34,673 bases of DNA from Cyanothece sp. BG0011. Lineage in GTDB: Bacteria > Cyanobacteriota > Cyanobacteriia > Cyanobacteriales > Microcystaceae. The position numbers and the translations under genes were made by a program. The notes below the pieces were generated by a model. That model was not told the origin of the DNA, ran no database searches, and saw only the letters and a list, made by a program, of their open reading frames with translations. Of the stretch, positions 1 to 34,673 are shown one piece after another. The stretch lies in assembly GCF_003013815.1 (NCBI RefSeq), contig NZ_PRLH01000150.1, positions 1 through 34,673 on the forward strand, in the 5' to 3' direction. The number at the start of each line of letters is the position of its first letter. The first letter of the stretch is position 1.

Positions 1-2
1 AT

Positions 3-187
3 CCCCGTCGTATGTTTAGCCGTTCACAACTTCTGGATCATCTCTGGGCTATGGATCAAATTCCTGAAGAAGCTACTGTGAAAGCCCATATTAGTAGTTT
101 ACGTCAAAGTTAAAAACAGCCGGACTTGAATCGGATGTTATAGAAACAGTGTACGGCTTAGGATATCGTCTTAAAGAGTTCCCCTAG
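3..187 (+). pseudogene. OmpR-family response regulator, C-terminal fragment with apparent frameshift
   Basis: This is the 3' end of a two-component response regulator, namely the winged-helix DNA-binding domain. In frame from base 3 the sequence encodes a recognition-helix region containing VKAHISSLRQ and then hits TAA at 111-113. Adding one base within the A-run at 106-108 restores the frame, which then reads through KLKTAGLESD and the family's terminal YGLGYRL motif to a TAG at 185-187. That ending is typical of OmpR/PhoB proteins. The gene lies 41 bp upstream of a histidine kinase in the same direction, the normal arrangement of a cognate pair. The receiver domain lies outside the window. 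Either the regulator has lost the end of its DNA-binding domain or one A was missed in sequencing. Confidence 0.75.
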
Positions 188-228
188 ACTAGCCTACGTG
201 AAGCTGAGATTCTGATGAGGTATGACTA

Positions 229-1512
229 ATGTTTCAAAATGTACGCTTCCGTCTCCTATTATTTTATCTACTGGTCATGGAAGGGATATTAATTTTATTC
301 GGTGGGAGTATTTATGTTTCTTTTACTCGCCAAGAATCAAAACAAGTTGATAACAAATTAATGGCCTTAGCTGAAGTGGTAACACCCACTTTCAGTAAAG
401 TTCAATATCAAGATACTTCTTCCCTTAGACAGTTAGGGAACGAAGAACTTTTTAATCCTGAAACTCAAAGGATAGAGTGGTTTGATTATAACAAAAATCT
501 TTTATGGCATCAAGGATCATTAGACATTTCTTCTCAACCTGAACCGGGCTTATTGACGCTAGTTTCTGAAGAAAATAACTCAAAAATTCGTAGTGTTACG
601 TTTTCTGTTGCTGTGAATGCTTCTGAAGACATTAACCCGGCTTCACAAGGCTATATTCGTGTCAGTCAATCTTTAGAAGAATTGGAAGCCTCAAACCATC
701 AATTATTATTGATTTTATCCTTCAGTGCTATCGTTGCTTTTACTTTAGCTGCGGTGGGGGGTTATTTCTTAACGGATACCGCCGTTAAACCCATTGAACA
801 AGCCTATGAAAAGCAACAGCAGTTTACGGCCGACGCATCCCACGAACTCCGAGGACCGTTAACGGCTATTAAAGCGTCCATTGACATTATGCGTCGCCAT
901 CCTGAGCGTTTTCAAGCAAAGGATAATCGCAAGGTAGGAGCGATCGCTAATGCAACAGAACAGATGACTCGTTTAGTCGAAGATTTATTATTTTTAGCTC
1001 GTTCAGAAAAAAAAACCACAAAGGCTAACCCTGAACATAGTTCTATTTGTCTTAATGAGTTATTACAAAACTTAATTGACTTACTTGAACCCTTAGCAGA
1101 GGAAAAAAAGATTACTTTAAATTATCAAGTCTTTGACGAAGTTTTTGTCATGGGTAATCGGGATCAATTAACCCGTTTATTTTCTAATTTACTTTATAAT
1201 GCCCTCAACTATACCTCGGAAAAAGGTTTGGTTTTAGTGCGACTTGTTCAACATAATCGCCTGGTTAAAATAGCGGTAGAAGATACAGGAGTTGGCATTT
1301 CCCCAGAGGATTTACCCCACGTTTTTGATCGCTTTTGGCGTGCGGATAAAGCCCGTCATCATAGTGGAGGAACGGGGTTAGGACTATCCATTGCTGAGGC
1401 GATCGCTCATTCCCATCAAGGCAAAATTACCGTTAAAAGCAAGTTGGGAGTTGGCACTTGTTTTGAAGTTGTTCTACCAACTGTTAACGAGCCGTTATCC
1501 GTGCTTAAGTAA
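229..1512 (+). CDS. two-component sensor histidine kinase
   Basis: This is a membrane sensor kinase that should autophosphorylate and pass phosphate to the response regulator encoded just upstream. Seen in the sequence: transmembrane segment 1 at about residues 8-30, an extracytoplasmic sensor of about 125 residues, and transmembrane segment 2 at about 160-182. The H-box SHELRGPLTAIK follows with phospho-acceptor His205, then N-box residues NLLYNALNYT (320-329), G1 DTGVGIS (352-358) and G2 GGTGLGLS (380-387). The linker after segment 2 is too short for a clear complete HAMP domain. Its 427 residues are usual for a class I kinase. The stop codon overlaps the convergent tRNA nucleotidyltransferase gene by 8 bp. 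Architecture resembles the cyanobacterial RppB/NrsS type, but the stimulus cannot be read from the sequence. Confidence 0.93.
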   Translation: MFQNVRFRLLLFYLLVMEGILILFGGSIYVSFTRQESKQVDNKLMALAEVVTPTFSKVQYQDTSSLRQLGNEELFNPETQRIEWFDYNKNLLWHQGSLDISSQPEPGLLTLVSEENNSKIRSVTFSVAVNASEDINPASQGYIRVSQSLEELEASNHQLLLILSFSAIVAFTLAAVGGYFLTDTAVKPIEQAYEKQQQFTADASHELRGPLTAIKASIDIMRRHPERFQAKDNRKVGAIANATEQMTRLVEDLLFLARSEKKTTKANPEHSSICLNELLQNLIDLLEPLAEEKKITLNYQVFDEVFVMGNRDQLTRLFSNLLYNALNYTSEKGLVLVRLVQHNRLVKIAVEDTGVGISPEDLPHVFDRFWRADKARHHSGGTGLGLSIAEAIAHSHQGKITVKSKLGVGTCFEVVLPTVNEPLSVLK

Positions 1513-2770
1513 TATGATTGATGTAACTTCTAGCCAAGGCTAAAGCTTCTTTTTTAGTGGCTATTTTTCCTTCAACTTGAGCGATGGAAACTTCGGTTAA
1601 CAGTTCACCAACTTGAGGACTGGGCTTAATATTAAGATGATTAATTAAATCATGGCCTGTAATTAAAGGAATAGGATGAGCCACTTTATCCTTAGGATCA
1701 AGATAATGCTCAATGAGTTGAAAAATTAATTGCTGGTCGGCATTTTTCCCTAACCCCACTAATGCAAAAATCGGAAAATTATCCCCCAATCCTAAAAATA
1801 AAAAATATTGTTTTCTTAAGGATAGTTCTTGCTGATTTTCTAACCAAGGCAAATAATTGAGAACATTGACAACTGTTTTAATCTCTTGATTAGAATACTT
1901 TAAGTTGATTAACTCTTTCTTGGCGATTTCAGAATCCTTAGATACTAAACAAGTTAATCGTGATTTTTGGACGATGTGGCTACTATAAACATTTTGATTA
2001 TCTTCAATTAAAAATAAATGCTTTAACTGATCTGGTTGAAATGTATTTAGTAATAATTCAATACTTTTATCAATTTCTTGTAATAACTGTAAATTATAAT
2101 CATTAATTTCAGAAAACCAAGGGCTTAGTAATCCATCCTTTTTCATTTGAATGAACCATTGACTCCCCTCTGCATTACTGAGTAAATAATTGAATTCGCT
2201 TTGCACTCGTTCCGCAGCAACTTGAGTAATTAAAGAAGATAATTGGGCAATAGTTTGGCGTGTTTTAGGTTCGATTGTAAACTGTAATTGAGCTGCTTGA
2301 CGATAAGCTCTTAATAATCTGAGAGGATCATCTTTTAAATTTTGAATACTAATCATTTTAATGGTTTTTGTCTGTAAATCGTCTAAACCATTGAAAGGAT
2401 CGATAAGTTTTTGTTGATGAAAATTATAGGCGATCGCATTAATCGTAAAATCCCGTCTACTTAAATCTTTTTCGATGGTATCTCCTTCCTGTTGAGCAAA
2501 ATCAACGGTTCCTTGTTTAAATACGACTCTAGCAATGTTTCTCTGTGCATCTAAAACTACAAAACCAGCATGATATTGATTAGCAATTTTTTTGGCCGTT
2601 TCTATGGCAAATTCGGGTAAAACAAAATCTAAATCTAGATAATCTCGCTGATAATTAAGGAGAATATCTCGAACCATCCCACCCACTAAATAAGCAGTGG
2701 AGGGAAGCAATTCTAAATCAAAAGGTAAAATATTGGGGGAAAAATTGAGCAGTGATGTGGACGACTTCAT
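1505..2770 (-). CDS. tRNA nucleotidyltransferase (CCA-/CC-/A-adding), class II
   Basis: This class II nucleotidyltransferase completes or repairs the 3' CCA end of tRNAs. Seen: the head motif VGGMVRD (residues 29-35), the metal-binding carboxylates in LDLDF (Asp46, Asp48), the RRDFTINAIA motif (105-114) of the neck/sugar-recognition region, and DDPLRLLRAYRQAAQL (147-162), all hallmarks of the family. A helical C-terminal body follows. Some cyanobacteria split CC-adding and A-adding activities between two related enzymes (shown for Synechocystis), so which activity this copy has cannot be told from the sequence alone. It is convergent with the histidine kinase and overlaps its last 8 bp. Bacterial poly(A) polymerase is the other family member to consider, but cyanobacteria are not known to use it. 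Confidence 0.88.
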   Translation of the reverse strand: MKSSTSLLNFSPNILPFDLELLPSTAYLVGGMVRDILLNYQRDYLDLDFVLPEFAIETAKKIANQYHAGFVVLDAQRNIARVVFKQGTVDFAQQEGDTIEKDLSRRDFTINAIAYNFHQQKLIDPFNGLDDLQTKTIKMISIQNLKDDPLRLLRAYRQAAQLQFTIEPKTRQTIAQLSSLITQVAAERVQSEFNYLLSNAEGSQWFIQMKKDGLLSPWFSEINDYNLQLLQEIDKSIELLLNTFQPDQLKHLFLIEDNQNVYSSHIVQKSRLTCLVSKDSEIAKKELINLKYSNQEIKTVVNVLNYLPWLENQQELSLRKQYFLFLGLGDNFPIFALVGLGKNADQQLIFQLIEHYLDPKDKVAHPIPLITGHDLINHLNIKPSPQVGELLTEVSIAQVEGKIATKKEALALARSYINHIT

Positions 2771-2858
2771 AGAAACTAAAGAAATAAACTCTTAAAAATT
2801 AGTCAAATTTTCATATCTTACGTTAGATTAATAAGTAACACGGACAAAGGAGCAATCT

Positions 2859-3107
2859 ATGTGTATTTGTGTTAACTGTCATTACGTTGATAGTTGTCAA
2901 ACCTATTACGCAGTAGAAGAACAACATCAACAACCCCATTTAACCGATAACCCGACATTTGACCCGCAAGAACCTACCATTAATGTTAACATTCGCCCTA
3001 AAGAAGATTACATCGAAATGGAGTGGGATGTCGTGGGTTGCGAAAGCTTTTTAGAAGAAAGCGGAAAATGGATGAAGTTACGTCCTGGAGAACCGGTTCC
3101 TGCTTAA
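2859..3107 (+). CDS. ycf34: Ycf34 family protein
   Basis: This is an 82-residue member of the Ycf34 family, found in cyanobacteria and some red-lineage plastids. The N-terminus MCICVNCHYVDSC carries Cys2, Cys4, Cys7 and Cys13, the conserved cluster proposed to hold an iron-sulfur centre. A further cysteine lies near residue 61. The Synechocystis protein has been linked to photosynthetic electron transport and Fe-S binding; here that role is inferred by family. A ribosome-binding-like AAAGGAG sits about 7 nt before the ATG. It is transcribed divergently from the tRNA nucleotidyltransferase, so the 88-bp gap at 2771-2858 must hold promoters for both genes. Length and motif order are normal for the family. 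Confidence 0.9.
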   Translation: MCICVNCHYVDSCQTYYAVEEQHQQPHLTDNPTFDPQEPTINVNIRPKEDYIEMEWDVVGCESFLEESGKWMKLRPGEPVPA

Positions 3108-3288
3108 ATTAAGTAATCGGTAAAAAGCCAGATTTTGGATTGCTAAACATCAGGAAATTCAACTAAAGCTTGATTATTCATTGAGTTTCCTGTCAAGTAA
3201 TCCATTAATTCTAATCAATAGCCATAACACTTAAAAGAATTCTAATAGTAATCAGATGAAAAGCGACTCGATTGACGAGGTTTATAAA

Positions 3289-3309
3289 GTCTGCCGTGCG
3301 ACGGCAGAC
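3289..3309. repeat. perfect hairpin, 9-bp stem
   Basis: GTCTGCCGT (3289-3297), a 3-nt loop GCG, and ACGGCAGAC (3301-3309) form a perfect inverted repeat. It is GC-rich against AT-rich surroundings and lies just upstream of the tnpB relic. No T-tract follows, so it looks like an inserted palindrome rather than a classical terminator. Confidence 0.6.
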
Positions 3310-3341
3310 ACAGCCCCTTGTTTTAACCAATCGTATAATAA

Positions 3342-3647
3342 AATGGTGTTCCTTTTGAACTAATACCAGCACCTTATACCTCTAAATCAGACCACAGAAA
3401 CGGTGTGATTGGGAAAAGAAATGGACATTGGTTTAGGGGATTTGATGGTTATCAATGTAATAGTGACTGGAATGCTAGTCAAAACATAGGTCAATGGCTA
3501 GGTTTTTCATGTCCTTTAGACTCCCGACCCTCTCGGATTTAAAATCCGAGAGGAAAGCGGGAGCGCATTCCGCGCCTTCAGGAAACTGTATTTGTAATGG
3601 ATGCAGACGGTTTAAAGGATGGGGTTAATGAGAGCCCCCCTAACTAG
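3342..3647 (+). pseudogene. tnpB: TnpB (IS200/IS605-type OrfB) C-terminal relic
   Basis: This gene fragment is recognisable from translation. From 3342 the frame reads NGVPFELIPAPYTSKSDHRN, followed by GYQCNSDWNASQNI and then FSCPLD, which is the C-terminal part of TnpB-type RNA-guided nucleases: the YTS...DHRNG zinc-ribbon start and the terminal DADWNA-like catalytic motif, here NSDWNA. An in-frame stop lies immediately upstream (3339-3341), and the rest of the protein is missing. The frame is also stopped at 3540-3542 inside a 54-bp insertion, after which the original frame resumes (LQETVFVMDADGLKDGVNES) to TAG at 3645-3647. No tnpA is present. The fragment cannot make a nuclease. Confidence 0.85.
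3522..3575. repeat. 54-bp palindromic insertion inside the tnpB relic
   Basis: The TnpB frame is interrupted between FSCPLD (ends 3521) and LQETVF (starts 3576) by exactly 54 bp, a multiple of three. The insert holds a perfect 12-bp inverted repeat, CCTCTCGGATTT at 3529-3540 and its complement at 3542-3553. An outer arm pairs CTCCCG (3521-3526) with CGGGAG (3558-3563). This resembles a small palindromic repeat element that landed in the transposon relic. It carries an in-frame TAA. Confidence 0.65.
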
Positions 3648-3653
3648 AGTAAT

Positions 3654-3727
3654 ATCTAAACAGGTGGATTTATCCCCTGTTTAGATAACCTCTAGAATCC
3701 TTGTGGTTTCAACCCAGGGAGTCTCAA
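3654..3727 (+). mobile_element. degraded right end of the TnpB-type transposon
   Basis: Downstream of the tnpB relic lies an 11-bp perfect stem (ATCTAAACAGG at 3654-3664 with its complement at 3676-3686). It is followed by CCTCTAGAATCC at 3689-3700 and a weak hairpin ending in GGGAGTCTCAA near 3727. Cyanobacterial IS200/IS605-type elements often end with a CTCTAGAATCC-hairpin-GAGT(G/C)TCAA structure, which in intact elements forms the 3' end of the guide (omega) RNA. Here the terminal hairpin has lost pairing. The exact boundary is inferred. Confidence 0.5.
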
Positions 3728-3754
3728 TGTTGAACTGGGTCAATTAATTTATTT

Positions 3755-4612
3755 ATGAAAAACGCTAAAACTAAGAAACGTCGCTGGATTTATGCCACGT
3801 TAGTATTAATGCTCTTGGCCCTAATCTCCTTTTCAATCTTACCGGTGGTGAGTAGTATGGTTCAAGCGCAACAAGCTGATCAATCTTCCTTAGTCACCAC
3901 CGAAAGCACGAGACTGAAAAATGAAGCCTTAGGGTATCAAATGGTCTTAGAACGGGAACCCGACAACGAAAACGCCCTATTAGGACTCTTAGAAACCAGA
4001 CTCAGACAAGGAGACTTAGAAGCAGCCATCACCCCACTCAAACGACTGGCCCAACTTAACCCTCAAGAACCCGATTATGGCATTTTACTGGCTCAATCTC
4101 AACAACAACTCAAAAATTATGAAGCTGCCCTTAATACCTATCAAGAAATTATAGTAGCCAATCCCGGAGATATGCGCGCTTTAAAAGGAATGGTGGATTT
4201 ATATATACAACAAAATCGTTCTCAAACAGCCATTAGTTTAGTGCAGAATACCTTAAATGAAGCCATCAAAGAACAATCGAATGAGTCCATTTCTGAGAGC
4301 GTTTTTAATTTAACCTCTCTACAATTACTCTTAGGAGAAATTTACAGCCAACAAGAACGTTATGATGATGCCTTAGTCATGTACGATCAAGCCATTAAAG
4401 GAGACAAAAATGATTTTCGTCCCCTATTAGCTAAAGGAATGTTACTCAGAGAACAAGGGCAAGAAAACGAAGCCCAAACGTTATTTAAAGAAGCCATTCT
4501 TAAAGCCCCAGTTCAATATAAAGAACAACTGAAAGACATTTCTTTACAGCGTCCTCAAGACAAGAAAAAAGAGGAAATGGTTGAGCCTCAAAAAGCTGAT
4601 GAAACTGAATAA
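3755..4612 (+). CDS. membrane-anchored tetratricopeptide repeat protein
   Basis: This 285-residue protein has a basic N-terminus, one hydrophobic segment at about residues 12-37 (signal anchor or uncleaved signal) and a helical-repeat region at about 50-255. Several TPR units are visible, for example those around ALLGLLETRLRQGDLEAAI, EAALNTYQEII, and YDDALVMYDQAI with its following EAQTLFKEAI. The C-terminal 25 residues are highly charged (Lys/Glu-rich). TPR proteins of this shape act as protein-interaction scaffolds at membranes, but no specific partner can be named. The start ATG has no obvious Shine-Dalgarno sequence, which is common in cyanobacteria. It lies just downstream of the transposon relic and converges on the peroxidase gene. 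Confidence 0.8.
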   Translation: MKNAKTKKRRWIYATLVLMLLALISFSILPVVSSMVQAQQADQSSLVTTESTRLKNEALGYQMVLEREPDNENALLGLLETRLRQGDLEAAITPLKRLAQLNPQEPDYGILLAQSQQQLKNYEAALNTYQEIIVANPGDMRALKGMVDLYIQQNRSQTAISLVQNTLNEAIKEQSNESISESVFNLTSLQLLLGEIYSQQERYDDALVMYDQAIKGDKNDFRPLLAKGMLLREQGQENEAQTLFKEAILKAPVQYKEQLKDISLQRPQDKKKEEMVEPQKADETE

Positions 4613-4643
4613 TATAGCAGTTTGCAACTCGATGGAATACGGT

Positions 4644-4671
4644 GTAGGGGCATAATATATTATGCCCCTAC
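4644..4671. terminator. perfect 28-bp palindrome between convergent genes
   Basis: GTAGGGGCATAATA at 4644-4657 is followed at once by its exact reverse complement, so the whole 28 bp is a perfect palindrome. It lies between the convergent TPR and peroxidase genes and could act as a bidirectional terminator. There is no T-tract, and its form is also that of the dispersed palindromic repeats common in cyanobacterial intergenic regions. Confidence 0.55.
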
Positions 4672-4738
4672 CGATTGTTGTATCTCACGCTTGTTGCAAT
4701 TTTCTGTAACTCTAAACTCTTGATCCTGAACTCGACGA

Positions 4739-6481
4739 TTATGAATTTCTAGGACGAACACCAGATACAATTAAACCCAATAAAACAAGTCCGAAAATTC
4801 CTATCTTATTATTAGGTTCGGGAACTGAGGCCGCCAAAAAAGCATTATCTTGAATCGTTTCGATGCTACTATTGCGACGAATAATAGTAGAGAGGGTGAC
4901 AGTTTCAAGGGTAGGATCTAAGAGATTAAGATGATCGAGGTCGTTAAGATAAAAAAAGCGATCGCCGTCTCGACTGCGAGTAAATTGGTCAATGAGAATA
5001 TGGCTAAAGGTTTCCCCTAATAAACCCCCATTGACCTTCTTCTCTGCTAAACCAGCAATCCACAAATCCACTTCATCCAGACTATTATAAACACTGGCAA
5101 AAGCGGTGGCTAAATCCATATCACCCCCAGTCAGTTGCAAAAAGGTGGTATAAGGGACTAATCCCAAGGCTAAACGCACCGTATTAATATCAGGAATACC
5201 ATGATCTCGACCCCGTTGTAGATTAAGAGAAGCGAGATCAAACCCGCCAGCCCCAGGGGGTCCAAATAAGAAGTTACGCACATCATCAACTAACAAGGTA
5301 TCCAATTCTTGGGCTTGTTGAAAAGCTAAACCCATTAACACGGTATCGATACCATCTTCTAACACTTCATCAGGGTTAAAGAAACTATCCCGTAACGATA
5401 AAGACTCAACAATATTACCCTCATTATCAACCCTGAGAAGATCGGGAGATAACATGGTATGACCAAAACGGAAAGCAGCCGTAGAGAACTCTGTTGCAAT
5501 GCTTGCATCAATCTGACCATCGTAACCGTTATAGTCTTCTAAGGCATTTTCCCCTAGAATAACCGGTAACCACTGATTATAGGTGATGATTTGCATCTGT
5601 GCGCCCACCACTTTACGGGCCGACTGAAAGATAAAATCCCCTTCACTCAGACCGGACTCCTGGAATTTATTAACTAAAGCAGTTTCTCCATTATCGAGAC
5701 GAATTTTAAGATCATCAGCAATACGATTATGTTCGCGCATAAATAGGGTATGAGTCGCCGTTAGTCCTATTTGTTCATTGGCGCGCACATCTCCTGATAG
5801 AAAATAGTTTTCCGTATTGGGATCACCTCCTGTATCATTGGCAATACCTGGTGTATTTAACATCAACAACTTTTCCCCATTGTTGGCTGTTTCAGCAATT
5901 AGTTTTCCGGTGCCATCATTCATCCGTAGAACATTGATACGATCATTATCTGAACCATAAATATTAGAAGCATCGATATAAGCAGTAATCTCGTTAAACT
6001 GTTGACGCACACCGAAACCATCAGTATTAAATTCTGAGCGATTTAAGCCAATTTGTTGAGTTCCCGTGTTAAAAGGGTCAAAATCGGGATCTCCACCAGG
6101 GACAAGAATATTAAAGGGTTCACTATTACCAATGGGACTTAAATCGAGATCATGGTCAAGAAACTGGCCCCATTGCCACACCCAGTCTGTCACTTTTGAT
6201 GCGTTAGGAATAAAAACAGATTGAGCAGAAATAGCGTTACTAATAGCCCGAGGATTCGGTAAAACACTAGAATTTAAACCCCCTCTAGGGATAGCAAGGC
6301 CATCTTCGTAGGCAACCCCTGAAAAGCGAATTAAATCACTCCCCACAGACCCAAAAGTAGGATTATTAGCATTATTACCTGTACCGTCCATACTGCGAAA
6401 TTCAGCCGCCTTAGCAGGAAATAACATTCCCACACTAAGAGTAGTGACAGTGGTTAAGGTAATAGCAATTTTTTTATTCAT
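4739..6481 (-). CDS. animal-type haem peroxidase (peroxidase-cyclooxygenase superfamily) with PEP-CTERM tail
   Basis: This is a secreted haem peroxidase related to myeloperoxidase and peroxinectin. The first 26 residues form a signal peptide ending in AKA. Residues matching the myeloperoxidase active site are in place. The distal set WGQFLDHD gives Gln106, Asp109 (candidate ester link to haem) and His110. The calcium loop is TAYIDAS (166-172). Catalytic Arg233 and Glu236 have the R-x-x-E spacing. Proximal His341 lies in FRFGHTML, with Asn420 in LNLQRGRDHG. The residue after Glu236 is Gln, not the Met that makes the sulfonium link in myeloperoxidase. The C-terminus VPEP (553-556), hydrophobic stretch and Arg is a PEP-CTERM sorting signal, so an exosortase elsewhere in the genome is expected. 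Substrate is unknown; halide oxidation or extracellular matrix cross-linking are possibilities. Confidence 0.9.
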   Translation of the reverse strand: MNKKIAITLTTVTTLSVGMLFPAKAAEFRSMDGTGNNANNPTFGSVGSDLIRFSGVAYEDGLAIPRGGLNSSVLPNPRAISNAISAQSVFIPNASKVTDWVWQWGQFLDHDLDLSPIGNSEPFNILVPGGDPDFDPFNTGTQQIGLNRSEFNTDGFGVRQQFNEITAYIDASNIYGSDNDRINVLRMNDGTGKLIAETANNGEKLLMLNTPGIANDTGGDPNTENYFLSGDVRANEQIGLTATHTLFMREHNRIADDLKIRLDNGETALVNKFQESGLSEGDFIFQSARKVVGAQMQIITYNQWLPVILGENALEDYNGYDGQIDASIATEFSTAAFRFGHTMLSPDLLRVDNEGNIVESLSLRDSFFNPDEVLEDGIDTVLMGLAFQQAQELDTLLVDDVRNFLFGPPGAGGFDLASLNLQRGRDHGIPDINTVRLALGLVPYTTFLQLTGGDMDLATAFASVYNSLDEVDLWIAGLAEKKVNGGLLGETFSHILIDQFTRSRDGDRFFYLNDLDHLNLLDPTLETVTLSTIIRRNSSIETIQDNAFLAASVPEPNNKIGIFGLVLLGLIVSGVRPRNS

Positions 6482-6629
6482 ATCTATATAAGGGAATTAA
6501 AGCCTATCCACCGGTTAAATGAGTATTTTATGGTGGATTCTCATTTTATTAAACCCATATTATGAGACAAAAGTTTCATGAGAATACAAATTTTTTATTT
6601 TCTCACACAAACTTTAACTCCTGCCTCCT

Positions 6630-7420
6630 TCAACAACCACCACACCCTCCGCCACAACCCCCTCCGCAACTGCTCCCGCAACTACTCCCGCAACTATGAC
6701 CACTTCCACAAGAAGTATGATCTATGGTGCTATGATGAGTATTAGTATCAACCGAATGGTCATAACTATCTGAATGGCCACCACAGCCAACACCATAAAT
6801 AATATCGGTAACACAGTAAGAAGAAATGCTATTTTCGGGACTCGTTTTCTTATGCTGAAAACAATCTAACGTATAGTAAAATCCATTTTCAATTTCTAAT
6901 AAAGTATCAATAGCAAATAATAAAGGTAAACGTTTCGGTCGATAAGAATTAATATGGTCTTTTTGACAAGCTAATTCCCAAGCTAAACGAATTCCTTGTT
7001 GTCCTTGAGTTCCTGTTTTCATGGCTTCAGCAGGGGTATGATGCAGAAAATAGCCAAACCCTTGAGAACAAAAATCACTATATTCTTTCGTAAATAAAAT
7101 AAATTCGTGCCAAGCTTCGTCAACAATTTGAGAGGGCATCGATACCATGCGTTGTTCAGCTTTATAGCAAATCAAAAAATAATCTTTTAGGGCAGAAAAG
7201 ACTAATGCTTGTTGTTCAGAAGATAAATAACTTCTTGTTTTTGCAAATTTTTCTTTAAACCCGAAACTAAATTGATAATTAGTAATAAATTTTTCTCGTT
7301 TTTTTTAATTTGCTGTTTATTTCGATATCGACTGATTAAGGTAACAATAATAATAGTCACTAAAGGAATATTAATTCCAATGGCTAGGCCTGTCATTAAA
7401 GAAAAGTTATTCAATTCCAT
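6630..7420 (-). pseudogene. Gly/Cys-rich membrane-anchored protein, frame broken at an A8 run
   Basis: Two overlapping reading frames appear to be one gene. The upstream frame starts best at the ATG at 7420 (AGGGAA about 8 nt before it) and encodes a transmembrane segment (about residues 7-29) and a basic stretch ending QQIKK. It then runs out of frame to a stop at 7202-7204. The second frame is open from about 7297 to 6630 and continues with NYQFSFGFKEKFAKT, SALKDYFLICYKAEQRMV and MPSQIVDEAWHEFILFTKEY. That WHEF-type core occurs in bacterial glycine-rich-domain proteins, and the tail is almost pure Gly/Cys/Ser (GCGGGCGGGCGGC). The frames join if the coding-strand A8 run (T8 at 7299-7306) had nine As. 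The downstream frame alone could only start at TTG 7175 or ATG codons inside the core. Function is unknown; the tail suggests metal binding. Confidence 0.65.
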
Positions 7421-7639
7421 AAAAAGTTCCCTGTGAGCCACTTAACGTTGTTTTGACTGATTATAATTTAAACTCATTTAGTATGATAGATAAGAGTTAA
7501 AGCTTAACCTAACCTGAAATTCATCTAAAGTTATTAGAGAATATAACTATTCTTGATTAACATTGATAATAGCCTCAGTAAATTCGCTAACCTGTCAATC
7601 AATACGGGCTATCGATAGTGTAAATCTTTGACTTCTATT

Positions 7640-8683
7640 ATGACCAGTTTACAAACCCCTACCGTCCCAGAACATAGCCTTGATCGTGACTGTATGACTC
7701 TGTCACGTCACGTTTTGCAACAGCTTCAAAGTTTTTCTCCCGAAGCGCAGGATCTCAGTGCCATTATGAACCGCATTGCCTTAGCCGGGAAACTGGTTGC
7801 TCGCCGTCTCAGTCGTGCTGGTTTGATGGCCGATGTCTTAGGATTTACTGGAGAAACCAATGTACAAGGGGAGTCCGTCAAAAAGATGGATGTCTATGCC
7901 AATGATGTGTTTATCTCTGTCTTTAAACAAAGTGGCTTAGTGTGCCGTTTAGCCTCAGAAGAGATGGACAAACCCTATTATATTCCTGAAAATTGTCCCA
8001 TTGGTCGGTATACTTTGTTATACGATCCCATTGATGGCTCATCTAATGTCGATATTAATTTAAACGTGGGATCAATCTTTGCCATTCGTCAACAAAAAGA
8101 GGAGGATCTCGACGGAGAAGGCAATGATCTCTTAAAAGATGGACACGAACAATTAGCGGCCGGCTATATTGTCTATGGACCGTCTACCATGTTGGTCTAT
8201 TCCATCGGCCATGGCGTTCATTCCTTCTTGCTAGACCCCAGTTTAGGGGAGTTTATCCTCGCACAAGAAAATATACAAATCCCCGATCACGGTCCTGTCT
8301 ATAGTACCAATGAAGGAAACTTCTGGCAGTGGGATGATGCTATTAGAGACTATACCCGTTATGTCCATCGTCATGAAGGTTATACCGCCCGCTATAGTGG
8401 GGCATTAGTGGGAGATATTCACCGTATTTTGATGCAAGGGGGCGTGTTTTTATACCCCGGAACCGTTAAGAAACCGGAAGGAAAATTACGTTTATTATAC
8501 GAAAGTGCGCCCTTAGCCTTTTTAGTTGAACAAGCAGGAGGCAAGGCCAGCAATGGACTGAAACCCATCTTAGACGTTGTTCCCGATAAACTTCATGCTA
8601 GAAGTCCTTTAGTCATCGGTTCTAAAGAAGATGTCAGCTTAGTCGAGTCCTTTATCCAAGATCATCAACGTCGGGGGAATTAA
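7640..8683 (+). CDS. fbp: fructose-1,6-bisphosphatase, class I
   Basis: This enzyme hydrolyses fructose-1,6-bisphosphate to fructose-6-phosphate in gluconeogenesis and the Calvin cycle. The start is the ATG at 7640, giving 347 residues; a TTG 12 bp upstream is less likely. Seen: the acidic metal site SEEMD (about residues 106-110), the signature [13 protein letters not shown] (126-138) with metal-binding Asp and Glu partners, [14 protein letters not shown] near residue 251, and the substrate-binding segment [11 protein letters not shown] followed by EQAGG. Cyanobacteria also carry a bifunctional FBPase/SBPase of another class, which usually supplies most of the Calvin-cycle activity, so this class I form may serve mainly gluconeogenic flux. 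It stands alone, 49 bp before cobU in the same direction. Confidence 0.95.
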
Positions 8684-8732
8684 GAATTTAGAATGAAGAA
8701 TGAAGAATTAATTTTCTTTCTTGCCAAGACTA

Positions 8733-9275
8733 ATGTCTAAACATATTTTAGTGACGGGGCCCAGTCGTTCAGGAAAAAGCGAGTGGGCCGAAAGGTTGGC
8801 CGAGAAACAAGATCAACCAGTTATTTATGTGGCCACTGCTTTAGAAAACCCCGATGATGCTGAATGGCAACAGCGTATCGAAAAACATCGCCGTCGTCGT
8901 CCCTCTCACTGGCAAACCCTATCCGTTCCCTATGATCTTTGTGCAACCATTGAACAAGCAAACCCTCCCCATTGTCTCTTAATTGACTCTTTGGGGACTT
9001 GGGTGGCCAATGGGTTAGAAGAAGATGAAGAAACTTGGGAAACCATAACCACTCGCTTGTTAGAGACAACACAACAAGCGTCAGTGGATCTTATTTTTGT
9101 GGCCGAGGAAACAGGATGGGGTGTGGTTCCTGCTTATCCGTTAGGGAGATTATTCCGCGATCGCTTAGGACATTTGATCCGACAGTTAGGGGCGATCGCA
9201 GACATCACCTATTTAGTTGCAGGGGGTCACGTTCTCAATTTAAGTTTATTAGGACAGCCTTTAGACACATTGTAA
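8733..9275 (+). CDS. cobU: adenosylcobinamide kinase / adenosylcobinamide-phosphate guanylyltransferase
   Basis: This bifunctional enzyme of cobalamin assembly phosphorylates adenosylcobinamide and then transfers GMP to it. The start is taken at ATG 8733 (180 residues, normal for CobU) because the P-loop GPSRSGKS begins at residue 9; a TTG 12 bp upstream would only add MPRL-type residues. His52 in RIEKHRRRRPSHW corresponds to the histidine that carries GMP in the Salmonella enzyme. LLIDSLGTWVANGL is the conserved second strand region, and VVPAYPLGRLFRDRLG is the C-terminal family motif. The last three codons (Asp-Thr-Leu-stop) lie in a 15-bp sequence repeated 7.1 kb downstream. The stop is 2 bp before the next gene. 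Confidence 0.93.
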   Translation: MSKHILVTGPSRSGKSEWAERLAEKQDQPVIYVATALENPDDAEWQQRIEKHRRRRPSHWQTLSVPYDLCATIEQANPPHCLLIDSLGTWVANGLEEDEETWETITTRLLETTQQASVDLIFVAEETGWGVVPAYPLGRLFRDRLGHLIRQLGAIADITYLVAGGHVLNLSLLGQPLDTL

Positions 9276-9276
9276 A
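9262..9276 (+). repeat. left copy of direct repeat bordering the pPIWI-RE module
   Basis: TAGACACATTGTAAA spans the end of cobU, including its stop codon. A second copy, TAGAACATTGTAAA, lies at 16342-16355. The two align over 14 matching bases with one single-base gap and contain an exact 10-mer ACATTGTAAA. They enclose exactly the three pPIWI-RE genes, which suggests an insertion or recombination scar, though chance is not excluded. Confidence 0.4.
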
Positions 9277-9277
9277 G

Positions 9278-10327
9278 ATGACAGAAAAGCATACAGAAGA
9301 AGAAATATTATTCATCAAACTGTGTAAAGGGTTGGTCGAAATCTGCGATCGTATCAACAGAGGTGAACCGGCTTATCTTGTTAATGATTATCAGCCATTT
9401 CCTCAACCTTTATACGAAGCATTTGAGCAATTAAGCATTAAATGGATATTGAGGGATGAAAAAATGCGTCATCCTTCTATTCTTAACATGGTTGAAGCAG
9501 CGAGACACTCAGTAGAAGCAGTAGAACCCGATTTTTGCCAATGGGTTGATTTTCCTGATGAACCTTTAATCGAGGATATGATACAACCATCGGAGGAATG
9601 TGAAGACTTTGCCAGTGATTATAGTTTAAGTTTAGAAATTGATAATAATCAAAGCTATATTCTTCGGTTGATGGACGAAATTAAAAAATATGATTTACCT
9701 CTACAAACCTATACTATATTTCGTCGTTTCATAGCAGAAAATCCCTTTCCTTCTGAATTTGATCAAGCATTATTACTAGATAAACATCCTGAAATTGAAA
9801 GAGTAAAAGACTTATTAGAAGAAGCTTATCAACCTGCACCTCCCCAGTCTCATGATATGGGATTATGTAAAAAATGTGGTGGTTATTTAGACTGTGCCGC
9901 AAGAGAAATTAATGAATGTTGTGAACCTTTAGAGCAAAAAGTCGATAAATCACCGATTATTGATACTGTTTATTGTTTAATTAGACCCTCTTTAATTGAA
10001 TTACGTCTAGCAAAAATTATTAAGGAAATGGGACTAGAAGTAGAGTTATGGCCAGAACTAGATAAAGCTGATCTAAAAATTACTTTTCCTGATGGTAAAA
10101 TTTGGGCAATTGATGCAAAAGACTGGGGAAGTGCGACAAGATTAGCTAGGAAATTAAATCAAGATAAAATTCCTGATATTGGTCAATCTCAATCATTTTT
10201 TGTGGTTCCTGACTATCGACTTAAAAAGCTGCAAGATCAAGCTATTTTTAAAAGTAAATATCAAGGTAATATTGAAGTGATTTCAGAATCAGAATTAATT
10301 AAACGTATCAAAAAGGAATTAAAATGA
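9278..10327 (+). CDS. pPIWI-RE module REase: PD-(D/E)XK nuclease with zinc-ribbon-like insert
   Basis: This 349-residue protein is the nuclease partner of a pPIWI-RE system. The ATG at 9278 is 2 bp after cobU; a longer frame open from 9035 runs antiphase through cobU and is not a credible start. The N-terminal half (1-190) is acidic and helical and matches the expected pPIWI-RE-associated N-terminal domain. A cysteine cluster follows: Cys197-x2-Cys200, Cys206, Cys214, Cys215. The C-terminal restriction-endonuclease fold shows Glu241 in a helix (SLIELRLAKI), Asp265 in KADLKITF, and Asp279-x-Lys281 in WAIDAKDWG, the D...(D/E)xK catalytic pattern. It should cut DNA, perhaps at sites marked by the PIWI protein. 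Its stop overlaps the helicase start by ATGA, implying translational coupling. Codon use is notably AT-rich. Confidence 0.85.
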   Translation: MTEKHTEEEILFIKLCKGLVEICDRINRGEPAYLVNDYQPFPQPLYEAFEQLSIKWILRDEKMRHPSILNMVEAARHSVEAVEPDFCQWVDFPDEPLIEDMIQPSEECEDFASDYSLSLEIDNNQSYILRLMDEIKKYDLPLQTYTIFRRFIAENPFPSEFDQALLLDKHPEIERVKDLLEEAYQPAPPQSHDMGLCKKCGGYLDCAAREINECCEPLEQKVDKSPIIDTVYCLIRPSLIELRLAKIIKEMGLEVELWPELDKADLKITFPDGKIWAIDAKDWGSATRLARKLNQDKIPDIGQSQSFFVVPDYRLKKLQDQAIFKSKYQGNIEVISESELIKRIKKELK

Positions 10328-13300
10328 GAAATTCAAGTAGTTGGCTAAAAAAATTAAGTGAACAGTTTGAAAATTATGTTTCTCAACGAACTAATTTTAT
10401 TCGCACTGAATTGATGTTATACGCTTTACATACTTATTTCCCTTTACATCCTATAAAAAAAGCTCATTTATTAATGCAGGGTTATCGAGAACCAGGAGTA
10501 AGTGATCAGCAGTGGAAAATTATTAAACATTTACGTCATTTAGCATCAGAATTTCGCAGTTCTATTAGTTGGGAAATTGCTTTAAGAAATTATGATGATC
10601 TGGCTAAAAATAATAATAGTATTTTAGGGTTTGAAATTGATTATGAAAATAACTGTATTCGTTTAACTAATGATATGTTTACGAATCGCTATGAAATTTA
10701 TGAAAGTGTCTTAAATAAAACACTTAAATTTGATACAAAAAAATATGATCCTGCACCAAAAGGAGATTATCAGTTTAAGATTAATTCAGAGGAAACCAGA
10801 TTCGTTAAAATTTCCGAAAATATTGCTAATATAGGAATACAATATAAAAATAATATTCCGAGTATTAATTTAAGTAATAATCGTGAGTTGATTAGAATAT
10901 CTCTTAAAACATTGGTTAATAAAGGAAGAGAGTTAAAAGAAGTTTTAAAGTATGATGCAGGGACAATTATTAAGAGGTCTCGTTATTGGGATATAAAGAA
11001 TAATAAAGAAACTGATGAGATATATATTGATGGTGAAAGTCATATTTTAGGACCGACTGGTAGCGGAAAATCAACATTAATTGAAAGCTTAATTACTGTA
11101 TTAATTGAACAAAATAAAAGAATTACCATTGCGACTAATAGTGTAGGAGAGGTTCAAGATTGGTTAGAATTTGCTCAAAAAACAAACATTGAAGCAGTAC
11201 CTATTATTGGTAATTCTGAACGACATAAACATTTAAGTCGCTTAAATCAAGCAATTATGTTTGATAATAAAGATCAATCTTTTACTCATCCAGGGTTTAA
11301 ATGGTTAAGTCAATGTTGTCCCTTATTCGCATTAGCAACCCCGTCAAGTCCACAGTCAACTATAAATAAAAGAAATAAAAAACCTTGTTTTAATCAATTA
11401 GAAGATGTTAATGATCCAAAAAAGAAAAAATATGATTGTCCTTTAGTGGGAGTTTGTCCCCAACATATCACTGCTAAAGAATTAGAAAAAGCGCAGTTAA
11501 TTGTCGGAACATTACCAGGTTTTATTCATAAAAAAGTATCGAGTCATACCTTAAAAGAAAACATTACAATTATTGAATATTTAGCCTTAACTACTGACTT
11601 GTTTGTAGTAGATGAAGTGGATCTCGCTCAACCTAAATTAGATGAACTTTTTTATCCTATTGTTACCCTTGCCTCTTTTGAGCAAATGCAAGATACTTGG
11701 TCACGTAATGAATTTTATCAGCATATAAATAGTGTTTTAGAAGGGGAAGTTGTTGTACTCAAAAAATTTAGAGATTCTTATCTTGAGGAATCAGAAGGAT
11801 GGAAATTTTTAGCGTGTAAAGCAATCGCAGATATGATGTATTCTCTAAGAGATATTGCTGCTATTTTTCAAGGGAAACAACCAACACAAGAAATTGAAAC
11901 ATTACTGAGACAATGTGCAACAGAAGGAAGATTATTTGCTGCTTGGTCTTTATTTGATAGTTTAGCTGAACATCTATCAGGAAAAATCAAAATTCGTTTA
12001 GGCGAAAAAATACGCAAACCAACCGCTAATAAATACGAAAAAAGTTATGAAAGATATCGTGAAATCTTTAAACGGATACAAGATAAGATTAGCGATCCCA
12101 GTTTAGTAGGATTAGAGAGTAAAGATAGCAAAATTGTCACTAAATTAACTTACATAGCAGGGATTTTATTAAATACACCATCCTCTAAAATTCCTCATCC
12201 TAAATGCGTTGAATTTATCAAAGAAACGAAATGGGATACAGAACTCAATAAATTAGAATCTGACGAAGAAAAATTTATTGATAATCTAGCAATGTTATTA
12301 CAATTGTCTATTTATGCGGCTCAAGGGTTAGGAGCATTAGGTAAACATATTTCAACTAGAAGATTATCTAATAGTGAACTTCAATCTAATTTACCCTTAA
12401 TTCCACCCGTTGATTTTGAAAAATTGTTACCTGCGTCTCCCGTGGGTGCAGTGACTAGCGCACAATATCAAGATGGACATCTTAAAATACATAGAGGTAT
12501 TTGTATCGGGCGATCGCTTTTAAGTCAATGGCAAGAAATTTTTACAGTTGATGGGTTAACACCCTCTCATTTATTAGTGACTTCAGCTACCAGTTATTCA
12601 GGAGAAAACAAACAATCTTATGGGTTTCATGTTCAACAAAAACCTAGTTTACTAATTGAACCACCAAAAGAAAAAATTGAAAAAGTAACGAGAAAAAGTG
12701 AATTTTTCTTTTGTCCTGTGGTCGATAATAGTAACATTCCTGTGAGGATATCTGGTTCCTATGGGGACCAACGTCACGACAATATAGGAAAGATGGTATC
12801 TGGTTTATGTCGTCCCTTTACCCAAGGTGAACCTTTAATTGATCGATTTCAAACCTATTTAAAAGATAAAATAGGAGAAGACCGAAAAAATCTCCTATTA
12901 ATTACTAATAGTTACGCTGAAGCCAAAACCTTCTATACTTGCTTAAAACCACCCTATCAAGAAAAAGCGTCTTTTGTGGTTCGAGATGGAGACAGTGTTT
13001 TATGGTCTCCTGATATCAATGTTCCTCGTTCCAAAATGACAGAATTTCCCAGTCAAGGAAAAGAACTATTAATTGCTCCTATTGGTGCTATTTCTCGCGC
13101 GGTTAACCTCATGCACCCAGATAATAAAGAAGAGCCTTATTTTGGTGGTATGGTCATATTAGTAAGACAACATCCTCGTCCCGATGATAATCAAATTATT
13201 ATCAGTGCAGTGAACAAAAACGCCGTTGATAATATGGGTTCTAAACCTGTCACTACCATTCAAAGAGAAGCGAGAAATACAAGAGATGTATTCTTAGCTG

Positions 13301-13647
13301 TTCCGCAAATTTTCTCTAACCTACCAGACGAAATACAAGACGTTGCCATGAGAGATCCGCTTATTTGGACGTTAGCAGTAAATTTAACCCAATTAATTGG
13401 CCGTAGCACCCGTGGAGGGCGTAATACGGTTGTTTGGTTTACGGATGCTGCATTTATGCCACAAACTGCACAAGGTAAAGGTGACAATGAAACAGAAAAA
13501 ACATCTCTGTTGTTAGCCGTTCGTCAACTTTTGGGGAATGCTATTAAAGCAGGGGGTTCGTCTGGTCGTTTAATTGAAACCTTATACGGGCCGGTTTATT
13601 ATCCTTTGACTCGTTTAACTCACTATATCAATCAACGCCCTTTGTAG
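10324..13647 (+). CDS. pPIWI-RE module DinG-type Fe-S superfamily 2 helicase
   Basis: This 1107-residue protein has a unique N-terminal region (about 1-235, where pPIWI-RE helicases carry their dedicated domain) and a DinG/XPD-like helicase. Seen: Walker A GPTGSGKST (243-251), then cysteines at 331/332, 355, 372 and 378 spaced like the Fe-S cluster of DinG/XPD, and GTLPGFI in the following motif. Walker B is FVVDEVD (427-433, a DEVD box). A TSAT motif III-like segment lies near residue 753, and motif VI is QLIGRSTRG (Gln1023, Arg1027, Arg1030). Family logic points to ATP-driven unwinding of DNA or RNA-DNA hybrids with 5'-3' polarity. It is coupled to the nuclease gene by a 4-bp overlap. One HIP1 site (12510) occurs in an otherwise AT-rich gene. 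Confidence 0.87.
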   Translation: MRNSSSWLKKLSEQFENYVSQRTNFIRTELMLYALHTYFPLHPIKKAHLLMQGYREPGVSDQQWKIIKHLRHLASEFRSSISWEIALRNYDDLAKNNNSILGFEIDYENNCIRLTNDMFTNRYEIYESVLNKTLKFDTKKYDPAPKGDYQFKINSEETRFVKISENIANIGIQYKNNIPSINLSNNRELIRISLKTLVNKGRELKEVLKYDAGTIIKRSRYWDIKNNKETDEIYIDGESHILGPTGSGKSTLIESLITVLIEQNKRITIATNSVGEVQDWLEFAQKTNIEAVPIIGNSERHKHLSRLNQAIMFDNKDQSFTHPGFKWLSQCCPLFALATPSSPQSTINKRNKKPCFNQLEDVNDPKKKKYDCPLVGVCPQHITAKELEKAQLIVGTLPGFIHKKVSSHTLKENITIIEYLALTTDLFVVDEVDLAQPKLDELFYPIVTLASFEQMQDTWSRNEFYQHINSVLEGEVVVLKKFRDSYLEESEGWKFLACKAIADMMYSLRDIAAIFQGKQPTQEIETLLRQCATEGRLFAAWSLFDSLAEHLSGKIKIRLGEKIRKPTANKYEKSYERYREIFKRIQDKISDPSLVGLESKDSKIVTKLTYIAGILLNTPSSKIPHPKCVEFIKETKWDTELNKLESDEEKFIDNLAMLLQLSIYAAQGLGALGKHISTRRLSNSELQSNLPLIPPVDFEKLLPASPVGAVTSAQYQDGHLKIHRGICIGRSLLSQWQEIFTVDGLTPSHLLVTSATSYSGENKQSYGFHVQQKPSLLIEPPKEKIEKVTRKSEFFFCPVVDNSNIPVRISGSYGDQRHDNIGKMVSGLCRPFTQGEPLIDRFQTYLKDKIGEDRKNLLLITNSYAEAKTFYTCLKPPYQEKASFVVRDGDSVLWSPDINVPRSKMTEFPSQGKELLIAPIGAISRAVNLMHPDNKEEPYFGGMVILVRQHPRPDDNQIIISAVNKNAVDNMGSKPVTTIQREARNTRDVFLAVPQIFSNLPDEIQDVAMRDPLIWTLAVNLTQLIGRSTRGGRNTVVWFTDAAFMPQTAQGKGDNETEKTSLLLAVRQLLGNAIKAGGSSGRLIETLYGPVYYPLTRLTHYINQRPL

Positions 13648-13664
13648 GGTGGGCAATGCCCACC
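13648..13664. repeat. short palindrome at the helicase/pPIWI junction
   Basis: GGTGGGCA, one A, and TGCCCACC form an 8-bp inverted repeat within TAGGGTGGGCAATGCCCACC, a sequence familiar as a dispersed repeat in cyanobacterial genomes. Its first three bases overlap the helicase stop codon (TAG at 13645-13647). Its centre contains an ATG (13656) that opens the pPIWI frame. It could damp transcription or shield translation of the third gene. Confidence 0.6.
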
Positions 13665-13703
13665 TTACCACATCATTTATCTATTTACCCACAAGTTCAA
13701 ATT

Positions 13704-16295
13704 ATGGAAAAAAAACACTACAACTATTTTCAACCGATTTATTTTGAATATGATGCAGCATTGATTAAAGATATTACCGGTTATGTTATGGCATTCCCTA
13801 ATTTAGAAAAATTCAAACTACACTACGAAGAAGATAAAAAAAATGCACCGACTAATTCTTTACTAAATACGTTACGTTTACTATTACCTCAAATTAGAGT
13901 AATTAATAATCTAACTAAAAATGATGAACCTAACCCCTCAGCTTTTTTAGCTGATGAACCTGTTGATCCTAAAAAATTATCTTTAATATTTAGAAAATGG
14001 GTCGAAGTTTGCTATCCAGAATCAAAACATGAAAAGGTCAAAAGTTTATGTACTCCAAAACAATTTCAATGGAAAGAAGCAACCCCAGAACAGTTAGAAT
14101 GGTGGTCACCAGCTTGGGCAATGGGTAAACTATTAAGTGAACAAGAATATGAGTTAGGGGATGATAAAAAATTTAAGTTACTATTTAGTCCTAGTAGAAA
14201 AAGTAATACAGTTGAGTTAGTTTCTTGGCCACCTTTGACAACTTCCCGTAGATATAAATGGTCTATTGGCGTTGTTATTTCTACTCAAAGCGATCTAAAA
14301 CAGAAAAGAATCAATATTCATTTTAAAATGAAACGTTGGTTTGTCAAACGAGGAGATAAAAACGAAATTGGCTTACAAAAGAATACAACTTATTGTTATA
14401 TTCGTAAGTTAAAACCTTGGTCAAGAGAGTTGAATTTTATTGAGCCTAATTGTTTTACGGTTTTAGAAGCCAAAAACTTTAAAAAAGAAGAAATAGAAGA
14501 TAAAGAAAATCAATTTGAAAGTCGTTGGAAAAATCAAAAAATATTACAAATATTAGATAAATTAGGAGTAAAAGTTTCTATTCCTAATATTGAAGATGTA
14601 CTTAAACAACCTTTGAACTATTTTGAAAGTGATGACATCGATATTTTAATTCCTGCTAGAGTATGGCAAAAAGTCGGAGTCGGAACAGGATTTACTATTG
14701 CTGATGGCAGAAGATTACTAAAACAAATTATTGAATTTTTACCTAAGAGTTTAAAGTTAACTCAACCTTGGCAAAAAATATCTGAAATCAAAAAAAATGA
14801 GACTATAAAACAGCAATTTGATCATGCTTCACAATTAGTAAAAAACCAATTTCTTGAACATCCACAGGAAAAATATAAAAAATCATTTAAGCCTAATCAT
14901 GATAATTTACCAAAACTTCCTGAAGATTATAAAACATTTTTACAACAAAGAGCTAATAATATAACCCTTTATATTTGTACTGCCAGTAATTCTAAAACAA
15001 AAGATGCTATTCAACAAGTTGCTGATCATTATTTTGGAGATAGTTTAAACTTAATTTTTATTCCTTGGGATAATATAGCTAATCATATTACTTTGAAAGA
15101 ATCTAATAGAAAAACTTCCCCCAAGAGAAAAATTCCTGAGTTCAAACATATTAAAGAGTTTGGTGCTAAATACAAACAAGATAATCCTACACCAATCATC
15201 GTTGAAATATTAGACCAGGATCACCCATCTTATAAAAATAATGTTGATCCAAAATCTTATATCAAATCAATGTTACCAAAATATCATTTAATTCCTCAAT
15301 GTATCGTATCTTATGAACAATGTACCAATAAAGATAAAAAAAATAAATTAGAAAAAAGTTTATTTAATCGTGCTTTTCAGTCAATTTTAGATGCAATAAT
15401 GCCTTTCGATCAAAACTATCCTTTATCAACTTCTGAAGATAATAATGCTTATGCAGGTTTTTATGTAATCTCTCGAAATAAAGCAACCTCTAATGACCCT
15501 TTTTATGAACCTGTCTTAGTTGTTATTTATAAAAATGAAATTAATGTTTTATTACTAGAAGGTGAGAAAATAAAATGGTTTTCATTGCCTGATGCTGTTT
15601 GTTATTTATCTAATAAACGAAAAAATAAAACCAAGCAAGATGAAACTGTTGTAAAAAAAATGTTAGATGAGCTTAGTCTTAATTATTCAAATGCTGATAA
15701 TATCTATATTTATGCTCATGCACAAAATTCGAGAAGATACTGGCCATGGTTACAAGAGACACACTTCAATCCAAATAAACCACCGACTAATAAAATGACT
15801 ATTATTCGTATTCGAGATTTAGATAATAAGGAAGTAGCTTCGGGATATGGACTACCTATAGAAAACGAAGATTTTTCAGAAGAATTTGACCCAGAAATAG
15901 CTTCTTATGCCAATGGAATTTTTATGCCACTTAATTCTAAACCTGGCGAAATACCATTGATAGGATTAACATTACATCAAACTGTATTAAGTATTGCTCA
16001 AAAACCACAAACATTAAGTAACCAAATCAAAACAACGAGTCGTTTTGAGCCTTATACTTCTGCAAAGAGTAAAACTTACGATCCGATAACCAAAAAAGAC
16101 TGGAAAATGCCTCAACCCCGCGCCCATAATATATTAGCCACACCATCACCAGACAAGTTTATCTTACATCACAAAATTGCTCATGAGTTGCGATCGCGTC
16201 ATTGGTGGAGTGCAGACGAATGCAAATATCCTCTACCTTTATCTTTGGCCGAGAAACTTAAAGAATGGTGTTTCAGTGAAGAAATAACCGAGTAA
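13704..16295 (+). CDS. pPIWI-RE family prokaryotic PIWI/Argonaute-like protein
   Basis: This is the third gene of the pPIWI-RE triad. The ATG at 13704 (863 residues) is preferred to one at 13656, which lies in the loop of a palindromic repeat and adds 16 residues of repeat-derived sequence. The N-terminal X-like domain starts at YFQPIYFEYDAALIK. A MID-like segment follows (around LYICTASNSKTKDAI and IIVEILDQDHPSY). The C-terminal RNase H-fold PIWI region begins near NAYAGFYVISRNKA. The two positions that name the family are visible: arginine in AHAQNSRRYWPWL (Arg677/678) and glutamate in HHKIAHELRSRHWW (Glu828), followed by the terminal PLPLSLAEKLKEW. The usual carboxylate tetrad of slicing Argonautes is not apparent, so cleavage probably depends on the REase partner. 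Strongly AT-rich codon use fits horizontal acquisition. Confidence 0.85.
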   Translation: MEKKHYNYFQPIYFEYDAALIKDITGYVMAFPNLEKFKLHYEEDKKNAPTNSLLNTLRLLLPQIRVINNLTKNDEPNPSAFLADEPVDPKKLSLIFRKWVEVCYPESKHEKVKSLCTPKQFQWKEATPEQLEWWSPAWAMGKLLSEQEYELGDDKKFKLLFSPSRKSNTVELVSWPPLTTSRRYKWSIGVVISTQSDLKQKRINIHFKMKRWFVKRGDKNEIGLQKNTTYCYIRKLKPWSRELNFIEPNCFTVLEAKNFKKEEIEDKENQFESRWKNQKILQILDKLGVKVSIPNIEDVLKQPLNYFESDDIDILIPARVWQKVGVGTGFTIADGRRLLKQIIEFLPKSLKLTQPWQKISEIKKNETIKQQFDHASQLVKNQFLEHPQEKYKKSFKPNHDNLPKLPEDYKTFLQQRANNITLYICTASNSKTKDAIQQVADHYFGDSLNLIFIPWDNIANHITLKESNRKTSPKRKIPEFKHIKEFGAKYKQDNPTPIIVEILDQDHPSYKNNVDPKSYIKSMLPKYHLIPQCIVSYEQCTNKDKKNKLEKSLFNRAFQSILDAIMPFDQNYPLSTSEDNNAYAGFYVISRNKATSNDPFYEPVLVVIYKNEINVLLLEGEKIKWFSLPDAVCYLSNKRKNKTKQDETVVKKMLDELSLNYSNADNIYIYAHAQNSRRYWPWLQETHFNPNKPPTNKMTIIRIRDLDNKEVASGYGLPIENEDFSEEFDPEIASYANGIFMPLNSKPGEIPLIGLTLHQTVLSIAQKPQTLSNQIKTTSRFEPYTSAKSKTYDPITKKDWKMPQPRAHNILATPSPDKFILHHKIAHELRSRHWWSADECKYPLPLSLAEKLKEWCFSEEITE

Positions 16296-16341
16296 CATTC
16301 AATCCTAGACCTTCCATTTTTGCAAAAGTTGATATCATAAG

Positions 16342-16355
16342 TAGAACATTGTAAA
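16342..16355 (+). repeat. right copy of direct repeat bordering the pPIWI-RE module
   Basis: TAGAACATTGTAAA lies 46 bp after the pPIWI stop and 20 bp before the next gene. It matches 9262-9276 with one single-base gap. Recombination between the copies would delete all three pPIWI-RE genes and leave cobU intact, followed closely by the methyltransferase gene. Confidence 0.4.
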
Positions 16356-16375
16356 CAAATATTACAGATTCCTTA

Positions 16376-17362
16376 ATGTACTTATATTACACACTTGGCT
16401 CTATTACTTTACTGGCAATCATAGGGATTGTTGTCTATTTAATCACCCCTCGCAACTACGAATCTTCGGAAACTGTGGCGAATTCCTACGACGAATGGAC
16501 AGAAGACGGTATTCTAGAATTTTATTGGGGCGAACATATTCATTTAGGACATTACGGTTCCCCACCACAACGAAAGGATTTCTTACAAGCAAAAGAAGAT
16601 TTTGTTCACGAAATGGTCAAATGGGGCGGTTTAGATAAACTACCCCAAGGAACCACCGTGTTAGATGTAGGTTGCGGTATTGGGGGAAGCAGTCGCATTT
16701 TAGCCAAAGATTACGGCTTTGCTGTCACCGGAGTTACCATTAGTCCCCAACAGGTTAAACGCGCCCAAGAATTAACGCCAGCAGGGGTTACGGCTGATTT
16801 TAAGGTAGATGATGCTCTGGCTCTTTCTTTCCCCGATAATAGTTTTGATGTGGTGTGGTCCATTGAAGCGGGTCCCCACATGGAAGATAAAGCTAAATAT
16901 GCCGAGGAAATGATGAGAGTGTTAAAACCTGGGGGAATTTTAGTGGTTGCGGATTGGAATCAACGGGATGACCGTCAAAAACCCCTTAATTTCTGGGAAA
17001 AACCCTTAATGCGTCAACTATTAGATCAATGGTCCCATCCTGCCTTTTCAAGTATAGAAGGATTTTCCGAACAAATCGAAGCCACAGGATTAACTGAAGG
17101 GGAAGTAATAACAGCAGATTGGACACAAGAAACCCTACCTTCTTGGTTAGACTCCATTTGGCAAGGAGTGATTCGGCCCCAAGGAATGATTAAATTTGGT
17201 GTTGCTGGAATTATTAAATCTCTCAGGGAAGTTCCCACACTGTTGTTAATGCGGATTGGTTTCGGGACAGGGTTATGCCGCTTTGGAATGTTTCGCGCGG
17301 TAAAATCTGACTCAGGGAAGGAACTGGCAGAACAGTCTACTGCCAACAGTCTTGTTCGGTAA
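16376..17362 (+). CDS. 2-methyl-6-phytyl-1,4-benzoquinone methyltransferase (Sll0418-like)
   Basis: This SAM-dependent methyltransferase of tocopherol synthesis, and probably plastoquinone synthesis, methylates MPBQ/MSBQ-type prenylquinols. The 328-residue protein opens with a membrane-anchoring hydrophobic segment (about 4-24). SAM motif I is VLDVGCGIGG (95-104), and ISPQQVKRAQELTP and FDVVWSIEAGPHMEDK are characteristic. I recognise long stretches shared with Synechocystis Sll0418, such as VVADWNQRDDRQ, NFWEKP and the terminal GTGLCRFGMFRAV. It is not homologous to the plant VTE3 enzyme of the same activity. It lies 80 bp downstream of the pPIWI-RE module and is probably the ancestral neighbour of cobU if the module was inserted. 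Confidence 0.93.
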   Translation: MYLYYTLGSITLLAIIGIVVYLITPRNYESSETVANSYDEWTEDGILEFYWGEHIHLGHYGSPPQRKDFLQAKEDFVHEMVKWGGLDKLPQGTTVLDVGCGIGGSSRILAKDYGFAVTGVTISPQQVKRAQELTPAGVTADFKVDDALALSFPDNSFDVVWSIEAGPHMEDKAKYAEEMMRVLKPGGILVVADWNQRDDRQKPLNFWEKPLMRQLLDQWSHPAFSSIEGFSEQIEATGLTEGEVITADWTQETLPSWLDSIWQGVIRPQGMIKFGVAGIIKSLREVPTLLLMRIGFGTGLCRFGMFRAVKSDSGKELAEQSTANSLVR

Positions 17363-17437
17363 TTTATAGTTTTTCTTCCATAGAAAAAAACACGAAAACG
17401 TTACCATGATATCAGTTAGATAATCTCGGTGAAATCT

Positions 17438-17866
17438 ATGAGTATGGCTTCAACTGAACAAGTCAGACAATATCTTGCCCATTGGTTCCAGTTAGGTAAA
17501 TGTGTCATTTGTCCGAAACAACAGGAAAAAATTCGTCCTCAGGTCATTTTTAGAGGACATGATTATTCAACGGAATTTGAACAATGTTGGCAAAAAATCC
17601 TACATACTGATGCTGATTGCTATTTAGAAGGCACAGAACAAACCATACAACAGTTATTAAGTCCGGCGTGGGAAATTATTGATTGTCCTCGCTGTGACTT
17701 ACCCATACCCATGACAGTTGGGGGGGTAGCTTCTCCTGCTTGTACTTGTTTTGACCTATCGGATTGGCCAAACAACGAATTACCGTCTCCGAAGATTCCT
17801 GCTAACAGTAGCACCCATCTCAATCGTCTTAGACAACGATTACAAAGTAAAGAAGATGATAACTAA
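17438..17866 (+). CDS. conserved hypothetical cysteine-containing protein
   Basis: This protein of about 142 residues from ATG 17438 (a GTG at 17429 is an alternative) is of unknown function. Seen: CVICPKQ in the N-terminal third, CPRCDLPIPM in the middle and CTC shortly after. The two Cys-x2-Cys pairs could bind zinc, but no named fold was recognised. WFQLGKC and the C-terminal basic LNRLRQRLQ are the other striking segments. It follows the methyltransferase gene after 75 bp and overlaps the end of the convergent SRPBCC gene by 4 bp. I take it as a cyanobacterial conserved hypothetical on the basis of its ordinary codon use and position; family assignment is not possible from the sequence. 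Confidence 0.65.
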   Translation: MSMASTEQVRQYLAHWFQLGKCVICPKQQEKIRPQVIFRGHDYSTEFEQCWQKILHTDADCYLEGTEQTIQQLLSPAWEIIDCPRCDLPIPMTVGGVASPACTCFDLSDWPNNELPSPKIPANSSTHLNRLRQRLQSKEDDN

Positions 17867-18342
17867 GCCAATCGTTGTTCGGCTGCTTGGGCTAATTCGG
17901 TGGCAACACGGGCAGAATAGGGCTTAATTAACCACCAAATCAAAGGAGATAACCATCCTTTGAGGGTGACAGAATAGGAAATATAAGTACCGCAGAGGGT
18001 TGATTCGACTTGATAGGTAATTTTTTGTTCCATTCCTGGAATGGTTAAGACTCTTAAACTCAATAACTCCCCCGGACGAACATTTTCCACAAATAAACGC
18101 ACAGGAATAGGGGTTAAACGAGTCACTGCCTTATAGATTAACCCTGGTTTAGCCATCAATCCCAGGGGAACATTAGTTTTGGAGAACAGAGGATGCCAAG
18201 AAACATCAGCCACATTAATTAATTTGTACCATAACACATCCAGTGGGGCGGTACTCATCACACGATAACGCTTATACAAAGAAAAGCGACAGAACAGTTT
18301 CCCTTTGGCAAACATTAATTTTAAAGAGAAATTGAGAATCAC
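17863..18342 (-). CDS. SRPBCC (START-like) family protein
   Basis: This protein of about 159 residues has the START/polyketide-cyclase-like helix-grip fold pattern. It has an N-terminal strand with YRVMSTAPLDVLWYKLINVADVSWHPLF, then a run of alternating strands (VRLFVENVRPGELLSLRVL, ITYQVESTLCGTYISYSVTL) and a long C-terminal helix (YSARVATELAQAAE). Such proteins bind small hydrophobic ligands in a cavity. The chosen start is GTG at 18342, preceded at suitable distance by AGGGGGG; a TTG at 18360 would add six residues but would place the purine tract inside the gene. The ligand is unknown. It is convergent with the preceding gene (4-bp overlap) and 65 bp downstream of nusB in the same direction. 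Confidence 0.75.
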   Translation of the reverse strand: MILNFSLKLMFAKGKLFCRFSLYKRYRVMSTAPLDVLWYKLINVADVSWHPLFSKTNVPLGLMAKPGLIYKAVTRLTPIPVRLFVENVRPGELLSLRVLTIPGMEQKITYQVESTLCGTYISYSVTLKGWLSPLIWWLIKPYSARVATELAQAAEQRLA

Positions 18343-18407
18343 ATCTGCCCCCCTCAACAATGGTCTGGCAAGTTTATTATTGTATCGGTTGAGTGTTGAT
18401 CATACTG

Positions 18408-19037
18408 TTAATTCTTTTTAATATGGTCAGTAAATCGTCTCAAAACCCCATTAATAAAACGATAACCATCATCATCAGAATAACGTTTTGCCAGTTCTAC
18501 CGCTTCATTAATGGCCACTTTTTCAGGCACATTCAGAAACAAGATTTCTGCTACGGCCAAACGTAAAATATCTTGATCAATTTTAGCTAAACGCCTTAAC
18601 TGCCAATCTTTTAAGACGGCTTCTAATTGTTCGTCAATCTCTTGTCTGCGTCGGTTAATGGTGCCAATTAACTCAATGGCATATCCTCTCACTTCGTATT
18701 GACTCGCTAATTGAATAATTTCAGGAAATTCCACTGCGTTGGCTAAACGATTAATGGCTTCTTGTGTTAAGGTTAGAGCCTCTTTAATCATGGTTTTAGC
18801 ACTCTCTAAAGTGGTTGCCTTGGTTTCATACTCGAACAGTTGATTATGACCCCTTTTAACCTCAGATGAAGCGGTTTCTAGGGTATCTTGTACCTCGCTA
18901 GTTAAAGCCCTGATGGCGGCTAAAGTGAGGTCGCTCAGTTCAACTTTGTCCAGTTGTTCGGCTTTTCCTTTAATTTGACTCAGACTTAATAAAGCGAGTT
19001 CACGAGCGATACGACGGGGTTGCTGACGAGACGGCAT
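18408..19037 (-). CDS. nusB: transcription antitermination factor NusB
   Basis: NusB binds boxA RNA with ribosomal protein S10 and supports antitermination of rRNA operons. This 209-residue protein has the cyanobacterial long form: a helical insertion between the N-terminal [14 protein letters not shown] and the conserved C-terminal half. The latter includes [21 protein letters not shown], then [18 protein letters not shown] and the end FINGVLRRF, a highly conserved NusB signature. It lies 104 bp downstream of the DUF502 gene on the same strand, an order usual in cyanobacteria. In many cyanobacteria ftsY follows nusB; here an SRPBCC gene does. Confidence 0.95.
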
Positions 19038-19141
19038 AAGCGGTTAAATCTCTACAATAGCTAGATTTGAAACGAGAGTTTATTCTTTATACCCTACACC
19101 TCAATCTAACACTTCCCCTAAAGTATAATTTTGTTTTCACT

Positions 19142-19906
19142 CTATGAGTTAGGGGTATCTTCTTCAACGACGATAGGATGGGTTTGGGGTTGTTTAACCG
19201 TTGGCTCAAGATTAATTTGAGTCTTATTCTTAGATTGAGAGAATTGAGGAACAGGGTTGGGAACATTCGGGCTGACAATTCCCCCAGAAATTAAGACTTT
19301 GAAGGCATCTTCAATAGAAATAGGTAAATTAATGACATCATCAGCAGCAATCATAGCGTACCATCCAGAGGTTGGGTTAGGAGTGGTGGGAATAAATACA
19401 CTCAACATGGGTTTATCGAGATGAGTTTGTAAAGAAGGGCTTAACGTTCCTGTGACAAACCCTAAACTCCAGACACCCGTACGGGGATATTCCACCATCA
19501 CCACCCGGCGAAACTTACTTTTAGAGTCTTTGAAAAGGGTTTCTAATATTTGTTGTAAGGTCTTATAAACAGCCCCGGCTAAAGGAATCGATTGTAAAAT
19601 GCGTTCCCCTACATCTAACAACCATCGGCCGGCAATATTACGAGCCATTAAACCAATAATTAAAATAAACAGTAAAGGCACGGCTAAACCAACCGTCAGA
19701 TTAAGACAATAGCTTAAAATTGGGTCAAGGCCATCAAAAGGGTTGAGTTGTTTCGGAATTTGAGTTAAAAGATTAATGACCCAACTGGCAATAGTAATGG
19801 TTAGCCAGATAGTTGTTGCCAAGGGGATAACCACTAACAGGCCAGCAATTAAATCATTTTTTAAATCTTGTTTGAAACGTTGCAGCACAGAGTACCAACT
19901 CTCCAC
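19142..19906 (-). CDS. DUF502 family membrane protein
   Basis: This 254-residue DUF502 protein has a GTG start at 19906. The N-terminal amphipathic region (RFKQDLKNDLIAGLLVVIPL) leads into transmembrane segment 1 (about 18-45), and segment 2 lies at about 67-88. DUF502 landmarks follow: SIPLAGAVYKTLQQ, a conserved VVMVEYPRTGVWSLGFVTG, then FIPTTPNPTSGWYAMI and EDAFKVLISGGI. The C-terminal tail is polar. Family function is unknown; plant relatives (COV/LCV proteins) are membrane proteins linked to vascular patterning and membrane traffic. It lies directly upstream of nusB on the same strand and is divergent from the ABC transporter gene. A later GTG (codon 7) is a possible alternative start. 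Confidence 0.85.
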   Translation of the reverse strand: MESWYSVLQRFKQDLKNDLIAGLLVVIPLATTIWLTITIASWVINLLTQIPKQLNPFDGLDPILSYCLNLTVGLAVPLLFILIIGLMARNIAGRWLLDVGERILQSIPLAGAVYKTLQQILETLFKDSKSKFRRVVMVEYPRTGVWSLGFVTGTLSPSLQTHLDKPMLSVFIPTTPNPTSGWYAMIAADDVINLPISIEDAFKVLISGGIVSPNVPNPVPQFSQSKNKTQINLEPTVKQPQTHPIVVEEDTPNS

Positions 19907-20108
19907 TCAATAAAACTAATGATCACAATGGCAATAATTTGACTAGATATGTGATCTGGTAATAATTCTAACAGAAACCTACTCTATCCATAACATGAGG
20001 TGTGTTTAGAGTTCGGAGTTAGGGTTTGAAACTTCTCAAACAGGAGAAAATTGGTTATCCATAATCTAGGTTATTTAGTCTTTAATTATCTCTAAAAAAT
20101 TCATTTTG

Positions 20109-20117
20109 TGTTATAAT
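20109..20117 (+). promoter_or_regulatory. candidate extended -10 promoter for the ABC transporter gene
   Basis: TGTTATAAT is a perfect extended -10 (TGnTATAAT), ending 32 bp before the ATG at 20150. No good -35 hexamer is visible, as expected for an extended -10 promoter. Confidence 0.45.
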
Positions 20118-20149
20118 ACCGTTTTGCTTTTGTTAAATTCGTAATCCTA

Positions 20150-21892
20150 ATGAAAAAACGATCAAATTGGTGGCGATTATTTCCTTATTTGCTAACAGAA
20201 TGGCCGTCATTAGTTAAAGGATTTTTGTGTATTTTAGGCTTTGTTTCAGTTACATTGGCATTACCTTATTTAGCCGGACGAGTGTCTTTATACATCGGGC
20301 AAGGTAATCTTCAACAAGTCGCCTATTGGTTAGGCTTAGGCACATTAGCCTTTTTAATTCGGGGCATCTTTCAATACGGACAAAACATATTTATGATTGA
20401 TGCTTCTTTGGAAATGGTGTTAAATGTCCGTAAAAAAGTTTATGCCCATTTACATCAATTAGGATTAGATTATTTTGAAACAGCAAAAACAGGAGATTTA
20501 ACCTATCGTTTAACGGAAGATATTGACAAAGTTGGAGAAATTGTTGATAAGTTATCCCATCAATTCGTCTCCAATGTCCTACAGTTAATTGTGATTCCTG
20601 CTTATATGTTTTATTTGAACTGGCAGTTAACCATTGCTAGTTTAATTCTTGCGCCTCTGATGGCAACTTTAGTCAGTATGTTTGGAGAAAGATTATTAAT
20701 CCTTTCTCGTCGCAGTCAAAATCAAATCTCTAACATTTCTTCTTTATTAACAGAGATATTTAGTGGTATTCGAGTAGTTCAAGGATTCGCCGCCCAGGAT
20801 TATGAAGTGAAACGCTTTGCCCAAGAAGCTAAATATAATCGTCAAGCAAGATATAAAGCAGAAAAATTAAAAGCAACACAATATCCTGTAGTGGGATTTT
20901 TAGAAGCCGTTAGTATTATGTCTCTATTTTTTATTGGAGGCTGGCAAATTTCTCAAGGTAATTTACAATCACAAGAATTCGTTAGTTATCTAGCTGCCGT
21001 TGCTTTATTGCTTCATCCTATTGATTTAATGACCAGCAATTATAATGAATTTAAACAAGCAGAAGCATCCGTAGACCGCATCTTTGAATTAATGGATGAA
21101 AAACCCACCGTTATCGAAAAAGATAATAGTTTAACCTTGCCAGAAGTGACAGGAAAAGTAGAATATTGTGACGTTAGTTTCGCTTATAAATCGGGTAAAC
21201 CTGTTTTAAAACATCTTAGTTTACTCGCAAAACCCGGACAAATTATTGCTTTAGTGGGATCATCCGGCGCAGGAAAAACAACCTTAGTTAATTTACTCCC
21301 TCGTTTCTATGATCCCCAAGATGGACAAATTTTAATTGATGGGTTTGATATTAAAAATGTTAGCTTAAAAAGTTTGCGCCGACAAATAGGAATCGTTCCC
21401 CAAGAAACCACTTTATTTTCAGGAACTATTGCCCAAAATATTGCCTATGGCCAAGAAAAATTAGATTATCAAGCAATCGAAAAAGCAGCAAAAATTGCCA
21501 ATGCTCATTCATTTATTACTCAATTTTCTCAAGGTTATCAAACTTGGGTAGGAGAAAGGGGTGTTAACCTCTCAGGGGGCCAAAAACAAAGAATTGCGAT
21601 CGCTAGAGCCGTCTTATTAAATCCTCGTATTATGATATTAGATGAAGCCACATCGGCCCTTGATTCTGAATCAGAAACCTTGGTACAAGAAGCATTAGAA
21701 AGAGTAATGGAAAATCGCACCGTTTTCGTTATTGCTCACCGTTTGAGTACCGTACGCAGTGCTGACTGTATTTTAGTCTTAGAAAAAGGTCAAGTGGTTG
21801 AGTCAGGAACCCATGATGAACTATTAGCAAAACAAGGTCGTTATGCTAAGTTTTATAAGCAACAATATGCCAAAGGAACAGAAGCATTTTAA
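20150..21892 (+). CDS. ABC transporter, fused membrane and ATPase domains (MsbA-like exporter)
   Basis: This 580-residue half-transporter has six predicted transmembrane helices in the first 300 residues, of the type I exporter (MsbA/LmrA) fold, and should act as a homodimer or heterodimer. The ATPase domain shows Walker A GSSGAGKTT (370-378) and a Q-loop in VPQETTLF. The signature is LSGGQKQR (474-481), followed by Walker B IMILDEATSALDSE and the H-loop IAHRLST. The family exports lipids, peptides or drugs, and the substrate cannot be inferred here. The last codons overlap the start region of a small charged protein, suggesting co-expression. A TATAAT-type promoter lies upstream. Confidence 0.93.
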   Translation: MKKRSNWWRLFPYLLTEWPSLVKGFLCILGFVSVTLALPYLAGRVSLYIGQGNLQQVAYWLGLGTLAFLIRGIFQYGQNIFMIDASLEMVLNVRKKVYAHLHQLGLDYFETAKTGDLTYRLTEDIDKVGEIVDKLSHQFVSNVLQLIVIPAYMFYLNWQLTIASLILAPLMATLVSMFGERLLILSRRSQNQISNISSLLTEIFSGIRVVQGFAAQDYEVKRFAQEAKYNRQARYKAEKLKATQYPVVGFLEAVSIMSLFFIGGWQISQGNLQSQEFVSYLAAVALLLHPIDLMTSNYNEFKQAEASVDRIFELMDEKPTVIEKDNSLTLPEVTGKVEYCDVSFAYKSGKPVLKHLSLLAKPGQIIALVGSSGAGKTTLVNLLPRFYDPQDGQILIDGFDIKNVSLKSLRRQIGIVPQETTLFSGTIAQNIAYGQEKLDYQAIEKAAKIANAHSFITQFSQGYQTWVGERGVNLSGGQKQRIAIARAVLLNPRIMILDEATSALDSESETLVQEALERVMENRTVFVIAHRLSTVRSADCILVLEKGQVVESGTHDELLAKQGRYAKFYKQQYAKGTEAF

Positions 21893-22328
21893 GTTAAATT
21901 TTAAAAAGAATAAGCGACATCACGCTAATCAAGTTATTGCTACTCAAAAAGTAATTGCTGAAAATAAACAAGAAAAACAAGAAGAAACACTTTATGATAA
22001 ATTTATGGAAAATAAATTAATTGGATCTTGTTCTATTGATGAAGATTTATCGACAACTTATAAACAAGTTTTATCAGATAGTTTAGAATCTAAATATGAT
22101 CAGAGAATTGTAACTATTCAAGAAAAACTTAAAGATTATCCTGACTGGGATAGAGAAGAACAAATAAAAAGAAATCAAAAAGCTTTGAAAAAATTAAAAG
22201 AAAGACATCAAAAAACTTTACAAATTGATGATCAAGAAGCTTGTCAAAGACAAGAAGAATTTGAGAATTTTAAACAATTAATAGATCAATTCCGTCCCCA
22301 AGGTTCTAAACTATATTCTGAAGATTAG
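21867..22328 (+). CDS. hypothetical highly charged, probably coiled-coil protein
   Basis: No family was recognised. The frame is open from ATG 21843, and ATG 21867 (153 residues) is preferred because it overlaps the ABC transporter gene less (26 bp). The protein is rich in Lys, Glu and Gln and has no membrane segment. The stretch from about residue 90 on (IQEKLKDYPDWDREEQIKRN, then KALKKLKERHQKTL and RQEEFENFKQLIDQF) reads as long charged helices likely to form coiled coils. The overlap with the exporter gene indicates translational coupling and suggests a cytoplasmic accessory to the transporter, which is only an inference from position. A stop follows at 22326-22328, then 277 bp without a gene up to the ars operon. 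Confidence 0.6.
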   Translation: MPKEQKHFKLNFKKNKRHHANQVIATQKVIAENKQEKQEETLYDKFMENKLIGSCSIDEDLSTTYKQVLSDSLESKYDQRIVTIQEKLKDYPDWDREEQIKRNQKALKKLKERHQKTLQIDDQEACQRQEEFENFKQLIDQFRPQGSKLYSED

Positions 22329-22502
22329 ACTTTTCTCGATTTAGGAGTGTAACATGGCTATTAATAGTAGAAAATAGGGAATAGAGGTTTCTTTTGACTG
22401 TAACTATTTAAGAATTGATATTCTTTGTTTTTTAGTTAGTTTTTTATATTGGTTCAAGATATCAGCTTAATCAAAAATTTAACTTTTCTTCACATAGTTC
22501 AC

Positions 22503-22532
22503 TTGATATATCAAAAAAAATTGATGTATAGT
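22503..22532 (+). promoter_or_regulatory. candidate sigma70-type promoter of the ars operon
   Basis: TTGATA (22503-22508) and TATAGT (22527-22532) are separated by 18 bp, good matches to -35 and -10 hexamers. The first ArsR-type operator lies in the spacer, so repressor binding would block RNA polymerase. Confidence 0.5.
22510..22525. promoter_or_regulatory. ArsR-type operator 1 (ATCAA-N6-TTGAT)
   Basis: ATCAA (22510-22514), six As, and TTGAT (22521-22525) form a perfect inverted repeat. It matches the ATCAA-N6-TTGAT site reported for the Synechocystis arsBHC promoter bound by ArsR. No arsR gene lies in the window, so the repressor would be encoded elsewhere, as in Synechocystis. Confidence 0.65.
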
Positions 22533-22538
22533 TGATAT

Positions 22539-22554
22539 ATCAAAAAAATTTGAT
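22539..22554. promoter_or_regulatory. ArsR-type operator 2 (ATCAA-N6-TTGAT)
   Basis: This is a second perfect ATCAA-N6-TTGAT site, 29 bp downstream of the first. Both sit in direct repeats of the sequence TTGATATATCAAAAAAA or close to it (22503 and 22532). Two tandem operators match the arrangement known for cyanobacterial ArsR. The site overlaps or follows the predicted transcription start. Confidence 0.65.
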
Positions 22555-22605
22555 ATGTAAAAATCACCGTCTCAAAAGAGCGAACAAACCATTGGGAGGG
22601 GAAAA

Positions 22606-23628
22606 ATGAATAGTACCGTGTCAAGCCCCTTAAGACGAATTTCATCCTTGCTTCTCAGTTTAGGAGTTAGTGTCGGAATCGTCTCTTGTGCTTCTCCTGA
22701 ACTATCAAAATCAATTACAATTGATGGGTCAAGTACCGTTTACCCAATTACAAAAGCGGTAATTGAGTCTTATCAACAGACAGCCGAAAATCCTGTTGAG
22801 GTAACGGTTGACTTTTCGGGAACAGGGGGAGGATTTCGGAAATTTTGTGAAGGGAAAACCGATGTTAGTAATGCGTCCCGCCCCATCTTGAAAGACGAGA
22901 TGGCTTTGTGCAATCGTAACAACGTCCGTTATATAGAACTCCCTATCGCTTTTGATGCCTTAACCATTGTGGTGAATCCTCAAAATACCTGGGTAGAGAG
23001 TCTAACCACCGAAGAATTAAAGAAAATCTGGCAACCAGAAGCAGAAAAGACCATTACCCGATGGAATCAAGTCAGACCAGAATTTCCAGACCAACCTCTG
23101 ACGCTTTATGGACCGGGAACTGATTCTGGAACCTATGATTATTTTACCGAAGCAATTATCGGAACAGAGGATTCTAGCCGGACAGATTATGTCAGAAGTG
23201 AAAATGATGAAATCTTAGTACAAGGGGTAAAACAAGACCCTAATGCTTTAGGCTATTTTGGATTAGCTTATTATGAAGCCAATCCGACCGACTTGAAAGC
23301 TATTGCTATCGATAGTGGCAAAGGAGCCGTTTTACCTTCGAGCGAATCAGTCAAAGATTCTCAATATCAACCCTTAGCTAGACCCTTGTTCATCTATGTT
23401 AACTTAGCTTCGGCTCAGAACAATCCTAGCTTACGAGAGTTTATCGATTTTTATCTAGCACAAGCCCCAACTTTAGTTGAAAAAGTAGGTTATATTCCCT
23501 TGCCCATAGAAGCTTATGACTTAGATAAAGTTACTTTTCATAAAGGAGAAGCCGGAACTGTTTTTGACGGAAAAAGTGAATTAGAATTAACCATTCCCGA
23601 TTTACTCAGAAAACAAGCACAATTTTAA
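22606..23628 (+). CDS. PstS-like phosphate/arsenate-binding lipoprotein of the ars operon
   Basis: This 340-residue periplasmic binding protein has a lipoprotein signal: the basic-hydrophobic N-terminus ends in the lipobox IVSC with acylated Cys28. PstS-type oxyanion-binding segments are present: DGSSTVYPI, SGTGGGFRKF, DVSNASRPI and GPGTDSGTYDYF. The family binds phosphate for ABC uptake, but no pstCAB genes are nearby. As first gene of an arsenic operon it could scavenge phosphate selectively during arsenate stress, or bind arsenate. The start has a strong GGGAGGGG about 6 nt upstream. Two ArsR-type operators precede it, and acr3 follows after 10 bp. Pfam-level assignment is firm; the ligand is inference. 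Confidence 0.88.
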   Translation: MNSTVSSPLRRISSLLLSLGVSVGIVSCASPELSKSITIDGSSTVYPITKAVIESYQQTAENPVEVTVDFSGTGGGFRKFCEGKTDVSNASRPILKDEMALCNRNNVRYIELPIAFDALTIVVNPQNTWVESLTTEELKKIWQPEAEKTITRWNQVRPEFPDQPLTLYGPGTDSGTYDYFTEAIIGTEDSSRTDYVRSENDEILVQGVKQDPNALGYFGLAYYEANPTDLKAIAIDSGKGAVLPSSESVKDSQYQPLARPLFIYVNLASAQNNPSLREFIDFYLAQAPTLVEKVGYIPLPIEAYDLDKVTFHKGEAGTVFDGKSELELTIPDLLRKQAQF

Positions 23629-23638
23629 GGACTAACTA

Positions 23639-24793
23639 ATGACTAAGATGACTAATCGAATTAATCCCAAAGCCGTTAAAGCAGGAGGTAGCCTTAGCTT
23701 TTTTGAATCCTATCTTACCCTCTGGGTAGCTCTGTGTATTTTGGTAGGAATTCTTTTAGGACGAAACTTTCCTGGGATAGCAGAAACTCTAGATTCAATG
23801 AGTCTTTATAACGTTTCTATTCCCATTGCTATTTGCTTATTTTTCATGATGTATCCCATCATGGTAAAAATAGATTTTTCTCAGGCAGTTCAAGCCGCAA
23901 AAGCTCCTAAGCCTGTCATTTTAACCTTAGTGGTTAATTGGTTAATTAAACCGTTTACAATGGTAGCATTTGCTCAATTTTTCTTAGGATGGTTATTTCT
24001 TCCCTTATTAAATTCGACTGAGATGATTCGTGGGACAGAAGTAACCTTAGCCAATTCCTATATTGCTGGATGTATTTTATTAGGAATTGCCCCTTGCACA
24101 GCTATGGTACTGATGTGGGGCTATCTTTCCTATAGTAATCAAGGACATACTTTGGTCATGGTTGCGGTTAATTCATTAGCCATGTTATTTCTCTATGCCC
24201 CATTAGGAAAATGGCTACTTTCTGCTAATAATTTAGTAGTGCCTTGGCAAACTATTGTTTTTTCAGTATTAATTTATGTGGGGCTACCTTTAATAGCAGG
24301 AATTTATAGCCGTTATTGGATTTTTAAACATAAAGGAAGACAGTGGTTTGAACGTAAATTTTTACACTATCTCAGTCCCATTGCTATTATTGCTTTGTTG
24401 TTAACCTTGGTGTTATTGTTTGCTTTCAAAGGAGAATTAATTGTTAATAATCCTCTCCATATTCTGTTAATTGCTGTTCCTCTATTTATTCAAACTAACT
24501 TTATCTTTTTAATCACCTATGTGGCTGGATTAAAGTTAAATTTAACCTACGAAGATGCAGCACCTGCTGCTTTAATTGGAGCTAGTAATCATTTTGAGGT
24601 TGCTATTGCAACAGCCGTGATGTTATTCGGTTTAAATTCTGGGGCGGCCTTAGCAACTGTTGTGGGGGTTTTAATCGAAGTTCCTGTGATGTTAATGTTA
24701 GTAGAATTCTGTAAAAAAACAGCATCGTGGTTTCCTAGAGATCCCGAAAAAGCAACCTTATTAGATCCTCGGTGTATCGATTCTTTACATTAG
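23639..24793 (+). CDS. acr3: Acr3-family arsenite efflux permease
   Basis: This 384-residue membrane protein with about ten hydrophobic segments exports arsenite using the proton gradient. Family hallmarks: the conserved cysteine in [16 protein letters not shown] (Cys153) and the conserved glutamate in [10 protein letters not shown], both needed for transport in studied Acr3 proteins. In cyanobacteria this gene is often called arsB although it belongs to the Acr3, not the ArsB, family. The start ATG has AAGGA about 8 nt upstream; a second ATG three codons in is possible. It follows the PstS-like gene by 10 bp and precedes arsH by 18 bp, so the genes form one transcript. Confidence 0.94.
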
Positions 24794-24811
24794 GAATTCA
24801 TTCAAAAAATT

Positions 24812-25441
24812 ATGACCAATTTTGATCATCCACCTCGTATTTTATTTCTCTACGGGTCATTAAGAGAGCGTTCCTATAGTCGTTTGTTGGCTGAAGAAGC
24901 AGCCCGAATTATTGAACAAATGGGAGCCGAAGTCAAATTTTTTCATCCCCACGATTTACCCTTAAGAGGACAAGTAGACGAGTCTCATCCTAAAGTTCAA
25001 GAATTACGTCAACTCAGTCAATGGTCAGAAGGACAAGTTTGGTCATCGCCAGAAATGCACGGCAACGTGACCGGAATTTTAAAGAATCAAATTGACTGGA
25101 TACCTTTGAATATTGGGTCTGTCCGGCCCACTCAGGGGAAAACTTTAGCCGTGATGCAAGTCAGTGGGGGGTCTCAGTCTTTTAATGCAGTGAATACCCT
25201 ACGAATTTTAGGGCGATGGATGCGAATGTTTACTATTCCTAATCAATCATCAGTGGCTAAAGCTTATCAAGAATTTCATGAAGATGGAACCATGAAAGAT
25301 TCAGCTTATCGTGACCGAGTTGTAGATGTCATGGAGGAACTTTATAAGTTTACTTTATTGTTACGAGATCAGGTGGACTATTTAACTGATCGTCATAGCG
25401 AACGGAAAGAAAAACAATTGAAATTAGAGGAAAACCCATGA
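24812..25441 (+). CDS. arsH: ArsH NADPH-dependent FMN reductase
   Basis: ArsH is a flavodoxin-fold NADPH:FMN oxidoreductase that oxidises trivalent organoarsenicals to less toxic pentavalent forms and can reduce quinones or metals. The 209-residue protein has the FMN-phosphate loop [12 protein letters not shown] (near residues 13-24), the conserved [21 protein letters not shown] and the [16 protein letters not shown] segment typical of ArsH. The C-terminal [17 protein letters not shown] belongs to the oligomer interface of this family. It overlaps arsC by 4 bp (ATGA), indicating coupled translation. The gene order acr3-arsH-arsC equals arsBHC of Synechocystis. Confidence 0.95.
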
Positions 25442-25842
25442 AGAAAGTTATGTTTGTTTGTAAGCGAAATTCCTGTCGTTCCCAAATGGCAGAAGGCTTT
25501 GCTAAAACATTAGGACAAGGGCAAATTGAAGTAACCAGTTCAGGATTAGAAGCTAGTCGAGTTCATCCAACTGCCATTAAAGTTATGGAAGAAATTGGCA
25601 TTAATATTACGGAACAAACCTCTGATCCTTTAAGTGATTTTAAAGCCGAAGACTATGATGCTGTTATCTCTCTTTGTGGATGTGGGGTTAACTTACCCCA
25701 GGAATGGGTTTTACGGGATATTTTTGAAGATTGGGAATTAGAAGATCCTGACGGCAAACCCATCGAAACCTTTCATCGGGTACGAGATGAAATCAAAGCA
25801 AGGGTAGAGTCTTTAATTAGTAAACTGAGTAAACTGAGTTAA
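25438..25842 (+). CDS. arsC: arsenate reductase ArsC, Synechocystis (glutaredoxin-linked) type
   Basis: This enzyme reduces arsenate to arsenite, which Acr3 then exports. The 134-residue low-molecular-weight phosphatase fold opens with the P-loop [14 protein letters not shown], giving nucleophile Cys8 and Arg14. Cys80 and Cys82 in [10 protein letters not shown] match the redox pair of the Synechocystis enzyme, which is regenerated by glutaredoxin rather than thioredoxin. The HP and DP motifs of the family follow ([19 protein letters not shown]). The length and cysteine numbering fit that enzyme exactly. The ATG overlaps the arsH stop, and the stop is 15 bp before the phosphatase gene. Confidence 0.95.
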
Positions 25843-25857
25843 TAAATAAGGCAAACT

Positions 25858-26310
25858 ATGCAGTGTTATCCTGATTATCTCTGGTGGGTAATTCCTGAAA
25901 AATTAGCAGGAATGCCCCGTCCTCCCCTTGCAGATTTACCTCAACTTTATCAGGCTCAAATCAGAGGAATTGTTTCAGTTATGGATGAACCTTCTGGTAT
26001 TAAGGAATATCAAGAAGCTGGATTTTCAGCTTTGTGGTTGCCGATAACAGGAGGAAAAGCTCCTACTGTTGAACAAGTCCTTGAATTTGTAAAATTTGTG
26101 GATTCTTTACTCAAAAAAAATCAATCGGTTGTTGTGCATTGTACCAGTGGCAATCGCAGAACTGGAACTCTTTTAGCTTCCTATTTAATTGCTAAAGGAG
26201 AAGACCCTGAAATTGCCCTTCATCTCATTCAAAAAGTTCGTCCAACGGCTGAACTCAGAGAAGCTCAAATCAACTTTTTATCAAATTTACCGATGCTTTT
26301 AAATAAATAA
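25858..26310 (+). CDS. dual-specificity/tyrosine phosphatase-like protein at the end of the ars operon
   Basis: This 150-residue protein has a cysteine-phosphatase signature, VVVHCTSGNRRTGT, with nucleophile Cys95 and Arg101 (C-x5-R). The N-terminal part (VIPEKLAGMPRPPLADLPQL, then IVSVMDEPSG) is typical of small dual-specificity phosphatases. The usual general-acid Asp loop is not obvious: the equivalent region reads LPITGGKAP. Its place 15 bp after arsC suggests a role in arsenic or phosphate metabolism. Yeast Acr2p shows that a C-x5-R phosphatase scaffold can reduce arsenate, so a second reductase is conceivable, but protein or nucleotide dephosphorylation is equally likely. No terminator is evident right after the stop. 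Confidence 0.8.
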   Translation: MQCYPDYLWWVIPEKLAGMPRPPLADLPQLYQAQIRGIVSVMDEPSGIKEYQEAGFSALWLPITGGKAPTVEQVLEFVKFVDSLLKKNQSVVVHCTSGNRRTGTLLASYLIAKGEDPEIALHLIQKVRPTAELREAQINFLSNLPMLLNK

Positions 26311-26369
26311 AAATGGCAATATTTTTCCGAAAGATTTTGAACTTATCAATAAAGGGTATAACAGCGTTT

Positions 26370-26750
26370 TTAATTTTCAGATATAGAAATGAAACCTTTG
26401 ACATTAGTTTTGACAATACCTAATCCTTTCCAAAAAGTTGTTGGTAATTCTAATTCTATCTCGTTATCTTCTCGATTTAAGCTTAGTTCATATCCACTTT
26501 CTTGTGGTAAATAAATCAAATTATATTCTAGAAATTCTAATAAACAATTATCTTCGTCATACAAAAATCCCCATTTTTCAAGGAAAGCTTTAAAATCTTT
26601 TCCATTTATATCACTTGGATAATTATTATTTTTTATTTTATAAAATTCAATAGCAATTATTGCTTTTTTAAAATTATAGATCCAATAATCATCTGTATAT
26701 AAACTATTATCATTATTTTGATTTAAATTAGATTCTTCTTTGTCGGTCAA
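26370..26750 (-). CDS. hypothetical protein
   Basis: This 126-residue protein has no recognised family. The first 20 residues are polar and Asn-rich and probably disordered. The core has aromatic-rich helices (YWIYNFKKAIIAIEFYKIKN) and a C-terminal beta-like stretch (YELSLNREDNEIELELPTTF). The fragment KNNNYPSDINGKDF resembles the post-helix region of pilin-like or type II secretion pseudopilin proteins (a YP motif after a long helix), but the N-terminal prepilin signal is missing, so no call is made. It is very AT-rich compared with neighbours and points toward the ars operon. A second very small frame upstream on the same strand (26766-26870) encodes a hydrophobic peptide and might once have belonged with it. 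Confidence 0.5.
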   Translation of the reverse strand: MTDKEESNLNQNNDNSLYTDDYWIYNFKKAIIAIEFYKIKNNNYPSDINGKDFKAFLEKWGFLYDEDNCLLEFLEYNLIYLPQESGYELSLNREDNEIELELPTTFWKGLGIVKTNVKGFISISEN

Positions 26751-26765
26751 TACCAGGTATATTAA

Positions 26766-26870
26766 TTAAAAAGGTAAAGCTATTAATGTCCAAATAAAAA
26801 CTAAAAGAAAAAGTAAATAATAAGCAATAACTTGAATAACAGAGACTATCTTTTGTATTATTTGATTCAC
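26766..26870 (-). CDS. possible 34-residue single-span membrane peptide
   Basis: A GTG at 26870 opens a frame of 34 codons whose peptide is MNQIIQKIVSV followed by a continuous hydrophobic stretch with YYLLFLLVFIWTLIALPF. It would form one membrane helix. No clear ribosome-binding site is visible and the region is extremely AT-rich, so this may be chance or the remnant of a larger gene. Confidence 0.2.
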   Translation of the reverse strand: MNQIIQKIVSVIQVIAYYLLFLLVFIWTLIALPF

Positions 26871-26948
26871 TTCATTTTTTAAACCTCGGACTTTTAATAT
26901 TATATCATTAAAATATTAGTTAGTGCTTCATCTGGAGAGAATGGCTGT

Positions 26949-27866
26949 ATGAGTATTGTAGTTTTCGGTAGCATTAATATGGATATGATTGCCCAAACCC
27001 CTCGGTTTCCTCAACCTGGGGAAACAATTACAGGCACTCACTTTATCACATTACCAGGAGGGAAAGGTGCAAACCAAGCGGTTGCCACGGCAAAATTAGG
27101 TCGTTGCACTTACTTTGTGGGACGGGTTGGGGGTGATAGTTTAGGTAGAGATTTATTAAAAAGATTAGAAACATTTGATATTAATACACAAGGGGTTTTT
27201 ATAGACAAAAATACCTCGTCAGGGGTAGCGATGATTACGGTAGAAACATCAGGAGAAAATACTATTATTGTTATTCCTGGGGCTAATGGTAATATTAATG
27301 AGTCTGATGTTATTCGTTTAGAGAAAATTCTCTTGAAAGCCAGTTTGTTATTATTACAATTAGAAATCCCCCTAAAAGCAGTAGAAATAGCAGCTATAGA
27401 AGCCAAAAAATTAGGGATCACAGTAATGTTAGATCCAGCACCAGCCCCTGAAAAAATTCCTGATAGTTTATATCCACTTATTGATATTATTACCCCCAAT
27501 CAAACCGAAGCGGCGAAATTAGTCGGTTTTCCTGTGTCTGATACAGAAACCATTAAAAAAGCAGCTGAGGAATTATTGCAAAAAGGAGTCAAAATTGTCA
27601 TTATTAAACTAGGGCAAAAAGGAGCCTTTTATGCCACAGAAAACGAAGAAGGATTTGTCTCTCCTACCGTCGTCAAAGCCATTGATACAGTGGGCGCAGG
27701 AGACGGTTTTAATGGGGGAGTTGCTGCTGCTTTAGATCGGGGTTTATCTCTTAAAGAGGCCTTAAAATGGGGATCAGTCGTGGGAGCATTAACCACCACC
27801 CAAGAAGGCGCACAAACCGCTTTACCTGATTTAGAAACCGTTGAACAATTAATAATTAATAATTAA
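26949..27866 (+). CDS. rbsK: ribokinase (PfkB family)
   Basis: This 305-residue carbohydrate kinase should phosphorylate ribose to ribose-5-phosphate. Signatures: the N-terminal GSINMDMIAQTPRFPQPGET sugar-binding strand typical of RbsK, PGGKGANQAVATAKLG (36-51, PfkB signature 1), ITPNQTEA, and DTVGAGDGFNGG (246-257, signature 2) with catalytic base Asp252. The length is normal. No ribose transporter or repressor genes lie nearby, so in this organism it may salvage ribose from nucleosides. Other PfkB sugar kinases are possible, but the NMD and NQTEA motifs favour ribokinase. GGAGA lies about 11 nt before the ATG. Confidence 0.9.
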   Translation: MSIVVFGSINMDMIAQTPRFPQPGETITGTHFITLPGGKGANQAVATAKLGRCTYFVGRVGGDSLGRDLLKRLETFDINTQGVFIDKNTSSGVAMITVETSGENTIIVIPGANGNINESDVIRLEKILLKASLLLLQLEIPLKAVEIAAIEAKKLGITVMLDPAPAPEKIPDSLYPLIDIITPNQTEAAKLVGFPVSDTETIKKAAEELLQKGVKIVIIKLGQKGAFYATENEEGFVSPTVVKAIDTVGAGDGFNGGVAAALDRGLSLKEALKWGSVVGALTTTQEGAQTALPDLETVEQLIINN

Positions 27867-27976
27867 TGTTAATTTAGTTAGTCTGAACCAAAGGACGAGG
27901 ACACCCTTGCCTATAATAGAGGATAGCAGGAAGTTGACTCATCACCCAATCGCACCCTTAAAGGTTTATTGACTTT

Positions 27977-28363
27977 ATGACTAGCATCGAAGATATCCAA
28001 CCTGCCCCTAAAGGCCAGATAATGATTTATCAGCCTTACTATCATAAAGATAAGCATAAAATTCTTCCCTATGCTATTTCTTTATATGCCCAAGGACATC
28101 TAGAAGGCACACGGCGCATTGAAGGAGCAAAAGGCATCCCCTTTGTGGCTTCTTGGTTTGTTTCTAAACTGCCCTCAGAAATTACTCGTTGTCGAATGCA
28201 GTTTGATGGCCAAGCAGAATTGAGCTATGAAATTACGATTCTTAATGCGGAGTTTATTGACTATCTCATCTCAGTGCTTAAAATTTATCAAGAAGGAAAA
28301 ATAATCGATTTTCCTCAAGGATTCTATCGCAAGTTGCTACACTGTGAAGAATCTGCCTCCTAG
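27977..28363 (+). CDS. ebsA: EbsA-like protein (type IV pilus / biofilm-associated, cyanobacterial)
   Basis: This 128-residue soluble protein matches, by my recognition, the small cyanobacterial EbsA family: an N-terminal MIYQPYYHKDKHKILPYAIS, then QGHLEGTRRIEGAKGIPFVAS and RCRMQFDGQAELSYEI. In Synechococcus elongatus EbsA is needed for type IV pilus assembly and biofilm self-suppression. No other pilus gene lies in the window. It is followed after 27 bp by the DRTGG/BioD-like gene in the same direction, suggesting one transcript. A TATAAT (27912-27917) lies about 60 bp upstream without a convincing -35. Family assignment is from memory of motifs, so moderate confidence. Confidence 0.62.
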   Translation: MTSIEDIQPAPKGQIMIYQPYYHKDKHKILPYAISLYAQGHLEGTRRIEGAKGIPFVASWFVSKLPSEITRCRMQFDGQAELSYEITILNAEFIDYLISVLKIYQEGKIIDFPQGFYRKLLHCEESAS

Positions 28364-28390
28364 ACAGATAGAAAATAAAGGAGTAACAGG

Positions 28391-29449
28391 GTGGCACAGT
28401 CAACCAAATACTTAATTGTAGCCTCAATTGAAGCTTATACTGGCAAGTCAGGAACGATTCTCGGACTCGCCCATCAGTTTCAAGATAAAGGCTTTTCCAT
28501 CGCCTATAGTAAACCCATCGGCACTTGTTTCCAAGATCAACAAGAAGCGGATGTCGAGTTCGTTGCTGATGCCCTAGGCTTGAAAGAAGCTCAAATCGCT
28601 TCGCCCCTTATGTTTTTACAACGGACAACGGTAGAAAAACGTCTTAAACAAGAGGATACCACAGACTACGGACAATCCCTAAAAGATAGTCTGGCTAACA
28701 TTGAAGCTAATATTGTCATTTTAGAAGGAGCCGGAACCCTCTGGGAAGGGAGTCTCTTTGGGTTATCCATTGTTGACATGGCCAACACGCTAGATGCCTC
28801 TGTGTTGTTAGTCGCCCGTTATCATTCTCTGTTGGTGGTAGATAGTTTAGTCACTGTCAAATTAGCCTTAGGCGACCGCTTAGCCGGTATGGTGATCAAC
28901 GATATCCCTAGTGAAGAATTAGAGACAGCGCAAACCCTGATTAAACCTTATCTCGAAAGTCATGGGGTGCCGGTATTGGGCCTATTACCAGCTAGTCGTT
29001 TACTGCGGAGTGTCAGTGTCCGCGAAATTGCTCATCAGTTAAAGGCTCAAGTATTATGTCGGGGCGATCGCTTAGACTTAATGGTAGAAAGTCTGACCAT
29101 TGGGGCCATGAATGTCAACTCAGCCTTAGAATATTTCCGCCAAGGACAAAATAAGGCCGTTGTTACCGGCGGTGATCGCACCGATCTCCAATTAGCAGCC
29201 CTAGAAACCTCCACCAGTTGCCTGATTCTCACCGGACACATGAACCCTCAACCCTTGATCATTAGTCGGGCTGAAGATTTAGAAGTGCCTATTCTTGCTG
29301 TTGATCTCGATACCTTAAGTACCGTTGAAATTGTCGATCAAGCGTTTGGTAAAGTCCGATTGCAAGAAAAAATCAAAGTTAGTTGTATTCAGGAATTAAT
29401 GGTTAAAAACTTTGATGTTGATCGCTTAGTTCAACAATTAAGCCTTTAA
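28391..29449 (+). CDS. DRTGG-domain, BioD-like phosphotransacetylase family protein
   Basis: This 352-residue protein starts at GTG 28391 with AAAGGAG upstream. The N-terminal domain is a BioD/CobB-like P-loop fold with an unusual loop EAYTGKSGT (residues 14-22) and [14 protein letters not shown] as its second motif. The C-terminal half carries the DRTGG domain: [15 protein letters not shown], with Gly260-Gly261-Asp262-Arg263-Thr264, here ending in Asp instead of Gly-Gly. DRTGG domains occur in HPr kinase-like and phosphotransacetylase proteins, but the catalytic PTA domain is absent, so it is not an active Pta. It is likely a regulatory nucleotide-binding protein. It is widespread in cyanobacteria and is probably in an operon with the EbsA-like gene. 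Confidence 0.8.
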
Positions 29450-29470
29450 CCCCTCAATTCGACTCCAGCA

Positions 29471-29500
29471 GGACAGGAGAATCTTACAATTCCCTGTTCC
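29471..29500. terminator. imperfect hairpin between convergent genes
   Basis: GGACAGGAGAAT (29471-29482) and ATTCCCTGTTCC (29489-29500) pair over 12 bp with two mismatches around a 6-nt loop, followed by TTTGTA. It lies between the convergent DRTGG gene and a small basic protein gene, a fitting place for a bidirectional terminator. Confidence 0.35.
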
Positions 29501-29522
29501 TTTGTATTAAAGCGTTTAAACA

Positions 29523-29687
29523 TTAGCTCTTATTATTGTCATCATCATTGTTATCCTCTTGATCTTTGCTATTGTTAGAATAGGATCTACCACGGGAAAA
29601 AGAACGAGAACTTTTTTGACGAAATTGACGGGCATAAGCCTGATTCCGTTCTGCTTTTTCTTTCTTTAAATTACGACGTTTAGCCAA
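29523..29687 (-). CDS. small basic conserved hypothetical protein (TTG start)
   Basis: The frame is open upstream to 29780, but I place the start at TTG 29687. AGAGAGGA lies about 6 nt before it, and the resulting 54-residue protein begins MAKRRNLKKEKAERNQAYAR, a shape seen in small cyanobacterial proteins. The N-terminal half is Lys/Arg-rich and helical. The tail is Ser/Arg-rich and then strongly acidic (DNNDDDNN). Function is unknown; the basic half could bind RNA or ribosomes, but nothing in the sequence proves this. It converges on the DRTGG gene, leaving 73 bp between the stops. The alternative longer 85-residue product would start with MKISELRRKLKA. Confidence 0.55.
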   Translation of the reverse strand: MAKRRNLKKEKAERNQAYARQFRQKSSRSFSRGRSYSNNSKDQEDNNDDDNNKS

Positions 29688-30051
29688 AATGTGTTCCTCT
29701 CTTAAATAATGAAAACCCTTGAGACGAAGAAGAGGGAGAAAAGTTGCCTTTAACTTCCTCCTTAACTCGGAAATCTTCAATTTGTGTTTTCACCCTTTAT
29801 TCTAGCATTTTATTTTAAATGAGATCAAATTTGTAAACAGAAGTGATAAATTGGATCTAGGTCTATTGCTTCACCTTTTTTATGCTGAGGTTTTCTCTAA
29901 CATAAAATTCATAGATTGTCTAGTGCTTAAAACCAAAAAATTTTAAAGTTATTCTTAACTTTTTTGCCCTAAAAATTATTAATGATTGACCAAGTTTAAC
30001 CAGACAGTCTGCCAAAGTTTAAGATTCATTGCTTTATGAGGAAGTTAACTG

Positions 30052-31008
30052 ATGTCCAGCGACCAACCTTCTCCCGTATCCTCAAATCCTTCTCAACTTT
30101 CTGACGATTTGAACCAGGAAATTTCCCAGGAAGAATTCATTACACTACTAAAAACAACCATTAGCAAACTAGACTTAATTGTTCAGCAAGTCAACGAAGA
30201 AAACATCAATAATTTACCCAACAAAGACACTTTAAACACACTCATTAATAGCACAGAAAGCCTGGCTAATTCTCTAGAAACTCAAGGCCAGATAGCTACC
30301 TCCCCTGAAAAAGAAGATGCTGAAACAGAAGACAATGAAACCATAGACGAGGCAGAAGACTGGGGAGATGATTTGACCCCAAAGGAAGTCAGCAAAACGG
30401 CAGAAAGTGAAGAAGTCAGCGAAGAGATTAAAGTTGAGGAAACCCCTGAAACCGAAGAATTATCCTCACCTCCATCCTTTTTCAACAAGTTATCCGGCGG
30501 AAAAATAGCAGGAGTAATCGGATTAGTTTTAATTGTGGCCTTATCTGCCTCATTTTTCCTCTTGAAACCCTCCTTACCCACCCTAGAAATTTTCAACCGT
30601 TCCCCCCAAACCCCCCAACCCCAAGTGGTAGAAACCCCCGCAGAATTAGAAGAACCCTCCTTACCCGAACCCCTTCAAAATGTCCCCTCTTCTCAAACCA
30701 AATTAACCCCAGAACAAAGCTTAATCGCTGCCATTCAAAAAGAAGTCACCGCCTTAACTAATCAATATCCTGAGGATTTAATTGGTAAAATAGAAGCCAA
30801 CTTTCTCGGCAGTCGTCTGACAGTCACCCTAGGGGATAAATGGTATGATTTATCAACAAAAGAACAAGATAACCTAGCAGATACGATCTTAGAAAAGACT
30901 CAAAGCCTCGACTTTCGTAAATTAGAAATGTTAGACTCTCAAAGAAATCTCATTGCTCGTAGTCCAGTGGTCGGCAATAACATTATTATCCTAAAAAGAA
31001 ACCGTTAA
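30052..31008 (+). CDS. cyanobacterial membrane protein, acidic N-terminus and one transmembrane helix
   Basis: This 318-residue protein has no named family. Residues 1-145 are acidic, Ser/Glu-rich and low in complexity (long runs of Glu, Asp and Thr), so probably disordered and cytoplasmic. One membrane helix lies at about 150-171 (IAGVIGLVLIVALSASFFLL), followed by a Pro-rich linker. The C-terminal 95 residues form a compact domain (LIAAIQKEVTALTNQYPEDL, then ANFLGSRLTVTLGDKWYDLS and LEMLDSQRNLIARSP) that looks conserved and is likely the functional part. It is 23 bp upstream of the CRR7-like gene in the same direction, so the two may be co-transcribed. The 270 bp upstream hold no recognisable gene. 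Confidence 0.7.
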   Translation: MSSDQPSPVSSNPSQLSDDLNQEISQEEFITLLKTTISKLDLIVQQVNEENINNLPNKDTLNTLINSTESLANSLETQGQIATSPEKEDAETEDNETIDEAEDWGDDLTPKEVSKTAESEEVSEEIKVEETPETEELSSPPSFFNKLSGGKIAGVIGLVLIVALSASFFLLKPSLPTLEIFNRSPQTPQPQVVETPAELEEPSLPEPLQNVPSSQTKLTPEQSLIAAIQKEVTALTNQYPEDLIGKIEANFLGSRLTVTLGDKWYDLSTKEQDNLADTILEKTQSLDFRKLEMLDSQRNLIARSPVVGNNIIILKRNR

Positions 31009-31031
31009 CTTCTAACTTTATTACAAAAACG

Positions 31032-31289
31032 ATGCCAGATTCTATTATGTATCAAGAGGATGGTTTTGTCGTCCTCGAAACTGACCAACCTGAACAAATA
31101 TTAACTCCCCAAGAGTTATTAGAAAAGCTCAAAGCCATTTTATCCACTCGTCAAGATGATTTACCCAAAGAATTAGAAAAATTGACCACCATAGACGAGC
31201 AAGCACAATATTTAATGGAGAATTTTTGCGATCTCGATATGGGAAGTGATGATTATCTGCAATGGTACGTCATTCGCCTAGAAAAATAA
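31032..31289 (+). CDS. crr7: CRR7-like chlororespiratory reduction protein
   Basis: This 85-residue soluble protein matches the chlororespiratory reduction 7 family, which in plants is needed to assemble the chloroplast NDH-1 complex and is conserved in cyanobacteria. Seen: the start MYQEDGFVVLETDQPEQILT, the central LLEKLKAIL helix, and the C-terminal SDDYLQWYVIRLEK, which fits the family's YLQWY ending. The cyanobacterial role in NDH-1 stability is inferred from the plant work. The stop lies 3 bp from the convergent yvcK stop. Confidence 0.75.
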   Translation: MPDSIMYQEDGFVVLETDQPEQILTPQELLEKLKAILSTRQDDLPKELEKLTTIDEQAQYLMENFCDLDMGSDDYLQWYVIRLEK

Positions 31290-31292
31290 ACT

Positions 31293-32669
31293 TTAATTTT
31301 TGCTATACCAACGTAACAAAACTCTCGCTAACCGTTGAGGATGGTGAGTGACTTTAGCTGTCATGGGATTTTCATCCATAATATTCGCTAAGATAATACG
31401 ACATCCTAAGTTTTTGACATCTTCTCGGTCTAAAAACACAGGATGAGATTGTTCTTTAGCATAATGTTTTAACGCTGTGGCAGAGGGGGAAGTCCGTTGA
31501 ACTAAAATAGCATCAAAAATACGTCGATCACAAACCCGATCAATGGCTTTAATATGATCAGCAACGGTATAACCATCGGTTTCCCCTGGTTGAGTCATAA
31601 TGTTGCAAACATAGATACGAGGCACTTTTACCTTAGCTAAAGCTTTTCTGATGTCCGGAACCAAAAGGTTGGGGATAACACTGGTGTAAAGACTACCAGG
31701 ACCCATGATAATATAATCAGCTTCAGCGATCGCTTTAATGGCAGCAGGTAAGGCCGGGGGATGTTCAGGAAAACAGCCAATTTCAGCAATTTTTCCCCCT
31801 GCTTCAGTAATATGAGATTCTCCTTCTACCAAGCGACCATCATCTAATCTAGCCCATAACCGCACATCACTGAGGGTTGCCGGTAAGACTTTACCCCGAA
31901 TGGCTAACACTTTTGAACTCGCTGCGATCGCCTTTTCAAAATCCCGTCCGGTAATGGCTGTCATCGCTGTTAAAAATAGGTTCCCAAAACTATGGCCGTT
32001 TAAACCTTCTCCTGCTTGGAAACGATATTGAAACAATTCTGTTAGTAACTTTTCTTCATCCGCTAAAGCAGCCATACAGTTACGAATATCCCCAGGGGGC
32101 AAAACACCGATTTCTTCTCTGAGTCGTCCCGATGATCCCCCATCATCAGCTACGGTAACAATGGCGGTTATATTGGCACTATACTGCTTTAATCCTCTTA
32201 ACAGGGTCGATAGTCCCGTTCCTCCCCCAATAGCGACAATTTTTGGTCCCCGATGTAAACGACGATGGGTTAAGAGGCGATCAACTAATTCCTGATCACT
32301 ATCGGGAAACGCTTCGGTAATCGAGCCCACTGTCCGACTTTGTCCCCATAATAATAAGAATAAACCCAGTAATAAGGCCACAGGCCCAGAAATATAGCTA
32401 GGAACGTAAGTGGTAATCATTTCGAGGAGTTGAGAGATTAGCTCCAAGAGACGATCAACGGGGGTGAGTTTGACCCAAATGGCCAACCCTAACACCGATA
32501 AGAGTAAACCCGTGGCACTAATAAGTAACCAACGTTTAACAAATAGTCCAGGGGATAGCCATTTGAACCAACGGTTAACCCGTTTGGGGGTTCCCTGGCC
32601 CATCATTGACCATTTTCGTTGTTTGGGGGAGAGTTTGCGTATCGCTTTTTGTAAAGGACTGATGGGCAT
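31293..32669 (-). CDS. yvcK: YvcK/CofD-like UDP-sugar-binding protein (gluconeogenesis factor) with membrane anchor
   Basis: This 458-residue protein has the YvcK core at about 140-455: [18 protein letters not shown] (143-160), [16 protein letters not shown] (173-188), [12 protein letters not shown] and [11 protein letters not shown] are nucleotide/sugar-binding motifs. In Bacillus, YvcK binds UDP-GlcNAc and is needed for growth on gluconeogenic carbon and for cell shape. The N-terminal 140 residues are an extension with two hydrophobic segments (about 47-67 and 94-109), seen in cyanobacterial and actinobacterial-type variants, which should fix it to the membrane. It stands alone, convergent with the CRR7-like gene. 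Confidence 0.92.
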
Positions 32670-33111
32670 AAGTCATGATCACCAGATGATTAATATAGAT
32701 GAAGTTTAATATAAGGATTTATCGAAACATTAACATAAAAGTTGCCTTTCGTGCTGAAATCAGCCTAACTAATCTGATCTCGGCGGCGCGGAGTTGGCTA
32801 GTGGCTTAGTTTTAAATTAAATTAAGTTAACGATTCTAGAGAATAAAATCTAGGGAAAATTTTTCTAGAAACTACTAATATTTGTGACATTTCTTAAAGA
32901 AAAATTATTGAAAATTACTGAATAATCTTCAATCAGAATTAATTTTACGTGGTTTTTCTAATAGCGATAATAACAATAGCAATGACATAATTACATCAGA
33001 ACGAACAAGATTATTTACAATCTATCAAGCACCAAAAATACTTGACTGATTCTTATCAATGATAAGATGAAACTGTTTAGTAATTCATTGAAAAACTAGG
33101 AGAGCTCAAAA
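32670..33111. other. 442-bp intergenic region with upstream module shared with the LamG gene
   Basis: No gene was found. From about 32947 to 33070 the sequence resembles 34046-34160 upstream of the next gene: a GCGATAAT block, then GACATAATTACATCAGAAC (one mismatch in the second copy), and a later CTGATTCT(T/C)ATCAAT. A perfect inverted repeat TCTTATC-AAT-GATAAGA lies at 33051-33067. The stretch at 32750-32810 is more GC-rich and has no recognised feature. Confidence 0.5.
33051..33067. promoter_or_regulatory. 7-3-7 inverted repeat upstream of the lamin-tail gene
   Basis: TCTTATC (33051-33057), AAT, GATAAGA (33061-33067) is a perfect dyad 45 bp before the ATG. GATAAT-like hexamer repeats also occur at about 32965-32990. 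Together they loosely recall Fur-type operators, but no regulator can be assigned. Confidence 0.35.
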
Positions 33112-33924
33112 ATGGCTATTGCAACGACCATAGAACAACAGGTGCTAATGGGTGGAAATGATGTTATTCATCGCCAATTTACTGATAGTGCCAGCAATTT
33201 TTACTTAGTTGATACCAATAATGCTATTAATGCAGATGGAAATATTCATTCTTGGAAAATTTGGGCAGATCGTAGTTTAACTGTACAACTTGTGATTTTT
33301 AGACAGGATGGTAATAATTGGTCTATTGTCGGTAGAAGTGAACAAGTAACCCCAAAAACAGGATTAAATGAACTTACTTTATCAGATTCTATTGCTGTTA
33401 AAGCTGGTGATTGTGTCGGTTTATATTATCCCGGTCAAGGGTCAGTTAGTGCAATTAAACATAAAGGTAATTGGGCATTAGGCAACTTAAATGGCACTGT
33501 TTTATGGTCTTATGGTGCAGAGTTTAAGGCTTTTTCTGATTCAGGATATCGGACTTATTCAGTTCAAGTGAGTGGGACTCCTGGTGTTGCCAATGTTGAG
33601 ATTGCAGATATTGTTTATCATGGTCAGGTAAAACGGACTCAATCTGATGAATATATCGAAATTCGTAATAGTGGTAACGCAGCAGCAGATTTATCTAACT
33701 GGAAAGTTACCTCAGTAGGAAAAGATCAAATGTTTGTCTTTCCTGAAGGGACATCTTTAGCAGCCGGTCAAATGATTCGAGTTTATACTAATGAAGTTCA
33801 TCCAGAGTCAGGAGGCTTTAGTTTCGGTAGTAAAACTGCTATTTGGAACGATAAAGGTGATATGGGTAAATTATTAGATGCCCAAGGGAATGAAATGTCT
33901 AGTTTTAGTTACGATAATAACTAA
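33112..33924 (+). CDS. lamin-tail-domain (LTD) protein
   Basis: This 270-residue protein has no clear signal peptide. The N-terminal half (about 1-155) is a beta-rich domain (IHSWKIWADRSLTVQLVIFR, then LNELTLSDSIAVKAGDCVGL) of a jelly-roll-like type. Residues about 158-270 form an LTD: VEIADIVYHGQVKRTQSDEY, IEIRNSGNAAADLSNWKV, FPEGTSLAAGQMIRVYTN and a closing GKLLDAQGNEMSSFSY. LTDs are found in bacterial secreted or surface proteins, often beside nucleases or calcium-binding repeats. AGGAGAG lies about 8 nt before the ATG. A strong terminator follows. The upstream region resembles that of the next gene, suggesting co-regulated tandem genes. Confidence 0.8.
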   Translation: MAIATTIEQQVLMGGNDVIHRQFTDSASNFYLVDTNNAINADGNIHSWKIWADRSLTVQLVIFRQDGNNWSIVGRSEQVTPKTGLNELTLSDSIAVKAGDCVGLYYPGQGSVSAIKHKGNWALGNLNGTVLWSYGAEFKAFSDSGYRTYSVQVSGTPGVANVEIADIVYHGQVKRTQSDEYIEIRNSGNAAADLSNWKVTSVGKDQMFVFPEGTSLAAGQMIRVYTNEVHPESGGFSFGSKTAIWNDKGDMGKLLDAQGNEMSSFSYDNN

Positions 33925-33951
33925 TTTGTTAAGTTAAATTTAGTTAATTGT

Positions 33952-33981
33952 TCCGCATAAATTTGATTATGCGGATTTTTT
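33952..33981 (+). terminator. intrinsic terminator after the lamin-tail gene
   Basis: TCCGCATAA (33952-33960), loop ATTTGA, TTATGCGGA (33967-33975), then six Ts (33976-33981). It is a perfect 9-bp stem with a T-tract, 27 bp after the stop codon. Confidence 0.85.
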
Positions 33982-34223
33982 GTATTATTTCTTAAATAAA
34001 CTAACTGTAAAATTACTTAAAAAGCTAACATAGAAATAATTTTTCCGTGTTTCTTCGAGTGGCGATAATGACAATAGGAATGACATAATTAAATCAGAAC
34101 AACAGATTGTTTAGAGTCTATATCTTTTCAACAATTATTAACTGATTCTCATCAATTGAAAACTGTGTGAAGTTTGTTTTTTTGACATTCTAAACTTATC
34201 AACAATATTAGGAGATTTTTTGC

Positions 34224-34673
34224 ATGACTGCTGTACAAACCCTCGCTCAACAGAATTTAGAATCTATATTGAATTTTGATGGGAAAGATGATTATATTGA
34301 CTTAGGGAATAAGCCAGAATTTAAAATCAATAAAAACTTGACAATATCTGCTTGGATTAACGCTACTCATAATAATCAAAAATTGATTATAATCCCGATC
34401 ATAACTTATATATTGGGGCTTATAAAGATAATAATGAATTCTATCCCTATCAAGGTAAAATAGCAGAAGTTCGGATCTGGAATAAAGCCCGAAGCCAAGC
34501 AGAAATTAAACAAGATATGAACCACCGCTTAACAGGAAAAGAAGATGGCTTAATGGCTTATTTACCTTTGAATGGTGATGCTTCTGATCAAAGTGCTAAT
34601 AATAATAATGGTACAATTCATGGATCAACCTGGACTGAAGAAAATCTAAACTTTCTTGAGCCATTAAAAGCTA
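34224..34673 (+). pseudogene. LamG/concanavalin-like domain gene with internal deletion and frameshift, cut by window end
   Basis: The ATG at 34224 (TAGGAG upstream) opens a frame reading LNFDGKDDYIDLGNKPEFKI and LTISAWINATHNNQ, the start of a LamG-type domain. The frame then leaves the family pattern and stops at 34461-34463. In another frame the family's end appears from about 34395: NPDHNLYIGAYKDNNEFYP, GKIAEVRIWNKARSQAEIKQ and GLMAYLPLNGDASDQS, which is still open at the window edge. A normal LamG domain has roughly 80-120 residues between these two blocks, so a piece of the domain seems deleted and the frame lost. The product, if any, is the short N-terminal piece. Confidence 0.65.

Follow-up and report, generated by a model that had tools for sequence, protein, structure and literature searches.

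We propose, with moderate confidence, that a three-gene cassette of Cyanothece sp. BG0011 belongs to a lineage of the pPIWI-RE three-gene system that is both divergent and mobile. Its three frames are intact in the window, and it most likely eliminates invading DNA. The window is the whole stretch that was analysed (34,673 nt; GCF_003013815.1, contig NZ_PRLH01000150.1), and the module lies at 9278-16295. This kind of system is already known, having been predicted in 2013 (Burroughs, Iyer and Aravind; PMC3702460), and the variant is what is new.

Gene organization and family membership

The cassette comprises three genes on the forward strand: an REase gene (9278-10327; 349 aa), a DinG-type helicase gene (10324-13647; 1107 aa), and a PIWI gene (13704-16295 from its corrected start, 863 aa; longest ORF 13656-16295, 879 aa). 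This arrangement had been noticed in the original prediction, and the ORFs bear it out, as they do the 4-bp ATGA (10324-10327) by which the first two genes overlap. The spacing between the helicase gene and the corrected PIWI start is 56 nt, and the gene order is fixed as in the pPIWI-RE three-gene system. Directly upstream is cobU (8721-9275, forward strand; PF02283, 8.3e-54), preceded by an FBPase gene (7628-8683; PF00316, 7.9e-58). Read from the sequence, the REase ATG lies 2 nt downstream of the cobU stop codon, and cobU and the FBPase gene are the likely source of transcription for the cassette in the host strain.

We found matches to four of the Pfam profiles named in the original prediction. 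The REase matched PF18154 (E 1.8e-27, 96.2 bits against a cut-off of 26.1) and the helicase matched PF18155, domain Z (E 4.9e-35, 121.4 bits). The third protein, on which the assignment depended, matched both the domain X profile PF13111 (E about 7.5e-29 to 7.8e-29, 101.4 bits against a cut-off of 30.5) and the RNase H profile PF13032 (E about 9.3e-18 to 9.7e-18, 65.4 bits against a cut-off of 25). Two other profiles stayed below their curated cut-offs, namely MID (PF18157; 20.3 bits against 26.6, E 0.00069) and domain Y of the REase protein (PF18156; 14 bits against 26.7). The PADLOC models PprDinG (1.1e-110), PprPIWI (7.7e-104) and PprRE (9.2e-22) also matched. A PIWI profile built from 56 rows, with clades A and F left out, matched 9/9 clade A rows at 7e-47 or below, with no reversed decoy among its matches up to E 100. 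Judged by these scores, the predicted homology of the three proteins to the pPIWI-RE system models is far beyond chance. Profiles, gene order and motifs thus confirm that a Burroughs-Iyer-Aravind system had been correctly identified in a cyanobacterium. What that identification had overlooked were the absent Glu and the absent slicer Asp of the PIWI protein, two further modules of pPIWI-RE type in the host genome, and the commonness of the REase in the order.

Conserved residues of the nuclease and helicase

The REase consists of a domain Y-like helical region, a Zn-ribbon-like Cys cluster (C197, C200, C206, C214, C215), and a PD-(D/E)XK nuclease with E241, D265 and the D...DAK motif (D279-A-K281). 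In the alignment of 87 rows, D265, D279, K281 and C197 were present in 87/87, and E241, C200, C215 and the domain Y-like residue R149 in 86/87. We found no HTH fused to the REase. The quality of its structure model did not suffice to establish the fold, and the best fold match (E 0.2) was not significant.

The helicase is of the SF2 type, with an N-terminal domain Z, four conserved Cys (Fe-S), the Walker A motif GPTGSGKS, a DEVD box, and motif VI QLIGRSTRG. K249, C332, C355, C372, C378, D430 and E431 were found in all 79 rows aligned. Helicase rows below 840 aa (L035 and L036 are therefore absent from the tree) and REase rows below 300 aa were left out. The active sites of both enzymes, as predicted from these alignments, are nearly invariant. 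Searching solved structures with the helicase sequence gave no convincing relative, the better matches being P-loop stretches.

Start codon, residues and model of the PIWI protein

The ATG at 13656, with which the longest PIWI ORF opens, falls inside GGGTGGGCAATGCCCACC, a dispersed palindrome located where the helicase and PIWI genes meet (13647-13664). This palindrome had 63 matches in the genome, including three overlapping pairs, and the reversed-pattern control had 0. Three relatives are aligned as far as the N-terminus, and none has anything matching the 16 residues that this start would add. Since the ATG is inside the palindrome and the extra residues are unmatched, the PIWI start is probably 13704, and the 13656 ATG is probably false. 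Residue numbers below count from 13656, and PIWI rows below 530 aa were left out of the counts (L032, L121 and L128).

The PIWI protein carries the predicted motifs NSRRYWPW and HELRSRHWW. It keeps the family Arg (R718, present in 9/9 clade A rows), and at the site of the family Glu it has A823 (context PQPR-A-HNILATPSP). Across 77 PIWI rows, column 823 holds E in 57, A in 7 and S in 2 (the nine clade A rows), F in 5 and M in 1 (the six clade F rows), and a gap in 5. When aligned to the profile without clades A and F, the site is A or S in 7/9 clade A rows and N in 2/9. These alignments indicate that clade A lacks the Glu and keeps the Arg wherever the site is covered, and that clade F, a second lineage, has lost both (6/6 rows).

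The presumed slicer positions of the window protein are Y603 and H688, which were assigned by their spacing to D525/D610 of PsPIWI-RE. At column 603, Asp was found in none of the 76 rows (of 77) that have a letter there; the second position is His in 9/9 clade A rows. The window PIWI thus appears to be without the catalytic Asp of a slicing Argonaute (DEDX). Among the MID residues of the window protein (K533, K537 and Q548), K537 and Q548 are present in 9/9 clade A rows, and K533 is missing from 2/9.

The PIWI structure model (mean pLDDT 43) is useful mainly within 411-718, and its best part has alternating strands and helices. Using Foldseek, we found SPARTA (8i87, 1.7e-5) and RsAgo (6d9k, 2.6e-5) as the top matches, followed by weaker ones to SPARDA (9jsz, 0.018) and DdmD-DdmE (9ezy, 0.09). 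The MID-PIWI part, as modelled, is Argonaute-like. Searches of solved structures by PIWI sequence yielded no convincing relative. Several of the best Foldseek matches, all Argonautes, are structures that were solved with a guide.

Distribution and mobility of clade A

In sequence comparisons, the window module belongs to a separate cyanobacterial lineage on a long branch, here called clade A. The loci compared include 60 of the places listed in a survey of 388 genomes of the order, and duplicates were left out (L122, L132 and L113, equal to L032, L036 and L105; L069, equal to L035). Among the 12 clade A loci, all three genes are full-frame in 5 (window, L033, L125, L130, L133), and one (L032) ends at a contig edge. 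In the remaining 6 a gene is broken; the damage lies in PIWI in G222, G394, G630 and L036, in the helicase in L035 and L036, and at the helicase-PIWI junction in L034. Assembly errors are possible behind these broken genes. The dN/dS values were 0.04-0.23 over five clade A module pairs (14 gene comparisons, dS being saturated in some) and 0.14-0.22 between the window and L133, by which estimate clade A modules are under purifying selection.

The REase family is present in 89/388 genomes of the order and in 10/388 in a spread over the class, and rarity of the module, suggested by the latter figure, was rejected on the former. Within the genus, 7/9 genomes have pPIWI-RE modules, of four different lineages. 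We rejected three copies per genome as a unique feature, since three matches, partial in some cases, occur in two other genomes among the 388 of the order. We also dropped the proposal that modules of the same clade never occur together in one genome, as only part of the multi-copy genomes were placed and a rough estimate was not significant.

In a congener (G413), two unrelated genes, Uma2 and DUF29 (identified by ORFs and Pfam), stand where the window has the cassette. The outer bounds of the replaced segment are 9264-16427, the last base aligned by blastn being 9263 and the next 16428. The neighbour genes differ in five related loci, and the nearest relative of the window module is in another host family. 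Together with the replaced segment, these observations indicate that the cassette is transferable. Helicase copies were also found on plasmids, and the family REase is listed as cargo in 19 Tn7-like transposons (PMC8649781). A search with two close helicases found no clade member in viral contigs, and there was no helicase match among phages. The 12 upstream stretches, aligned and judged by eye, shared no promoter or guide-RNA gene beyond close pairs, and Rfam gave 0 matches in the window at gathering scores.

Comparison with characterized systems

The window resembles the predicted pPIWI-RE three-gene system in its three proteins, in the order REase-helicase-PIWI, in its overlapping or close genes, and in domains X, Z and REase. 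It also keeps the R residue, and the slicer site is degenerate in part of the family. It differs in lacking the E, in MID and Y scores below cut-off, in its long branch, and in that no HTH fusion was found.

Among the matches listed, the only experimental study of the class that we found in the open-access literature concerns PsPIWI-RE of Pseudomonas stutzeri. This protein performs RNA-guided DNA cleavage and DNA-guided RNA cleavage, requires D525/D610, and remained active as R639A and E718A mutants (PMC10991935). Since these mutants are active, a protein without the E may still function. Like the window PIWI gene, its gene lies beside those of a DinG helicase and a restriction enzyme; unlike PsPIWI-RE, which keeps D525/D610 and cleaves, the window protein has Y603/H688 at equal spacing.

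In ApsAB, an Argonaute-like protein and a helicase/PD-(D/E)XK protein destabilize plasmids; helicase and MID mutants are inactive, and the nuclease mutant is partly so (PMC11096173). The likeness is one of part types only: an Argonaute-like protein with a guide-pocket motif, an SF2 helicase and a PD-(D/E)XK nuclease (ApsAB motifs DELH, SAT, QAVGRVER and D...DVK). In contrast to the window, helicase and nuclease are fused in ApsA, and ApsB lacks an RNase H fold.

DdmD is a helicase-nuclease and DdmE an inactive Argonaute. By part types, this pair likewise joins a guided Argonaute-type protein to a helicase-nuclease, and 9ezy was a weak Foldseek match. DdmDE has two genes and is ssDNA-guided (PMC12904381, one passage of which names the two roles reversed), whereas in the window helicase and nuclease are separate genes. 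SPARTA, SPARDA and RsAgo, which the PIWI model matched best in structure (1.7e-5 to 0.018), are not known to have a DinG helicase. Their partners are a TIR domain, another nuclease, or none.

Proposed mechanism and alternative explanations

The comparison establishes that gene set and order are conserved, that the helicase and nuclease residues are intact, that the PIWI protein is without the presumed catalytic Asp, that its MID-PIWI model is Argonaute-like, and that selection is purifying. We infer guide binding, the order of events, the DNA target, and a purpose in defence of the host strain. In the proposed scheme, the MID pocket of PIWI would hold the 5' end of a short guide, which PIWI would pair with invader DNA. 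It would be unable to cut, owing to its degenerate RNase H site. The paired complex may then recruit or license the Fe-S helicase, which would unwind the DNA from that site. Finally, the partner PD-(D/E)XK nuclease would cut the unwound or tracked DNA, destroying the plasmid or phage genome. The working principle would resemble DdmDE and ApsAB, but with helicase and nuclease as two chains. Several observations stand against this explanation. The only characterized relative found, PsPIWI-RE, itself cuts, its knock-out phenotype was ciprofloxacin sensitivity, and the word phage is absent from that paper (PMC10991935); half of the clade A loci (6/12) have a broken gene; the PIWI and REase models are poor, and K533 is not universal in the clade; and viral contigs gave no clade member and phages no helicase match.

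Alternatively, the PIWI protein may be an R-loop sensor without a stored guide, detecting RNA-DNA hybrids on transcribed invader DNA that the helicase opens and the nuclease cuts. Such a role was proposed in PMC3702460, which also cites DinG helicases acting on R-loops, and PsPIWI-RE cleaved only with hybrid guide-target pairs (PMC10991935). However, the residues of the MID 5'-end pocket, which a mere hybrid sensor would not have to retain, are conserved, and in structure the PIWI model comes closest to Argonautes, several of which were solved with a guide. Neither point is decisive, and we regard this alternative as possible but doubtful. A housekeeping role in replication or division would agree with the phenotype of the P. 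stutzeri piwi-re knock-out, which is increased ciprofloxacin sensitivity (PMC10991935). The patchy distribution in order, class and genus, the helicase copies on plasmids, and the transfer between host families argue against such a role, which we consider improbable.

The cassette might also be decaying or silent in the host strain, with its own 5' region missing. Several features point in this direction: the REase ATG almost abuts cobU, homology to the empty-site relative extends to 9263, the upstream stretches have no common element by eye, the palindrome GGGTGGGCAATGCCCACC sits at the helicase-PIWI junction, and many relatives are broken. Yet the three window frames are open, the active-site residues of helicase and nuclease are intact, the dN/dS against L133 is low (0.14-0.22), and read-through from cobU could express the genes. 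Decay or silence is therefore rather unlikely in our view, and elimination of invading DNA by a non-cutting PIWI with two partner enzymes is the explanation that we prefer.

Biological significance

The comparison yields a division of labour that can be tested, in which PIWI would be the sensor, and the helicase and nuclease the conserved enzymes. It also shows that R and E, after which the family is named, are not universal. We tentatively suggest that clades A and F represent distinct subtypes of recognition within a PIWI system that has three chains and does not slice, and in which the R-E salt bridge has been given up for another guide or target geometry. On this view the host genome, a Crocosphaera, may run three mutually compatible modules of different subtype, each against a different invader class. 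Good material for a test would be this genome, which holds three lineages, together with the congener whose corresponding site is free of the module.

Identity of the cassette and its PIWI start

The window is a complete contig (C183) within a 5.6-Mb cyanobacterial genome. Reading of the sequence and its ORFs placed three genes on the forward strand at 9278-16295, as the original prediction had described, and found the ATGA overlap of the REase and helicase genes at 10324-10327. The proposed pPIWI-RE identity was upheld for 3/3 proteins by matches to Pfam and PADLOC models, but the MID and Y matches fell under the curated cut-offs. Among the predicted structures, the PIWI model was useful over the MID-PIWI core only, where SPARTA, RsAgo and SPARDA were the best matches and DdmD-DdmE a weak one. 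The REase model had the expected helix-strand order around E241-K281, but its top matches, archaeal Hjc resolvases, were not significant.

The ATG at 13656 lies within a palindrome, GGGTGGGCA[A/T]TGCCCACC, located at the helicase stop codon (13647-13664). A genome-wide pattern search found this palindrome dispersed in the genome (63 matches, three pairs overlapping). In the alignment, three relatives extend to the N-terminus, and none of them has residues matching those added by the 13656 start. Taken together, this indicates that the PIWI start should probably be corrected from 13656 to 13704.

The same genome carries two more pPIWI-RE modules, B and C, which both match PADLOC models and fall in two other deep branches of the helicase tree. 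Module B (loci L018 and L019) is divided between contigs C72 and C166 by a break inside the PIWI gene, beside a repetitive charged stretch; its MerR-like start scored 23.3 bits against PF00376, under the cut-off. Module C (L020) is on contig C23, and we take its N-terminal region to be LexA-like.

A PIWI lineage without the family glutamate

The family is named after an R and an E, which correspond to R718 and A823 of the window PIWI (numbered from 13656). Outside clades A and F, the E site is covered by 57 rows, all with an L-E-I-like motif, and left uncovered by 5. The motif was absent from 9/9 rows of clade A, the cyanobacterial lineage holding the window's module, where PR[A/S]HNI[L/F]ATPS stands in 8 and TRAHNILATPS in L036. 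MAFFT put A/S at the site in 9/9, and the profile alignment gave A/S for 7 rows and N for the other 2; no alignment placed an acidic residue there in any clade A row. Clade F, a second lineage, had a GVFLNL-like stretch instead (6/6). The family R was kept in 9/9 clade A rows and 58/59 others, and lost in 6/6 of clade F. The clade F PIWI proteins without R and E belong to three-gene modules (L022, L024, L112, L115, L119, L127), and their MID Gln is replaced by Asp in 5/6.

The homology of these proteins is beyond doubt, because a profile built without clades A and F still matched 9/9 clade A rows with E-values no higher than 7e-47. Since the window PIWI fails one defining residue of the strict family definition, we filed it as a homologous variant lineage rather than a canonical member. 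Loss of the E need not mean loss of function, because the R639A and E718A mutants of PsPIWI-RE retained activity (PMC10991935).

Active sites and proposed mode of action

At the first presumed catalytic position, on the first strand, Asp was found in 0/76 rows with a letter, in a column set by the 85-residue spacing of PsPIWI-RE D525-D610. The second position is His in 9/9 clade A rows and Asp in 6/6 of clade F; in the remaining 59 rows that have a residue at this position, it is Asp in 17 and Glu in 28. In the helicase, 79/79 rows carry the Walker A Lys and Gly, the four Fe-S cysteines and the DE box; for the residues of motif VI the count is 75 or 76 of 79 rows, with gaps in the others. Nuclease D262, D265, D279 and K281 were conserved in 87/87 REase rows, and E241 in 86/87. 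Judged from these residues, the PIWI of this mostly cyanobacterial set looks non-slicing, with helicase and nuclease retained. Active pPIWI-RE members exist outside the set, as illustrated by PsPIWI-RE (PMC10991935). In five clade A pairs (14 gene comparisons), dN/dS was 0.04-0.23, with dS saturated in the most distant pair, and was highest for PIWI in 4/4 pairs allowing its comparison.

The cassette shares its parts list, an Argonaute-like sensor, an SF2 helicase and a PD-(D/E)XK nuclease, with the anti-plasmid system ApsAB (PMC11096173) and with DdmDE. The PIWI would accordingly be the sensor alongside the other two proteins, and guided destruction of invader DNA is the leading candidate mode, to which we give about even chances. 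The R-loop model proposed in 2013 (PMC3702460) ranks next and seems rather unlikely. The three-gene kind was already known; within the open literature checked, in which two primary papers treat this family, the variant and its residue statistics appear to be new.

Genomic setting

The tested neighbours are ordinary genes by Pfam family (FBPase, CobU, methyltransferase, NusB, haem peroxidase, ABC transporter), and the module therefore appears to stand alone rather than in a defence island; 4/20 ORFs searched had no Pfam match at 1e-5. The neighbours vary between the window and its five close relatives. Flanks of a congener (G413) align to window 4738-9263 and 16428-18384 and enclose Uma2 and DUF29 genes (L063:7985-9259) in place of the module, which marks the cobU-methyltransferase gap as a variable site. 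Because the REase ATG lies 2 nt past the cobU stop and no upstream element common to the window and relatives was seen, the cassette is probably expressed by read-through.

The haem peroxidase (4739-6481) is animal-type and full-length (PF03098, 2.9e-146), in a cyanobacterium. An ORF of 318 aa at 30052-31008 matched no Pfam family at 1e-5; it lies upstream of a gene of the CofD family on the opposite strand.

Distribution and broken genes

Scanning a one-genome-per-species collection, we found five close loci, in Xenococcaceae, Nostoc (two), Crocosphaera MO_188.B44 and Hydrocoleum. Further relatives in G222, G394, G512, G541, G630 and G664 bring clade A to 12 loci. The helicase tree (79 rows) groups the window with nine other rows on a long stem, with full SH-aLRT support for this set of 10. 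The row closest to the window comes from another family (G512) and not from its own (G394). The position of the set among other lineages is unsure, owing to the quick tree method and the meeting of long branches. Helicase tblastn found 24 plasmid records, all <60% identical, and 0 phage records; searched viral contigs held no relatives. PF18154 occurs in 7/9 genomes of the genus, 89/388 of the order and 10/388 of a sample taken across the class; 11 of the 89 have at least two matches, and 3 of those 11 have three. One fourth-lineage module in the same genus (L071:6070-6901) has a Cro-type HTH gene and a gene resembling PemK/MazF next to it.

All three genes have full frames in 5/12 clade A loci (window, L033, L125, L130, L133), L032 is truncated by a contig end, and 6/12 have a broken gene. 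The PIWI is in two frames in G222, unmatched over residues 311-748 with a changed frame in G394, and found only as residues 15-187 in G630. The helicase-PIWI junction is broken in L034, and several genes are broken in L036. In L035 (10001-12786, = L069), the helicase is in two frames and lacks residues 219-404, the Walker A and Fe-S cysteine part, through either decay or MAG assembly error. Some of the breaks may be assembly errors, since several of these loci come from draft or metagenome data. Damage reaches the PIWI gene or its start in 5/6 of the broken loci (L027, L034, L036, L121, L128; L035 is the sixth). The REase keeps a full frame of at least 347 aa in 12/12, with an X and a repeated stretch in L036. 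These PIWI-biased breaks and long REase frames raise the question of whether the REase and helicase are useful without the PIWI.
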